DNA from: Bordetella parapertussis
GTDB taxonomy: Bacteria; Pseudomonadota; Gammaproteobacteria; Burkholderiales; SG8-39
Direction of reading: 5' to 3'
Assembly (NCBI GenBank): GCA_945861875.1
Contig: CAMAWC010000002.1
Coordinates: 25,766 to 89,765, forward strand
Length of the DNA stretch: 64,000 nucleotides
The translations under genes and the position numbers were made by a program. The first letter of the stretch is position 1. Every line of letters begins with the position of its first letter. Below are positions 1-64,000 of the stretch, in pieces. The notes beneath the pieces were generated by a model that was given only the letters and a program-made list of their open reading frames with translations, did not search any database and was not told the origin of the DNA.

Positions 1-979
1 GTCCGGCATCGCGCGGATGGCGTTGCTGCCAGCGCTCGGCCTGTTGCAGCTGGTCGCGTGCATCAGTGCCAAGGCATTCACCGTATAGCAACACGGCATC
101 TTCATTCCATTCGCGCTCCAGTACATCGCGCAAAATGTCGTGCGCCACTTTTCCCCCGCCCAGGCGCATGAACAGGCGCGCGGCGGCACCGGCCACGCGA
201 TGGTCAAGGCGCTCCGCCTCCTCGATGCCGCGCCAGTGACGGGTCAGGCTGGCGGCGTCAAGACCCTTGGCATGCAGGCTTTCGACCGTGGCATTGAGGC
301 GCAACTGTCGCAGCCATTCACGCGGGGCGGCGTCGCGCTTTTCAAGCACCTTGACCAGCCGCACCACCTCTTCCCAGTTTCCCGCGCCCTGCTCCGCGCG
401 CAACAGCATCAGCTGGCTTGAAATGCCGCGATGTCCGCCGTCATGCAATTGCCGCAACACGGCCCGTGCATCTTCGTAACGCCGCGCATCGAGCAATAAT
501 TCGGCTTCGGTGGAAAGGCGGGCCTGGCGCAAGTCGGCGTCTTCTTCGGCCCTGGACAACCAGACAGCGCACTCGTTGGCATCGCGCATCTTGTGCGCAG
601 CCCTTGCAGCCACCAGTGCAGCGAGCGTCGGATCACTTTGCAGGTTATGGGCTTTTGCGGCGAACTTGCGGGCGCGGCCCCAACGACCCTCGAACAAGGC
701 CTGCACCGCAGCGGCAAAAGCGGCGCGGCCGCCGGATTCACGCCGGCGTGCGCGAAACACCTTTACATGCGCCGGCAGGCGCAGCGTGTGCGAAACCAGC
801 CGCACCGCCCAATAACCGAGGATAAAGGCGCCCAGCAAGGACAGGAACACCAGCACCAGTGACGCCTCCACACGCCATGGCGGCGCGACGATGAGGACAT
901 AGCCGTCGCCAAAACGGGTCACCAGCGAAAGTCCGACAGCCAGCGAGAACACCGCCAGCAACCAGAACAAACCCCTCAT
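1..979 (-). CDS. hemY: HemY family haem-biosynthesis-associated TPR membrane protein (partial, C-terminus outside window)
   Basis: The reading frame runs leftward from an ATG at 979 and leaves the window at base 1, so the C-terminus is missing. The protein starts MRGLFWLLAVFSLAVG and has two N-terminal membrane segments (about residues 3-20 and 40-62). A cytoplasmic helical region of TPR type follows, with repeated AxxLxxAR-like helices (AARAAHKMRDANECAVWLSR is one). This layout, directly after hemX in a hemC-hemD-hemX order, is the classic proteobacterial HemY, an inner-membrane protein of unclear biochemical role tied to late tetrapyrrole synthesis. It is not the HemY-type protoporphyrinogen oxidase of Gram-positive bacteria. 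Its ATG overlaps the hemX stop in ATGA (976-979), which points to translational coupling. Confidence 0.85.
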   Translation of the reverse strand, partial: MRGLFWLLAVFSLAVGLSLVTRFGDGYVLIVAPPWRVEASLVLVFLSLLGAFILGYWAVRLVSHTLRLPAHVKVFRARRRESGGRAAFAAAVQALFEGRWGRARKFAAKAHNLQSDPTLAALVAARAAHKMRDANECAVWLSRAEEDADLRQARLSTEAELLLDARRYEDARAVLRQLHDGGHRGISSQLMLLRAEQGAGNWEEVVRLVKVLEKRDAAPREWLRQLRLNATVESLHAKGLDAASLTRHWRGIEEAERLDHRVAGAAARLFMRLGGGKVAHDILRDVLEREWNEDAVLLYGECLGTDARDQLQQAERWQQRHPRDAG

Positions 980-2046
980 CGCGGCGCTTTGTCGCGCGAA
1001 ATCTCGCGCGAAGTCTTGAAGTTGCGAACTGCGGCGAGGCTTTCGGCAAGTGTCGGCGGCTCGACGCTGACACCGGCGGCGGCCAACTGCTTCAGCGTGG
1101 ACATGGCGTTTGCGACGGGTTTGGCGCGGGTGTCAAAATGTCGGCCGATCCAGTCAGTCGCGGCGCGGATATCCTGGCGATAACCGCTCTGGTCACGCTG
1201 CAACAGCGCCAACCGGGCGTTGAGCAGGCGCAGTTTTACGTTCTCGCGCAGGAAAAACGCCTGGTCCGGCGCAAGCAGCACGGCTTCGGGCCGGTCGCTG
1301 TTTTGCACCCGCACCAGCTGGCGGATCTCCGCCCATATCTGGCTGCCGAGCGTGCTCCAGAATCCATCTCCGGCCGCCGCAGCCGTGCGTTTTTCATCGT
1401 GCGGTCGCCCCTCAAAAGCGAGCGGCCAGCCATCAACGGCACCAATCAGCTGCTCTATTTTCAGCGACAAACCGGTCAGGTCAAGATTGGGTGCCGACTT
1501 GAGGCTGTCGATATCACGGGCGAGGACCTTGCGCAGGGAAATGAACTGCGGACGATCGGAGCGCGCAAGCCGTGAGTCGGCGCTCTGCAGCGCCACAAGC
1601 GCGACCGAAACGTTGCCCGCCAGTTGCAATTGCTGGGAAGCGATGGCAAGGATTTGTTCAATTTCCGCAAGCACCCAGTCATCACGGCCGCGGGACAGTT
1701 CCTGGTACAAGGCCTCGAGCGCGACCTGCTGGTTCTGCGATTCCTGCAGCCGCGCCTCCATGAGGTTGAGCTTGGCCTCGGCTTCACGCACCGCTTCCTG
1801 CGCCTGCTTCGCGACAAGCCGGCTTTCCTGGCTGCCCGCGTCGCTGTCGCGCAGGCGCTTTGCCAACTCCTGTGACAGGGTGTCTATTTTCTGGCGCGTA
1901 TCCCACCACTGCCAGGCAAAAAAACACAGCGCCACAAGGACAAGCATTCCCAGCGGGGTGGCCAGATTGGCGGCACGCAAACGCGCGCCCAGGCCCCGCG
2001 GCCGGACCCCGTGTTGGGGAGCTGTCGTATCGTCCATATCAGTCAT
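976..2046 (-). CDS. hemX: HemX-like uroporphyrinogen-III C-methyltransferase-family membrane protein
   Basis: About 356 residues from the ATG at 2046 (MTDMDDTTAPQ). The frame is open further upstream, but those codons would run into hemD, so the start 20 bp after the hemD stop was chosen. A single N-terminal membrane anchor (TPLGMLVLVALCFFAWQWW) is followed by a long coiled coil rich in Q/E/R/A (roughly residues 55-115) and a helical periplasmic domain. This is the shape of proteobacterial HemX, which sits in the hemCDXY operon but has no proven enzymatic activity despite its family name. The operon hemC-hemD-hemX-hemY is closed by 4-bp overlaps at both hemC/hemD and hemX/hemY. Confidence 0.85.
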   Translation of the reverse strand: MTDMDDTTAPQHGVRPRGLGARLRAANLATPLGMLVLVALCFFAWQWWDTRQKIDTLSQELAKRLRDSDAGSQESRLVAKQAQEAVREAEAKLNLMEARLQESQNQQVALEALYQELSRGRDDWVLAEIEQILAIASQQLQLAGNVSVALVALQSADSRLARSDRPQFISLRKVLARDIDSLKSAPNLDLTGLSLKIEQLIGAVDGWPLAFEGRPHDEKRTAAAAGDGFWSTLGSQIWAEIRQLVRVQNSDRPEAVLLAPDQAFFLRENVKLRLLNARLALLQRDQSGYRQDIRAATDWIGRHFDTRAKPVANAMSTLKQLAAAGVSVEPPTLAESLAAVRNFKTSREISRDKAPR

Positions 2047-2066
2047 TGCACCATCGAAATGCGGGC

Positions 2067-2852
2067 TTATTTTGCCAGTCTGGCCGCTTTGGCAAAATAA
2101 CTTTGCATGCCATCGACAATACCCTTGTCCCCGGCGGCCGTGAGCTGCGCCTTGAGCGCACCGCGCCACTGCGCGCGTTCGATAATGCGCGGATGCGGGG
2201 CGAACACCGGCGTCACAGCGAGCAGTTCGCGCCCCGGTTCGCCGAGCATTTCAACCAGATTATCCATCGCCTCGCTGCTGGTAACGGTGATCGCGTCCAG
2301 CCGGCCCTCACGCCACATCGCAACAATCGGTGCGCCATCGGTCGCCGGCTTGCTCCGCTCGTAGCACTCGGCCAGCGTGACTTCGGCGCCGCGCCGCTTC
2401 AGTTCGGTGGCGAGCAACTCGCGCCCACCGCCGCCGCGAAAAATGATCACGTTGCGGTAAGTCAGGTAGGTCAGCTTGGCCATTTTGTCGAGCAGGCCCT
2501 CGCTGTCAAAGCGCGACGCGGGCACGATGACATTATGAATTCCCGCGGCGGCCAGGGCCGTCGCACCGCCGGGACCCACTGCGGCAACCTTCAACTCCTT
2601 GGGCCACGGGCCGGCGGCGGTCGCAAATCGCAGTCCGTACTCAACCGCGGTCGGACTGATAAAAATCGCCAGGTCAAAGCGGGCGAGGTCGCGCATCGTC
2701 GCTTCAAGCGTTTCAGGTTGCGCCGGCGCGCGGATCTCCAGCGCCGGGAACAATACCGGCTCGCCGCCACCGTCGCGCAGCAGCCGCATCAGCATGCCGG
2801 CCTGCTCGCGCGGTCGCGTAACCAGGACACGGCGGCCGTTAAGGGTTCTCAT
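2067..2852 (-). CDS. hemD: Uroporphyrinogen-III synthase
   Basis: 261 residues, the usual length for HemD, which closes and inverts ring D of hydroxymethylbilane to give uroporphyrinogen III. The N-terminus reads [15 protein letters not shown], the family's typical start, and the protein has the two-lobed pattern with [11 protein letters not shown] in the second half. HemD is poorly conserved, so position counts: it follows hemC with an ATGA overlap (2849-2852) and precedes hemX. Cytoplasmic. Confidence 0.92.
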
Positions 2853-3802
2853 GACAGGGCCGCCAGGATGCGATCCGCACCGCGGCCAACCAGCATTTGC
2901 GCGAGCGCCTCGCCCAGGCTCTCCGGATCGGTCATGGCACCCTCAAGTTCGGCGCGCACCACCTGGCTTGCGTCCGGCGCGGCAACAAGGCCGCGCAAGG
3001 TCAAGCGGCCGCCGGCGCACTCGGCGTAAGCGGCCAGGGGCAACTGGCAACTGCCGCCCAGCGCCCGGCTGACGGCGCGCTCGGCGCGTACACACGCGGC
3101 GGTTTCGAGGTGATTGAGCGGCGCAAGCCAGCCCAGCCATTCGGGCCGGTCGGCACGATACTCAATGGCAAGCGCGCCTTGGCCCGCCGCCGGCAGGCTG
3201 TCCTTGGTATCGATGATGCTGCGAATGCGCGCAGACAGGCCCAAGCGCGTCAGTCCGGCTGCGGCCAGCACGGCCGCCTGCACTTCGCCGCGGTCGATCT
3301 TGGCCAGCCGCGTGTCGAGATTGCCGCGCAAGGGTTTGATTTCCAATTGTGGAAAACGCTCGCGCAACTGTGCCTCGCGGCGCAGGCTGGAGGTGCCCAG
3401 CACCGCTCCGGCCGGCAGGTCAGCCGGCGTGCCGTAGTCGTTGGAAACAAAACAGTCGCGCGCATCTTCGCGCTCGGCGATCGCCGCCAGCGCAAACCCC
3501 GCGGGCAGTTCCATCGGCACGTCCTTGGCCGAATGCACGGCGATATCGGCGCGGCCGTCCGCGAGGGCGGTCTCGAGCTCCTTGACGAACAAACCCTTGC
3601 CGCCGACCTTGGACAGCGACCGGTCGAGGATTTCATCGCCGCGCGTGCTCATGGCAAAAATAGTGACCTCGCATTGAGGGTATAATTTTTGCAGGCGTTC
3701 CTGTACGTGTTCGGACTGCCACAGGGCAAGCCGGCTTTGGCGCGAGGCGATGACAATGCGTTCGGGATCACCGCCGGCATGACTAGTGCGACTGGAGTTC
3801 AA
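2849..3802 (-). CDS. hemC: Hydroxymethylbilane synthase (porphobilinogen deaminase)
   Basis: 317 residues. It polymerises four porphobilinogens into hydroxymethylbilane. The dipyrromethane-cofactor cysteine is visible as Cys252 in [12 protein letters not shown]. Other family signatures are RQSRLALWQ near the N-terminus, [17 protein letters not shown] and LGTSSLRR. The best start is a TTG at 3802: an in-frame TGA lies just two codons upstream and no ATG or GTG occurs before the conserved [11 protein letters not shown] block. The start lies only 16 bp from the divergent thioredoxin-like gene, so the two promoters must reach into each other's coding regions or leaders. It heads the hemCDXY operon. 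Confidence 0.95.
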
Positions 3803-3818
3803 GGTTCAAAGGTAGATT

Positions 3819-4361
3819 GTGTTGATACGCTTCACTACCCTCATTCTAGCACTCGCCCTGACAGCCCCCCCCACAATCTGGGCCGCTCCGGGGGCCGCGG
3901 CGCAGGGGGCCACCACCCTGCCCCTGGCCCGCAACCTCGCCGCCGACGGGCGCGACGTGGCGGCAAGCAAACGGCCGCTGCTGGTCTTGTTCAGTGAAAC
4001 CGGCTGCCCGTGGTGCGAGCGCGCGCGGCGCGAATTCCTGCTGCCCATGCAAGGGAACCCGGATTACCAGGCCAAGGTCGTTTTCCGGCAAATCGACATC
4101 GACCAGAAAACCCCCCTGACCGCTTTTGACGGTGCCGCCACCTCGCACCAGGCCTTCGCCCGAGCCATGAAAATAAAGCGTTTCCCGACAGTGCTGCTGC
4201 TCGGCCCGGAGGGCGAAGTCCTCGCCGAACCACTGGTCGGGTTCGGCATCGCCGACTATTACGGCGCCTACCTGGATGAGCGCATCGACGGCGCCGCGGC
4301 AAAACTCGCCCGGGCGCCCGCAGCAAAACAGCCCCCCGAGAACAATCCGCGTGGCCGTTAG
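3819..4361 (+). CDS. Exported thioredoxin-fold protein with CPWC active site
   Basis: 180 residues from a GTG at 3819, preceded by AAGG about 7 bp upstream. The N-terminus is a cleavable signal peptide (hydrophobic LILALALTAPPTIWA, likely cleavage near residue 22), so the protein acts in the periplasm. The redox motif is C63-P-W-C66 in SETGCPWCERAR, followed by the cis-Pro region KRFPTVLLLG. The overall type is SoxW/thioredoxin_2-like, suited to reducing or isomerising periplasmic disulfides. The C-terminal tail is low complexity (AAKLARAPAAKQPP). It is divergent from hemC and overlaps the likely ppc start by 11 bp. The partner substrate cannot be told from sequence. Confidence 0.8.
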   Translation: MLIRFTTLILALALTAPPTIWAAPGAAAQGATTLPLARNLAADGRDVAASKRPLLVLFSETGCPWCERARREFLLPMQGNPDYQAKVVFRQIDIDQKTPLTAFDGAATSHQAFARAMKIKRFPTVLLLGPEGEVLAEPLVGFGIADYYGAYLDERIDGAAAKLARAPAAKQPPENNPRGR

Positions 4362-7107
4362 CCGCGACAAGGACCTGCCGCTCAAGGAGGACATCCGCCT
4401 GCTCGGGCGCATGCTCGGCGACACCCTGCGCGCGCAGGAGGGCGAAAAAATGTACCAGGTGGTCGAGACCATCCGCCAGCACGCGGTGCGCTTCCGGCGC
4501 GACCGCGACGAGTCGGTGCGCAAGCAACTCGAGACCATGCTCAACCGCCTGGGGCGCGAACCGACCATTTCGGTGGTGCGTGCCTTCAGTTATTTTTCCC
4601 ACCTCGCCAACATCGCCGAAGACCTGCACCACAACCGCCGCCGGCGTGCGCATCGCATGGCCGGTTCCGCGCCCCAGGAGGGCAGCCTCGCCCTCGCCTT
4701 TTCGCGGTTCAAGAAAGCCCATGTCAGCGCCGCCAGGCTGACCGAAACGCTGGCCAGGGCGCTGATCAGCCCGGTACTGACCGCCCACCCCACCGAAGTA
4801 CAGCGCAAGAGCATCCTGGACTGCGAACTCGAGATCGCCCGGTTGCTGGGACAACGCGACCGATCGCCCACGCCCGAGGAGCAGCTGGAAAACGAGGCGG
4901 CCCTGCGCCGCCTGGTGCTCACGCTGTGGCAGACGCGCATGCTGCGCCTGGTAAAGCTCTCGGTCAGGGACGAGGTCGACAACGCCCTCGCCTATTACCG
5001 CCATACCTTTCTTGGCGAAGTGCCGCGCCTGTACGCGGACATAGAGGATCTTCTCGAACGCGAGTTCCCGCAAAAGCAGGCACCCACCCTGCCGGCTTTT
5101 TTCAGGATCGGCAGTTGGATAGGCGGCGATCGCGACGGCAATCCCTTTGTCGACCACCAGGTGCTTGCCTACGCCGTGCGCGCGCAATCGACGGTCGCGT
5201 TGGAGCACTACCTCACCGAGGTCCACGCCCTGGGTGCCGAATTACCCTTGTCCCTGGGCATGGTCAAGGTAAGCGATGCCCTCGCCGCGCTGGCCACGGC
5301 GGCGCATGACGATTCGCCGTTTCGCACCGATGAGCCCTACCGGCGTGCGCTGGTGGGCATCTACGCGCGGCTTGCGGCAACAACGCTCGCCCTGAACAAG
5401 GTCGAGGCGCAGCGCAATCCGGCCGCCGCGGCCATACCTTACGCCGGGGCCGGCGAGTTTATTGCCGACCTGGACACCATCACCGCCTCGCTCTCGGCCA
5501 ACGGATCGGCCGCGCTGGCACGCGGACGGCTGCGGCGGCTGCGTCACGCCGCCCAGTCATTCGGCTTTAACCTCGCCCCGCTTGACCTGCGCCAGAATTC
5601 GGACGTGCATGAACGCGTGGTCGCCGAGTTGTTCCAGCGCGGCGCCGGGTTCGATGGCTACGCCGCGCTCGACGAGCCGGCACGCCAGCAACGCCTGCTG
5701 GCGGAGCTTGCCACCGCCCGCCCGCTGATGTCGCCTTACATCGACTATTCGACGGAGACGCAGGGTGAGCTGGCAATACTGCGTACCGCGCACGATATCC
5801 AGGCGCGTTATGGCCGGGGGGCCCTGCCCACGACCATCATCTCCAAGGCAACAGCGCCAAGCGACATCCTCGAAGTGGCAGTACTGCTCAAGGAGGCGGG
5901 CTTGCTGCGCGCCGGCCCCGCGCCGATGGCAGCGATGCATATCGTGCCGCTGTTCGAGACCATAGACGACCTGCGCAACTGCCACCTCACCATGGAGCAG
6001 CTGTTCGCCCTGCCGGGGATGATGCGCCTGATACACGACAGCTGGGGCGGCGTGCAGGAAGTGATGCTGGGCTACTCCGACAGCAACAAGGACGGCGGTT
6101 TTCTCACTTCCAGCTGGGAACTGTACAACGCCGAGGTGAAACTGCAGCGCCTGTTCGCCAGGCATGGCATCGGCCTGCGCCTGTTTCACGGCCGCGGCGG
6201 CTCGGTCGGCCGTGGCGGCGGTCCCAGTTACGAGGCCATCCTCGCCCAGCCGCCGGGCAGCGTGAACGGGCAGATCCGCATCACCGAGCAGGGCGAGGTC
6301 ATCGCCAGCAAATATGCCAACCCGGAAATCGGCCGGCGCAATCTTGAAACCATCGTCGCCGCCACCCTTGAAGCCACGCTGCTCGACACCGAAAGCGAGG
6401 GTGAAACCGGGGCTTTCCGCGACATCATGGATGCGCTGTCGGGCGACGCCTATGCCGCCTATCGGGGCCTCGTCTACGAAACACCCGGATTCGCCACTTA
6501 TTTCCGCCAGGCCACGCCGATCAGCGAGATTTCCGAACTGAAAATTGGCAGCCGTCCCGCGGCACGCAAGAAAACCGACCGCATCGAGGACTTGCGCGCG
6601 ATTCCCTGGGTGTTCAGCTGGGCGCAATGCCGCCTGCTGTTGCCCGGCTGGTACGGCGTCGGCAGTGCGGTGGCGGCCTATCTGGCGAAGGAACCGAAAC
6701 AAGGCCTGGCGCGCTTGCGCCGCATGTACCGCCGCTGGCCGCTGTTCCGTTCCCTGCTGTCGAACATTGAAATGGTGCTGGCCAAGACAGACCTTGGCAT
6801 CGCCTCGCGCTATGCCGCGATGGTCGAGGACGAAACCTTGCGGGAAAACATATTCAAGCGCATCCGCGCCGAATGGGATCTCACCTACGGCGCGCTGCTG
6901 GCGATCACCAACCAAAAGCAATTGCTCGAGTCAAACCCGCCGCTCGCCCGTTCGATAAAAAACCGCATTCCCTATCTTGACCCGCTCAATCACCTGCAGG
7001 TAGAACTGCTGCGCCGCCACCGTTCCGGCTCAAGCGATGAGCGCGTGCTGCGCGGCATCCACATGGCCATTAACGGCATTGCCGCCGGCTTGCGCAACAG
7101 CGGTTAG
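4351..7107 (+). CDS. ppc: Phosphoenolpyruvate carboxylase
   Basis: About 918 residues from the GTG at 4351. An ATG at 4276 is also in frame, but the residues it adds are low complexity and lie wholly over the preceding gene. The enzyme carboxylates PEP with bicarbonate to oxaloacetate, an anaplerotic reaction. Signatures are the catalytic histidine H146 in LTAHPTEVQRKS, GGDRDGNPFV, LGYSDSNKDGG and the glycine loop FHGRGGSVGRGGGP. The family-conserved C-terminus (residues ending GIAAGLRNSG) is intact. It runs convergently into the algR-like gene, and a 15-bp inverted repeat sits between them. Confidence 0.97.
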   Translation: MAVSRDKDLPLKEDIRLLGRMLGDTLRAQEGEKMYQVVETIRQHAVRFRRDRDESVRKQLETMLNRLGREPTISVVRAFSYFSHLANIAEDLHHNRRRRAHRMAGSAPQEGSLALAFSRFKKAHVSAARLTETLARALISPVLTAHPTEVQRKSILDCELEIARLLGQRDRSPTPEEQLENEAALRRLVLTLWQTRMLRLVKLSVRDEVDNALAYYRHTFLGEVPRLYADIEDLLEREFPQKQAPTLPAFFRIGSWIGGDRDGNPFVDHQVLAYAVRAQSTVALEHYLTEVHALGAELPLSLGMVKVSDALAALATAAHDDSPFRTDEPYRRALVGIYARLAATTLALNKVEAQRNPAAAAIPYAGAGEFIADLDTITASLSANGSAALARGRLRRLRHAAQSFGFNLAPLDLRQNSDVHERVVAELFQRGAGFDGYAALDEPARQQRLLAELATARPLMSPYIDYSTETQGELAILRTAHDIQARYGRGALPTTIISKATAPSDILEVAVLLKEAGLLRAGPAPMAAMHIVPLFETIDDLRNCHLTMEQLFALPGMMRLIHDSWGGVQEVMLGYSDSNKDGGFLTSSWELYNAEVKLQRLFARHGIGLRLFHGRGGSVGRGGGPSYEAILAQPPGSVNGQIRITEQGEVIASKYANPEIGRRNLETIVAATLEATLLDTESEGETGAFRDIMDALSGDAYAAYRGLVYETPGFATYFRQATPISEISELKIGSRPAARKKTDRIEDLRAIPWVFSWAQCRLLLPGWYGVGSAVAAYLAKEPKQGLARLRRMYRRWPLFRSLLSNIEMVLAKTDLGIASRYAAMVEDETLRENIFKRIRAEWDLTYGALLAITNQKQLLESNPPLARSIKNRIPYLDPLNHLQVELLRRHRSGSSDERVLRGIHMAINGIAAGLRNSG

Positions 7108-7114
7108 CGTGACA

Positions 7115-7155
7115 AATGGCTGGAAAGCCACGCCCAGAGCGGCTTTCCAGCCATT
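7115..7155. terminator. Strong inverted repeat between convergent ppc and algR-like gene
   Basis: A perfect 15-bp inverted repeat (7115-7129 AATGGCTGGAAAGCC; 7141-7155 is its complement) with an 11-base loop. It lies between two converging stop codons. There is no long T tract on either side, so it may be a bidirectional but not canonical intrinsic terminator. Confidence 0.6.
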
Positions 7156-7170
7156 ACCATGGTAACGAAA

Positions 7171-7947
7171 TCATTTCGCCAGCCCCTTGACCAGCGGCCA
7201 CTGGCGGCGGCTGATGGGCAGTTTTTCATCACTGCCGGCGAGCAGCACCGCCCATCCGGCCTCGCCCTCCTCCTCGGCGACGCGCTCGAATCCCCGTATG
7301 GCCGCCTTGGCCACCAGGCAGTTGCGATGAATGCGCACAAACTGCCCGGCAAATTCCTGCTCCAGGTGTGCCAGCGACTCTTCGAGAAGATACTCGTGCT
7401 GTGCCGTCTTCACCGTGACGTACTTGAGCTCGGCCTTGAGGTAAAGGACGTCGGTGAGCGGCAGCAACAGGATGCGCCCGCGTTCAACAATCGACAAATG
7501 CCGGCGCGGATGCGGATCAATGCTTGCCAGCAGCTCGCGGCTTGGCCGGTTATCGGCGCTCGCCGTTGACGCCTTGTGCAGAGCGGCGGCAAGGCGCGTG
7601 GCGCGCACCGGCTTGAGCAGGTAGTCGATGGCGTTGACCTCAAAGGCCTCGACCGCATACTGGTCGTGGGCGGTGACGAACACCACCGCCGGCGGCAGCG
7701 GCAGCTTGAGGGCGTGGCGCGCGAACTCGACGCCACTCATCTGTGGCATGTGAATGTCCACCAGCACCAGGTCCGCGGCCTCGTGCGAAAGCGCCTCAAG
7801 CGCGTCATAGCCGTTGGCGCATTCGCCGACGATGCTGTTCGGGCAGTCGGCGGCGGCGGCGTTGGCAAGATCGGCGAGCAACTCGCGCATGCGCTCGCGC
7901 GCCGGCGCCTCATCATCGACAATCAGGATGCGCAGCGGCGCGTTCAT
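7171..7947 (-). CDS. algR: LytTR-family response regulator (AlgR-like)
   Basis: 258 residues. The receiver domain (residues 5-125) carries acidic residues DDE at 11-13, phosphoacceptor D64 in VLVDIHMPQMSG and the KP switch in YLLKPVRATRL. The LytTR DNA-binding domain follows (about 155-255: LYLKAELKYVTVKT, RIHRNCLVA, WPLVKGL). This is the AlgR/AgrA architecture. The kinase partner lies directly upstream. In Pseudomonas the same pair (algR, fimS/algZ) lies between hemC and argH, and here both are again neighbours, which supports the AlgR-like assignment; its targets in this organism are unknown. Confidence 0.85.
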   Translation of the reverse strand: MNAPLRILIVDDEAPARERMRELLADLANAAAADCPNSIVGECANGYDALEALSHEAADLVLVDIHMPQMSGVEFARHALKLPLPPAVVFVTAHDQYAVEAFEVNAIDYLLKPVRATRLAAALHKASTASADNRPSRELLASIDPHPRRHLSIVERGRILLLPLTDVLYLKAELKYVTVKTAQHEYLLEESLAHLEQEFAGQFVRIHRNCLVAKAAIRGFERVAEEEGEAGWAVLLAGSDEKLPISRRQWPLVKGLAK

Positions 7948-7974
7948 TTGCGGCTCATTTGCGGCTCATTTGCG
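7942..7974 (-). repeat. Three 11-bp direct repeats across the algZ/algR junction
   Basis: Read on the minus strand, CGCAAATGAGC, CGCAAATGAGC and CGCAAATGAAC follow each other without a gap. The first contains the end of the kinase gene (CGC AAA TGA) and the last contains the ATG of the regulator. A single copy would give an ATGA stop/start overlap, so two extra copies have moved the genes 22 bp apart. Confidence 0.9.
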
Positions 7975-8991
7975 ATAAGGCATGGTGATGCGAATTTCGA
8001 ACTGGTCGCCGGCCGGGTGGGCCTCGAGCCTTGCCTCGACGTCAAACTGCAGCAACAGGCGCTCGCGAATATTGGCCAGCGCCATGCGATTACCGGCACG
8101 GTGCTGGTGCTCGGGATGGTAGGGGTTGGACAACAGGAAGTTCAGACTCCCCCCTTCGCGCGTGATGGCAATATGCACCACACCCGGCGCGACACCGGGC
8201 TCGATGCCGTGATAAACCGCGTTCTCGACCAGCGGTTGCAACATCATCGGCGGAATGAGGGCGTCCTCGGGCATGCCTTCGAGCCGCCAATCCACCTGCA
8301 GGCGCTCGCCCAGGCGCAGTTGTTCGAGTGACAAATAGCGCCGTGTCAGCTCGATCTCGTCGGTCAATTTGGTCATGGTGCGATTGTCGGCCATCAACAC
8401 GCGATACAAGTCGGCCAGGTCCTCGAGGGCGGCCTCGGCACGCCTGGCGTCCTTGCGGATGAGCGAGAGCACGGCGTTCAGGCTGTTAAACAAAAAATGC
8501 GGGCGTATGCGCGCCTGCAAGGCCTGCAATCGCGCCTCGGCCAGGGCCGGCGAAAAAGCCCGCGAGCGCAGCTGGAAATAAGCACGCAAGAACAGCATCA
8601 TTGCCACGCTGTACGCCCAGGAACGGACGAGGACGTAGGCATTGCCCTCCTCGCCCAGCAGCACGGCAATTTCGAACATCAGCAGGTTAAGGGCAAACAA
8701 GACCACGAGAATCGTGGCAAGCGCCGCAAGCGGGCGAATTCCTGCCAGCAGCGCTTGCCCCAGGTACAGCAGCACCAGCGTGGCGATGAGCACCGGCTCA
8801 ACGTAGGCGGCGCTTTCGACGAGCAGCGCAAACAGGCGGCCGGCACTGTCGGCCCGGACGCAGGCGGTGGCGAGCATCGCCGCATTGACCCAAAGCAGGA
8901 TGCGCGTGATCACGCCCAGATTGCGGAAATCCGGAAATGCCTCGGGCAGCGGTTCGCGCGCAACCGCGATCCGGGATTCCTGCCCGGCCAA
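7966..8991 (-). CDS. Membrane histidine kinase of the LytS/AlgZ (FimS) type
   Basis: 341 residues. Four membrane segments occupy about residues 30-140 (for example VLIATLVLLYLGQALL and ILVVLFALNLLMFEIAV). The His_kinase domain follows, with the phosphoacceptor H165 in RIRPHFLFNSLNAVL, and then an ATPase domain with a clear N-box (LVENAVYHGIE). The membrane domain has no obvious sensor fold. It is paired with the LytTR regulator immediately downstream and is divergent from argH, with about 180 bp between them for both promoters. Confidence 0.85.
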   Translation of the reverse strand: MAGQESRIAVAREPLPEAFPDFRNLGVITRILLWVNAAMLATACVRADSAGRLFALLVESAAYVEPVLIATLVLLYLGQALLAGIRPLAALATILVVLFALNLLMFEIAVLLGEEGNAYVLVRSWAYSVAMMLFLRAYFQLRSRAFSPALAEARLQALQARIRPHFLFNSLNAVLSLIRKDARRAEAALEDLADLYRVLMADNRTMTKLTDEIELTRRYLSLEQLRLGERLQVDWRLEGMPEDALIPPMMLQPLVENAVYHGIEPGVAPGVVHIAITREGGSLNFLLSNPYHPEHQHRAGNRMALANIRERLLLQFDVEARLEAHPAGDQFEIRITMPYRK

Positions 8992-9173
8992 CTCAGCCCC
9001 TCCCCGGAGGCAAACGGGCGGGCGCGGCCACGCTCCGGGATACGCTATTGATGGGAGAATCCTTTATACTTGCCATGCCGTTTTTGCAGTCAAATATCCT
9101 GATAATTCTGAGCTTTGCGCAATCATTCTACTGACTTTTGCATGCCGCATCCCACCTACCCTCCTATTTGAAC

Positions 9174-10598
9174 ATGGCCGCCCCATCAAAAAAATCCGGC
9201 AGCAAACAAACGCCCACCGGTAAAGCCGGCACCTGGTCGGGGCGGTTCGCCGAGCCGGTGTCCGAGCGCGTAAAGCGCTACACCGCGTCGGTGACATTCG
9301 ACCAGCGCCTTGCCGAGTTCGACATCCAGGGTTCGCTGGCGCATGCGCGCATGCTGCAGGCGGCCAAAATCATCTCCGCCCCGGATCTGCGCGCGATCGA
9401 GGCGGGTATGAAGAAGATTCTCGGGGAAATCCGCGCCGGCGGCTTCGCCTGGTCGCTCGATGCCGAGGACGTGCACCTGAACATCGAAAAACGCCTCACC
9501 GCCATCGCCGGCGATGCCGGCAAGCGCCTGCACACCGGCCGCTCGCGCAATGACCAGGTCGCGACCGACGTCAGGCTGTGGCTGCGCGCGCAAATCGACA
9601 CCCTGCAGGGCCTGCTCAAGGACGTGCAGGGCGCGCTGGTCGAGCAGGCGGGACGCCATGCCGCGACCATCATGCCGGGCTTTACCCACCTGCAAGTGGC
9701 GCAGCCGGTGACTTTCGGCCATCACCTGATGGCCTATTACGAAATGCTGGCGCGCGATCGCGCGCGCCTTGCCGACTGCAGGGGCCGCGTAAACCAGCTG
9801 CCGCTCGGCGCGGCAGCCCTCGCCGGCACCTCTTTTCCGATCGACCGGGCGCGCGTCGCAAAAGAACTCGGCTTTGCCGGTATTTGCGCCAATTCCCTCG
9901 ATGCCGTGTCGGACCGCGACTTTGCCATCGAGTTTTGCGCCTGCGCATCGCTCATCATGCTGCACCTGTCGCGCCTGTGCGAGGAACTGATCCTGTGGGT
10001 GAGCCCGCGTTACGGCTTTATCCGTTTGCCGGACCGCTTTTGCACCGGCTCGTCGATCATGCCGCAGAAAAAAAATCCGGACGTACCCGAACTGGCGCGC
10101 GGCAAGACCGCACGCGTTGTCGGCCACCTCGTAGCCCTCATCACGCTGATGAAGGGCCAGCCCCTCGCCTACAACAAGGACAACCAGGAAGACAAGGAAC
10201 CGCTGTTCGACACCGTGGACACGCTTACCGACACGCTGGCGATTTTTGCCGAACTCATCGCCGGCATTGAGGCGGTGCCCGGGGCGATGCGCCGCGCCGC
10301 CCTTGAAGGCCATGCCACGGCGACCGACCTTGCCGACTACCTCGTCAAGAAGGGGCTGCCGTTCCGCGATGCGCACGAGGTCGTGGCACGGGCGGTCCGC
10401 GCCGCCGAACAACTCGGCTGCGACCTTGCCGCGCTGCCCCTGGCAAAACTCAAGTCATTTTCACCGCTGGTGGCCAACGATGTCTATGGCGTGCTGTCGC
10501 TGGAAGGCTCGGTGGCCAGCCGCAAGCACGCCGGCGGCACCGCCCCCGCGCAGGTGCGGGCCGCAGTGAAACGCGCACGGCGCGACCTTGCCGGGTAA
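9174..10598 (+). CDS. argH: Argininosuccinate lyase
   Basis: 474 residues from the ATG at 9174 ([11 protein letters not shown]); a start 36 bp upstream is possible but adds unconserved residues. It catalyses the last step of arginine synthesis, splitting argininosuccinate into arginine and fumarate. The fumarase/lyase signature [12 protein letters not shown] is intact, along with [14 protein letters not shown] and the TSFPIDR region. Cytoplasmic homotetramer by family knowledge. The stop codon abuts the start of the kinase gene (TAA-ATG), suggesting co-transcription. Confidence 0.97.
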
Positions 10599-11876
10599 AT
10601 GGACAGGATAGGCAAGTACCCGGTTGTAAGAAAGCTCGGGGACGGCGCCACCAGCGAGGTTTTCCTCTGCTACGACCCGTTCGCCGACCGCGAGGTCGCG
10701 GTCAAGCTGGTGTCCGAAAAAGACCTCGCCGACAGCGGCGACCAGGGCCGGCTGACCAAAAAGCTGTTCATCACCGAAGCCTCCCTCGCGGGCAAGCTGC
10801 AGCACCCGCACATCGCGCAGATCTACGACGCGGTAAGCGACGCGCACATGAGTTACATCGTCATGGAGTATGTCGCCGGCGGCACGCTAGAGCGCTTTTG
10901 CGACAAGGACAGGTTGCTGCCGACCAACAAGGTGGTGGAGATCATCTTCAAGTGTTCGCGCGCGCTCTCCTTCGCCCACAAGCTGGGCGTCATCCACCGT
11001 GACATCAAACCGGCCAACATCCTGCTCTCGGGCGAGACCGACATAAAGATTTCCGATTTCGGCGCTGCGCTGATGGCCTCGGGCGAACATACGCAGGTGT
11101 CGGGCATAGGTTCGCCGGCCTACATGTCGCCGCAGCAGATCAAGGACCACACGCTGAACCAGCAGACCGACATTTATTCGCTGGGGGTGGTGATGTACCA
11201 GCTGCTCACCGGCACCCTGCCCTTCCAGGCCTCGAATAATTTTTCCATGATGTACCAGATCACCAACGTCGAACCTCCGTTGCCCTCATCCCTGCGCAAG
11301 GAAATACCGCTGGTCCTGGACAAGATCGTCAGGACGGCGATGCAAAAAGACCTCGAACGGCGCTACCAGGACTGGGAGGAATTCTCGCGCGACCTGGCAG
11401 AGGCGTTTCGCAACGAAACCCTGTCCGGCCGCAGCCAGGAATTCGCCGACAGCGAAAAGTTCAACGCCTTGCGCGCCATGGCGTTTTTCAACGGCTTCAG
11501 TGACGCCGAACTGTGGGAGGTGCTGCGCATCAGCACCTGGGAGAATGCGCCGCCGGGCAAGCTGCTGATGCAGGACGGCGACAGCGGCGATTTTTTCTGC
11601 ATCCTCGTCGCCGGCGAGGTCAAGGTGACCAAGCGCAAGAAACTGCTCAACATCCTCGCCCCCGGCGAGTGCTTCGGCGAGATGGCCTATCTTTCCAAGG
11701 AAGGCAATGAGCGCTCGGCCGACGTGGCAACCATGGGTGATTCGCGCATCATCACCATCCGCACCGAAGAGCTCGAGCACGCCTCCGACGCCTGCCGCCA
11801 CCGCTTTGACCGCGCCTTCATGTCAAACCTGGTGGAACGCCTGACCCTCGCCAACACGCGGCTTACCGCGATCTGA
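10599..11876 (+). CDS. Ser/Thr protein kinase fused to a C-terminal cyclic-nucleotide-binding-like domain
   Basis: 425 residues. The N-terminal Hanks-type kinase (about 5-270) has the glycine loop LGDGATSEV, the ATP-anchoring Lys36 in VAVKLV, the catalytic loop HRDIKPAN (HRD 133-135), DFG 153-155 and the activation segment GSPAYMSPQQ. The C-terminal part (about 295-415) is a cNMP-binding/CRP-type beta roll: FFNGFSDAELWEVL, DGDSGDFFCILVAGEV and the GECFGEMAYLS phosphate-binding-cassette region. There is no DNA-binding helix and no membrane segment. By analogy with cyclic-nucleotide-regulated kinases the C-terminal domain could gate the kinase, but this is inference. It starts immediately after the argH stop. 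Confidence 0.9.
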   Translation: MDRIGKYPVVRKLGDGATSEVFLCYDPFADREVAVKLVSEKDLADSGDQGRLTKKLFITEASLAGKLQHPHIAQIYDAVSDAHMSYIVMEYVAGGTLERFCDKDRLLPTNKVVEIIFKCSRALSFAHKLGVIHRDIKPANILLSGETDIKISDFGAALMASGEHTQVSGIGSPAYMSPQQIKDHTLNQQTDIYSLGVVMYQLLTGTLPFQASNNFSMMYQITNVEPPLPSSLRKEIPLVLDKIVRTAMQKDLERRYQDWEEFSRDLAEAFRNETLSGRSQEFADSEKFNALRAMAFFNGFSDAELWEVLRISTWENAPPGKLLMQDGDSGDFFCILVAGEVKVTKRKKLLNILAPGECFGEMAYLSKEGNERSADVATMGDSRIITIRTEELEHASDACRHRFDRAFMSNLVERLTLANTRLTAI

Positions 11877-11891
11877 CACTGCGCGCGCCCG

Positions 11892-11910
11892 CCGCCGGGA
11901 ATACCGGCGG
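11892..11910. terminator. GC hairpin between kinase gene and grxD
   Basis: CCGCCGG-GAATA-CCGGCGG, a perfect 7-bp stem with a 5-base loop, 16 bp after the kinase stop and 21 bp after the converging grxD stop. No T run follows on either strand, so it is a weak candidate terminator. Confidence 0.4.
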
Positions 11911-11931
11911 GCCGGTCAATAGCCAATACCT

Positions 11932-12240
11932 TTAGGCCTGCAGCAGTTTTTGCAGCTCGCCCGACTGGTACATTTCCTTGAGGATGTCCGAACCGCCGAC
12001 AAACTCGCCCTTGATGTACAGCTGGGGAATCGTCGGCCAGTTGGCGTACTCCTTGATGCCCTGGCGGATATCCGGATCCTCGAGCACGTTGACCGTGAAC
12101 AGCTCTTGCACGCCGCTCGCCTTGAGAATCTGGATGGCGTTGGCGGAAAAACCGCACTGTGGAAACTGCGGCGTGCCCTTCATGTACAGCACGACGGGGT
12201 GACCGGTAACCTGCTCTTTGATCGTTTGTTGCGCATCCAT
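11932..12240 (-). CDS. grxD: Monothiol glutaredoxin, Grx4/GrxD type
   Basis: 102 residues. The monothiol active site CGFS (Cys29) lies in [12 protein letters not shown], with the family's [16 protein letters not shown] and [14 protein letters not shown] motifs that bind glutathione. Family members carry a bridging [2Fe-2S] cluster and work in Fe-S trafficking. It sits at the end of a hemA-prfA-prmC-grxD run on the minus strand, a common order in betaproteobacteria. Confidence 0.96.
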
Positions 12241-12280
12241 AATGTGCTCCTGCTATACCTGAGTAAAGTTGTCGGGAATT

Positions 12281-13132
12281 TTACCGTTCTACCTGCCCTG
12301 CGTCAATCTGCGCATCCAACCGCCCGCCGGTGACCCGCGGCAATCCGGCAAGATCGCGCCAGGTTCGTATCTCGGCAAAACCCGCCTGCTCGAACAAAGC
12401 CCGGCACGCTGATGCCTGGTCGAAGCCGTGTTCGAGCAACAGCCAGCCCCCGGGCGCAAGATGCGAGCCGGCCTGGGCGACAATGCGGCGAATGGCTTCC
12501 AATCCGTCGGGTCCGGCGGCCAGGGCTTGCGCCGGTTCATGCGGCAAATCACCCTGCGCAAGATGCGGGTCGGCGGCGGCGATATAAGGCGGGTTGCCCA
12601 GAATCAGGTCAAAGCGCATGCCCGTGCGGCCGGCGAGGGCCGCAAACCAATCGCCCTGCGCAAACGCGATGCGCACACCATGATGCGCGGCGTTGGCGCG
12701 CGCCACGGTCAGCGCATCGGCGCAAACATCAACAGCAGTGAGTTCAATGTCCGGGCGCTCATGCGCTACCGCAACGGCCACTGCGCCGCTGCCGGTGCCA
12801 AGATCCAGCACCCGCGCCGCCGCATGCGGCGGCAGGCGCTCGAGCGCGAGCTCCACCAATAGTTCGGTCTCCGGCCGCGGAATGAGCACCGCCGGATTGA
12901 CCTTGAACGCGAGACCCCAGAATTCGCGTTCACCGAGCATGTAGGCGAGGGGTTCGCCCGCGCGCCTGCGCGCGAACAATGCCTGCGCCAGCGCCATCTG
13001 CTGCGCCGACAAAACGCGTTCGGGGTGGGTGACCTGGGCGACGCGGTCCAGGCCCGCCGCCAGTTCAAGCAGGCTTTGCGCCTCATGCCGCGGCAGCGCG
13101 CTGGCCGCGAGCAGACTGCCGACGCTGGCCAT
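12281..13132 (-). CDS. prmC: Peptide chain release factor N5-glutamine methyltransferase
   Basis: 283 residues from the ATG at 13132, one base after the prfA stop (TGA-G-ATG). It methylates the glutamine of the GGQ motif in release factors using S-adenosylmethionine. The SAM site VLDLGTGSGAVAVA and the substrate motif N180-P-P-Y183 (LGNPPYI) are intact, as is the N-terminal recognition domain with GEPLAYMLGEREFW. Adjacency to its substrate gene prfA is the usual arrangement. Confidence 0.96.
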   Translation of the reverse strand: MASVGSLLAASALPRHEAQSLLELAAGLDRVAQVTHPERVLSAQQMALAQALFARRRAGEPLAYMLGEREFWGLAFKVNPAVLIPRPETELLVELALERLPPHAAARVLDLGTGSGAVAVAVAHERPDIELTAVDVCADALTVARANAAHHGVRIAFAQGDWFAALAGRTGMRFDLILGNPPYIAAADPHLAQGDLPHEPAQALAAGPDGLEAIRRIVAQAGSHLAPGGWLLLEHGFDQASACRALFEQAGFAEIRTWRDLAGLPRVTGGRLDAQIDAGQVER

Positions 13133-13133
13133 C

Positions 13134-14216
13134 TCAGCCGCCCTGCGACAACACCGCGAGCTGTTCTGCCTGGTGCTCGGAGGCAAGCGCGCCGGTAAGT
13201 TCGGCAAGATCGCCGTCCATGATGCTGTCTATCTTGTAGAGGGTCAGGTTGATGCGGTGGTCGGTCACCCGTCCCTGCGGAAAATTGTAGGTGCGGATGC
13301 GCTCCGAGCGGTCGCCCGAGCCGACCAGCGACTTGCGCGTCGCCGCCTCCTTGCTCTGCTGCTCGCGCGTCTGCGCATCCTTGATCCTTGCCGCCAGGAC
13401 CGCCATCGCGCGCGCCTTGTTCTTGTGCTGCGAGCGGTCGTCCTGGCACTCCACCACGATGCCGGTGGGCAGGTGGGTGATGCGCACCGCGCTGTCGGTC
13501 TTGTTGATGTGCTGGCCGCCCGCCCCCGAGGCGCGATAGGTGTCGATCTTGAGCTCGGAGGGATTGATCACCACCTCGCCGATTTCATCGGCCTCGGGCA
13601 TCACCGCCACGGTGCAGGCAGAAGTGTGGATGCGACCCTGCGTTTCTGTCTCCGGAACGCGCTGCACGCGATGGCCGCCGGATTCGAATTTGAGCCTGGA
13701 ATAGGCGCCGCGCCCGATGATGCGTGCAATCACCTCCTTGTAGCCGCCGATCTCGGAGTGACTCTCCGACATGATCTCGACCTGCCAGCGATTGCGTTCG
13801 GCAAAACGCATGTACATGCGGAACAGCTCCCCGGCAAACAGCGCCGACTCGTCCCCGCCCGTACCGGCGCGAATTTCGAGGAAGGTGTTGCGTTCGTCGT
13901 TGGGGTCCTTGGGCAGCAGGGCCTGCTCGATTTCCAGCTCGATGCCGGCCATGCGCGCCTGCGCCGCCTTCATCTCATCCTCGCCGAAGGCTTTCATTTC
14001 CGGATCACGCAGCATGTCCTCGGCCACCTGCGCATCGCGGCCGGCATCGTTGAAGCGGCGGTACAGTTCGACCACCGGCGTGATTTCGGCGTGTTCCTGG
14101 TTGAGCTTGCGGTAAAGGTCGAGGTCGCGCGTCGCATCCTCTGAGGAGAGCAGCCGGTCAAGCTCGGCCAGGCGCTGGGTCAGGCGATCCAGCTTTACCG
14201 CGATGCTCTGCTTCAT
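13134..14216 (-). CDS. prfA: Peptide chain release factor 1
   Basis: 360 residues, the usual RF1 length. It reads UAA and UAG and triggers peptide release. The catalytic GGQ motif is at 233-235 ([13 protein letters not shown]) and the codon-reading PxT tripeptide is PET at 188-190. The ATG at 14216 abuts the hemA stop (TAA-ATG), so hemA, prfA and prmC are probably one transcript. This also argues for the RF1 rather than RF2 assignment, together with the PxT (not SPF) motif. Confidence 0.97.
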
Positions 14217-15461
14217 TTAGCGGATCTGGAAAATCTTGGCGATGAACTGCTGCAGCTGCGAGCGGTCGCCGCCGCCGGCATCATGCAACGCCTGGGTCGG
14301 GCCGTGCAGCAGCTTGTTGGTCAGGCCTTGCGAAAGCGACTCGAGAATAGCGCGCGGGTCTTCGCCGCGTCCCAGCGCACGAAACGCCCGGTCCAGCTCC
14401 TGGCGGCGCGCGCCCTCGCCTTTTTCGCGCAAGGCGCGGATCACCGGCACGGACTCGCGCGCGTCCATCCAGTGCAGGAAGGAACCCACCTGGGATTCGA
14501 TGATCGCCTCGGCCTGCGCCACCGCGCTGCTCCTCGCATCTATGCCGTCCCGGACAATCGCGGCGAGGTCATCGACGGTGTACAAGAAGACGTCGTCAAG
14601 GTCGGCCACCTCCGGCTCGATATCACGCGGCACCGCCAGGTCGACCATGAACACCGGGCGGTAGCGGCGCGCCTTGATGACCCGTTCCATCAGGCCCTTG
14701 CCCAGGATGGGCAGTGAACTGGCGGTGCAGGAGACGACGATGTCGTATTCGGGCAGGTGCTCGGGCAGGTCGCGCAACAGGATCGCCTGGCCGTTAAAAC
14801 GATGTGCCAGCTGCTGCGCGCGATCGAGCGTCCGATTGGCCACGGTAATGGCGCGCGGCGTCTGGGCGGCAAAATGCGTGGCGCAGAGCTCTATCATCTC
14901 GCCGGCGCCTATGAACAGGACTTTCTGCTCGGCGACGCTGGGGAAAATCCGCCCGGCCAGCTTGACCGCCGCCGCCGCCATCGACACCACATTGGCACCG
15001 ATGCCGGTGTTGGTGCGCACCTCCTTGGCCACGGCAAAGGAGCGCTGGAACAGACGGTGCAGCAGTGTTCCGAGCGTGCCGGCCTGGGCCGCCGTTTGCA
15101 CCGCGTCCTTCATCTGGCCGAGAATCTGCGGTTCGCCCACCACCATGGAATCGAGTCCCGAGGCGACACGAAACGCGTGGCGCACGGCATCGCGCTCGGG
15201 CAGCGAGTAGACATAGGGCTTGAGCTCTTGCGCCGGCATGCCGTGGTAGCCGGCCAGCCAGTCCAGGGCCTGCAAGGGCTCGCCCGAAACACAGTACAAC
15301 TCGGTGCGGTTGCAGGTGGAGAGTATCGCCGCCTCGCTGACCGGGCCGCCGCGAACCAGTTCGGACAAGGCGGGGTGCAGGTTTTCCGCCGCGAACACCA
15401 CCTTCTCGCGCACGGCGAGCGGGGCGGTGGTGTGGTTCAGTCCGAGGGCAAACAGCTGCAT
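14217..15461 (-). CDS. hemA: Glutamyl-tRNA reductase
   Basis: 414 residues. First committed step of C5-pathway tetrapyrrole synthesis: it reduces glutamyl-tRNA to glutamate-1-semialdehyde with NADPH. The catalytic Cys50 lies in [12 protein letters not shown], and the NADPH-binding region [11 protein letters not shown] and the VANRTLDRA segment are intact. The N-terminus [20 protein letters not shown] is typical. First gene of the hemA-prfA-prmC-grxD run; its promoter must lie in 15462-15761. Confidence 0.97.
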
Positions 15462-15761
15462 GGCAACCGTGGATTATAGCCGAAGGGGTGACTCCCCCCG
15501 CCAAAATGCCGCGCCATACTTTTAACTGTTGGCCAGGGTACTACCTTCGTTGATTCGCCCAAGCAAGGCGAAAGTCCACCCCTGTCCGGTTCTAATACCC
15601 TGGCTGACGTTGATTGCTAATCAGGATTTGAAATGAAGGGGAAGCGGCCGGATTTGCACGAATCTTACCGGTGGGCCAGGGAGGTCTGAAATCTCGCAGG
15701 CGGTGGCCGGCACATCCCTGCCGCTCGGCTGCCCTCGCCGCCGGCAACATGCTGCCCGGCC
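15462..15761. other. Intergenic region upstream of hemA
   Basis: About 300 bp between the hemA start and the dctM stop (both minus). It must hold the hemA promoter. I see no gene, no convincing -35/-10 pair and no hairpin of note. Confidence 0.5.
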
Positions 15762-17084
15762 TCATTTGCCCATCAGCAACCGCGGCAGCCAGGTAGTGAT
15801 CGGCGGGAAGAAATAAATCGCCGCAAGCAGCAGCAAGCTGAAGATCACGTACGGCATCACCGCCCTGAAGATATCGCCCATGGTAATGTGTTTCGGCGCG
15901 ACGCTCTTCATCGTGTAAAGCAGCAGCCCGTGCGGTGGCAGCAACAGGCCGATTTGCATGCAGACCAGGAACAACACGCCGAACCAGACGTCGTCGATGT
16001 GCAGTCGCTGGACGACAGGCATGAAAAACGGCAGCGTCAGCAGCATGGTGCTGACCTGGTCGACGAACAGGCCGAGGAAAATCAGCACTGCCATCATGAT
16101 CAGCACCGCGCTGGCGGCGGAGATTCCGGACCCACTCATCAGATCGACGACTCCCGAGGTGGCGCCGGAAAAGCTGAGCACCTGGGAAAACGTGGTCGCC
16201 CCGACGATGATGAACAGGATCATCCCGGACACCACCACCGCGCCGGTCAGCGATTTCCACAACTTGGCGAAGGTCAGCACGCGATATCCCATCGCCAGCA
16301 GGACCGTCGCCATGGCGCCGAGCGCCGCGCTTTCGGTGGGCGTCGCCACGCCCTTGGACATCAGGCCGACCACCGCGATGAAGATCGACGAGAGCGGCAA
16401 GACGTACTGGATTATGGGCCGCCAGCGCTCCCATCCGGAATAGGTCTTGACCTCCTCGCTGGCGGGCGCGAGCGACGGGTTCAGGGAGACCGAGATCATG
16501 ATGTAGCCGATGAAGACGGCGCTCAGTATCAGGCCGGGCACCACGCCGGCTAGCAGCAGTTTCGAAATCGAGATGCCCGACAGACTGCCCAGCAGGACCG
16601 TGAGCGCCGACGGCGGGATCAGCATGTCCACCCCGCCGATCGCCATGATCGGGCCCATGCCGAGCGACGGGTGGTAGCCGCGCGCGAGCATCATCGGCAG
16701 CATGAGGCTGCCCAGCATCGCCGTGGTAGCGATCGTCGAACCCGAGATCGCCGAAAAAATCGTGCCGGCGACAACCGTGATGATGGCGAGGCGTCCCGGC
16801 ATCCTCGGAATGACGCGCTCGACGGCGTCGATGGCCTTGTGCGCGAGCTCGGTGTGAAACAGTATCTCCCCCATCAGCAGGAACAGCGGGATGGGCGTCA
16901 GCGAGAAATAGGTCACCGAAACAACGCCGTTTCTCGTCAGCTGCAGCAGGCCGGCCTCGCCGCCGAAAAACAGGATGGCGCCGATGATGTTGATACCGAA
17001 AAAAGAATAAGCGACGGGCAGCCCCATGAACAGCAGCAGCGTGGTCCCGCCGAGCAGCAACAGTAGCGATTCCTGCCAGGCCAT
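15762..17084 (-). CDS. dctM: TRAP transporter large permease, DctM family
   Basis: 440 residues from the ATG at 17084 (MAWQESLLLLLGG). About 12 hydrophobic segments run through the protein. Typical DctM stretches are IPLFLLMGEILFH, ISGSTIATTAMLGS, IPPSALTVLLG and TPTESAALGA. TRAP systems use a sodium gradient with a periplasmic binding protein to import carboxylates. Last gene of the minus-strand operon that begins with the cupin, with 11 bp between it and dctQ. Confidence 0.93.
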   Translation of the reverse strand: MAWQESLLLLLGGTTLLLFMGLPVAYSFFGINIIGAILFFGGEAGLLQLTRNGVVSVTYFSLTPIPLFLLMGEILFHTELAHKAIDAVERVIPRMPGRLAIITVVAGTIFSAISGSTIATTAMLGSLMLPMMLARGYHPSLGMGPIMAIGGVDMLIPPSALTVLLGSLSGISISKLLLAGVVPGLILSAVFIGYIMISVSLNPSLAPASEEVKTYSGWERWRPIIQYVLPLSSIFIAVVGLMSKGVATPTESAALGAMATVLLAMGYRVLTFAKLWKSLTGAVVVSGMILFIIVGATTFSQVLSFSGATSGVVDLMSGSGISAASAVLIMMAVLIFLGLFVDQVSTMLLTLPFFMPVVQRLHIDDVWFGVLFLVCMQIGLLLPPHGLLLYTMKSVAPKHITMGDIFRAVMPYVIFSLLLLAAIYFFPPITTWLPRLLMGK

Positions 17085-17095
17085 GCGGGCCGCCC

Positions 17096-17653
17096 TCAGC
17101 CGGTGGAGGTTGCTTCGTCGCGCATGCCGATCTCTCCGGCAGCCAGCCGTTGCATGCGAAACAGGAACTCCACGCACAACAGCAGCGAGGAGAAGGGAAC
17201 GAGCAGGAGTATCCACCACTCCGGAAAAACGAGTTCCTTGAGCACCATCGCCCCGGATCCGAAGCTGTCCACGAGCATGTGCGTTGCATAGACCAGGGAA
17301 ACGGCGCTGATCGCGATGCCGGCCGCGTCCACCACCCACTCGGCCAGCCAGGCGGCGCGCGGCGGCAGCAGGTTCAGGACGATGTCGACGCGCACGTGCT
17401 GTCCGCGGCGCAACAGCCAGGGCGCGGCGAGGAACGTGATGCCGTAGATCACATATTCCGACACCTGGTTGGCCCAGCGCAGCTGCAACCCGAGCCACGG
17501 CATGTTCCTGAATACCACGTCGGCGCAGATGATGATCATCATTGCGAAAAGAAACGCGTTGGCGATCCAGAGCAGCCCCGTCAGCAGCGCGCCGTACCAC
17601 GCGGAAATCCGCTCAATCAAGGCAGCTCCCCCGTTGAACGCCGGTTTGCGCAA
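17096..17653 (-). CDS. dctQ: TRAP transporter small permease, DctQ family
   Basis: 185 residues with four membrane segments (LLTGLLWIANAFLFAMMIII, YGITFLAAPWLL, AAGIAISAVSLVYAT and WWILLLVPFSSLLLCVEFLF). The conserved DctQ block RRGQHVRVDIV follows the second segment. It forms the membrane complex with DctM. The gene lies between the enolase-superfamily gene (39 bp upstream) and dctM, in the same direction. Confidence 0.92.
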   Translation of the reverse strand: MRKPAFNGGAALIERISAWYGALLTGLLWIANAFLFAMMIIICADVVFRNMPWLGLQLRWANQVSEYVIYGITFLAAPWLLRRGQHVRVDIVLNLLPPRAAWLAEWVVDAAGIAISAVSLVYATHMLVDSFGSGAMVLKELVFPEWWILLLVPFSSLLLCVEFLFRMQRLAAGEIGMRDEATSTG

Positions 17654-17692
17654 TCCATCGTGCGGACATGCGCGCGGGGAGGGCTGGCAGGA

Positions 17693-18847
17693 TCAACCTT
17701 TCCCATGGCCTCGGGACAAGGGGCCTTTGGCGATTTCGCGGATGACATCCATCTTCGGGGAGAACCCCAGTCCCGGCGTCTGCGGAAGATCCATCCAGCC
17801 GTCGCGCGGCGCGGGCAGCCCTTCGAACAGCTGCTCGCAGACAAGCATGGCCACATAGTGGTATTCGACCAGTCCGCCGTTGGCGAGTCCTGCATGCAGG
17901 TGCATGTTCCAGGGCGACCAGGCGCCGCCGTTGTCGACCGGAATATTGAAGGCGGCGGCCATCCCCGCGATGCGCACGCACTGCGTGTAGCCTCCCGAGA
18001 TCACCACATTGGGCTGAAGCACGTCCGCCGCGTTCGCCAGCAGCATGTCGCGAAAGCGGAAAGCGAGCCCCTCGTTCTGCCCCGCGGCGAGCGGGATCGC
18101 GGTGCGCCGGCGCATCTCGGCCATGCGCGGGATGTCGTTTTGCGTGATCGGTTCCTCGAAGAACGAAATATTGCAGTCCTCTATGCGGCGCGCCAGTTCG
18201 GTCGCGTGATACGCGTCCAGGCTGCAGTTGGCGTCGATGTACAGCCCGACATCCGGCCCGACCGCCTCGCGCACCGCGCGCACCCGGGCCTCGTCTTCGG
18301 CAATCACTTCGCCCAGCGGGCGCGGCTCGTCGCGGCGCGCCAGGGCGTGGTGCCCGACCACCATCTTAAGCCGTCGGAATCCCTGCGCCAGCCAGAGTTT
18401 CGCCGCCGCGGCGAGCTGTTCGCGATCGAAAAGGGCAAAACCAAAGGTCGCGTACAGCGGGACGCGCGCGCGCGCGCCGCCGAGCAGCCGCCACACCGGC
18501 ATCCCGAGGATCTTGCCCTTCAGGTCCCACAGCGCAAGGTCGATTGCCGCGATCGCGTGCAGCGCATAGCCCGTCTGCCCGCGCGGGCTGAGCAGCCAGT
18601 AGAGGCGCTCCCAGAGGCGCTCCGTATTCAGCGGGTCCTCGCCGATGAGCGCGGGTCCGGCGACGAGATTCACAATCGCGCCTACCGCTTCCTCCTCGGT
18701 GATGCCGGTAATGCCGTGCCCGACGAGGCCGCCCTCGCATTCGATCTCGACCACGCACACCGACAGGGAACTGGTCTTGTCTAGGCCGAGCAGTTCGACC
18801 CGCACCGGGACGTTCAGGGGGATGGCGGTGACGCGTATGATTTTCAT
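17693..18847 (-). CDS. Mandelate racemase/muconate-lactonizing enzyme family protein (enolase superfamily)
   Basis: 384 residues. A capping domain (about 1-125) precedes a TIM barrel with D205 in YIDANCSLD and E231/E232 in FFEEP as metal ligands. The third ligand is normally the Glu of an AxGE motif, but here the sequence is LAAGQNEG, so Gln257 stands in that place with Glu259 two residues on. The KxK strand has only one lysine (K161 in RRLKMVVG). Histidines H316 and H318 lie in the C-terminal region. Members abstract an alpha proton next to a carboxylate (racemases, cycloisomerases, sugar-acid dehydratases). The TRAP and Rieske neighbours suggest catabolism of a carboxylic acid; the substrate is unknown. 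Confidence 0.85.
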   Translation of the reverse strand: MKIIRVTAIPLNVPVRVELLGLDKTSSLSVCVVEIECEGGLVGHGITGITEEEAVGAIVNLVAGPALIGEDPLNTERLWERLYWLLSPRGQTGYALHAIAAIDLALWDLKGKILGMPVWRLLGGARARVPLYATFGFALFDREQLAAAAKLWLAQGFRRLKMVVGHHALARRDEPRPLGEVIAEDEARVRAVREAVGPDVGLYIDANCSLDAYHATELARRIEDCNISFFEEPITQNDIPRMAEMRRRTAIPLAAGQNEGLAFRFRDMLLANAADVLQPNVVISGGYTQCVRIAGMAAAFNIPVDNGGAWSPWNMHLHAGLANGGLVEYHYVAMLVCEQLFEGLPAPRDGWMDLPQTPGLGFSPKMDVIREIAKGPLSRGHGKG

Positions 18848-18905
18848 CGATGTCTTTTTGGCAGGTGCGGCGGCACCGGCATCCCTTCAGTCCTCGCCGC
18901 TTTGC

Positions 18906-19874
18906 CTATTTTTCCAGCAGCGGCCGCAGCGTCTTGATGGCATCGGGCGCGCGCTTTGACAGCTCTGCCCAGTAGGCGTTGTATGCCTGGCTGCGATAGG
19001 CGGGCCCGAGGTTGATCGCGTTGATGCCGGCGTCCCTCTGGCGCATGTTTTCGATGGCCGATTTCTCCTTGACCCAGGCCATGTTCTCCTCATCCACCCA
19101 CTGTCCCATGCGCGAGAGGAACGCACGTTGGTCTTCGCGCAAGGACTTCCACTTGTTCAGATTCACCAGGATGTTGACGACGACGTCGTAGAATCCCGGC
19201 TCGACCCGGTATTTCGTGTACTGTCCCCAGCCAAGATCGAAGATCCCCAGCAGCGGCCAGCCGTAGCCGTCGACGACGCCGCGCTCCAGCGCGGCCTGGA
19301 CCTCGCCCGGCGGCAGGGTCGCTAGGGTTGCGCCCAGCGTGGTGAAGAACGGCGTGTAGTTGGGAACAGTGCGCAGTTTCAGGGATTTGACGTCGCCGAT
19401 GGTGGCCACCGGCTTGTTCGTGTAGATATGAAACGACACGCCCTGGCCGTAGGTCGCCAGCAGCCACGAGCCCATTTTCTGATTGTGGATGCGGTTGAGC
19501 TCGTCCCAGGCGCCGGACTTGCGTTGCTGCGGGACCGACTGGTTGGAAAGTATCGCCGCATCCGCTTCGGGCGCTATGCCGGCATAAAAGGACGGCGGAA
19601 TCGACGCCATGTCGAGCACCCCGCCGCGCACCGCGTTTCCCTGTTCGAACGACGGCACCGCCTCGGGCCCGCCGACCAGGCGGATCTGAACCAGGCCCTT
19701 CCCTTCCTTGTTGACCTTTTCGATGAATCGCCCGAACACCTCGCCGTAGGCACTGGTAATGGGGACGAACACCGCCGCGCGCAGCGTCGTCTCCTGCGCG
19801 CCCGCGCCGCCGCCTGCTAAAACAAGTGCCGTGCCCGCCAACCACATGCCGATGCATCGCGTGAATTGCTTCAT
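18906..19874 (-). CDS. dctP: TRAP transporter substrate-binding protein, DctP family
   Basis: 322 residues from the ATG at 19874, preceded by a strong GGAGGA ribosome-binding site. The signal peptide (KQFTRCIGMWLAGTALVLAGG, cleavage after GAGA) directs it to the periplasm. The mature part has the DctP core, including LKLRTVPNYTPFFTTLGA with the arginine that usually grips the substrate carboxylate, and LPPGEVQAALERGVVDGYGW. This supports a monocarboxylate-type ligand. It lies between the Rieske beta gene and the enolase-superfamily gene. Confidence 0.92.
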   Translation of the reverse strand: MKQFTRCIGMWLAGTALVLAGGGAGAQETTLRAAVFVPITSAYGEVFGRFIEKVNKEGKGLVQIRLVGGPEAVPSFEQGNAVRGGVLDMASIPPSFYAGIAPEADAAILSNQSVPQQRKSGAWDELNRIHNQKMGSWLLATYGQGVSFHIYTNKPVATIGDVKSLKLRTVPNYTPFFTTLGATLATLPPGEVQAALERGVVDGYGWPLLGIFDLGWGQYTKYRVEPGFYDVVVNILVNLNKWKSLREDQRAFLSRMGQWVDEENMAWVKEKSAIENMRQRDAGINAINLGPAYRSQAYNAYWAELSKRAPDAIKTLRPLLEK

Positions 19875-19934
19875 GATTCCTCCTTGTTGAGCGTCCTTGT
19901 CGAGTGCGCTGCCGAAGAGGCACAGCACGCCGAT

Positions 19935-20009
19935 GTTACTTTGAATCAGGATACTTTGGAACAGGCTACGTTGAATCAGGCTACGTTGGATCAGGTTGCG
20001 TTGAATCTG
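19935..20009. repeat. Five imperfect 15-bp tandem repeats between oxygenase beta gene and dctP
   Basis: The plus strand carries five degenerate copies of a TACGTTGAATCAGGC-like unit in the gap between the beta-subunit stop and the dctP start. Period 15 bp, no gaps; copies differ at 2-5 positions. It lies in the transcribed operon leader of dctP. Confidence 0.8.
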
Positions 20010-20018
20010 CTTGCGTTC

Positions 20019-20528
20019 TCAGATCGGCATGGAGATGTGGCTCTCGACGGTGAACGTATCCACGACCACGAGGCGCTCGCGCAAGCGCAGCACGCCCCCC
20101 TCGTCGACGATCCGGTCGCGGTACTCGCCCACGCTGAATATCCTGCTGTGGCCTTCGTTGTCGGTGTTCATCATCATGTAGTTAGCGCGCGCGAGCCAGC
20201 AATCCCCGTCGCGCCCCGTCACCATCACGTTGCTGACGAAGCGCCGCTCGTAGTGGATGTGATAGATGTTGACTTCCAGCAGCGAGACGACACGGTCACG
20301 CAGCATGCGCTTGTTCTCGAAGTAAAGCCAATACCCTTCGAGCCCCTGATCGAGGTTTTCGCGGGAATGAAGCAGGTAGCGGCACTCGTCGCTGAAGAAA
20401 TCCGGCCACTCGGAGAGGCGGGCTTCGTCCAGACAGCGTGCATAACGGAAGTTGAGGTCCACCACGCGCCGTTCGAGTTCGGCGGAAACCAGGCTTGTTG
20501 CGGCGGCAGTGTTCGATGCTGTGTTCAT
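20019..20528 (-). CDS. Aromatic-ring-hydroxylating dioxygenase beta subunit
   Basis: 169 residues from the ATG at 20528, with GGGAGA about 5 bp upstream. It has the NTF2-like beta-subunit fold of Rieske oxygenases: RRVVDLNFRYARCLDE, FFSDECRYLLHSREN, LLEVNIYHIHYERRFVSN and a C-terminal SHISMPI. The YLLHSREN and HYERR segments resemble small subunits of anthranilate/salicylate-type oxygenases, but the substrate cannot be fixed. The beta subunit is structural in the alpha3beta3 enzyme. Twenty bp separate it from the alpha gene. Confidence 0.88.
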   Translation of the reverse strand: MNTASNTAAATSLVSAELERRVVDLNFRYARCLDEARLSEWPDFFSDECRYLLHSRENLDQGLEGYWLYFENKRMLRDRVVSLLEVNIYHIHYERRFVSNVMVTGRDGDCWLARANYMMMNTDNEGHSRIFSVGEYRDRIVDEGGVLRLRERLVVVDTFTVESHISMPI

Positions 20529-20548
20529 GTTGTCTCCCGGGTCAGATT

Positions 20549-21814
20549 TCAGGCGGCCGCGACCGCGAAGCCCATCAGGTCGCAATAGCCCTTCCAGAAC
20601 GCGCGTATCGGCACCTCCGTGACCAGATGCTCCTGGTCGCCGCAGTCGCCGCGCCCGCCCATTTCGACGAATGCGTGCCCGCGGCCGTGGTCGCCCTGTA
20701 TCGCCGCATGCGCAATCTCCAGCGCCTCCGCGTCCTCCATGGAAAGGTATCCGCCCGGCCCCAGCAGGTTGCCCTGCACGCGGCGCGACTGGCTATGTTC
20801 CGCGGATTCGTCCGCGTATTCGAAATTGATCCAGACCAGTTCGAACTCGTCCACGCTTTTCGGAATGATGTGCCGGAAGCCCAGGTGGTTCGAGATCTGC
20901 GCCAGGACGAAGGTGGGGAACATCGACAGCACCGTCGAGACCATGCCGTCGGCATGCTCCTCGAAGAACGCGACCACCTCCGGCGCTTCCAGCTGGAACT
21001 GCGGCTTGAAGGTGTCAATCTTTGCGTAGGTGTTGCCGACCTTCTCGTCCTTCGTTCCGTAGGTCGTCAGCACGCAGTGCAGGCCGTTTTGCGCCATCAC
21101 GGTCGAGCCGCGCTGCGAAGTGCGGAACATGCCGAACTTGGAGTTGAAGCCGTGCAGCAGGGCGCCGTGATAGCAATCCTTGAGATTCTCCACGTACAGC
21201 TTCCAGTTGCCCTTGATCAGCTGCCGCTGGTAGCCGACCACCTTGATCGGCCGGCTGCACAGCGCATCGAACCGCTGCCGCACCGGCTCGCCCATGTAGT
21301 CGGTGAGCGGCTCCATGTCGTGCGCGAAGGTGGCGAACACGACCCCCCGGTACGACTCCACCCGCAGTTTTTCCAGGCTGTGCTCCTCGGGCCTGAAGTC
21401 CTTCGGATAGCCGCCGTTGCCGTTGATGCCGCGCCGGTAGGGAACGCCCAGCAGGTTGCCCGCCACGTCGTAACTCCACTGGTGGTAGATGCATGTGTGC
21501 GTGTCGGCGTGGCCGCGCTTGCGGCGCACCACCGCGGCGCCGCGGTGGGCGCAGCGATTGACGAACACATGCAGTGCGCCGTCCTCGCCCCGGCTGAGCA
21601 CCACCGAGGTCGCCCCGATGTAGTTGGTGACGAAATCCCCGGGGTTCGGTATCTCCGCCTCCAGGCCAACGTAGTTCCAGGTGCGGCCGCGGAATATCCG
21701 GTCCTGTTCGAGATCGAAGAGGCCCGGGTCGACGTGCACCGCGAACGGAACCTGGGTGAAGTCGGCGCGCGGCCAGACCAGCTCGGGGATTCCGGATTTC
21801 AATACTGCGCTCAT
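20549..21814 (-). CDS. Rieske non-haem iron aromatic-ring-hydroxylating oxygenase alpha subunit
   Basis: 421 residues from the ATG at 21814, preceded by AAGGAG. The [2Fe-2S] Rieske site is C88-x-H90 and C108-x2-H111. The mononuclear iron site is E209-N-L-K-D213-C-Y-H216-x4-H221, with D213 in the position that bridges electrons between subunits. It should hydroxylate an aromatic, probably carboxylated, ring. No ferredoxin or reductase gene lies in this operon, so electrons must come from elsewhere in the genome. The GGRGD-rich C-terminus (about 395-400) is typical of the anthranilate/benzoate branch only in part. Confidence 0.92.
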   Translation of the reverse strand: MSAVLKSGIPELVWPRADFTQVPFAVHVDPGLFDLEQDRIFRGRTWNYVGLEAEIPNPGDFVTNYIGATSVVLSRGEDGALHVFVNRCAHRGAAVVRRKRGHADTHTCIYHQWSYDVAGNLLGVPYRRGINGNGGYPKDFRPEEHSLEKLRVESYRGVVFATFAHDMEPLTDYMGEPVRQRFDALCSRPIKVVGYQRQLIKGNWKLYVENLKDCYHGALLHGFNSKFGMFRTSQRGSTVMAQNGLHCVLTTYGTKDEKVGNTYAKIDTFKPQFQLEAPEVVAFFEEHADGMVSTVLSMFPTFVLAQISNHLGFRHIIPKSVDEFELVWINFEYADESAEHSQSRRVQGNLLGPGGYLSMEDAEALEIAHAAIQGDHGRGHAFVEMGGRGDCGDQEHLVTEVPIRAFWKGYCDLMGFAVAAA

Positions 21815-21911
21815 GAGAGACTCCTTGGGACGAGGGATGACAGATGACGGGTGGGCGGGTTTGCGCTCCCGCGGCGTTGCGGATTGGAAGCCATCAGTTG
21901 ACCATGCTGCG

Positions 21912-22331
21912 TCAAAGACGGATGTCGACCGGTACTGTTTCATAGGCGGCGGGCATGGTCACCTCCAGCACCTCCAGGTCCGGCGTGTAGTCGATCACAT
22001 CGTGCGCCCCGCGCGGCGGCTGGTAGAGACAGCCTCCGGCTTCGACCACGATGTCGTCGCCGGAGCCCTCCCAGCGGTAGGTGACCCGCCCCTTGAGTAT
22101 GTAGACCATGTGGAAGTCGAGTTTGTGCCAGTGGACGCCCTGCGGACCCTTGCACGGTCCGAGCGCGCGCATGTGGAAGGCGCCGACCGTTCCCGCGCTC
22201 GCCGCGGCCATGCCCAGATCGCGCACCTCGAAAGCCGACCAGGCGTCGCGCGGCTTGAATGCCCCGGGGCTGAGGGGCGCGATGCACAGCTTGCTGAATG
22301 CATCGGTCAGGCGATCGATCTCGGTCTTCAT
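21912..22331 (-). CDS. Small cupin-domain protein
   Basis: 139 residues from the ATG at 22331, with AGGAGG at good spacing. A single beta-barrel cupin has metal-ligand type histidines in GVHWHKLDFHMVYILKG (HxH, then E replaced by H/D) and the second motif around PPRGAHDVIDY. It is the first gene of the Rieske/TRAP operon. Such stand-alone cupins act as small oxygenases, isomerases or ligand sensors; which one cannot be told. 97 bp separate it from the alpha-subunit gene. Confidence 0.8.
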   Translation of the reverse strand: MKTEIDRLTDAFSKLCIAPLSPGAFKPRDAWSAFEVRDLGMAAASAGTVGAFHMRALGPCKGPQGVHWHKLDFHMVYILKGRVTYRWEGSGDDIVVEAGGCLYQPPRGAHDVIDYTPDLEVLEVTMPAAYETVPVDIRL

Positions 22332-22490
22332 TGTGGCCTCCTTGTGCAACACGCTGCGACCGGTGTTCCGTACCCGACCGCTTTCAGCAGCCCGCCAGGG
22401 CTGCGCCGGTTGCGGGTGTGCAATCCTGACCCGGACAACGTCAAGCTATCGTCAAAGCGCGGCCGGGGGCTAGGGTGTAAAATTTCGCGC
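22332..22490. promoter_or_regulatory. Divergent promoter region between cupin operon and BTAD-PAS regulator
   Basis: 159 bp between two divergent starts, the only non-coding space that can drive both the seven-gene operon and the regulator. A short run GCCGGGGGCTAGGGTGTAAAAT lies just upstream of the regulator ATG; I could not define a confident -35/-10 pair or operator. Confidence 0.45.
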
Positions 22491-23702
22491 ATGCGCGATC
22501 GGAATACGACACGAAACCCGAAACGAATCCACGCACCGTTGCTGGAATTGCGGCTGCTGGGCTGTTTTTCGGCCCTGGCATGCGGCAAGCCCGTGGTCCT
22601 GCGCGCGCGCAAGGATCGCGCCCTGCTGGCGTACCTCGCGCTTTCCTCCGGACGCGGCTGCAGTCGCGAGCGGCTCGCCGATATCCTTTGGGGCGAGGTC
22701 GAGGGCGACGCGCGCCACAGCCTGCGCCAGAGCCTGTCGGCGATTTCCCGCGCCATTGCCGGCGCGCACCCGGCGTCTGCGCGCGCGCTGCAGGTCGATC
22801 GTGACAAAGTGAGCCTGGAACCGGATTGCGTCGTGGTCGATGCGCTGCGCGTGCGCACCCTGCTACAGAGCAAATCCGCGTTGGAGCTGGAGGCAGGCGG
22901 GCAACTGCATGCGGGCCGCCTGCTGGAGGATCTCGGCCGCGTCTCGCCGCACTTCGACGACTGGCTGGTGGCGGAGCGCGAACAGCTTGCGGTCGAGGCA
23001 ATCAACGCCAATCGCCTGCTGCTCGATCTGCACGCGGCGGCAGGCACGCCGGAAAAAGCCATCGCGGCGGCCTCGCGGCTGGTCGCTACCGATCCTTTCC
23101 GGGAAGAGGCTCGCCTCGAGCTGATTTTCCTGTACGCCGAATGCGGCCACACGCGGGCGGCGATCGCGCAGTACGAAGCGTATGCCACGCTGTTGCGCGA
23201 GGAACTCGGCGCGCAGCCAGGCGAAGCGGCCACGCAGGTGCATCGATTGCTGCTGGAGGGCGAGACGCCGGCGCGGCGCGGCCGGCGCGCGAACATGCCC
23301 GCGCGCATGCCCCCGGTCCCGGGCGCGAAAGATGAACCGCTGCGGCACGCGGTCCTCGTGCTCGAACAGATGCCCGATTGCATCGTCATTACGGATCTTG
23401 ACGGGTGCATCGTCGGCTGGAACGAATGGGCGACGCGCAACTTCGGTTACGACAAGTGCGAGGTGCTCGGGCGCAAGCCCATTTTCCTGTACGGGCCCGG
23501 CGCGGACGGCCGCCTGACGGACGAACTCATCGCCAAGGCGCTGCGCCATGGACGCTGGTCCTGCGTGCTGCGCCTGTTCAACAAGAACGGATCTTCCCGC
23601 CTGCACCAGCGCACCATGCTGCCGCTGCGGGACGAGAACGCTCGCGTCGTCGGTGTATTCGGCGTGACGCGGCCGCTGACGCGGCCCATCCCGGGGCTGT
23701 AG
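22491..23702 (+). CDS. SARP-like transcriptional regulator: winged helix, BTAD, C-terminal PAS
   Basis: 403 residues from the ATG at 22491; the frame is open upstream, but those residues lie opposite the oxygenase gene and are unconserved. Residues about 18-110 form an OmpR-like DNA-binding domain (LELRLLGCFSALACGK, RKDRALLAYLALSSG, ERLADILWGE). Residues about 118-262 form a bacterial transcriptional activation (BTAD) domain with TPR-like helices (FREEARLELIFLYAECG, YATLLREELGAQPG). Residues about 285-395 form a PAS domain (VLEQMPDCIVITDLDG, GWNEWATRNFGYDKCEVLGR). Divergence from the Rieske/TRAP operon makes it the likely local regulator, with the PAS domain as a possible input sensor; this is inference. 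Confidence 0.85.
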   Translation: MRDRNTTRNPKRIHAPLLELRLLGCFSALACGKPVVLRARKDRALLAYLALSSGRGCSRERLADILWGEVEGDARHSLRQSLSAISRAIAGAHPASARALQVDRDKVSLEPDCVVVDALRVRTLLQSKSALELEAGGQLHAGRLLEDLGRVSPHFDDWLVAEREQLAVEAINANRLLLDLHAAAGTPEKAIAAASRLVATDPFREEARLELIFLYAECGHTRAAIAQYEAYATLLREELGAQPGEAATQVHRLLLEGETPARRGRRANMPARMPPVPGAKDEPLRHAVLVLEQMPDCIVITDLDGCIVGWNEWATRNFGYDKCEVLGRKPIFLYGPGADGRLTDELIAKALRHGRWSCVLRLFNKNGSSRLHQRTMLPLRDENARVVGVFGVTRPLTRPIPGL

Positions 23703-23750
23703 TTTTTCCGCGGGTTTGAGGAGAAGACACGATTCGCGCTTTTAATCACG

Positions 23751-23996
23751 CTAAGCGGCGGCGGCGGACTCCTGCACACGGTTCCGTAGCGGCCGGAATT
23801 GCTTCGGGCCGAGTATTGGGCACAACGCCCGCGTGTTTTTCTCGTCCCGGACGGCAACTGTGCGCAGGCTCAGCACCTTCTGACCGGCACGCAGCCCCAG
23901 CGCGATGCGATACGTGCACGAGGCCGCCTGCAATGATGCCAACGGATTAGCCGCATCCATGTTGGCCAGGCAGGTCATGCCCTGCTCTTTGACCAC
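23751..23996 (-). pseudogene. Transposase fragment (IS91-like group), truncated
   Basis: An 81-residue frame reading DANPLASLQAASCTYRI-type sequence (DAANPLASLQAASCTYRIAL), which I recognise as an internal segment of a long transposase common in Burkholderiales and relatives. Only this segment is present, without upstream or downstream domains, so it is a remnant. The family assignment rests on memory of the motif and needs a search. Confidence 0.5.
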
Positions 23997-24109
23997 AGCA
24001 ATCCGGTGATCAGCATGGTTACGGCTTTTGTTTGTATCGATACGGTTTTATTGAGCAAGCTTCGAACCATGCAGGCGTGGCACTACCTTGAGCATTTGAA
24101 GGGCTGATT

Positions 24110-24133
24110 CCCCTCCTCCTCAAGGAGGAGGGG
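24110..24133. repeat. CCCCTCCTCC-type hairpin
   Basis: A perfect 10-bp stem (CCCCTCCTCC / GGAGGAGGGG) with loop TCAA. It is followed by CCGCCGCAGGCGG, a second small palindrome. Likely a dispersed intergenic repeat of the same family as those at 24285 and 43780. The 23703-24472 interval otherwise holds only the transposase remnant. Confidence 0.75.
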
Positions 24134-24284
24134 TCCGCCGCAGGCGGGGGTGGTAGTAGGGTTCGTGCTCAATGCGCAGCCCTATTCCCTTGCAGGGTGC
24201 GTTCTGACCGGTAGGCCAGAACCGCTCAGCCGGCGCGGCGCATGCTCCGCGAAATCCCGGCTTCGCCCCCTTCGCTTCGCGCCA

Positions 24285-24305
24285 CCCCTCCTCTTCAAGG
24301 AGGGG
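24285..24305. repeat. CCCCTCCT-type hairpin
   Basis: An 8-bp stem CCCCTCCT / AGGAGGGG with loop CTTCA, 150 bp after the similar hairpin at 24110. The two could be the ends of one degenerate element. Confidence 0.7.
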
Positions 24306-24472
24306 AATAACTCAGTGTTCACCCTAAAGCAGCGCCTTGGACATGCGGTGTTCTGAGGCGCTCCCCTCTGCACCCTCACTGCATCGCCCTTAATTGCGGC
24401 GGGGGCGCATGATGCTGGTGCGGCCGGCTTGGGGGCTGTTCACCGGGGCGGGAGTGCTTTAGGCTAGCCGCC

Positions 24473-25918
24473 ATGATCGATCTTGCGATTACCGGGCTTT
24501 CCGCCGTCGAACTGTCGCGCCGCGTGCGCGCGCGCGAATTGTCCGCGGTCGAGGTGCTGAACGCGCATCTTGCCGCGATAGAACGCCACAATCCGGCGCT
24601 CAATGCCATTTGCACCCTGGCGGCGGAGCAGGCGTTGGCGGCGGCGCAAGACACCGATGCGCGCATCGGCCGCGGGGAGGCCGCCGGTGCGCTCGCCGGC
24701 GTGCCGGTGGGCATCAAGGACGTGACGCCGACGGCGGGCATTCGCACCACCTACGGCTCGACGCTGTTTGCCGACAACGTGCCGACCGAGGATGCCGAGG
24801 CGGTGACGCGTCTCAAGGCTGCGGGCGCCATTGTCATCGGCAAGACCAACACCCCGGAATTTGCCACCGGCGGCAACACCTTCAACGCGGTGTTCGGCGC
24901 GACGCGCAACCCCTGGGATACGCGCCTGTCGGCAAGCGGCTCCACCGGCGGCGGTGCGGCGGCGCTGGCGGCGCGCATGATCGCGCTGGCAGAGGGCACC
25001 GACCACGGCGGCTCGATGCGCACGCCGGCGGCGTTTTGCGGCGTAGTGGGACTGCGCACCACGCCCGGCCTGATTCCGAAGAATCCGGGCGAGCTGCCCT
25101 GGCACGACCAGAGCGTGGCCGGGCCGATGGCGCGTGACGCCCTCGATTGCGCGCTGATGCTCGACGCCATGACCGGCTTGTCTCGGCGCTCGCCGCTGTC
25201 CTGTGTCGCGCCGTGGGCGAGCGCTTACGCGCTGGTATCGACAGCGCGCGACCTCACCGGCCTGCGTGTCGCCTATGCGCCGGAGCTCGGCCGTGTCGGC
25301 ATGGACAGCGAAGTCGAGGCGCTGTGCCGCAAGGCGGCGCGCGATCTTGCCGCCCGCGGTGCGACGGTCGATGAGATCGAGGTCGATTTTTCCGATGCGC
25401 GCGACGCCTTCATGGTGTTGCGCGGCGAAACCATGGTCGGCAACCACCTCGAGCGCCTCGGCCGGCTGGATGAGATCGGCATCAATACCGCCAATAACAT
25501 CCGCGCCGGTTTGCAAGTGACGGTGACGGACATCGCGGCAGCCGAAAAAAAACGCGCCGAGGTCTGGCTGCGTTTCGCCGCGCTGTTCGAGCGCTACGAT
25601 GTGCTGCTGACACCGACCGCAACCGTGCCGCCCTTTCCGGTGGAACAAAACTATCCCGAGTCCATCAACGGCCGAAAGCTTGACAACTACATCGACTGGG
25701 CATCGCAGACTTTCCTGATTTCGCTGCCGGCGCTGCCGGCGGCGAGTGTGCCGGCCGGCCTCACGGCGGGCGGCCTGCCGGTCGGTCTGCAGATTGTCGG
25801 GCCGCGCTTTGCCGAACCGGTCATCCTTACGGTGGCAAAAATGGTGCAGCAGGCGCATCCTGTGGGCTTGCCTGGGCTTGTCGCCGTGGCGACAGGCCGA
25901 GCGCAGGGCCGCAGGTAA
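24473..25918 (+). CDS. Amidase-signature family hydrolase
   Basis: 481 residues. The amidase-signature catalytic Lys lies in PVGIKDVTP, the cis-Ser region is SGSTGGGAAALAA, and the nucleophile Ser is in GTDHGGSMRTPAAFCG (usual form GTDxGGSxRxPA). The family hydrolyses amides or transfers ammonia; the absence of gatC/gatB neighbours and the sequence around HGGSM argue for a stand-alone amidase rather than GatA. No signal peptide, so cytoplasmic. It stands alone between a repeat-rich region and the multicopper oxidase. Substrate unknown. Confidence 0.88.
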   Translation: MIDLAITGLSAVELSRRVRARELSAVEVLNAHLAAIERHNPALNAICTLAAEQALAAAQDTDARIGRGEAAGALAGVPVGIKDVTPTAGIRTTYGSTLFADNVPTEDAEAVTRLKAAGAIVIGKTNTPEFATGGNTFNAVFGATRNPWDTRLSASGSTGGGAAALAARMIALAEGTDHGGSMRTPAAFCGVVGLRTTPGLIPKNPGELPWHDQSVAGPMARDALDCALMLDAMTGLSRRSPLSCVAPWASAYALVSTARDLTGLRVAYAPELGRVGMDSEVEALCRKAARDLAARGATVDEIEVDFSDARDAFMVLRGETMVGNHLERLGRLDEIGINTANNIRAGLQVTVTDIAAAEKKRAEVWLRFAALFERYDVLLTPTATVPPFPVEQNYPESINGRKLDNYIDWASQTFLISLPALPAASVPAGLTAGGLPVGLQIVGPRFAEPVILTVAKMVQQAHPVGLPGLVAVATGRAQGRR

Positions 25919-26069
25919 AAGTGTATAGGAAATTCAAACCACCTTTTTCTCCATGCACTGACTGTACCAGCCTGAAAAATTACACTGACCCTATTTACGA
26001 ATAATACATTCGAGATCCCTTAAAAATCGGGGTGCCGGGGCGGGCTTGTTTACCCCGGCGCCCGCTGGC

Positions 26070-28124
26070 TCAGACGATCTTCCACATAGCCATCATGCCG
26101 TGGTCTTCGTGCACCACGTTATGGCAGTGCATGGGGTAGATGCCCTTGTAATCGCGAAAGCGCATCGCCGTGGTGATGGTCGCGCTCGGGTCGATGCGGT
26201 ACACATCGAAGCGCCCGTTCTCCAGCGCGCGGGTTGGGTCGGGCTGCGCCGCGCCGTTGTAGTCGAGGATGCGGCCCTCTTCATAGTGCACGTGCAGCGG
26301 ATGCGACCAGGAGCCGCCGCCGTTCTTGTGCGTCCATATCTCGGCCGAGCCCTCGGTCACTTCGTAGGGTGCGGCAAAACGGTCGAACACTGCGCCGTTG
26401 GCCACCCAGGTGCCGCTGCCGCGGCCCCACACCCATTCCTTTTTCTTGAGCACGGGCAGGTTGGGCAGATCGGGCAGCGGGCGCAGCGCCATGCCGGCGA
26501 CGATTTTGGTGCTGTTGTCGGTGAGGCCGGTGCGCTTGGCCTCGACCACGAACTTGATCGCCGCCTGGCTCAGCGCCGGGTCGAGCAGTTTGCCCGACGG
26601 GCCGCGACCGTTGGTCTGCTCGGCGCGGTTGACGAAGTAAAACTCGGTGCCCGGCTTCATGTTGGTGAAATCGAGGATGACGTCAAAGCGTTGCGCCACA
26701 CCGTGCTTGAAACTGGTCGTGGTGACCGCTCTGGGCATCAGGTTGCCGTCGTTGCCGATCACCGTTATCGGCACAAAGTTCGCGCCCGTGCCCTGGCGCA
26801 GCCACCACCAGTAGAAACGGCTCGGGCCGCCGTTGTACATGCGGATGCGATAGCGCCGCGGCTGTACGTTCATGAACGGCTGGATGGTGCCGTTCACCGT
26901 CAGCTTGTCGCCGATGGCGCCATCCAGGCAGGCGAGCGGGTAGAAGTCCACGCCCTGCGGATCGAACTGGCGGTCATGGAACATCATCGGCACGTCAAAC
27001 TCGTAGGGGAAGCTGCCCACGTCCTGCGAGTGGGTCGGGAAGCGGATGCCGGTGGTGCCGACCACGGTCTCGTCGCCGGTGTCGCACTCGTCATAGATCG
27101 GCGCCGCGCCGAACAGGCCGGCGTAGACGTTCTGCGCAGTGAAGTCGTGCTTGTGGTCGTGGAACCAGAGCGAGCCGAGGGCCTCGCGCCAGTCCCCGCG
27201 CACGCCCGCCTTGTTGGCGGGGATCTTGTGCTTGCTGTTCGGATCTTGCGATTCGAGAATGCCGGCGTACAGGTTGGGGTAATGGTGATCCCAGAACTTG
27301 CCCGGGTAGTTGTAATAAAGCGGGCCCCCGTCGCTCTCGGAGGGGGTGTGGAAGTTGTGCATGTGGGTCGCTATGACCGAGGTGCCAAAGCCCAGGGCAG
27401 AGGTGGCATCCACGGCGCTGTCAGGCAGCTCGTTGTAAATGCGAATCAGCGGCGAGCGGCCGTACTTGGTGCGAAACACCGGGCCGGGCACGCCGGTGCA
27501 GCGGTTCGTAGCCGCCAGGCCAGTGGTGCCGGCTTTCTCGTCGAATTCGCGGTCGACAAACCCCCACGCCGGCTGGCCTTGCAAGCCCGCCGGCATGTCG
27601 GTGTGCCAGACGTGCTGGTGCTGAACGGCGCGCATCTCGTAGAAGTCCTTGGGCGGGGCGAGCAGGCCGGTGTCCTTGTCGGTGCCGTCCCAGGCCTGGT
27701 GGCGAAGATTGGCGTAGGGCGTGGCAGAGGACATCTCCGGGTGCTCCTCGAGCAGGCGCAGCTTGGAGTCCAGTGGGTTGCTGGGGGCGCTGGTCGGCTT
27801 GCCACCGCGCAGGAACATGGTGTCCTGCAGTTCCGACACGCTGCTCTTGACGCTGTAGGTGGGGTTCATCTCTTCAAGGCGGTTGAATGCGTCCTTGAAC
27901 GGGGTGGTGCGCGGGCTGATCAGATCGACGCCCGGAATCGGACAAACCGGGGTGGAGGCGCCATAGGCCGCGCGCATGCTCAGGCCCTGAATGGGCAGCA
28001 GCATGCCGGTGCTGGCGCTCAGCACACCAAGCTTCAGAAGATTGCGACGATCAAGGCCCGAGCGCGTGAGTTCACGCTGGGTGTCCATGGTGCGTTGAAT
28101 CAATTGCTGCTGTTTTCTGTTCAT
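26070..28124 (-). CDS. Secreted multicopper oxidase with Tat-type signal
   Basis: 684 residues from the ATG at 28124, with GGAGGAAA upstream. The N-terminus has a twin-arginine motif (DRRNLLKLGVLSAS) and a hydrophobic stretch, so a folded, metal-loaded protein is probably exported. All four copper-ligand blocks are present: THMHNFHTP (HxH), WFHDHKHDF (HxHxH), HPLHVHYEE (HxxHxH) and the C-terminal HCH motif with H666-C667-H668, H672 and M677 as the type 1 axial region. It couples one-electron oxidation of a substrate (metal ion or phenolic) to reduction of O2 to water. Longer than CopA/CueO (about 500-600); substrate unknown. Upstream sequence is unusually AT-rich. Confidence 0.9.
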   Translation of the reverse strand: MNRKQQQLIQRTMDTQRELTRSGLDRRNLLKLGVLSASTGMLLPIQGLSMRAAYGASTPVCPIPGVDLISPRTTPFKDAFNRLEEMNPTYSVKSSVSELQDTMFLRGGKPTSAPSNPLDSKLRLLEEHPEMSSATPYANLRHQAWDGTDKDTGLLAPPKDFYEMRAVQHQHVWHTDMPAGLQGQPAWGFVDREFDEKAGTTGLAATNRCTGVPGPVFRTKYGRSPLIRIYNELPDSAVDATSALGFGTSVIATHMHNFHTPSESDGGPLYYNYPGKFWDHHYPNLYAGILESQDPNSKHKIPANKAGVRGDWREALGSLWFHDHKHDFTAQNVYAGLFGAAPIYDECDTGDETVVGTTGIRFPTHSQDVGSFPYEFDVPMMFHDRQFDPQGVDFYPLACLDGAIGDKLTVNGTIQPFMNVQPRRYRIRMYNGGPSRFYWWWLRQGTGANFVPITVIGNDGNLMPRAVTTTSFKHGVAQRFDVILDFTNMKPGTEFYFVNRAEQTNGRGPSGKLLDPALSQAAIKFVVEAKRTGLTDNSTKIVAGMALRPLPDLPNLPVLKKKEWVWGRGSGTWVANGAVFDRFAAPYEVTEGSAEIWTHKNGGGSWSHPLHVHYEEGRILDYNGAAQPDPTRALENGRFDVYRIDPSATITTAMRFRDYKGIYPMHCHNVVHEDHGMMAMWKIV

Positions 28125-28184
28125 TTGAGATTTCCTCCGTGGTTTATTAATTGTCAAGCGATGGTTGTACTTGCTGAGTAATCC

Positions 28185-28217
28185 ATTTATTTCAATAAAT
28201 GACATTTATTTCAATAA
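28185..28217. promoter_or_regulatory. Paired palindromes upstream of multicopper oxidase
   Basis: Two identical 15-bp direct repeats (CATTTATTTCAATAA at 28184-28198 and 28203-28217, 19 bp apart). The first forms a perfect palindrome ATTTATT-TC-AATAAAT (28185-28200); the second is palindromic only in its core (ATTATTTCAATAAT-like). They lie 60-93 bp upstream of the oxidase ATG, a suitable place for a dimeric regulator. The binding protein is unknown. Confidence 0.5.
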
Positions 28218-28480
28218 TTTCTAAGTGGATCGGAGCATTGTTTGTGCCAGACAGAACGCTTATCTTTTTTTTCTATAACTATATGTTTTTAATATAAATT
28301 AAAAAAATAGATTTTAAGTTCCCGGCGAAGCAATTGGGTCACTTGATCCAAAACCCCCAATTTTTTTGGGTTAACACCCATTCCCCCCCCCCAGAATTCA
28401 CCTCAGGCGGCAACCTTGCTTGTTGTCGTATTGTTTGAAATATATGCAAACATGCTGAAAATTTTCTTTGCGCCAAAACG
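28218..28480. other. AT-rich low-complexity intergenic patch
   Basis: A stretch with long A/T runs (about 28260-28320) and poly-C and poly-T tracts (28360-28392), in sharp contrast to its high-GC surroundings. No gene seen. It ends at an IstB remnant. Confidence 0.7.
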
Positions 28481-28681
28481 GCACAGAACGCGGTGTTCAT
28501 CGGCGGCCCCGGTACGGACAAGACGCGTTTGGCCACCGCCATCGCAGTGTCCGGCATCGCTTTGCAGGGCAAACGGGTGCGCTTCTACTCCACGGTCGAT
28601 CTGGTCAGTGTCCTGGCGCGGGAGAAGCACGACGGCAAGGCCGGGCGGATTGCGCGGTCGCTGATGCGCATGGACCTGGTG
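28481..28681 (+). pseudogene. IstB-like ATPase fragment of an IS21-family element
   Basis: The frame from 28481 reads AQNAVFIGGPGTDKTRLATA and continues through GKRVRFYSTVDLV to SLMRMDLV, matching the ATP-binding core of IS21 helper protein IstB. The Walker A lysine-preceding glycine is replaced (GPGTDKT instead of GPGTGKT), and homology stops abruptly after MDLV at about 28681. Neither the IstB ends nor the IstA transposase is present. No repeats that could be its ends were found. From there to tRNA-Phe I see no gene. Confidence 0.75.
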
Positions 28682-28973
28682 GGGGCTGTGTTGCAGGATT
28701 TACCGACTCGTTCGTGCAAAAGCCAGCGCAGAGGTCGCGACGGGACTCCTGAACACACAGCGGGGGGGTGGCCCGGGGGTGGTGGGGTCGGACTTGCAGG
28801 GTTTGGCTTGGGGCGGCCTATGCGTGCTTGACGAACGGGGCTGGAGTACTAAGGAGTTTCGGGCAAGCCTCACCCCGTCAGCACCATCTAACTGAATTGC
28901 CTACATCACGCCTACACGAAATAGGTTGGCCAGCTTGTTTGAGACAAGAAATTTAGTAACTATTTGTTTTTAT

Positions 28974-29049
28974 TGGTGGCCAGGGACGGAATTGAACCGC
29001 CGACACGCGGATTTTCAATCCGCTGCTCTACCAACTGAGCTACCTGGCC
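28974..29049 (-). tRNA. tRNA-Phe (GAA)
   Basis: On the minus strand the sequence begins GGCCAGGTAGCTCAGTTGG and ends with an encoded CCA. The acceptor stem GGCCAGG/CCTGGCC pairs over 7 bp; the anticodon arm GCGGATTGAAAATCCGC shows anticodon GAA; the T arm contains GGTTCAATTCC. 76 nt including CCA. Confidence 0.97.
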
Positions 29050-29099
29050 GTCTTTGAGATTGGTCGACCCGGACGGGTGCAACGCACAAGCGAGCACAA

Positions 29100-29128
29100 A
29101 TTATACGGGGATTCGGCAGTCGCGCCAA
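29100..29128 (-). promoter_or_regulatory. Sigma-70 promoter of tRNA-Phe
   Basis: On the minus strand TTGGCG (29128-29123), a 17-bp spacer and a perfect TATAAT (29105-29100), about 50 bp upstream of the mature tRNA 5' end. A GC-rich segment follows. Confidence 0.65.
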
Positions 29129-29175
29129 GAACGCCTTGGCGGGCAAGGGAAAAGCCTGCTGGCCGGCCCCCTTGG

Positions 29176-29880
29176 CTAGCGCCGCTGGTTGGCCAGCAGG
29201 CGCTGGGAGGCCGCGGCCTCGACAAGATCAGCAGGGCTGCGCAGCCCTTGCAGCATGGCCCGATGTTGCAGCACCTGAAACAGCTGGCCTGTCGCCAGGG
29301 CATCGGCAAACGCATGGTGGCGGCTGATATTTACAATGCCAAAGACGCTCATCCAGTCATCCAGACTTCTGGCCTTTCTGGCGCGGTCCTGTTCAATCGC
29401 CGGCGCGAGCCATGCAAGATCAAGCCAGGAACGCTTGAACGCTGTGCCAAGGTAGCGGCGCATTGCCTTGCTGATCATGATCTCGTCGAATTGCGAGTGA
29501 AAACCCGCCAGCGGGGCTTTACCCACGTAGTCGATGAAGTCCAACAGCACTTCACACGGATCGTCCCCGGCAATTTGCTCTGTTCCGCCAATGCCGTGCA
29601 CCAAAATATTGGCATCGCTGCTCGTCTTGTCCTGGCGCAGCACCGAATAAAAGCCATCTGCATAGTCTATTCGGGCATCGACAATGGCAATCGCTCCAAT
29701 GGCGATAAGTCGGTCCCCGAACACGTCCAATCCGCTCGATTCCACGTCCACCATGACGTAGCGCGGAAGCCGGCCCGCGCCCAGGTCGGGCTCGTCAAGG
29801 GCGCGCCATGCATCAAGCCGCCGCCTTTGTTCGGGCGACAGCCGCACCCGGCTGCCAAGCAGCCATCCGAACAGGCTCAT
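29176..29880 (-). CDS. DnaQ-like 3'-5' exonuclease
   Basis: 234 residues of the DEDDh type. Exo I is VMVDVESSGLD (D45, E47), Exo II is GFHSQFDEIMIS, and Exo III is RHHAFADALATGQL with the catalytic His and the last Asp. It is not the polymerase III epsilon subunit itself: it has an N-terminal SLFGWLLGSRVRLSPEQRRR extension and no clamp-binding motif that I can see. Its ATG overlaps the stop of the CNB-CBS-DUF294 gene (ATGA, 29877-29880), so the two are translated together. Such pairs recur near acetate-type symporters. Confidence 0.88.
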   Translation of the reverse strand: MSLFGWLLGSRVRLSPEQRRRLDAWRALDEPDLGAGRLPRYVMVDVESSGLDVFGDRLIAIGAIAIVDARIDYADGFYSVLRQDKTSSDANILVHGIGGTEQIAGDDPCEVLLDFIDYVGKAPLAGFHSQFDEIMISKAMRRYLGTAFKRSWLDLAWLAPAIEQDRARKARSLDDWMSVFGIVNISRHHAFADALATGQLFQVLQHRAMLQGLRSPADLVEAAASQRLLANQRR

Positions 29881-31769
29881 AGCTGGTAATCGAGTGCCAG
29901 CCTGGCCTGCAGCTTGCGCGCCTGCAGGAAGGCCTCCTTGAGGATGCGCCGGTCCAGATCATTCAGCGCATCCGGTGCAATGCGGTTGGCGTGCGCGTCG
30001 TTTTGCGGACGCGCGTGCTGGTGGCGCAGGCGCAGCAACAAAATAAAATGGTAGGCGTCCACGATCGCGTCAATCTCCGCCTTGGGGATATGTGAAGCCT
30101 CCCCGGACAATCGAAGCCGCATTGCGGTATTGGTCTGGTCCTGACCGCCGGCGAGGGCGTAAATTCTTGCCGCATCGACAAACAGGCGCGCTCCCTGCGC
30201 CTTGAGGTCAATGGTGTCGGGCTCCCCCTCGCCGCCGGAAGTGACAAAACCGGTGAAAAATCCGAGTGGGGGACGCGACTCCAGAGCGTTCTGTGCCATC
30301 GCCCGCAAAAAGCGCTGATCACCCTTGACCTTGGCGTTCAACCAGGCACGCAGGCCGTTGGCCAGGGTCTCGTCGCCCCACAGTGCGCGAAAATCATAAA
30401 AGATGGACGAGTGGAGTAAGGCCTGCGGCAGCGGATTGCGTATCCACTCGCCGAATTTCCCCTGCCACTCTTCCATGCTGAGGCACCATTGCGGATTGCC
30501 CGCCATGATGCCGCCCTTGCACAATGGAAAGCCGCATTGATCAAGCGCCTGGTTGACCGCCCGCGCAAAGGGCAGCAGGCGTTCGCGTATTTGTTCGGGC
30601 GGCCCTTTGGCGGAGAAGATGATGCCGTTGTCCTGATCGGTGGCCAGCGTCTGTTCCAGACGCCCCTCGCTGCCCAGGGCTATCCAGCAAAAATTCAGCC
30701 CACTCAGGTCGTGCTTGTGCGCCTCGAGCTCAAGAACGCGGCACCCGAGTTTGTCGTTGAGCGTGGCGATGATGCGCGCAAGATGCTCCGCGCCCATTCC
30801 CTGGGCGATCATGTTGTGCGCCATGGCGCGGATGTCGGCGGCGGCACGCACCAAGTCGGGCAGGTCTGCCGCCGCCCTGGTTGAATGAATGATGTCGCGT
30901 ATGCTGGTGCGCTGCAGGGCGAACAGCGCGCGCTCGGACACCACACCGAGCAACCTGCCGCCCTCCTCCACCAGCACATGCCGTATTCCCATTTCAGCCA
31001 TGAGCACCGCCGCCTCTGCGGCGCTCGCCGACGCAGGCAGGCTCTTGGGCGCGGGCGTCATATAGGTTTCGATGGCGCGCTCCAGGTCCAGGCTCCCCGC
31101 CACGGTGTGTCTGAATAAATCCCGTTCGGTAAAAATACCCACGGGCGAACCGCTGCCGTCCACCACCACGATGGAACCGACATTGCCCTTCCACATGCCC
31201 TGCAGGGCATTACGCAGGCTTTCCCCCGGCCGGCAAACCAGCGGCGTCCCGCGCACCAATTCGCGCAGAAAAGCATTCATCGGCTGACGCCCGGCCGATT
31301 GCTCGGCGTAAAAGGCCTGCAGTTGCGCATAAGACTGCTGCAGCAGCGTGCTTACACGACTGTTGCAAAAGGCCTGAAACGACGGGCTGCGGCGCGCCAG
31401 CTCCTCGATCGTGCCGGCGTCTGCCTCGTAGCAAAAACTGTCTTCGAACGCCGTGTAGACGTGCCGGGCCGGACGTCTGCCGATCACCGCAGCAAGCGGA
31501 AAGCATTCGCCGCTCGAGTACTCGACGGTATTTCCGCCCGGCGGTTCGCCATCGACCTCGGAACTGCATACCAGGCCGCGCTGAACGACATAGAGCGCGG
31601 TCGCGATGCCATGCTCCGGTGCGGCGACCCGCCTGCCTTTGGCAAAATAGGCCAGCTTGAGCCGACCCGCCAGAAACACCAGGGACTCCCGGTCCATCCG
31701 GTCGAATGGCGCATGTCGACGCAGTAGTTCAACGGTTGCGTCCAACACCACCTGCGGCGCTCCAGTCAT
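29877..31769 (-). CDS. cNMP-binding / CBS / DUF294 putative nucleotidyltransferase
   Basis: 630 residues from the ATG at 31769, preceded by GGAGG. Domain order: CRP-like beta roll (about 15-135), two CBS domains (about 165-285: IVVVDGSGSPVGIFTERDL, RHVLVEEGGRLLGVVSERAL), a nucleotidyltransferase domain of the GlnD-like DUF294 type (LGSEGRLEQTLATDQDNG, with the GS motif and DxD acids), then the DUF294 C-terminal helices. CBS pairs bind adenine nucleotides, so the protein could read energy state and modify a partner. Its position beside the sodium:carboxylate symporter genes fits a role in carboxylate use, but the target is unknown. Confidence 0.88.
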   Translation of the reverse strand: MTGAPQVVLDATVELLRRHAPFDRMDRESLVFLAGRLKLAYFAKGRRVAAPEHGIATALYVVQRGLVCSSEVDGEPPGGNTVEYSSGECFPLAAVIGRRPARHVYTAFEDSFCYEADAGTIEELARRSPSFQAFCNSRVSTLLQQSYAQLQAFYAEQSAGRQPMNAFLRELVRGTPLVCRPGESLRNALQGMWKGNVGSIVVVDGSGSPVGIFTERDLFRHTVAGSLDLERAIETYMTPAPKSLPASASAAEAAVLMAEMGIRHVLVEEGGRLLGVVSERALFALQRTSIRDIIHSTRAAADLPDLVRAAADIRAMAHNMIAQGMGAEHLARIIATLNDKLGCRVLELEAHKHDLSGLNFCWIALGSEGRLEQTLATDQDNGIIFSAKGPPEQIRERLLPFARAVNQALDQCGFPLCKGGIMAGNPQWCLSMEEWQGKFGEWIRNPLPQALLHSSIFYDFRALWGDETLANGLRAWLNAKVKGDQRFLRAMAQNALESRPPLGFFTGFVTSGGEGEPDTIDLKAQGARLFVDAARIYALAGGQDQTNTAMRLRLSGEASHIPKAEIDAIVDAYHFILLLRLRHQHARPQNDAHANRIAPDALNDLDRRILKEAFLQARKLQARLALDYQL

Positions 31770-31914
31770 GCCTGTCCTCCCTCTCCGCCAATTACCGCCT
31801 GGGGGCTGCATTGCCGATAGCGCAGCCGCCTTCCAGTATAAGGTCGATGGGGCGCGAGCTTGCGTTACCACCCCAATCTTGAGGTTTGCGGCCAACTCGC
31901 GCATTATCGGCCGG

Positions 31915-32283
31915 ATGGAACCCGCCGACAGCATCCGCCGTCTGGGCTTCGCTCGCTGGTACGAGCGCCGCCTGATCGAGGCGCACGTCTGGCTCATTAC
32001 CGCGCTTTTTTGCGTGATCGCAATCGCAGCCTGCATGGAAGAGCTGAACTTTCGCGGATCCATCGCGCGACTGCTTATCTATGTCACCGTTGTCCTCGCC
32101 TCGGCGGCGCTCGGCATCCACTCCCTGATGCGTTACAAGCATATTCTGGTCGAGGCCGAATGGCTCGGCGAGCACGCCACCTGCCGCGGCTGCGGCGCCT
32201 ACGCCCGCTTCAGGCTGATCTCAGCCTCACAGGTCCGTTGCCGCAAATGTGCCAACGAATGGTGCCTGATCGACTCCGGCTGA
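31915..32283 (+). CDS. Small membrane protein with C-terminal zinc-ribbon-like cysteines
   Basis: 122 residues from the ATG at 31915. Two membrane segments (VWLITALFCVIAIAA; LLIYVTVVLASAALGIHSL) are followed by a cytoplasmic tail with two CxxC knuckles (CRGCGAY and CRKCANEW), which look like a treble-clef or zinc ribbon. Function unknown. It is divergent from the DUF294 gene and convergent with the next gene. Confidence 0.7.
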   Translation: MEPADSIRRLGFARWYERRLIEAHVWLITALFCVIAIAACMEELNFRGSIARLLIYVTVVLASAALGIHSLMRYKHILVEAEWLGEHATCRGCGAYARFRLISASQVRCRKCANEWCLIDSG

Positions 32284-32339
32284 CCAACCCCTCTTGTCTT
32301 CCCGGGCGCCGATCTCGTCCTTGCTTCGCACCCGGGGCG

Positions 32340-32633
32340 TCACGATGCCGGTGGCGTATTCTCGAGGACCATCTTGATCTTCATCGCCGTCAGCCCGATC
32401 CAGAGCACAATCAGGTAAAAAAACGCGACCAGCCCAAGGTGCCGGTCAAGAACAATGCGCGGGGTGATCCAGCGTGCCGCCTTCATAACGGGCAAGCTCA
32501 GCGTCTTGAAGATGCCGTAGACCGCATTCTGGTCCCGCTTGGCGCCGGAAATTACGTAAAGCACCCCCTGCCCGAACATGGCGACGCCCGCCACCTCGGT
32601 CAGCGCCTTGAGAATCACTATAATCTCGTACAT
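32340..32633 (-). CDS. Small conserved-looking membrane protein
   Basis: 97 residues from the ATG at 32633 (MYEIIVILKALTEVAG). Two likely membrane segments (about 6-30 and 65-90: LGLVAFFYLIVLWIGLTAM). No recognised domain. It reads away from the TPR gene, with starts 23 bp apart, so they may share a control region. Confidence 0.6.
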   Translation of the reverse strand: MYEIIVILKALTEVAGVAMFGQGVLYVISGAKRDQNAVYGIFKTLSLPVMKAARWITPRIVLDRHLGLVAFFYLIVLWIGLTAMKIKMVLENTPPAS

Positions 32634-32656
32634 TGAATTCACCCGGGAATAACGCA

Positions 32657-33241
32657 ATGGAACACTGGTTATTTTACCTCCGCGCCCGCCTACTGGAAGC
32701 ATTCGGGCGTGCTGACGGTTCGATCAACACATATCAGGCGGCGCTCCGCCTAAAGCCGGACTTTCACCGTTGCTCGAACCGGATCGCTTACATCCTTTCA
32801 GGCATCGGGCGCTACGCGGAGGCGGAACCCTATTTTCTTGCCGTGCTTGGCGCCGAACCTGGCAATGCCTCGGCACATTTCAACCTGGGCTATACCTACG
32901 ACAAACGCGGCGAGTTTGAAAAAGCGATCGGCGCTTTCAGCGAAGCGACACGGCTTAACCCAAAAATCGACCGCGCCTGGTACGGCCTGGGGCTGTCCCA
33001 TGCCGCCCTGGGACAGCACGAGAAGGCGGCAACAGCGCTGCACGAGGCCGCGACGCTGCAGCCGATGAACCCCCACGCATGGTACCAGCTCGGCATGGCC
33101 TATCACACGCTGCAAAACCGGCGGAAAATGGACGAAGTGGTCAAGCACCTGCTGCGCTTCGACCAGAAAATGACGCGAAGACTGATTCATGATTCGAAGC
33201 GCAGCGATCTTGAACACCTGGTAAAACATCTCGTCGTCTGA
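32657..33241 (+). CDS. TPR-repeat protein
   Basis: 194 residues from the ATG at 32657; a TTG 24 bp upstream is an alternative. At least four tetratricopeptide repeats run from about residue 20 to 150, for example SAHFNLGYTYDKRGEFEKA and AWYGLGLSHAALGQHEKAA, with the expected W/G/Y/A spacing. No signal peptide. Such proteins serve as scaffolds; the partner is unknown. A bidirectional terminator follows. Confidence 0.8.
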   Translation: MEHWLFYLRARLLEAFGRADGSINTYQAALRLKPDFHRCSNRIAYILSGIGRYAEAEPYFLAVLGAEPGNASAHFNLGYTYDKRGEFEKAIGAFSEATRLNPKIDRAWYGLGLSHAALGQHEKAATALHEAATLQPMNPHAWYQLGMAYHTLQNRRKMDEVVKHLLRFDQKMTRRLIHDSKRSDLEHLVKHLVV

Positions 33242-33331
33242 CACCCTCCTGAGCAAGCGATGTAGCCAGTAATATCAACTTGGCCACCATTTCCCGCCCC
33301 CTTCCGAGGATAGGGTTCCCGCAAAAACAAT

Positions 33332-33347
33332 GCCCGCCGAAGCGGGC
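33332..33347. terminator. Bidirectional intrinsic terminator
   Basis: GCCCGC-CGAA-GCGGGC, a 6-bp GC stem with a tetraloop. On the plus strand it is followed by TTTGTT (end of the TPR gene), on the minus strand by a T-rich tract (ATTGTTTTT, end of the symporter gene). Confidence 0.75.
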
Positions 33348-33371
33348 TTTGTTCAATTCAACATTGCGGAA

Positions 33372-35444
33372 CTATGCGGCTTCGGTCTTTACGTTATCGC
33401 CCAACAGGTTGGGGTAGCGTACGTGCTCTACCAATTCCTGCACTTCCTTGGACGGCGGAGCGGTCAGCAGACTGACGATGAAAATGGTCACGATCCCAAC
33501 CGGCAGGCCGAACATGCCCGCCGAGATCGGGTTCATGCTGAACCAAAGGTCCATCTTCGGCACACCCATGTTGATGAAGAACGGATACGTACGCGCCATG
33601 TAGTAGCTGCATACGCCCAGGCCGGCAAGCATTCCGATGATCGCACCCCACTTGTTGGCACGCTTCCAGAACACGCCCATCACCAACGGCGGAAAGAATG
33701 CCGATGCCGCCAACGAGAACGCCGCACCGACCAGGAACAGTATGTCCCCCGGCTTGAGCGAGGTTACGTAGGCGGCAATGAGCGCCACCACCACCAGCAG
33801 CGCCTTGGAGAGTGTCACGCGCTTGGCGGTCGAGGAGTTCGGGTCGATCATTTTGTAGTACAGGTCGTGCGACAAGGCGTTCGCGATGGTCAGCAACAGA
33901 CCGTCCGCGGTCGAGAGCGCCGCCGCCAGACCACCCGCCGCAACCAGCCCCGACACCACGTACGGCAATCCCGCGATTTCCGGGGTCGCCAGCACGATAA
34001 GGTCGCCGCCGATCACCACCTCGGCCCACTGCACAATACCGTCACCGTTGATGTCGGTAATATTCAGCAGCGTCGGATCCACCTTCGCCCACGCCGCCGC
34101 CCAGGCCGGCAGCGTCGCGAACGAACTGCCCACCAGGTTGGAGAACATGTCGTACTTCGCCAGCACCGCCAGACAGGGCGCCGTAAAGTACAGCAGGAAG
34201 ATGAAGAACAGCGACCAGAACACCGAGACGCGCGCCTCCTGCACGCTTGGCGTGGTGTAGTAGCGCATCAGGATGTGGGGCAGCGCCGCAGTACCGAACA
34301 TCATGCAGAACACGATGCCGATAAAATTCCAGCGCGCCACGTTCTGCGCCGCCTCGTCCTTGCCCGGGAAGGGCTGGGCGTGCGGACGCACCGGCGCAGC
34401 CCTCGCCCCCAGGCCCGATTCGCGCGTCCAGAACGTTTTCGCGGCAGCGACGTCTTTGGGGTAGCCTGCCAGCGCTTTTTCTGACGCGGCTATTTTCGCG
34501 CCGTCGCCCGCCGCCTTCGCAGCGGTAACGCCCTCCTCAAGCTTGGCCTTGCCCGCAACGTATGACTTTTCAGGATCGGCAAGAGCAGCTTTGCCTGCGG
34601 CCGCGCGGTCGGTGAAGATCTTGCGCACCTCAAGCTCCTTCGGGTCGGCGTTGATCTTTTTCTCCAGATCGCCAACTTTCTGCAAGGTCAGGCCATAGGC
34701 GATCTGCGGGATCGGAACGCCGGTATGTTTCATTCCCAGCCAGACCACGGGCGTCAGGTAGGCGACGATAAGAATGATGTACTGGGCCACTTGCGTCCAG
34801 GTCACCGCCTTCATGCCACCCAGCATCGAGCAGACCAGAATACCGCCCAGGCCGACGAACACACCGACACCGAACTCCAGGCCGGTGAAGCGGCTGGTTA
34901 TCAGGCCGACGCCGTAAATCTGCGCCACCACGTATACAAACGAGCAGGTAATCGCAGAAACAACACCAATTGTGCGGACGATATTGCCGCCGTAGCGCTC
35001 GGCCAAAAAGTCGGGAATCGTGAACTGGCCGAACTTGCGCAGGTAGGGCGCAAGAAACAAGGCAACCAGGCAATAGCCGCCGGTCCAGCCCATCACGAAT
35101 GCGAGGCCGTCAAAGCCGGCAAGGAACAAGGTCCCGGCCATACCAATGAACGAGGCCGCACTCATCCAATCGGCGCCTGTCGCCATGCCGTTGAAGAGCG
35201 CCGGAACACGTCGCCCCGCAACATAGTATTCCGATACGTCGGATGTGCGGCTCATGATGCCAATGCCCGCGTACAGGCCGACCGTCGCGAACAGGAACCA
35301 GTAGCCTATCCACGTGCGGGACATGCCCATCTGCTCTGCGATCGCGAGGAAAAGCAGGAATCCGAGGAAACCGCCGGTGTACCAGGTGTAATACTTGGTC
35401 AGCTGGCTCTTGAACGCCGAGTGCGAAACTGTTTGGCCGCTCAT
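33372..35444 (-). CDS. Sodium:solute symporter, VC_2705/ActP-like large subunit
   Basis: 690 residues with about 13 membrane segments. Family marks: GADWMSAASFIGMAG, TIPDFLAERYGG and the sodium-site region AALSTADGLLLTIANALSHD. It imports acetate or a related monocarboxylate with sodium. A hydrophilic insertion of about 110 residues (260-370, charged and alanine-rich) interrupts the membrane core. Residues 464-475 (DINGDGIVQWAE) fit a canonical EF-hand calcium loop in a non-membrane loop. Its start overlaps the DUF4212 gene in ATGA (35441-35444), the usual two-subunit pairing. Confidence 0.92.
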   Translation of the reverse strand: MSGQTVSHSAFKSQLTKYYTWYTGGFLGFLLFLAIAEQMGMSRTWIGYWFLFATVGLYAGIGIMSRTSDVSEYYVAGRRVPALFNGMATGADWMSAASFIGMAGTLFLAGFDGLAFVMGWTGGYCLVALFLAPYLRKFGQFTIPDFLAERYGGNIVRTIGVVSAITCSFVYVVAQIYGVGLITSRFTGLEFGVGVFVGLGGILVCSMLGGMKAVTWTQVAQYIILIVAYLTPVVWLGMKHTGVPIPQIAYGLTLQKVGDLEKKINADPKELEVRKIFTDRAAAGKAALADPEKSYVAGKAKLEEGVTAAKAAGDGAKIAASEKALAGYPKDVAAAKTFWTRESGLGARAAPVRPHAQPFPGKDEAAQNVARWNFIGIVFCMMFGTAALPHILMRYYTTPSVQEARVSVFWSLFFIFLLYFTAPCLAVLAKYDMFSNLVGSSFATLPAWAAAWAKVDPTLLNITDINGDGIVQWAEVVIGGDLIVLATPEIAGLPYVVSGLVAAGGLAAALSTADGLLLTIANALSHDLYYKMIDPNSSTAKRVTLSKALLVVVALIAAYVTSLKPGDILFLVGAAFSLAASAFFPPLVMGVFWKRANKWGAIIGMLAGLGVCSYYMARTYPFFINMGVPKMDLWFSMNPISAGMFGLPVGIVTIFIVSLLTAPPSKEVQELVEHVRYPNLLGDNVKTEAA

Positions 35445-35707
35445 TCGAGATCTCCCTCATTGACGTTGTATTCTTTATCGAGCTTGCCCATATACCAGGC
35501 GTAGTACGCGATGATTGCCACGTAAATGGCGAGGGATCCCTGCGCCGACATGTAGAACCCCAGCGGAAATCCTAAAAACGTCACGCTGTTCAGTTCGCGC
35601 GCGAACCATATCTCAACAAAGGTGACTACGAACCAGATGGCCAGCAGTACCCCTGTCACCAGCAGGTTCCTGCGCCAGTACTCCTTATGCTTCTCGGTTA
35701 GTTCCAT
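35441..35707 (-). CDS. DUF4212 small symporter subunit
   Basis: 88 residues with two membrane segments (LLVTGVLLAIWFVVTFVEIW; GSLAIYVAIIAYYAWYMGKL). This is the short partner that always precedes VC_2705-type sodium symporters. Good ribosome-binding site (AGGGGGAA). First gene of the two-gene symporter operon. Confidence 0.9.
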   Translation of the reverse strand: MELTEKHKEYWRRNLLVTGVLLAIWFVVTFVEIWFARELNSVTFLGFPLGFYMSAQGSLAIYVAIIAYYAWYMGKLDKEYNVNEGDLE

Positions 35708-36073
35708 GAATTCCCCCTAGGAAGATGAACCACACTTGTATTTGCACTGCCTTTGTCGTGTGTGCGTTTGCCTTGTTTCTCTTCAACCAAAAATACTGGT
35801 AGACACATTAACACGCATTTTTGGAAAACCGCACGGCCCATCAATGCGGCACTGCAATAGCACAAGGGCCAGCCAAGCCCAATATCGCAGTCGAAACTTA
35901 CACGCAACTTACGGCCGCGATTCTAATTTTTTCTTCCTGCCGATGCTGCGACGCAACAAGATACAGGGTGGCCGCAGACTCCTCCCTGCGTGAGCGCAGC
36001 GACGATGTTCGGCTGGTCATCGGCAATACGGATTTTCTTGCGCATGCCCGGGTCTGCTTCGGCGCCCACCGGG
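35708..36073. other. Intergenic region upstream of the symporter operon
   Basis: 366 bp between the symporter start and the CbrA-like kinase stop (both minus). It must contain the symporter promoter and may contain the kinase terminator. I looked for sigma-54 and sigma-70 elements and found none convincing. Confidence 0.5.
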
Positions 36074-38833
<2,760 letters not shown>

Positions 38834-38840
38834 CGGTGTT

Positions 38841-39035
38841 CTAGCCGTCGGATTCGGCGACGAACGCCAGCAACGCAATCAATGTCGCCCAGGCAATGAA
38901 CAAATATGCGTACAACACCGGAACACCAAACACTGCGCCCGAAACATTGAACAGCGCGAGAACCGGATAGTTGAACAGCAACGCGCCGACCATGCACAGC
39001 GCGATAAATCGCTGGCCTTTTTTTTCACCCTCCAT
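38841..39035 (-). CDS. Small two-helix membrane protein upstream of CbrA-like kinase (CbrX-like)
   Basis: 64 residues from the ATG at 39035. Two hydrophobic helices (FIALCMVGALLFNYPVLALF; LYAYLFIAWATLIALLAFV) and a charged N-terminus. It ends 7 bp before the kinase start, so translation is probably coupled. In Pseudomonas a small protein, CbrX, holds the same position before cbrA; similarity here is by position and size, not a claimed sequence match. Confidence 0.7.
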   Translation of the reverse strand: MEGEKKGQRFIALCMVGALLFNYPVLALFNVSGAVFGVPVLYAYLFIAWATLIALLAFVAESDG

Positions 39036-39104
39036 CAAGCCCCCTTGCGCGCGCCGTCGCCACGAACAGTGTACTTGTCAAGGTGCGGGCACGGGGCAGG
39101 GCGC

Positions 39105-39779
39105 TCAAACGGGGGCGGATTTTTCGATGCAATAGCCAAGCCCGCGTACCGTGACGATCTTCACGCCGCCATAGTCGAGTTTCCGGCGCAGTCGGTGCAC
39201 ATAGACCTCGATTGCATTCGCGCTGACTTCCTCGCCCCATCCGCACAAATGGTCGACCAGGTGTTCCTTGCTGACCATGCGCCCGGCGCGTTGCAGCAGG
39301 ATTTCCAGCAGCGCCAGTTCGCGCGCCGAAAGATCCAGAATCTGCTCTCCCACCTTCGCCACCTTGCCCACCTGGTCATAAGTGAGCATACCGTTCTTGA
39401 GAAACGCCGAGCCACCCGCATGGCCGCGCCTGGTGAGCGCGCGCGCGCGCGCGCTGAGTTCCTCCAGCGCGAACGGCTTGGCGAGATAGTCATCGGCACC
39501 CAGGTCAAGGCCCTTCACCCGGTCGGCAACCCCTTCCCTGGCGGTGAGTATTAAAACCGGCAGCTTGGAGCCGCGCGCGCGCAGGCGGCGCAACACCTCC
39601 AACCCGGTCAGCTTGGGCAGCCCAAGGTCGAGAATCAGCAAATCGAATTGCCCGGCCATAAGGGCGCTATCCGCCTCGACACCGTCCTCAACGCGGTCCA
39701 CGGCGTAGCCCGCCTGGCGCATTGAATGCATCAGGCCTTCTGCCAGACTCGCATCGTCCTCAGCGATGAGAAGGCGCAT
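39105..39779 (-). CDS. OmpR-family response regulator (winged helix)
   Basis: 224 residues. Receiver domain 1-115 with phosphoacceptor D51 in LLILDLGLPKLTG and the KPF switch; C-terminal winged-helix DNA-binding domain (EVYVHRLRRKLD, ITVRGLGYC-like end VRGLGYCIEK). This is the QseB/TctD type. It precedes the small membrane gene and the CbrA-like kinase on the minus strand by about 70 bp, and so is the probable cognate regulator. Confidence 0.92.
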   Translation of the reverse strand: MRLLIAEDDASLAEGLMHSMRQAGYAVDRVEDGVEADSALMAGQFDLLILDLGLPKLTGLEVLRRLRARGSKLPVLILTAREGVADRVKGLDLGADDYLAKPFALEELSARARALTRRGHAGGSAFLKNGMLTYDQVGKVAKVGEQILDLSARELALLEILLQRAGRMVSKEHLVDHLCGWGEEVSANAIEVYVHRLRRKLDYGGVKIVTVRGLGYCIEKSAPV

Positions 39780-39890
39780 GAATTTCCCCCTTGCCGGCCG
39801 CGGTATCCAGACACGGTACCGGTCTGCTTATTTTGGCCGCGAACCGGCTCTCCCAGTGGCGCAGTGTAGCAAGAGTGGAGGCACAAAAGA

Positions 39891-39916
39891 AAAAACCCGG
39901 CCGAAGCCGGGTTTTT
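39891..39916 (-). terminator. Intrinsic terminator of groESL
   Basis: AAAAACCCGGC-CGAA-GCCGGGTTTTT, an 11-bp stem with a tetraloop and a T run, 35 bp beyond the groEL stop. Also usable in the other direction. Confidence 0.85.
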
Positions 39917-39950
39917 CTGAGCTTGGCCCGATTGCAGGCCAGAGCAGGAC

Positions 39951-41624
<1,674 letters not shown>

Positions 41625-41670
41625 TCACTCCTGATTCTGTGGGGGATTACTGGGTTTAGCCAAAAGGCTG

Positions 41671-41985
41671 TTAGGCGGCTTTCTTGGCCGCGGTCGCGCC
41701 TTCGAGAACACCCATGATGTCTTCTTCGCGCATCACCAGGAGCTCGTCGCCGTCAACTTTGACGGTCTGGCCGGCATACTTGCCGAACAGGACACGGTCG
41801 CCGACTTTGAGATCAACGGCGTGCTGCTTGCCGGCGTCATCACGCTTGCCCGGGCCTACGGCCAGGACTTCGCCTTGATCGGGCTTCTCGCCAGCGCTGT
41901 CGGGAATGACGATGCCGCCAGCAGTTTTACGCTCTTCTTCGAGACGCTTTACAATGACCCGGTCGTGCAAGGGACGGATTTTCAT
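41671..41985 (-). CDS. groES: Co-chaperonin GroES (Cpn10)
   Basis: 104 residues from the ATG at 41985, with GGAGAG upstream. The start [14 protein letters not shown], the mobile loop KTAGGIVIP and the C-terminal [18 protein letters not shown] are typical. It caps GroEL. Transcribed from the CIRCE-overlapped promoter upstream. Confidence 0.98.
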
Positions 41986-42065
41986 GAGAATTCTCTCCTC
42001 TATCCAAATTAAGTTAGTGGTCGCCAACGGTCTGTTTGCGATCCGGAAGCCTGGGTGACACTGAT

Positions 42066-42092
42066 TTAGCACTCACCTCATGCGAGTGCTAA
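42066..42092. promoter_or_regulatory. CIRCE operator (HrcA binding site)
   Basis: TTAGCACTC-N9-GAGTGCTAA, a perfect match to the CIRCE consensus, 81 bp upstream of groES. It predicts control by the repressor HrcA. Confidence 0.95.
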
Positions 42093-42120
42093 TTATAGGG
42101 GCGATCAGCTTGGATTTCAA
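42092..42120 (-). promoter_or_regulatory. groESL promoter overlapping CIRCE
   Basis: On the minus strand TTGAAA (42120-42115), 17-bp spacer, TATAAT (42097-42092). The last base of the -10 box is the first of the CIRCE element, so bound HrcA would block polymerase. Confidence 0.8.
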
Positions 42121-42273
42121 TAGTCACCCGGCGAAAGGGCGCAAAGTCCCGCCACCCCCGAAACCCCGGTCCCGGGGGCGGGCGCGCCGGTTCATTCCGG
42201 GAGCCGTGCGGCATTTGGCCGGTCGCCGGGCTGGCATACTGCGGCCTGACCCCATAAGCACAAGTCCAGCCAT

Positions 42274-43731
42274 TTGAAGCCGCTTTCCTCGCCCCTGCCG
42301 CGCAAGTTCGCCGGCGCCCTGTTCGCCAGCACCTTGCTGCTTGCAAGTCTTTCCGCCGCTGCGGCTGATGCCCTGCCGCGGCCGGTGCAACAGGCCTTGC
42401 TCGCCGCCAACATCCCGGTCGGCAGCGTCGCCATAGTCGTGCAGGAACTGGGCCGTCCGCGTCCCGCGCTGGCGCATAACGCCGATGCCGCGATGAACCC
42501 GGCCTCGACGATGAAGCTCCTCACCAGCTTTGCCGCGCTGGAACTGCTCGGCCCTGCCTATGCGTGGAAAACCGAATTCCTTGCCGGCGGCCCGTTGCGC
42601 AACGGCGTGCTCGAGGGCGACCTCATCATCAAGGGTTACGGCGACCCGAAAATGACAGTGGAGAATTTCTGGCTGGCGCTGCGCAAGCTGCGCGCCCTGG
42701 GCGTGCGCGACATCCGCGGCGACCTGGTGCTCGATCGCAGCTGGTTCGAGGCGGTGGATACCGACCCCACGCGTTTCGACAACGAGCCGCTGCGCCCCTA
42801 CAACGTGGTGCCCGACGCGCTGCTGGTCAACCTCAAGGCGGTGCGCTTCACCTTCGTGCCCAATGCCGTGAACCGCACGGTAAGCATCGCCCACGAACCG
42901 CTGATGGCGCAACTCGAGGTCGCGCCCCAGCTGCGCCTCACCGAGGGCGACTGCGGCGACTGGCGCGCCGGCCTCAAGGCCGATTTCCGCGCCGACAACG
43001 GCGGCGTGCGCGCGAGCTTTGCCGGCACCTACCCGGCCAGCTGCGGCGAGCGCACCTGGAACGTCAGCCTGTTCAGCCACCCCCACTATGTATACGGTGT
43101 GTTCAAGCAAATGTGGCTACAGGCCGGCGGCGGCATCGCCGGCGGCGTGCGCGATGGCACGGTGCCCGCCACGGCGCAACTGCTGTTCTCGGTCGAGTCA
43201 CCGGCGCTCGCAGAAGTGGTGCGAGACATCAACAAGTTCAGCAACAACGTCATGGCGCGCCAGTTGTTCCTCACGCTGTCGGCCGAAACCCTGAAACAAC
43301 CCGCTCGCAATGACCGTTCCAACGAGGTGGTGCAAGGCTGGCTCGCCCAGCGCGGATTGGCACTGCCCGGCCTGGTGATGGAAAACGGCTCCGGCCTGTC
43401 ACGCGTGGAGCGCATCAGCGCCGGCGGCATGGCGCGCCTGCTCGATGCGGCATTCCAGAGCGCGGTCATGCCCGAATTCATCGCCTCGTTGCCGCTGGTG
43501 GCCCTCGATGGCACCATGCGGCGGCGCCTCAAATTTGACAGCATCGCCGGCAAGGCGCACATCAAAACCGGTTCGCTCGCCGATGCGCGCACCATTGCCG
43601 GCTACGTCCTTGACCAGAACGGCCGCCGCCATGTGGTGGTGTTCTTTATCAACCACGCCAACGCCCGCCAAGGCCAGGCGGCGCAGGACGCGCTGTTACA
43701 GTGGGTGTACGAGAGCGGCTCGCAAAAATGA
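42274..43731 (+). CDS. dacB: D-alanyl-D-alanine carboxypeptidase/endopeptidase, PBP4 family
   Basis: 485 residues from a TTG at 42274 (no ATG fits). A signal peptide (about 10-31, LFASTLLLASLSAAAAD) sends it to the periplasm. The serine peptidase motifs are S78-T-M-K81 (NPASTMKLL), SNN in INKFSNNVMARQL, and KTG in AHIKTGSLADA. Class C PBP4 members trim peptidoglycan peptides. A short TTG-initiated product is plausible here, but the start should be tested. Confidence 0.9.
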   Translation: MKPLSSPLPRKFAGALFASTLLLASLSAAAADALPRPVQQALLAANIPVGSVAIVVQELGRPRPALAHNADAAMNPASTMKLLTSFAALELLGPAYAWKTEFLAGGPLRNGVLEGDLIIKGYGDPKMTVENFWLALRKLRALGVRDIRGDLVLDRSWFEAVDTDPTRFDNEPLRPYNVVPDALLVNLKAVRFTFVPNAVNRTVSIAHEPLMAQLEVAPQLRLTEGDCGDWRAGLKADFRADNGGVRASFAGTYPASCGERTWNVSLFSHPHYVYGVFKQMWLQAGGGIAGGVRDGTVPATAQLLFSVESPALAEVVRDINKFSNNVMARQLFLTLSAETLKQPARNDRSNEVVQGWLAQRGLALPGLVMENGSGLSRVERISAGGMARLLDAAFQSAVMPEFIASLPLVALDGTMRRRLKFDSIAGKAHIKTGSLADARTIAGYVLDQNGRRHVVVFFINHANARQGQAAQDALLQWVYESGSQK

Positions 43732-43779
43732 CGCTGTGGCTGAGTTTGGAAACGCAAAACCGCTCACACACGGGACGCC

Positions 43780-43802
43780 CCCTCCCCCTTGACGGGGGAG
43801 GG
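43780..43802. repeat. CCCTCCCCC hairpin
   Basis: 9-bp stem CCCTCCCCC / GGGGGAGGG with loop TTGAC in the dacB-DUF4870 gap. Same class as the hairpins at 24110, 24285 and 43948. Confidence 0.7.
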
Positions 43803-43947
43803 TTGGGGGCGAGACGGGGGTTTCGCGGAGCCTGCTCCGCGCCCGTCGAGCGGCTTCCCGGTGCAACGGAAAGCGCGCCCTGCAAGGGAGGGTGAAACGG
43901 CGCAGGTTTGACCCTGCGTAAGTTTGCGAACAGCCCCCTCTCCCTGT

Positions 43948-43971
43948 CCCTCCCCCGCAAGGGGGGGAGGG
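43948..43971. repeat. CCCTCCCCC hairpin (second copy in gap)
   Basis: 9-bp stem CCCTCCCCC / GGGGGAGGG with a 6-base loop, 14 bp before the stop of the DUF4870 gene. With the 43780 hairpin it frames a 190-bp segment that contains no gene. Confidence 0.7.
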
Positions 43972-43984
43972 AACCTGCTAATCC

Positions 43985-44416
43985 CTAACCACCGGAAACG
44001 ATGGGCTTGCGCTTTTGCAGCGTCAGCCAGCCGCGCAGCACGCGGTAAAGCACCCAGACGCCCACGACAAAACTCATGATGATGGCGATGGGAATGCCCA
44101 GCAGGGTCAGCCAGAACAACAGGATGATGCCCAGCCACATCAGCGTGAACCAGAAGGTGCGTATCTGCCAGCGAAAGTGCGATTCAAGGAAAGTACCGCG
44201 CGCGTCATCGCGCTTGATGTAGTTGAGGATCACCGCAATGATCGACGGCCAGCCGGTGGCAAAGGCGCTGACGATGGTCACCGGCGTGAGCATGCCGCTT
44301 AGCACCGACACCGCGTGCAGGCCGTAGATCACATGGGTCCAGGCGACGAGCCCCTCTTCACTGCCGGGGACCTGCGGTGCGCCGGCGTTCTGTTCTTCCA
44401 TTTTTTGTTCTTCCAT
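43985..44416 (-). CDS. DUF4870-like integral membrane protein
   Basis: 143 residues with three to four membrane segments (VIYGLHAVSVLSGMLTPVTI, WFTLMWLGIILLFWLTLLGI, IAIIMSFVVGVWVLYRVL). The family is conserved in proteobacteria without a defined function. Its start abuts the ubiD stop on the minus strand (44416/44417), so the two genes are likely co-transcribed. Confidence 0.8.
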   Translation of the reverse strand: MEEQKMEEQNAGAPQVPGSEEGLVAWTHVIYGLHAVSVLSGMLTPVTIVSAFATGWPSIIAVILNYIKRDDARGTFLESHFRWQIRTFWFTLMWLGIILLFWLTLLGIPIAIIMSFVVGVWVLYRVLRGWLTLQKRKPIVSGG

Positions 44417-45898
44417 TTAGAACCCCAATTCCCGCCACATGGTGTCGACGCGTTTTTTCACCGCGTCGTCCATCGCGATCGGCTTGCCCCAGGCGCGCGC
44501 GGTTTCGCCCGGCCACTTGTTGGTGGCATCCAGGCCCATTTTCGAACCCAGCCCGGCCACCGGGCTGGCGAAATCCAGGTAATCGATGGGCGTATTTTCA
44601 GCAATCAGCGTGTCGCGCGCGGCATCGACGCGCGTGGTCAGCGCCCACACCACTTCCTTCCAGTCGCGGATGTTCACGTCGTCATCGGTGACGATGATGA
44701 ACTTGGTGTACATGAACTGGCGCAAAAAACTCCAGATGCCGAACATCACGCGCTTGGCATGGCCCGGGTACTGCTTTTTGATGCTCACCACCGCCATGCG
44801 GTAGGAACAGCCCTCGGGTGGCAGGTAAAAGTCGGTGATCTCGGGAAACTGCTTTTGCAGGATGGGCACAAACACTTCGTTGAGCGCCACGCCCAGCACC
44901 GCCGGTTCGTCCGGCGGCTTTCCGGTATAGGTCGAGTGGTAAATCGGCTCACGCCGCATGGTGATGCGATCAATGGTGAACACCGGAAAGTGTTCCTGCT
45001 CGTTGTAATAGCCGGTGTGATCGCCAAACGGACCTTCGAGCGCCGTCTCGCCCGGCTGGATATGCCCTTCGAGCACGATTTCCGCGCGCGCCGGCACCTG
45101 CAAGTCATTGCCGATGCACTTGATGAGTTCGGTCTTGGCGCCGCGCAACAGCCCGGCGAACTGGTACTCGGACAAGGCGTCGGGCACCGGCGTCACCGCG
45201 CCCAGTATGGTGGCCGGGTCGGCGCCCAGCGCCACCGCCATGGGGAAGGGTTTGCCCGGAAACGCCAGGCAGTGATCGCGGTAATCGAGCGCGCCGCCGC
45301 GGTGCGCCAGCCAACGCATGATCACCTTGTTTGGCGCGATCACCTGCTGGCGGTAAATGCCCAGGTTCTGCCGGGTCTTTGAAGTCGGCAGGCCTTGCGG
45401 GCCGCGCGTGACGGTCAGCCCCCAGGTAATCAGCGGCCCGGCGTCGCCCGGCCAGCAGGTCTGGATGGGCAGGCGCGACAAGTCCACATCCTTGCCCTCC
45501 CACACCAGCTCCTGGCAGGGCGCCGACGAAACCACCTTGGGCGCCATGTGCATCACCTGCCGGCCGATCGGAATCCAGCGCTCTATGGCATCGCGAAAAC
45601 CCTTGGGCGGTTCGGGCTCTTTCAGGAAGGCCAGCAACTTGCCGATGTCGCGCAGCGACTCGACCGAATCGGCACCCATGCCCATGGCCACGCGTTTGGG
45701 TGTGCCGAACAAATTGCCCAGCACCGGCATGCTGTGCCCGGCGACGTTCTCGAACAGGATGGCCGGCCCGCCGGCCTTCAACACGCGGTCGCAAATCTCG
45801 GTCATTTCCAGTTGCGGGGAAACCGCAACCGCCACGCGTTTTAATTCGCCTTGGGCTTGCAGTTGTGCAATGAAATCGCGCAGGTCGTGATAGGTCAC
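44417..45898 (-). CDS. ubiD: 4-hydroxy-3-polyprenylbenzoate decarboxylase
   Basis: 493 residues, UbiD type. It decarboxylates 4-hydroxy-3-polyprenylbenzoate in ubiquinone synthesis using prenylated FMN. The signature stretches [10 protein letters not shown]-like [29 protein letters not shown] and the conserved [18 protein letters not shown] are present. The biosynthetic partner ubiA is about 1.2 kb further along the same strand. The prenyl-FMN synthase ubiX is not in this window. Confidence 0.95.
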
Positions 45899-46017
45899 GT
45901 TACAGGTTCCGGGTCAGGGCACACATGGTAGCACCGGCTCAAGCCCACCACTGCGACGCTGCCCGCACGCACGCACCCTGCTAAATCTGGCGCGAATGAC
46001 GCTTACTCAAGAAAATT

Positions 46018-46146
46018 CCCGTCATTCCGGGGCCGCGTAGCGGAACCCGGAACCCATGGGGTTCGTCGCTTCAGCACAAACCCAACCCCATGGATTCCCG
46101 CTCCCCGATTAAGGCATTCGAGGACAAGCTTCGCGGGAATGACGGG
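46018..46146. repeat. GTCATTCC-ended palindromic element between ubiD and SDR gene
   Basis: Ends CCCGTCATTCC (46018-46028) and GGAATGACGGG (46136-46146) are exact inverted repeats. The middle has further short palindromes (CCCATGG/CCATGGG-like). No open frame inside. One of a family of such elements in this window. Confidence 0.8.
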
Positions 46147-46167
46147 GGTGGCGTGCATCCACCCCGG

Positions 46168-46956
46168 TCACACCACCATCGGGTGGACGCCGCCGTCCAT
46201 GGTGAGGATCACGCCGGTGACGTAACTGGCGCGCTCCGAGGCGAGGAACAGGGTGACATCGGCCACCTCTTCCGGCCGGGCGTAACGTCCCAGCGGGATG
46301 CGCGCCTCGCTGTCGCGCAGCAGGTCGGCGGTCGGCCGGCCGGTCATTTTGGACTGCGCCTCGAGCGCACCCTGCACGCGGCCGGTAAAGGTCGAGCCCG
46401 GGTTGATGGCGTTGACGCGGATGCCACGGCTGCCCCAGGTGGTGGCCAGCCCGGCCGACAGGTTCATCAGCGAGGCATTGGCCGCACTGCCCGGAAGGTG
46501 GATAGGGTTGGGCACCTTGCCGCCGGTACCGGCGATATTGACGATGACGCCGTGCCCGCGCGCCAGCATGCCCTCGAGCACCGCCTGCATGGCATGCACG
46601 TAGGTAAAGTACTTGGAGTCCATGGCCGCATGAAAGGCCGCGGCGGTCAGTTCCTGCGGCGCGGTGCGCACCGCCGCCCCGGCCGAATTAACCAGGATAT
46701 CGACCGGCCCGAGCGCGGCTTCGACCGCGGCCACCATGGCCGGCGCGGCAGCCGGGTCCGCGAGGTCGGCCGCATGCGTCAGCACGGTGTGGCCCTCTGC
46801 GGCAAGTTCGGCGGCGGCAGCGGCGAGCGTCGCGGCGTTGCGCCCGACAATGGCCACGCGCGCACCCTCGGCCGCAAAACCGCGCGCGCAGGCCAGGCCG
46901 ATGCCCTTGCTGCCGCCGGTAATCAACACCACCTTGCCCTTGAGTTTCAGATCCAT
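46168..46956 (-). CDS. Short-chain dehydrogenase/reductase-fold protein lacking the YxxxK pair
   Basis: 262 residues from the ATG at 46956; the frame is open 17 codons further upstream. The Rossmann motif TGGSKGIG (13-20) and NSAG (90-93) are intact. At the place of the catalytic YxxxK the sequence is G156-S-A-A-N160, and the preceding catalytic Ser position reads AGTGG. The rest (RGIRVNAINPGSTFTG and VTGVILTMDGG) is typical. So it binds a dinucleotide but may not reduce by the usual mechanism. Lies between ubiD and ubiA on the same strand. Function unknown. Confidence 0.8.
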   Translation of the reverse strand: MDLKLKGKVVLITGGSKGIGLACARGFAAEGARVAIVGRNAATLAAAAAELAAEGHTVLTHAADLADPAAAPAMVAAVEAALGPVDILVNSAGAAVRTAPQELTAAAFHAAMDSKYFTYVHAMQAVLEGMLARGHGVIVNIAGTGGKVPNPIHLPGSAANASLMNLSAGLATTWGSRGIRVNAINPGSTFTGRVQGALEAQSKMTGRPTADLLRDSEARIPLGRYARPEEVADVTLFLASERASYVTGVILTMDGGVHPMVV

Positions 46957-47000
46957 TTTCTGCTTTCGTAGTTCTTCAGATTTGAGGGAACCTCTAAAAA

Positions 47001-47083
47001 TTGTCATTCCGAGGCCGCAGGCCGAGGAATCTGCTTCGTGCTCCCCCTGAAAAGCAGATTCCTCGTTTCACTCGGAATGACAA
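47001..47083. repeat. GTCATTCC-ended palindromic element with nested inner palindrome
   Basis: Outer arms TTGTCATTCCGAG (47001-47013) and CTCGGAATGACAA (47071-47083). An inner inverted repeat GAGGAATCTGCTT / AAGCAGATTCCTC lies at 47024-47036 and 47052-47064. Between the SDR start and the ubiA stop, with no coding content. Confidence 0.85.
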
Positions 47084-47106
47084 AATTCGGATTGTTAGCG
47101 ATGCCT

Positions 47107-47979
47107 TTAAATCCATTTCCTGCTTTCGTAGTTAAGAACAATGCCGGCGAATATCGCGGCACCCAGCCAGTTGTTGTGCACGAACGCCCTGAAGCAACCG
47201 TCACGGTCACGGCCGCGAATGAGCGTGTAGTGGTACAAGGCCATGCCGGCGGCCACCGCAAGGCCGGCGTAATAAAACAGGTTAAAGCGCAGCCGCCAGC
47301 CCACCCAGGTCATGACGGCGAACATCGCGGCGTAACTCAGCATCACCGCCACCACGTCCCAGCGGCCGAAGGTGATCGCCGAGGTGCGGATGCCGATTCT
47401 CAGGTCATCATCACGATCGACCATGGCGTATTCCGTGTCGTAGGCAATCGCCCAGAGGATGTTGGCGCCAAGCAGCACCCACGCAAACCAGTGCACCGCA
47501 CCGTTATTCGCGGCGAACGCCATCGGGATGCCAAAGCCGAAGGCGATGCCCAGGTAGGCCTGCGGCATGGCGAAAAAACGCTTCGCATAGGGATACGTCA
47601 TGGCGACGAACAGCGCGCCGAACGACCAGGCGATGGTCTGCCAGTTAAGAAGCAACACCAGCGAAAACGCCAGCAGCGCAAGGAACAAGGCCAGCAGCCG
47701 CGCCTCCTTGCGCGTCACCGTGCCCGCCGGCAGCGGCCGGTTGCGCGTGCGCTTCACATGGCGGTCGAACTCGACATCGACGCTGTCGTTCCAGACACAG
47801 CCGGCCGAGCGCATCAACAGGGTACCGAGGCAAAAAATGACCACCACCGCCCAATCAGGCCGGCCCCTCGCGCTGATCCACACCGCCCACAGCGTCGGCC
47901 ACAGCAGCAGCAGCGTGCCGATGGGCTTGTCGAGTCGCATCAGGCGCTCGTACTCGGTCAGGCGTTGCTTGATATCCAT
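47107..47979 (-). CDS. ubiA: 4-hydroxybenzoate polyprenyltransferase
   Basis: 290 residues from the ATG at 47979. Nine or so membrane helices. The two Asp-rich motifs that bind Mg-polyprenyl diphosphate are NDSVDVEFD and DRDDDLRIG. It attaches the isoprenoid tail to 4-hydroxybenzoate. Its partner ubiD lies 1.2 kb on, across the SDR gene. Confidence 0.96.
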
Positions 47980-47998
47980 TTCCAATAACCCCTAATCT

Positions 47999-48078
47999 GT
48001 CATTCCGGGCAAAGCGAGGAATCTGCTTTTCAGTGGCCGTAAAAAGCAGGTTCTTCGGCCTACGGCCTCAGAATGACA
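47999..48078. repeat. GTCATTCC-ended element upstream of ubiA
   Basis: TGTCATTCC (47999-48007) and GAATGACA (48071-48078), an 80-bp palindromic unit with an inner AGCAGATTCC-type repeat degenerate on one side. Part of the 300-bp gap upstream of ubiA (47980-48280). Confidence 0.7.
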
Positions 48079-48095
48079 ATGCTGGGAGGCCTTAT

Positions 48096-48234
48096 TTAAG
48101 GAAGCTCTGATTAAGTCCATAAATCGTCATTCCCGCGAAAGCGGGAATCCATTTTGACTCAATGAATCCACGCTTTAGGTCAAGGTGGATTCCCGCTTTC
48201 GCGGGAATGACGGACTTAATCAGAGCTTCCTTAA
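48096..48234. repeat. Long inverted repeat (about 139 bp, 23-bp perfect ends)
   Basis: Ends TTAAGGAAGCTCTGATTAAG (extends to 48118) and its exact complement at 48212-48234. Inside are two copies of ATTCCCGC...GCGGGAAT: CATTCCCGCGAAAGCGGGAA on the left and its mirror on the right. Same repeat type as the one at 63811-64000, here without any insertion. Confidence 0.9.
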
Positions 48235-48280
48235 TTCCGAAACGCAGTGGATTTTAGCCTGATACAGGCTCAGGCCCGCT

Positions 48281-50413
48281 TCAGGCTTTAAGGTAGTCGT
48301 GCCGTCCGCCGAGCCAGCGCTCGAGGTGCCGCGCCGCCTGCTGCGGATGATTTTGCAGCAGGCGGTCCGCCGCCTCGCGCGCGTCCACGAGCAAATCAGC
48401 GTCGGTCGCGAGGTCGGCAAAACGCAGCAGGGGCGCGCCGCTCTGGCGCAAGCCAAGCATCTCGCCAGGCCCGCGCAACTCCAGGTCGCGCTGGGCGATG
48501 ACAAAGCCGTCGCTGCTTTCAAAAATAATCTTCAGCCTTGCCCGCGCGCCCTCGGACAAGGGGTTCTGGTAGAGCAGGATGCAGGCGCTGTCATGGGCGC
48601 CGCGCCCGACGCGGCCGCGCAACTGATGCAGTTGCGACAGGCCGAAGCGCTCGGCGTGCTCGATCACCATCAACGAGGCGTTGGGCACGTCGACGCCGAC
48701 CTCGATCACCGTGGTGGCAACCAGCAGGTTCACTTCGCCGGCGACAAACGCGCGCATCACCGCCGCCTTTTCCGCCGGCGGCAGGCGGCCGTGCACCAGC
48801 CCCACATGCAGGCCGGGCAGGTCGGCGGTGAGCTTGAAGTGCGTGTCAATCGCCGTCTGCAATTGCAAGGTTTCCGATTCCTCGATCAGGGGGCATACCC
48901 AATAGACCTGGCGACCGCCCTCGCAGGCCTCGCGCACGCGCGCGAGCACCTCGTCACGGCGCGCCTCGCCGATGAGCTTGGTGATCACCGGCCGGCGCCC
49001 CGGCGGCAACTCGTCGACCACCGAGACATCAAGGTCGGCGTAATAGCTCATCGACAGCGTGCGCGGGATGGGTGTGGCGCTCATCATCAACTGGTGCGGC
49101 CACAGGCCGGCGAGCGAATTACGGCCTTTTTTTCGCAACGCGAGGCGCTGGCCAACCCCGAAACGGTGCTGCTCGTCGATGATGGCGAGGCCCAGCCGGT
49201 CAAACTCGACATGGTCCTGAAAGAGGGCGTGGGTGCCCACGGCAACCGCCGCCCCGCCGCTCGCAATCGCCGCCGTCGCCGCATCGCGCTCGCGCTTTTT
49301 CAGGCTGCCGGTGAGCCAGGTCACCGCCACACCCAGCGGCGCCAGCCACTCGGAAAACTTGCGAAAATTCTGCTCGGCGAGAATCTCCGTCGGCGCCATC
49401 ACCGCCGCCTGCCAGCCCGATTCGACCGCACGCAACACCGCCAGCGCCGCCACCACCGTCTTGCCGCTGCCCACGTCTCCCTGCAACAGGCGGTTCATCG
49501 GGTGCGGTTCGGCCAGATCATGCTCGATTTCGCCCCAGCAGCGCAGCTGCGCCGCGGTCAGCTTGAAGGGCAGTCCTTGTTGCAAGCCGCCGGTGAGCGC
49601 GCCCGGCTGCGCCAGGCGCGGCGCGTTGCGCGCGCGGCGCTCGCGATAGTGCAGGCGCATCGACAACTGCTGCGCCAGCAATTCATCGAACTTCATGCGC
49701 CGCCAGGCGCGATGGTTGCGCGCCGACAAGCCCTCGGGCGCCATGCCCGGCTGCGGGTGATGCAGCAGGGCCAGCGCCGCGGCGAACGAGGGCAGGTCGA
49801 GCGGCGCGGTCACCTCTTCGGGCAGCGTATCCGATAAGTCGCTGCGTTCGAGCTCATGGACAATCAACTTGCGCAAGGTGTACTGGCCGAGGCCGGCGGT
49901 GGTCGGGTAGACCGGCGTCAGCGCATCGGACAGCGCGGCACCGGCGCGCACCACGGTAAAACGCGGATGAATCATTTCGCCGCCAAAAAAACCCGCGCGC
50001 GCTTCACCGAATACGCGTACCCGCGCCCCGGGTGCGAGCACTTTTTGCTGGCTGGGATAAAAATTCATGAAGCGCAGCCACATCTCGCCGCTAGCGTCGG
50101 CGATTTTCACCACCAGTTGCCGGCGCGGCCGGTAGGCGACGGTGCAATCGACGACATTGCCCTCGATCTGTACGGGAACACCGTCGAGCACCTCGGAAAT
50201 CGGCGTCAGGCGGGTCTCGTCCTCGTAGCGCAAGGGCAGGTGCAGCGCGAGGTCGTGGCTGCGCGTGAGGCCCAGCTTGAGCAGTTTTTGCACCATCACC
50301 GGGCTGAAGCCGGGAAAGCGCGCGGCAAGCGCGGCTTTGTTCGCCTGCGCGGCCTCGCCCGTGGCGACCCGGGCGGGCTTTGCCGCCGGCTTTGCGCGTT
50401 TTTTGGGCGTCAC
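48281..50413 (-). CDS. recG: ATP-dependent DNA helicase RecG
   Basis: 710 residues, from a GTG at 50413. Branch-migrating helicase that remodels stalled forks. OB-fold wedge domain at the N-terminal third, then motif I LLQGDVGSGKTVVAAL, the DEQH box IIDEQHRFGVGQR, and motif VI QLRGRVGRG. Stands alone on the minus strand downstream of ridA, with a 300-bp repeat-filled gap beyond it. Confidence 0.97.
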   Translation of the reverse strand: MTPKKRAKPAAKPARVATGEAAQANKAALAARFPGFSPVMVQKLLKLGLTRSHDLALHLPLRYEDETRLTPISEVLDGVPVQIEGNVVDCTVAYRPRRQLVVKIADASGEMWLRFMNFYPSQQKVLAPGARVRVFGEARAGFFGGEMIHPRFTVVRAGAALSDALTPVYPTTAGLGQYTLRKLIVHELERSDLSDTLPEEVTAPLDLPSFAAALALLHHPQPGMAPEGLSARNHRAWRRMKFDELLAQQLSMRLHYRERRARNAPRLAQPGALTGGLQQGLPFKLTAAQLRCWGEIEHDLAEPHPMNRLLQGDVGSGKTVVAALAVLRAVESGWQAAVMAPTEILAEQNFRKFSEWLAPLGVAVTWLTGSLKKRERDAATAAIASGGAAVAVGTHALFQDHVEFDRLGLAIIDEQHRFGVGQRLALRKKGRNSLAGLWPHQLMMSATPIPRTLSMSYYADLDVSVVDELPPGRRPVITKLIGEARRDEVLARVREACEGGRQVYWVCPLIEESETLQLQTAIDTHFKLTADLPGLHVGLVHGRLPPAEKAAVMRAFVAGEVNLLVATTVIEVGVDVPNASLMVIEHAERFGLSQLHQLRGRVGRGAHDSACILLYQNPLSEGARARLKIIFESSDGFVIAQRDLELRGPGEMLGLRQSGAPLLRFADLATDADLLVDAREAADRLLQNHPQQAARHLERWLGGRHDYLKA

Positions 50414-50433
50414 TGTAGGGGTATCACTGGGTT

Positions 50434-50471
50434 GATGTCACGATCTTGACGTCACGATATCGACGTCAATC
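50434..50471. repeat. Three 14-bp tandem repeats (GACGTCACGAT type) between recG and ridA
   Basis: GATGTCACGATCTT, GACGTCACGATATC, then a partial GACGTCAATC. They carry TGACGTCA palindromes and span the ridA stop codon. Confidence 0.75.
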
Positions 50472-50853
50472 AGGAGGCAAACACCAGCACCGCATCCGCC
50501 TCGACCAGCGCGCCGCGCGGCAGCGCCGCCACCCCCACCGCGGCGCGCGCCGGATAAGGCTGCGCCACATACTGCGCCATGATTTCGTTGACCTTGGCGA
50601 AATGCGCGAGATCGGTAAGGTATACGGTCAGCTTGACCGCATCGGCGAGCGAACCACCGGAGGCTGCGGCCACCGCGGCCAGGTTACGAAACACCTGGTG
50701 GATTTGCGCCTCGACACCGTCGACCAACTGCATGGTTTTCGGATCGAGCGCGATCTGGCCGGACAGGTAGACCGTGGTGCCGCAGCGTATCGCCTGCGAA
50801 TAGGTGCCGATGGCGGCAGGGGCGTCAGGCGTGTTGATGGCTTGCTTGGACAT
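50470..50853 (-). CDS. ridA: RidA family enamine/imine deaminase
   Basis: 127 residues. Trimeric enzyme that hydrolyses reactive 2-aminoacrylate. The catalytic Arg lies in [19 protein letters not shown], and the YSQAI and LSGQIALDP stretches of the family are present. Short 14-bp repeats cross its stop. Confidence 0.95.
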
Positions 50854-50976
50854 GCGGGCATCCCTTTTGCGGTGGCAGTTGTCGTTGGCTTGTCGTTGGC
50901 TTCGGGTGGGCGCGCGCCCTGCCCTGGACTATAATTGCGCCCAGAGCGCTTCAGTCGCAATTCGCGCCTATCTTAA

Positions 50977-51321
50977 ATGACCTCCCCCGCCCCCGCCATA
51001 CTGGCAAGCTTTATCAAGCTCATCGGCACCCCCAGGGACGGTTCCCTGCTGCGCTTTTCGCTCGGCAACGAATACCTCAAGGCGGGCGACGCGGCGCAGG
51101 CCGTGGTGCATCTGCGCGAGGCGGTGGCCAAAGACCCGGACTACTCGGCCGCCTGGAAACTGCTTGGCAAGGCCCTTGCTGACAGCGGCGATGCGCCCGG
51201 CGCGCTCGCCGCCTACCGCAGCGGCATTACCGCCGCAGAAAAAAAGGGCGACAAACAGGCGGCAAGGGAAATGACCGTGTTCGCACGGCGCCTGGCCGCA
51301 CAACTTGGCGGGGTCGACTGA
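50977..51321 (+). CDS. Small TPR protein
   Basis: 114 residues with about two TPR units (LLRFSLGNEYLKAGDAAQAV; AAWKLLGKALADSGDAPGAL). No signal peptide. Two bp separate its stop from the ATG of the permease gene, so co-expression is likely. Role unknown. Confidence 0.8.
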   Translation: MTSPAPAILASFIKLIGTPRDGSLLRFSLGNEYLKAGDAAQAVVHLREAVAKDPDYSAAWKLLGKALADSGDAPGALAAYRSGITAAEKKGDKQAAREMTVFARRLAAQLGGVD

Positions 51322-51323
51322 GC

Positions 51324-53285
51324 ATGGCCCGCGGCACGCTACACGACAAGCTTTTCGGTGCGCCGCTTGACCCGATGAACAAAAAAACGCGCCACGGCAT
51401 CGCCCTGGTGGCCTTTATTGCGTGGGTGGGCCTTGGCGCGGACGGCATTTCGTCTTCCTGTTACGGCCCCGAGGAGGCATTCCGCGCCCTTGGCGAACAC
51501 ACCCACCTCGGGCTGTATCTCGCACTGGCGACGGCGGTGACGGTATTCATCATCGCCCTCGCCTACAACCAGGTGATCGAGTTGTTTCCCACCGGCGGCG
51601 GCGGTTACCGCGTTGCGACCAAGCTGCTCGGGCCCTACGCCGGCGTCATCTCCGGCGCGGCGCTGATCCTCGATTACGTGCTGACCATTTCCATTTCCAT
51701 CGCCAGCGGCGTCGATGCCATGTTCAGCCTGCTGCCGCTTGGCTTCCAGGCCTACAAACTCGGCACGGAGATCATGCTGATCGTCGTGCTGACCGCACTC
51801 AACCTGCGCGGCATGAAGGAAGTCATCACCATCCTGCTGCCGATTTTTCTCGGCTTTGTCATCACCCATGCGCTGCTCATCGTCTACGGCACGCTCGCCC
51901 ACGTCGACATGATTCCGGCCCTTATCCCGGCAACGCTGGCCGAAACGTCAAGGTTGTCGAGCGAACTGGGCTGGGCGCATGTGGCCGCGCTGATGCTGCT
52001 CGCCTACTCGCAGGGCGGCGGCACCTACACCGGCCTTGAGGCGGTTTCGAACAACGTCAACGTTCTCGCCGAACCGCGGGTGCAGACCGGCAAGGCCACC
52101 ATGCTCTACATGGCGTTGTCCCTCGCCTTTACCGCCGGCGGCATCATCCTGCTGTACCTGTTGTGGGACGCGAAACCGGTCGAGGGACAGACGCTCAATG
52201 CCGTGGTGTTCGGATCCATCATCCGCAGCCTCGGCTGGGAGAGCGAACTGATGATCCAGGGCGCGATCATCCTGGTGCTGGCGCTCGAAGCCGGGCTGCT
52301 GTTTGTCGCCGCCAACACCGGTTTTCTGGGCGGACCGGCGGTGCTCTCGAACATGGCCGCCGACTCCTGGGTGCCGCACAAGTTCCGCTACCTGTCGACG
52401 CGCCTGGTGACCGAAAACGGCATCCTGGTGATGGGCCTCGCCGGCCTTGCCATCCTGCTGGTGACCGGCGGCAGCGTGTCGCTGCTGGTGATCCTCTACA
52501 GCGTCAGCGTGTTCCTCACCTTCGCCATTTCGCTGTTCGGCCTGTGCGCCTACTGGTGGCGCAGCCGCGCCAAACAAAAGAAATGGCTCGGGCGCCTGCT
52601 GCTCTCGGCCTCGGGCTTTGTCGTGTGCGCCGGCATCCTCGCCATGCTGCTGTCGGAAAAATTCTTCGACGGCGGCTGGATCGCCGCCCTGATCATCGCC
52701 GCCATCGTCGCGCTGTGCATCGCCATTCGCGGTCATTACTTCAAGACCAAGCAGCAACTGCGCGCGCTGGATGCCACCTTCGAAGCGGTCGCCTTCGGCA
52801 GCGTGACCAACCCGCCGGCGCCCGACCCGGCCAAGCCCACCGCGGTATTCCTGGTCGGCTCCAGCCGCGGCGGCGGGCTGCACGCCCTGCTCTGGGTGCA
52901 GCGCATGTTCCCCGGACATTTTTTCAATTTCATATTCATCAACGCGCGCACCGTCGACTCACAGGCCTACGGCGGCGGCGAGGAAATGGACGTGATGAAG
53001 GTCGAGGCCAATTCCTCGCTGCGCTATTTCGACAACTTCTGCAACAGCAAGGGCTGGGCGGCCAAGTCCTACCTCGCCTTTGGCACCGACCCGATCGACG
53101 ACTTCTCCAGTCTGTGCGAAAAAGTCCACGCAGACTTCCCCAACAGCATCTTTTTCACCAGCAAGCTGATTTTCGCGCGCGACAACTGGTTCACCCGCCA
53201 GTTGCATAACGAGGCGGCGCTGGTATTGCAACGACGCCTGCACCTGCACGGCCTGCAAATGATCATCCTGCCGATGAAACTGTGA
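51324..53285 (+). CDS. APC-superfamily permease with C-terminal cytosolic domain (KimA-like)
   Basis: 653 residues with about 12 membrane segments. The first-helix motif WVGLGADGISSSCYGPEEAF is like the potassium permease KimA, and a soluble domain of about 150 residues follows (about 490-653, starting after IRGHYFKTKQQLRAL), with a nucleotide-binding-like AVFLVGSSRGGGLHAL. KimA imports potassium with protons; other APC members carry amino acids. The potassium reading is tentative. Confidence 0.75.
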   Translation: MARGTLHDKLFGAPLDPMNKKTRHGIALVAFIAWVGLGADGISSSCYGPEEAFRALGEHTHLGLYLALATAVTVFIIALAYNQVIELFPTGGGGYRVATKLLGPYAGVISGAALILDYVLTISISIASGVDAMFSLLPLGFQAYKLGTEIMLIVVLTALNLRGMKEVITILLPIFLGFVITHALLIVYGTLAHVDMIPALIPATLAETSRLSSELGWAHVAALMLLAYSQGGGTYTGLEAVSNNVNVLAEPRVQTGKATMLYMALSLAFTAGGIILLYLLWDAKPVEGQTLNAVVFGSIIRSLGWESELMIQGAIILVLALEAGLLFVAANTGFLGGPAVLSNMAADSWVPHKFRYLSTRLVTENGILVMGLAGLAILLVTGGSVSLLVILYSVSVFLTFAISLFGLCAYWWRSRAKQKKWLGRLLLSASGFVVCAGILAMLLSEKFFDGGWIAALIIAAIVALCIAIRGHYFKTKQQLRALDATFEAVAFGSVTNPPAPDPAKPTAVFLVGSSRGGGLHALLWVQRMFPGHFFNFIFINARTVDSQAYGGGEEMDVMKVEANSSLRYFDNFCNSKGWAAKSYLAFGTDPIDDFSSLCEKVHADFPNSIFFTSKLIFARDNWFTRQLHNEAALVLQRRLHLHGLQMIILPMKL

Positions 53286-53337
53286 CCGGAACGACGGCCG
53301 GCGCCGCGCTATAGCCAGGGTCAAAATGAATTCCCGC

Positions 53338-53421
53338 TTGGCCGTTCCTCGAAACTTCTTCTCGCTGCGCGAGACTCGTTTGGCCGTTCCTCGAAACTTC
53401 GTCTCGCTGCGCGAGACTCGT
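53338..53421 (-). repeat. Tandem pair of 42-bp units inserted in a palindromic repeat (copy 1)
   Basis: Minus-strand unit begins ACGAGTCTCGCGCAGCGAGA and has two copies (53380-53421 and 53338-53379, one mismatch). Flanks match the host repeat seen uninserted at 48096: CGTGAAA on one side and GCGGGAATT on the other. Each unit contains the hairpin GTCTCGC-GCA-GCGAGAC. Confidence 0.9.
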
Positions 53422-53632
53422 TTTCACGGGGATGACGACGCTGCGGTGCATGGGTGTTGCGTTGGGGCACGGGCTTTGCAGCGCCATCGCGGCCGAGTCG
53501 TGGGTTGGCAATCGGGTTGGAAATCGCCGGATGGGTGGCCGGATTCGTGATAAAAGAGCGGGTGTTCGCGTTGCTTTGGCTGAGGCGTGCCACAGCGCAC
53601 CCCGGCATGCCGGCTCAAGCCATGCGCATCGC

Positions 53633-53712
53633 GCATCGGCGCATCGGCGCATCGGCGCATCGGCGCACCGGCGCACCGGCACACTGGCACACTGGCGCAC
53701 CGGCACACCGGC
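53633..53712. repeat. Ten-copy 8-bp microsatellite
   Basis: Ten contiguous 8-bp units: GCATCGGC x4, GCACCGGC x2, ACACTGGC x2, GCACCGGC, ACACCGGC. 80 bp in all, ending about 75 bp before a TATAAT box. Confidence 0.95.
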
Positions 53713-53788
53713 CTGCCGTGGCTTTGCCGGTTCGGCCGGGCGTGGTGCGCAGGCTGAGGCGGGGGCACCGATATGATGAAAAATGGGT

Positions 53789-53794
53789 TATAAT
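53789..53794 (+). promoter_or_regulatory. -10 box of signalling cluster
   Basis: A perfect TATAAT preceded by GGGT in an AT-rich patch, 49 bp before the likely first start codon. No good -35 at 16-18 bp was found, so an activator may be needed. Confidence 0.5.
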
Positions 53795-53842
53795 GCGAAA
53801 AATGATTAATAAATAAGGAATGTGGCTTTCCCTCACTCAAAT

Positions 53843-54472
53843 ATGGCTGGCAATCCGATTCAAAAGTCTTTTTGTACCACGCGAGAAGCGGCGCGGATGC
53901 TTGGCATCTCGCTCAGTACGGCCCAGCTATGGGTGGATTCGGGCTTGCTACAGGGATGGAAGACCGATGGGGGGCATCGCCGCATTGAGCGCGCCTCCAT
54001 AGAACGACTGCTGGCCGGTTCGCCTGCCGCGACCCCATCGGCCGCCAGGGCGGACAGGCATGCATCCGTTGCGACGGGTCGGCGCCCTTTCCGTATTCTG
54101 GTGGTCGATGACCAGGAGGACTTGCTCAAGCTTTATCGTATCAACCTGGGCAAGTGGCCGCTGCAACCCAGGGTCATCACCGCCTCGAGCGCCTTCGAGG
54201 CGATGATTAAGATCGTCAGCGAAAAGCCGGATATGATGATTGCAGACCTGTTCATGCCCGATGTTGACGGAATCCAGATGTTAAGAACCATCCGCGCCGA
54301 ACCGCAACACAAAGACTTGCCGATCGTGGTGGCCACCGGCTTGTCGCCTTTTGATATCGCAGCGCATGGCGATCTGCCTGCGGGCATACCGATATTCCAG
54401 AAACCGGTTCCATTCGAGAAACTGCGGCAACTGGCCGGCGAATTGGCCTTGCGCAAGTGGCGGGAACTTTAA
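53843..54472 (+). CDS. Response regulator with N-terminal MerR/excisionase-type helix-turn-helix
   Basis: 209 residues from the ATG at 53843; a GTG 21 bp upstream is also possible, though its spacing to AAGGA is short. The N-terminal DNA-binding domain (CTTREAARMLGISLSTAQLW, WKTDGGHRRI) precedes a receiver domain with D135 in MIADLFMPD. HTH before REC is the reverse of the usual response-regulator order. First gene of a six-gene signalling run, probably its transcription factor. Confidence 0.85.
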   Translation: MAGNPIQKSFCTTREAARMLGISLSTAQLWVDSGLLQGWKTDGGHRRIERASIERLLAGSPAATPSAARADRHASVATGRRPFRILVVDDQEDLLKLYRINLGKWPLQPRVITASSAFEAMIKIVSEKPDMMIADLFMPDVDGIQMLRTIRAEPQHKDLPIVVATGLSPFDIAAHGDLPAGIPIFQKPVPFEKLRQLAGELALRKWREL

Positions 54473-54487
54473 TAAAAATTCGAATCC

Positions 54488-54850
54488 ATGAAAAAAATCC
54501 TTATCGTCGACGATCATTCCGACATTCGCAAACTGATCCGCATCACGATCGGCAGCGCCTATGAGGTTCTTGAGGCTGAAGACGGCGTGACGGCCCTGAA
54601 CATCGTCCGCAGTCAGCAGCCGAACCTGGTCGTGCTCGATATCATGATGCCCGGCGACCTGGATGGCTTGCAAGTGCTCGACGCAATCCGCGCCGATCCG
54701 GCCCTGAGGCACATCAAGGTGATCATCGTTTCGGCCCGGGGGCAGGCGCAGGATTACAAAACGGGCATTGAGCGGGGCGCAAACGGCTATCTCATCAAGC
54801 CCTTCAGTCCGATTGATCTTGTCAACAGCATCGAAGAATTCCTCAAGTGA
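54488..54850 (+). CDS. Stand-alone receiver (CheY-like) protein
   Basis: 120 residues. Phosphoacceptor D51 in LVVLDIMMPGDLDG, acidic pocket VDDHSD and the KPF switch (YLIKPFSP). No output domain. The stop TGA overlaps the next gene's GTG (GTGA). It may act as an intermediate in the phosphorelay. Confidence 0.92.
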   Translation: MKKILIVDDHSDIRKLIRITIGSAYEVLEAEDGVTALNIVRSQQPNLVVLDIMMPGDLDGLQVLDAIRADPALRHIKVIIVSARGQAQDYKTGIERGANGYLIKPFSPIDLVNSIEEFLK

Positions 54851-56304
54851 TTCCCGAAAATAGGGCAAGGCGCGCATACGAAGGTGAAGCGCGCCTGCCC
54901 GGGGCCTCGCGGGACGCGGCTCTGCATGACCAGCTATTCCGCTACGCCGAAGATATTCAGGTTCTGCTCGACAGTAACAACGAGCTCACCCGGCGCCATC
55001 GCGCACTTCGCGAATCCGGTGAAAGCGCAATGCAAGGTCAGGCCGCGCTGGAAGGGCTGATTCAGTCGACCAAAGACATATACCTGCTGACCGACGGCGC
55101 CGGCATCATTTTACAGTGCAACGCGGCGGCAACCACGTTCGCGCCGGCGCTGAAAATTTTGGGCAGTTCCCTCGCCGAGCTGGTCGCAGCGTCCCATTTG
55201 GCCGCGTATGCGCGCTTGCTCGATGAACTCGGACGGGGCGCCGAAGCATCCCCGCGGGGGCTGGAACTTTGCCTGAAAAAAAGCGCTCTGCCGGAGGGCG
55301 GCGATGTGCGCATCGTTGAGGTCAATGCAATCCCGGTCAGGGCGGAGGGCGACTTGCGCGCCATTCACTGGCTGATTCGCGATGTGACCCACATACGCGA
55401 AGTCGAATACGATTCGAAAATTTTCTCCCTGGTGCTGGGCAGCTCCGTCGAAGGCGTCTTGATCACCGACTGCGCCGGTGATATCCTTGCCGTAAACGCG
55501 GCATTTACGCGAATCACCGGCTATAGCGCCGACGAAGTGATCGGGCGCAACCCGCGCCTTCTGTCATCCGGGCTCCATGACCGCAGTTTCTATGAAAAAA
55601 TGTGGGGCTCGATGCGCGCCGAGGGGATGTGGCAGGGCCAAATCATCGACCGCAGGAAAAACGGCGAGCTCTACACCGCATGGTTCACAATGACCGCAGT
55701 GCCGGACAGTGAGGGCAAGTTTCTCAGCTACATCGCTGTTTTCGCCGATCTTACGCGCCTGCTGGAAGCCGAAAACCTCCTGTCCCACATGACCCACCAC
55801 GATGCGCTGACCCGGCTCCCCAACCGCCAATTGCTGCAGGAGCGCTTGCAGCAAATGATCAAGCTCGCCAGGCACCGCGGCGAGGCTTTCGCGCTGCTGT
55901 TGGTCGATCTTGACCGCCTCAGGCAGGCCTACGCCAGCTTCGGTCACGCCGCGGGTGATTTGTTGATGCAGGAAGTCGCCGGTCGCCTGTCCGCATCGAT
56001 TGGCGAGGTCGATACCCTCGCCCGCTTCCCTGGCGACAGGTTTGTGATTCTTGCGCCGGGTTCGAGCTCTGACGCGGACATCAGTCTTGTCGCAGAAAAG
56101 CTCCTTGCCGCAATTGCGCGGCCGCTGCTGATCGAGGGACACTCCCCTGGCATCGGCGCCAACATCGGCTGTGTGCGTTACCCGGAACATGGCGAGGATG
56201 TGGAGGCGTTGCTCGAGCACGCGGATGTCGCGTTGTACCAGGCCAAGCAGCGCGGCGCCAATACGCGCGCGATTTACCGCACCGACGGCCAAAGTCCCGC
56301 ATGA
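54847..56304 (+). CDS. PAS-PAS-GGDEF protein with degenerate active site
   Basis: 485 residues from the GTG at 54847. PAS domains at about 65-185 and 190-305 ([20 protein letters not shown] is typical), then a diguanylate-cyclase fold (315-475). The signature GGDEF is P395-G-D-R-F399, and the metal/substrate segment reads [20 protein letters not shown] rather than the usual DxFKxINDxxGHxxGD. Catalysis is unlikely, so it probably binds or senses. No membrane segment. Confidence 0.9.
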
Positions 56305-56332
56305 GGCGCAATACCCCCCTGTCTGCGTTCGG

Positions 56333-59300
56333 ATGAAAAAACCCGGCAGTGCCGATGCCGCCGGGCAGATGGACCCCGGGCTTGCAGGCGATTCCCGGGG
56401 AGGCTTCCGCTTCAGCCTGAGCCAATGGGTCGAGCATTGGGCATCGAAACGGCTGCTCGGGATACTGGCCGTCACCTTGCTTGCGTTCACTGGCATAGGC
56501 TGGCTCGCCTATGGCTATATCTCGAACCACGTCATCGAGCGCGAGATGGTCGGCTTGCATGCGATCTCAGAGGTCAGGACGAACATTGTGGCGCGATGGA
56601 TGAAGGAACGCAGCGGCGATCTGGAAATCCTGCTCCGTTCGCCCGTGATGCAACACCTTGTGCGCGACATGCAACGAAACGCCGCAGGCCAGGCGAGCAC
56701 CGAGTTGCGCGGGTGGCTGGTTGAGATGCGAAAAATCCACGGCTACCACAGCGTCGAGCTCCGGACACTGGACGGACAGCGCCTGATGATGGTCGGTACG
56801 GAGGGTATGAACGGCGCGGATGTGCTGCAAAAACTCAAACTGCAGAACTTCGACGGCAAAGCCCATTTTTTTGAAAGCACCGTCGCATCATCGGAGGAGA
56901 ATTATTTCTTCGGTTATGCCGGACTGGTGAAGCCGCTCGATGGCGCCGATACGGGCCCAAGCCTCGCGATCATCATGTCGAGCAGCATTTACCAAAATGA
57001 ATTTTTCACCGAACAGGTGACGTGGCCGGGCGAAGCAAGTTCAGGGAAAATCATTTTTGTGCGGACCGCGCCGGAAGGCTTGAAGACTGTCATAAGGATG
57101 ACGCTATCAGCCAGCGAACAGATTTCTTCCTTTGGCGGCATCGCGCCCGAGCTTATACGCCTGGGACAAGTGAAAATCGACGGTTCGAATTTTCAAGGCC
57201 CGGACGGGCAGGGGAGAGAGGTCGTGGGAGCGGTTCATACCGTCCCGCCGTTTCCCTGGGCTGTTGTCGCCCAGGTCGAAAGGCGTGAGATCCTTGAAAA
57301 AGTCGGCGAGATTGCGCTTGCATCGCTACTGGCCACCCTCGCGGGTGCGCTCATTTGCGCATTCTTGCTGTCCCTTATGTTCAACCACGTAAGGCATAGC
57401 GAGCGGCTGCTTAAAAAGAACAACCTCAAACTGACCGAACTCAGGGATGAGGCAGAAACCGCATCGCGCGCCACCAACGAATTCGTCGCCAATACCAGCC
57501 ACGAGATTCGCACACCGATCAACGCCATCGTCGGCCTTTCCTACCTCATGTTGCAGCGGCCGGAGCAGGACGCGTGGAACCGGGAAAAACTCTCGCATAT
57601 CCAGGACGCGTCGCAACACCTGCTGTCCATCATTAACAACATCCTGGACATCGCACGCATCAGATCGGGGAAATTCAGGATTGAAGAGGTCGATTTTCTG
57701 CTTGAGGAGGTGCTGCTCCACAAGGTCTTCAACCTGGTCTCGGACGAGGTAAAACACAAGGATTTGGAAATCATCTCAGATATCGACGCCCGCCTTACCG
57801 GCCCCCTGCGCGGCGACCCGTTGCGGCTGGCGCAGTTAATCCTTAATTTTGTCGGCAATGCGGTGAAGTTCACCCAGATCGGCCACATTATCGTTCGCGC
57901 GCGCCTGGTCGAGGACATACCGTCCGGCCTGCTGGTCCGTTTCGAGGTCAACGATACCGGCATCGGGCTCACGCCGGAGGAGGCGCAACGGGTGTTCGAG
58001 CCCTTTGAACAGGGCGACGGATCCACCACACGCAAATACGGCGGTTCGGGCCTGGGCCTTGCCATTAACCGCCACATCGCAGCGCTCATGGGCGGGGAGG
58101 TCGGTGTGGCGAGCATCCCGGGCGTGGGCAGCAGTTTCTGGGCCACCCTGCGCCTGCAAAAAGGCGCGGCCGGCCTGCCCGGCCGGCCACAAGGCAGACC
58201 GAACTTGCAAGGTTGCCGCGCCCTGGTGGTCGATGACAAGCCCGAAGCGCGCCTGGTCCTGGCGACAATGCTCGGGAGCCTCGGTTTGCGCACCGAAGAG
58301 GCCGACTCGGGCGAAGCCGCGCTTGAGAAGATCGAAAAAGCCAGCCGCGACATGGACCCGTTTGGCGTCCTGCTGCTCGATTGGCGCATGCCGGGGCTCA
58401 GCGGGATACAGACCGCCCAGCGCCTTGGCCAAATGAAACTCGCGCAGCACCCGATCACCCTGATTGTTACCGCCTATGACGATCCAGCCCTGCCGCAACA
58501 GGCCAAACTCGAAGGCATCCGGGAGGTGCTGTCCAAGCCGGTCACAATGTCCACCCTGCACGATGCGCTCGTGCGCCTGACGAACAACGACGCCGCCGCC
58601 GTAGTGCCGCCCGGACAGGCGTCGCTGGCGAAGCTGACCCTGCGTTCGAGCCACCGCGGGGCAAGCGTACTGCTGGTGGAAGACAACCCGGTCAACAGCG
58701 AGATCATGCTCGAATTGCTGTCGGACTTCGATTTCAACATCGAGGTCGCGGGCAACGGCCAATTGGCGCTCGACATGGCCATGCGCAAAACCTATGACCT
58801 GGTCTTGATGGACATGCAAATGCCCGTAATGGACGGCCTTGAGGCGACACGCCGGATCAGGGCGTTGCCGGCATGGAAAACCATTCCCATACTCGCCATG
58901 ACGGCAAACGCGTTTGCCGAGGACCGCCAAGCGTGCATCAGCGCGGGTATGGACGAACACCTGGCCAAGCCGGTGGAGCCCGAAGTCCTTTACAGCGCTT
59001 TGCTGAAGTGGCTCCCGGCCACGGCGGTTGACGCGCATTTTCCGGTTGCCGGCGCGCCCATGCAGGCCGCGGGGTCGCCGGGCGCGCTTGCGCAGGAGGG
59101 GGAATATCTTGACCTCGATACGCTGGCGAACAGCACCAATCACAAATCCGCGGTGATGGTGCGCGTTTTGCAGCAGATGGTGGAACACCACGCGGACGAC
59201 TCCGCGCGCCTGGCAACCCTGATCGACGCACAAGACTACACCGGCGCGTTTCGTATCGCGCATACGCTCAAGGGCATGGGCGGACAGGTCGGCGCCGTAA

Positions 59301-59698
59301 AGCTGCAGCAGGCGGCCCATGACGCCGAACAGTTCTGGCGGCGGCACGAGCCCTGCCCGCAGGAAATGTCCGGGCAGCTGGATTTTTTTCTTCTCGCGAC
59401 ACTCGCTGCGGCACGCCGTCATCTTGAGGTCCTGGCAGGGGTCAGTCCGGCCGCACCCGGGCGGGGCGGGGTCAATCCTTACGCGCTGGCCCGGCTGCTT
59501 TATTCCCAGCTGGAAGAGGCGGATGGCGCGGCGATACAAACGACCGAAGAACTCAGGGCGGCACTGCCAGACCAATTTCCCGCGGCGCGGCGCGCGGATG
59601 TGGACCAGATGAGCGCCTGCGTGGCGCGTTTCGATTTTGACGCGGCAATGGAAAAACTTCGGCCTGTGATGGCAGAACTGGAAGAGACACACCTATGA
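56333..59698 (+). CDS. Hybrid sensor histidine kinase with periplasmic domain, two REC domains and Hpt
   Basis: 1121 residues from the ATG at 56333, 28 bp after the previous stop. Two membrane segments (about 40-62 and 328-352) flank a periplasmic sensor of about 265 residues with a dCache-like look. HisKA has H390 ([14 protein letters not shown]). HATPase: [30 protein letters not shown]1 has D683 (LLLDWRMPG), REC2 D827 ([13 protein letters not shown]) and Hpt H977 ([10 protein letters not shown]). A full four-step phosphorelay (His-Asp-His, with REC partners nearby) is present. The ligand is unknown. Confidence 0.93.
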
Positions 59699-60852
59699 GC
59701 TACTTGTTGATCGCCGACAAACCCGACGTGCTGATCCTCGATGACCAGCCCGAGAACCTGCACATCCTCACCGACCTGCTGGCAAACGATTTCCGGGTGC
59801 ACCCGTTTTCGGATGACTCGAAATTTCTCGCCTACATCGCGTCGGGCAAACCCGCTGACCTGATCCTGCTCGATGTGATCATGCCGAACCGTGATGGTTA
59901 TGAGATCTGCGCCATCTTGCGAAAAAACCGCGATTTGGAACATGTGCCCATCGTTTTTCTTACCTCGCTGACCAGCGCTGAAGACGAGCGCAAGGGGCTC
60001 GACCTGGGTGCCAACGACTACATCGGCAAACCTTTTTCACCCGGGCTCGTCCTCGCCCGCGCCAAGCATCATGTCGAACTTGGCCGCACATTGCGCATCA
60101 TCGCCGATCAGAACGCCAACCTGGATCACAAGGTGCGCGAGCGCACGGCGGAGCTGGAGCAGGCAAATGCCGACTTGAAACGCAAATCGGAGGAGTTGGA
60201 GAGAGCGCAGGACGCCACCATCATCGCATTCTCCAGGCTCGCCGAATCCCGTGACAACGAGACGGGAATGCACCTGCGTCGCACGCAAAATTACGTGCGG
60301 GAGCTCGCCAGCGCCCTGAGCAGGAGCCATCCGCGTTTCAGGCAGCAGCTCGATGATGAGACCATAGAGCTGCTGTACAAGTCGGCTCCGCTTCACGACA
60401 TCGGCAAGGTCGCCATCCCCGATCACATCCTGCTCAAACCGGGCAAGCTCACGGTGGAGGAATTCGAGATCATGAAGACGCACGCGACTTGCGGCAGGGA
60501 CGCCATCGTCGCCGCCGAAAAGGGCGTGGGCGGGAGCAGCTCCTTCCTGCGCTGCGCACACGAGATCGCCTACGGTCACCACGAAAAATGGAATGGCAGC
60601 GGCTACCCGCAGGGCCTCTGCGGTGAGTCCATCCCGCTGTCGGCGCGCATCATGGCGGTGGCGGACGTTTACGACGCCCTGATCTCGACCCGCGTTTACA
60701 AGGCCGGCATGCCGCATGAAAAGGCGGTGGCCATCATCCGCGAGGGCCGGGGCAGCCATTTTGATCCGGATATTTGCGACCAGTTCCTGCTTATCCAGGA
60801 CGAGTTTGCCCGCATTGCGGAGCAATTTAGCGACGAAGCGGTGCTGCCCTGA
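59695..60852 (+). CDS. Response regulator with HD-GYP c-di-GMP phosphodiesterase domain
   Basis: 385 residues. REC with D60 ([13 protein letters not shown]), a coiled coil (about 140-172), then an HD-GYP domain with H234-D235 ([10 protein letters not shown]), HH 295-296 and G303-Y-P305 (GSGYPQG) plus ADVYDAL, so catalysis looks intact. It should hydrolyse cyclic di-GMP when phosphorylated. Overlaps the kinase gene by 4 bp (ATGA), so kinase and phosphodiesterase are tightly coupled. Confidence 0.95.
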
Positions 60853-62879
60853 AACATACGACGCCCCGGATCAAGTCGCAGCTGGTTCTGCTGGCGCTCT
60901 TGTGCCTTGCCATTATCTGGATGGCCACCGGGTATGAGCTTTATCGCAGCCACGCCGACTACACGCACGAAGCGGAGTTGCGAACCTCCGCCCAGGCCCA
61001 GGTGTTCGCGGAGTATTCGCGCTCCACGCTAAAGCGCATCAATGAGTTCATGCTTGACGTGCGCGACCATTGGGACGGTGATTGGCAGAAATTCTCGACG
61101 CTGGTCTTGAAAACAAAGGCGAACATCGACGATCTTACCTTTCAGGTTGCGGTGATCGACAAGGACGGAATCCTTGCGTTCTCCAACCTCGCGCCGACGA
61201 CTGATCGCACGAATTTGAGCGAGCGCGAGCACTTCAAGGTTCATCAGCAAGGCGGCAATGCGGACAACCTGTTCGTCAGCAGGCCGCTCCTGGGCAAGGT
61301 TTCCGGGAAGTGGTCGATCCAGCTCACCAGGCCGATCTTCCAGAACGGCCGGTTCAACGGGGTGATGGTGGTGTCGGTAAGTCCGGACCAGTTCGCCGGA
61401 TTTGCAAAAAAATTGCTTAGCGGCAAAGATTCGGTTGCCACGGTGATCCGCAATACGGGGGAGGTGATGGCGCGCTATCCGGCCCTCCAATCGGACCTGG
61501 GCCTGCTGATCCCCAGAGACCGGCCTTTCCTGATGGAGAACGGACCAGAGGCGGGCAGTTTTCGACGGATCGGGGCTGTCGATGGCCAGGACCGGATTTA
61601 CGGTTACTACACGCTGCGCGAATACGGCATGACTTTTGCGTTGGGGGAGGCGCTGAGCGATGTGCTCGCCCCATACCAGGCCCGCCAAAACAATGTTTTG
61701 GGGGCGGCGGCGGCGATGAGCATTCTGCTGGCATGCCTGTTCCTCATACTCTTTCGCGCGCTTGCGGCGCGCGAGACGGCGAGTGCGCAACTGAACGCGA
61801 TCTTTGAACTCAGCCCGGACGGTTTTGTCTCCTTCGACGGCCGCCGGTGCGTGATCTATGCGAGTCCGGCTTTCCTGCGCCTGACCGGCCTGGCGTGGCC
61901 GCAGATCGCAGGTTTGGATGACGCCGCGTTCTCAGCCAAACTGGCGCTCGTTTGCAGCGCGCAGGGGCGTTTTCCTGGGCTGAGTGCGCTGCGTGAGGCG
62001 CAGGTCGTCCCGGCTGCCGGTGGCGCAGGCCCGCGGCGGCATCTGATCGAAATCGCCGGCGACACCAAATGCGTGCTCCAATGCGCTTTGCGCATTGCCG
62101 ATTCGACGGCAGCGTCGCAGATCCTCTATGTTCGCGATGTCACGCGCGAAACCGAAGTCGATCGCCTCAAGAGCGAATTTGTCTCCTTCGCCGCGCACGA
62201 ATTGCGCACCCCGATGACCACCATCTATGGCTTCGCCGAACTTCTGCTCACTCGCGAGTTTAACGAGGCGGACCGGCGTGATTTTTTGACCACGATCGTA
62301 AGGCAATCCAGGCAGACGGTGTCCATCGTCAATGAGCTGCTCGATCTGGTGCGCATTGATGAGCAGCGCGGCAAAGACTTCATCATTGAAGACCTGGACC
62401 TGCACGCCCTGCTCGCCGAAATACTCAAAGAGTTTCCGGTGCCCGAAGGATACAGTCCGCCCGCACAAGCGGCTGCCACCGGCCCGTTTGGGATTCGCGC
62501 CGACCGCAAGAAACTCGTCCAGGCCTTCAGCAACGTGCTGTCCAACGCCTATAAATACTCCCCCCCGGGCCGCGGCGTGGAGGTCAATCTGGCGCTGCTT
62601 CCGGGCGACGGCGACCTCCCGGTGCGCGCCTGCGTCAGCATCACCGACCACGGCATCGGCATGACGACGCAACAACTTGCGCGCGTCGGCGAGCGGTTTT
62701 ACCGGGTGGATACTTCCGGCAAGGTTCCGGGCACGGGTTTGGGCATAAGCATCGTGAAGGAAATCCTCCATCTACACGGCGGAACAATGCAGATCGAAAG
62801 CCGGATCGGGGTCGGAACCACCGTGGTGCTGTGCATTCCCTGCGCGCCTGCCGCCGCTTCAGGCGGGAGCGGCGGCTAG
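60849..62879 (+). CDS. PAS-containing membrane sensor histidine kinase, likely CTG-initiated
   Basis: About 676 residues if it begins at the CTG at 60849, which overlaps the previous stop (CTGA). No ATG, GTG or TTG lies between an in-frame TAG and the first membrane segment; the next start candidate, TTG at 60900, would cut that segment. After a TM helix near the N-terminus and a second near residue 280, the region between is a periplasmic sensor. Then a PAS (about 310-420), HisKA (FAAHELRTPMTTIYGF) and HATPase (ITDHGIGM, GTGLGISI). It ends a run of six signalling genes. Confidence 0.82.
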   Translation: MKHTTPRIKSQLVLLALLCLAIIWMATGYELYRSHADYTHEAELRTSAQAQVFAEYSRSTLKRINEFMLDVRDHWDGDWQKFSTLVLKTKANIDDLTFQVAVIDKDGILAFSNLAPTTDRTNLSEREHFKVHQQGGNADNLFVSRPLLGKVSGKWSIQLTRPIFQNGRFNGVMVVSVSPDQFAGFAKKLLSGKDSVATVIRNTGEVMARYPALQSDLGLLIPRDRPFLMENGPEAGSFRRIGAVDGQDRIYGYYTLREYGMTFALGEALSDVLAPYQARQNNVLGAAAAMSILLACLFLILFRALAARETASAQLNAIFELSPDGFVSFDGRRCVIYASPAFLRLTGLAWPQIAGLDDAAFSAKLALVCSAQGRFPGLSALREAQVVPAAGGAGPRRHLIEIAGDTKCVLQCALRIADSTAASQILYVRDVTRETEVDRLKSEFVSFAAHELRTPMTTIYGFAELLLTREFNEADRRDFLTTIVRQSRQTVSIVNELLDLVRIDEQRGKDFIIEDLDLHALLAEILKEFPVPEGYSPPAQAAATGPFGIRADRKKLVQAFSNVLSNAYKYSPPGRGVEVNLALLPGDGDLPVRACVSITDHGIGMTTQQLARVGERFYRVDTSGKVPGTGLGISIVKEILHLHGGTMQIESRIGVGTTVVLCIPCAPAAASGGSGG

Positions 62880-62954
62880 GAACCGCTTGAAAGCGAATGT
62901 TGCAAGCGGCCCGGTTCGGGCTGGCACGGGGAAACCTCAGGCGGACATACCCCT

Positions 62955-62993
62955 TTGACCGTTTGGCCAGACTGTCGGTGGGGGGGGTATACT
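62955..62993 (+). promoter_or_regulatory. Candidate csp promoter with G8 tract
   Basis: TATACT at 62988-62993 is preceded by an 8-G run (62980-62987). A TTGGCC at 62963-62968 lies 19 bp upstream, a spacing used by MerR-type activators; a better -35, TTGACC at 62955, is 27 bp away and too far. Confidence 0.35.
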
Positions 62994-63007
62994 CAGCCGG
63001 CAACCCG

Positions 63008-63043
63008 TCAGGACTTCAATCAGGACCTCAATCAGGACTTCAC
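63008..63043. repeat. Three 12-bp tandem repeats in csp leader
   Basis: TCAGGACTTCAA, TCAGGACCTCAA and TCAGGACTTCAC, directly before the csp ribosome-binding site (AAAGGA). Confidence 0.85.
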
Positions 63044-63059
63044 CTTGAAAGGAACACAC

Positions 63060-63539
63060 ATGGAACGCAGGGAATGGCTGGGCGGTATCGGCGCACTGGC
63101 GGCGTTGGCGCTGGCCGGCGGCAACGCCAACGCACAAGCTGACAAAGCCGCGGCAAAGGGCAAAGCCCCCGCTGCTGCAGGCGCTCATCAGCACCACGGC
63201 GCATCGGCCGAGGGCGAAGTGTTCATCGATTCGCTGAGCGATTGCATCAACAAGGGTGAGGCCTGCCTGGCGCACTGCCTGATTCTTTTGGGCGACGGCG
63301 ACAAATCGCTTGCCGGATGCGCGCGCAGCGTGAGCGAAACCCTGGCGCTGTGCGAAGGCACGCGCAAACTCGTCGCGCAAGGCTCCAAACGCGCCAAGGA
63401 AATGGCGCGCATCGCCAAGGCCGCCTGCCTCGATTGCGAAAAGGAATGCCGCAAGCACGAGAAAAAACACCTCGAGTGCCGCAACTGCGCCGAGGCCTGC
63501 GCCAGCTGCGCCAAGGAATGCGAGAAATTCGCCGCCTGA
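63060..63539 (+). CDS. Csp1-like copper storage protein (four-helix bundle, 13 Cys)
   Basis: 159 residues from the ATG at 63060. A twin-arginine-like signal (MERREWLGGIGALAALALAG) exports it. The mature chain has 13 cysteines in helical spacing, mostly CxxC or CxxxC (AACLDCEKECRKHEKKHLEC and then RNCAEACASCAKEC), and a His-rich segment (HQHHG) before the helices. Csp1 of Methylosinus has 13 Cys and binds 13 Cu(I) per monomer. It likely stores copper outside the cytoplasm. It lies downstream of a histidine kinase gene. Confidence 0.88.
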   Translation: MERREWLGGIGALAALALAGGNANAQADKAAAKGKAPAAAGAHQHHGASAEGEVFIDSLSDCINKGEACLAHCLILLGDGDKSLAGCARSVSETLALCEGTRKLVAQGSKRAKEMARIAKAACLDCEKECRKHEKKHLECRNCAEACASCAKECEKFAA

Positions 63540-63810
63540 CACCGCGACCGCAACATCCGACGCGGCCAATGCCCGGCCTGGCCACCGGCGGCCACGTTGG
63601 CCACAGCACCACCATCAGCAGCACGGCAAACCGGCTGCAAACCCGCGCCAGACGGGCCTTTCCAGCCATCAGCCTAAAAAATGGCGAGGGTCCGAAGGCC
63701 GCGGGGCGTTGCGCTGGCTGCCGGCTGCGAGCCCAGGCAGCCAGCGCGTGCGCCCGCCTTTTACGCAGACGCCCTGCTTCGAGCTAACCCTCACCCGGGT
63801 GGGAATTCCC
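63540..63810. other. Intergenic region after csp
   Basis: About 270 bp with no supportable gene. High GC; I see no terminator hairpin directly after the csp stop. Confidence 0.5.
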
Positions 63811-64000
63811 AGGGAAGCTCGGATTAAGTCCAGAAATCGTCATTCCCGCGAAAACGAGTCTCGCGCAGCGAGACGAAGTTTCGAGGAACGGCCAAACGAG
63901 TCTCGCGCAGCGAGACGAAGTTTCGAGGAACGGCCAAGCGGGAATCCATTTTGACTCAATGAATCCACGCTTTAGGTCAAGGTGGATTCCCGCTCCCCGA
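63811..64000. repeat. Palindromic repeat with inserted tandem 42-bp units (copy 2; runs off the window)
   Basis: The left part (AGCTCGGATTAAGTCC, then CGTCATTCCCGCGAAA) matches the 48096 repeat. Two identical 42-bp units follow (63854-63895, 63896-63937), after which the host resumes at GCGGGAATCCATTTTGACTC and continues to ATTCCCGCTCCCCGA at the window end. Confidence 0.9.

Follow-up and report, generated by a model that had tools for sequence, protein, structure and literature searches.

A 42-bp unit in CGTC-1 REP loops as a putative member of a dispersed family of short modules inserted 3' of GAA

A 42-bp unit that lies in tandem in the loops of palindromic repeats is probably a member of a dispersed family of non-autonomous insertion modules, 28-45 bp long, that would be joined 3' of GAA by an enzyme supplied in trans; we put the probability of this reading at roughly 0.6. 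Judged from sequence comparison, the unit is a discrete insertion module and not merely a variant of the loop in which it lies, and the rule common to its sites is 'after GAA'. We draw this separability and this rule from modules found in REP feet, in other repeats and at coding sites, together with argB and lolD orthologues with and without the module; related units, and sites in the same host repeat, are not independent in the evidence for an insertion module. The genomes compared demonstrate that modules have been gained or lost exactly 3' of GAA and in one orientation, with tandem rows at the same point.

Results

Tandem units split the loop of a CGTC-1 REP

Two tandem pairs of the unit lie in the 64-kb window, by which we mean the whole stretch of DNA analysed (Table 1). 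We took the unit boundaries as AACGAG...CGGCCA, with a run of A that leaves the phase ambiguous by 1-2 bases; the original prediction of 42-bp tandem pairs at two places is borne out, with coordinates one base off the phase used there. As also predicted, both pairs share the same loop point and the same orientation to the host: each splits CGTCAT(T/C)CCCG(C/T)GAA^AGCGGGAAT (here and below, the caret marks the insertion point), within a hairpin that reads CGTCAT(T/C)CCCGCGAA^AGCGGGAATCC. The host pattern occurs twice in the window, with 0.01 occurrences expected. In pair 1, GAGAAG replaces GAGACG in one unit, and the host stem is imperfect (ATCCCCGT / GCGGGAAT). Both pairs are intergenic; pair 1 has a permease-like ORF (end at 53285) on one side and a regulator-like ORF (start at 53822) on the other, and about 60 bp separate pair 2 from the end of contig C2, where the window also ends. 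A degenerate 8-bp tandem repeat, GGCGCATC, occupies 53630-53690, about 200 bp from pair 1.

The host hairpin, CGTCATTCCCGC-GAAA-GCGGGAATCCA, fits the definition of a CGTC-1 REP given by Di Nocera et al., 2013 (PMC3733652). REPs of this class have a CGTC (or TGTC) tag, an 8-bp stem that begins with AT, a 4-nt loop and a CCA tail, occur mostly as head-to-head dimers, form a superfamily that includes Neisseria dRS3 and Rickettsia RPE-6, and, according to the paper that defined them, apparently have no dedicated transposase (PMC3733652). The tag, stem, loop and tail of this class are present in the host (CGTC-ATTCCCGC-GAAA-GCGGGAAT-CCA). The two empty REPs listed in Table 1, the first of which confirms the earlier sighting of a host without insertion, face each other with CGTC outside, and there are many further head-to-head pairs among the REP-like places of the genome. 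The module, which inserts into CGTC-1 REPs, has the CCA ending in common with them but differs in lacking the CGTC tag, in having another stem and in its conserved 3' part of about 20 nt.

Other repeats accompany the REPs in the window. A MITE-like element with the ends GGAAGCTCTGATTAAGTC / GACTTAATCAGAGCTTCC encloses a head-to-head REP pair at 48096-48234 and again at 63813-64000, and copies of this element with its REP pair are frequently found at contig ends. There is also a 113-bp inverted pair, 76% complementary (46991-47103 / 47977-48089), with another hairpin repeat family, CGAGGAATCTGCTTTTC.

Table 1. Units, host REPs and a further insert in the window (1-based window coordinates).
Feature	Position	Strand
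Tandem pair 1 of the 42-bp unit	53339..53422	-
Unit copy, second in its own reading direction, GAGAAG variant	53339..53380	-
Unit copy, first in its own reading direction	53381..53422	-
Host REP left arm CGTCATCCCCGTGAA, module inserted after GAA	53423..53437	-
Host REP right arm AGCGGGAATTC	53328..53338	-
Tandem pair 2 of the 42-bp unit	63853..63936	+
Host REP left arm CGTCATTCCCGCGAA	63838..63852	+
Unit copy 1, inner hairpin GTCTCGC-GCA-GCGAGAC	63853..63894	+
Unit copy 2, identical to copy 1	63895..63936	+
Host REP right arm and CCA tail AGCGGGAATCCA	63937..63948	+
Empty host REP CGTCATTCCCGCGAAAGCGGGAATCCA	48125..48151	+
Second empty REP, head-to-head partner of the REP at 48125	48186..48212	-
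27-bp insert V GCTTGTCCTCGAATGCCTTAATCGGGG at GAA^A of another REP (REP start 46144, -)	46103..46129	-

All units of the genome lie at one point of the REP loop

Pattern searches of the whole genome (G000; 4.07 Mb in 208 contigs), with full reading of REPs confined to the retrieved loci, gave 29 units at 25 loci, 21 of them single and 4 double, while a reversed control pattern had 0 matches genome-wide. All 29 are at GAA^A of a REP loop and in one orientation. No unit was found at an unrelated site in this genome, and most of the approximately 270 REP-like places returned by the host search are empty, both as expected of an element targeted to a host that also exists without it. In the fully read REPs, an empty loop measures 4 nt, a loop with one unit 46 nt and a loop with two units 88 nt; the other loops contain a different insert.

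Taken by itself, this confinement to REP loops suits a history in which the unit is a long-loop variant of the CGTC REP that entered once, REP and unit then spreading together and tandems arising by slippage. Long loops that are self-complementary have been described for some REP families (PMC3733652), and the larger MITE-like element carrying a filled REP is present in at least three copies, which indicates that spread of the compound does occur. Nonetheless, we think it doubtful that this history accounts for the unit as a whole. The two host stem types, ATTCCC...GGGAAT and ATCCCC...GGGGAT, each carry both unit subtypes, and the arms of the REP still match each other in nearly all filled copies, pair 1 of the window being an exception. 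The loop point also accepts different inserts, modules of the family lie outside REP loops in other genomes (in a REP foot, the argB leader, lolD and zipA), and exact orthologous empty sites exist at argB and lolD. Slippage, moreover, would not be the sole source of tandems, given rows of unlike units in L102 (four units) and L165 (two). Within this genome, fresh insertion and joint spread of REP and module fit equally well, and an inserted module may also travel with its REP.

Two further inserts occupy the same loop point. Insert V (GCTTGTCCTCGAATGCYTTAATCGGGG; 27 bp) has 44 copies in the genome and was at this point in 11 of 11 readable non-redundant contexts, one of which is in the window. 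Since a V-like sequence in Gallionella-type REPs has a different orientation and does not follow GAA, we do not claim the GAA rule for V. Insert W (TCCCACTCCGGGGACYAG; 18 bp) was read twice (L044, L045). Neither V nor W is related to the 42-bp unit, and the GAA^A loop point is common to all three.

Related modules follow GAA in other genomes

A scan with 19 bases of the core against one genome per bacterial or archaeal species returned 46 stretches, a few of them apparent chance matches, mostly from Gallionella, Nitrosomonadales and Burkholderiales MAGs. The family, seen in MAGs of Gallionella type and of other betaproteobacteria, has the consensus AACRAG-(variable stem-loop)-GA(A)GTTTCGAG-NNN (three or four variable bases)-CGGCCA, with a length of 28-45 bp. 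Modules were present in 26 of 100 genomes of the G362 family, one of which has 26 copies, in 2 of 149 genomes of a nearer sample (the unit's own genome and G030), and, with the exact pattern, in 2 of 399 genomes order-wide; none was found in plasmids, phages or IMG/VR. Nearly all of the family material comes from MAGs. We found no earlier description of the core sequence in the literature searched.

Outside the unit's own genome, the left flank is GAA in 83 of 97 distinct sites and AA in 94 of 97, whereas right flanks vary; host repeats recur among the 97 sites as related copies, and the count is not one of independent events. CGTC REP feet (GGGAA^TCCAG) account for 38 of these sites and REP loops for 17, and the remaining 42 lie elsewhere, among them further dispersed palindromes of G484 and positions that are unique. 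For sites outside REPs, a preference for hairpins was not apparent when folding was compared with that of control GAA sites (p = 0.55). The original prediction had offered a choice between a targeted non-autonomous element and one compound repeat that spreads as such. A separable module stands, but it is not bound to one repeat, since its sites in relatives also include REP feet, repeats of other kinds, and unique or coding sequence; for compound spread there are the MITE-like copies with a filled REP and a G484 palindrome with 1-3 units. In the loop of this palindrome, ACGGGCATGGC...GCCATGCCCGT, there are between one and three modules of 33 bp, which mostly follow CTGAA (L114, L166, L270, L276, L277, L280 and L282, mostly from genome G484).

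Orthologous sites with and without the module

The argB leader is empty in L193, where it reads TTTTGCGAGCTTTCGCCTGGTGGCGAA^ATGCCTGC (GGCGAA^ATGCC), and is also empty in L216. A module of 44-45 bp sits at the caret in L085, L087, L088, L093, L122 and L191, the rest of the sequence being near-identical. In lolD, the empty L222 encodes MSKQMENGKPE-TGNV, and the filled L098 and L221 encode MNKPMEIENRK-NEAEGRSFEERP-TGNV, with an insert of exactly 36 nt, in frame. At both genes the block AACGAG...GGCCA explains the difference between filled and empty sites, with a possible duplication of at most one A. The aligned orthologues thus demonstrate gain or loss of an exact block without target duplication of more than one A. 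Empty and filled states give no order of events, and precise loss is possible.

These junctions also bear on whether a dedicated enzyme is needed at all. Units might shift between repeats by short-homology gene conversion or template switching, and the GAA of the left flank is indeed nearly always common to donor and acceptor, as are the REP arms. At non-REP sites, however, the right junction is exact though no flank is shared there, and we consider this route quite improbable.

The stem is maintained and most units are free of stops

We compared 51 distinct inner stems: the four outer pairs are formed in 86% of cases, and both sides have changed in 43 cells, a count that never exceeded 27 when columns were shuffled 500 times. 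From this covariation, the stem of the module is maintained. When the compound is folded as single-stranded DNA, the REP stem is kept and an inner AAAC-GA-(stem)-GAA-GTTT helix is added; AAAC/GTTT hardly varies, and therefore contributes no evidence of covariation. Isolated units with short stems fold no better than shuffled sequences.

A covarying stem could also mark a structured RNA element that is kept for its function and dispersed only incidentally. Indeed, the argB-leader position is conserved in several Gallionella-type genomes, with a compensated change in L088, where the stem is CCTCG/CGAGG instead of the CTTTG/CAAAG of the others. We nevertheless judge this very improbable, given that modules are scattered, often in coding frames, that sister genomes do without them, and that a scan of eight unit loci matched no Rfam family at gathering score.

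The earlier statement that the unit has no coding capacity proved too strong. All six frames are stop-free in 70 of 85 distinct units, compared with 10.8% of shuffled sequences, although the 85 units are related and this freedom from stops is one property of their shared core. Moreover, relatives of the unit lie in frame in genes for proteins checked with Pfam: a LolD-type ABC ATPase, ZipA, a binding-protein-dependent permease, an RNB exonuclease, an NAD(P)H-hydrate dehydratase (NnrD) and a HAD-domain P-type-ATPase-like protein. In a U32 peptidase with an in-frame module, the domain was matched in two stretches. Several of the in-frame inserts consist of a REP plus a module. In the permease loop, the module lies in the left REP in L160 and in the right REP in L107; L305 and L321 have REP sequence without a module, and most genomes have no REP there. 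This loop repeatedly holds in-frame REPs and other repeats across genomes (L293, L107, L305, L321), possibly by independent arrivals of REPs at a permissive loop.

Candidates for the mover

One candidate source of the joining activity is a Y1 HUH transposase, with the modules as IS200/IS605- or RAYT-type passengers cut as single strands 3' of a short motif. Modules resemble REP/REPIN-RAYT and IS200/IS605 derivatives in their internal hairpin, in the lack of target duplication and in motif-directed insertion, here 3' of a short left motif (GAA at 83 of 97 sites), and they have asymmetric ends. They differ in having no GTAG tag. We detected no Y1_Tnp (PF01797) in the unit's own genome or in six other unit-bearing genomes (G030, G478, G490, G494, G521, G555), many Y1-bearing relatives have no match to the unit, and presence of Y1 does not track modules across the own genome and 43 others. 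The RAYT/Y1 mover put forward at the outset is therefore not supported, and we regard passengers of this type as unlikely, even though the transposase could have been lost once the modules had spread, or could be missing from a MAG that is incomplete.

An IS91-type Y2 mover was not favoured either: the unit's own genome has a weak partial Y2_Tnp fragment and G484 a clearer partial match, and six other carriers tested have none. None of the 46 scanned stretches contains a longer autonomous form sharing the right end of the module; L118, considered as such a form, was rejected on its different repeat context.

Discussion

We propose that an enzyme acting in trans recognises the stem-loop and ends of the module and joins it 3' of GAA. 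Joining would probably take place on single-stranded DNA, since the ends do not form inverted repeats, the target is not truly duplicated, and REP loops and feet make up over half of the targets. Compounds of REP and module would then multiply through whatever moves REPs, units would also duplicate in tandem, and a mostly stop-free module with a length that is a multiple of three could sit within genes and be read through.

Several known systems share part of this description. Like MITEs such as Correia/NEMIS and RUP, the module is short, dispersed and non-autonomous; unlike them, it has neither terminal inverted repeats (its ends are AACGAG / CGGCCA) nor a target site duplication. Rickettsia palindromic elements of the RPE-1 type are 105-146 bp long and have terminal inverted repeats (Ogata et al.; PMC2229807). 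The likeness to RPEs lies in a small palindromic piece with open frames that sits in frame in conserved genes, with no mover identified; in-frame position is seen for relatives of the module in lolD, zipA, the U32 peptidase gene and NnrD, and not in the window. The module differs from RPEs in its size of 28-45 bp and its asymmetric ends. We conclude that the module family is real and discrete, and is best placed, as a variant, among the small palindromic repeats to which RPEs and REPs belong. More tentatively, the family may represent a class of minimal mobile DNA, mostly stop-free hairpins of 28-45 bp placed 3' of GAA by some enzyme, for which REP loops could serve as general docking sites, a role suggested by three unrelated inserts at the same loop point in one genome.

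The module looks like one of the smallest mobile pieces of DNA known. For the spread of CGTC REPs and RPE-like palindromes, a smaller element adds a test case, and its defined target motif, exact ends, covarying stem and filled and empty orthologues make the joining reaction testable. The copies that lie in frame within zipA, lolD and further genes show that short peptides can be added to conserved proteins with the reading frame left intact.
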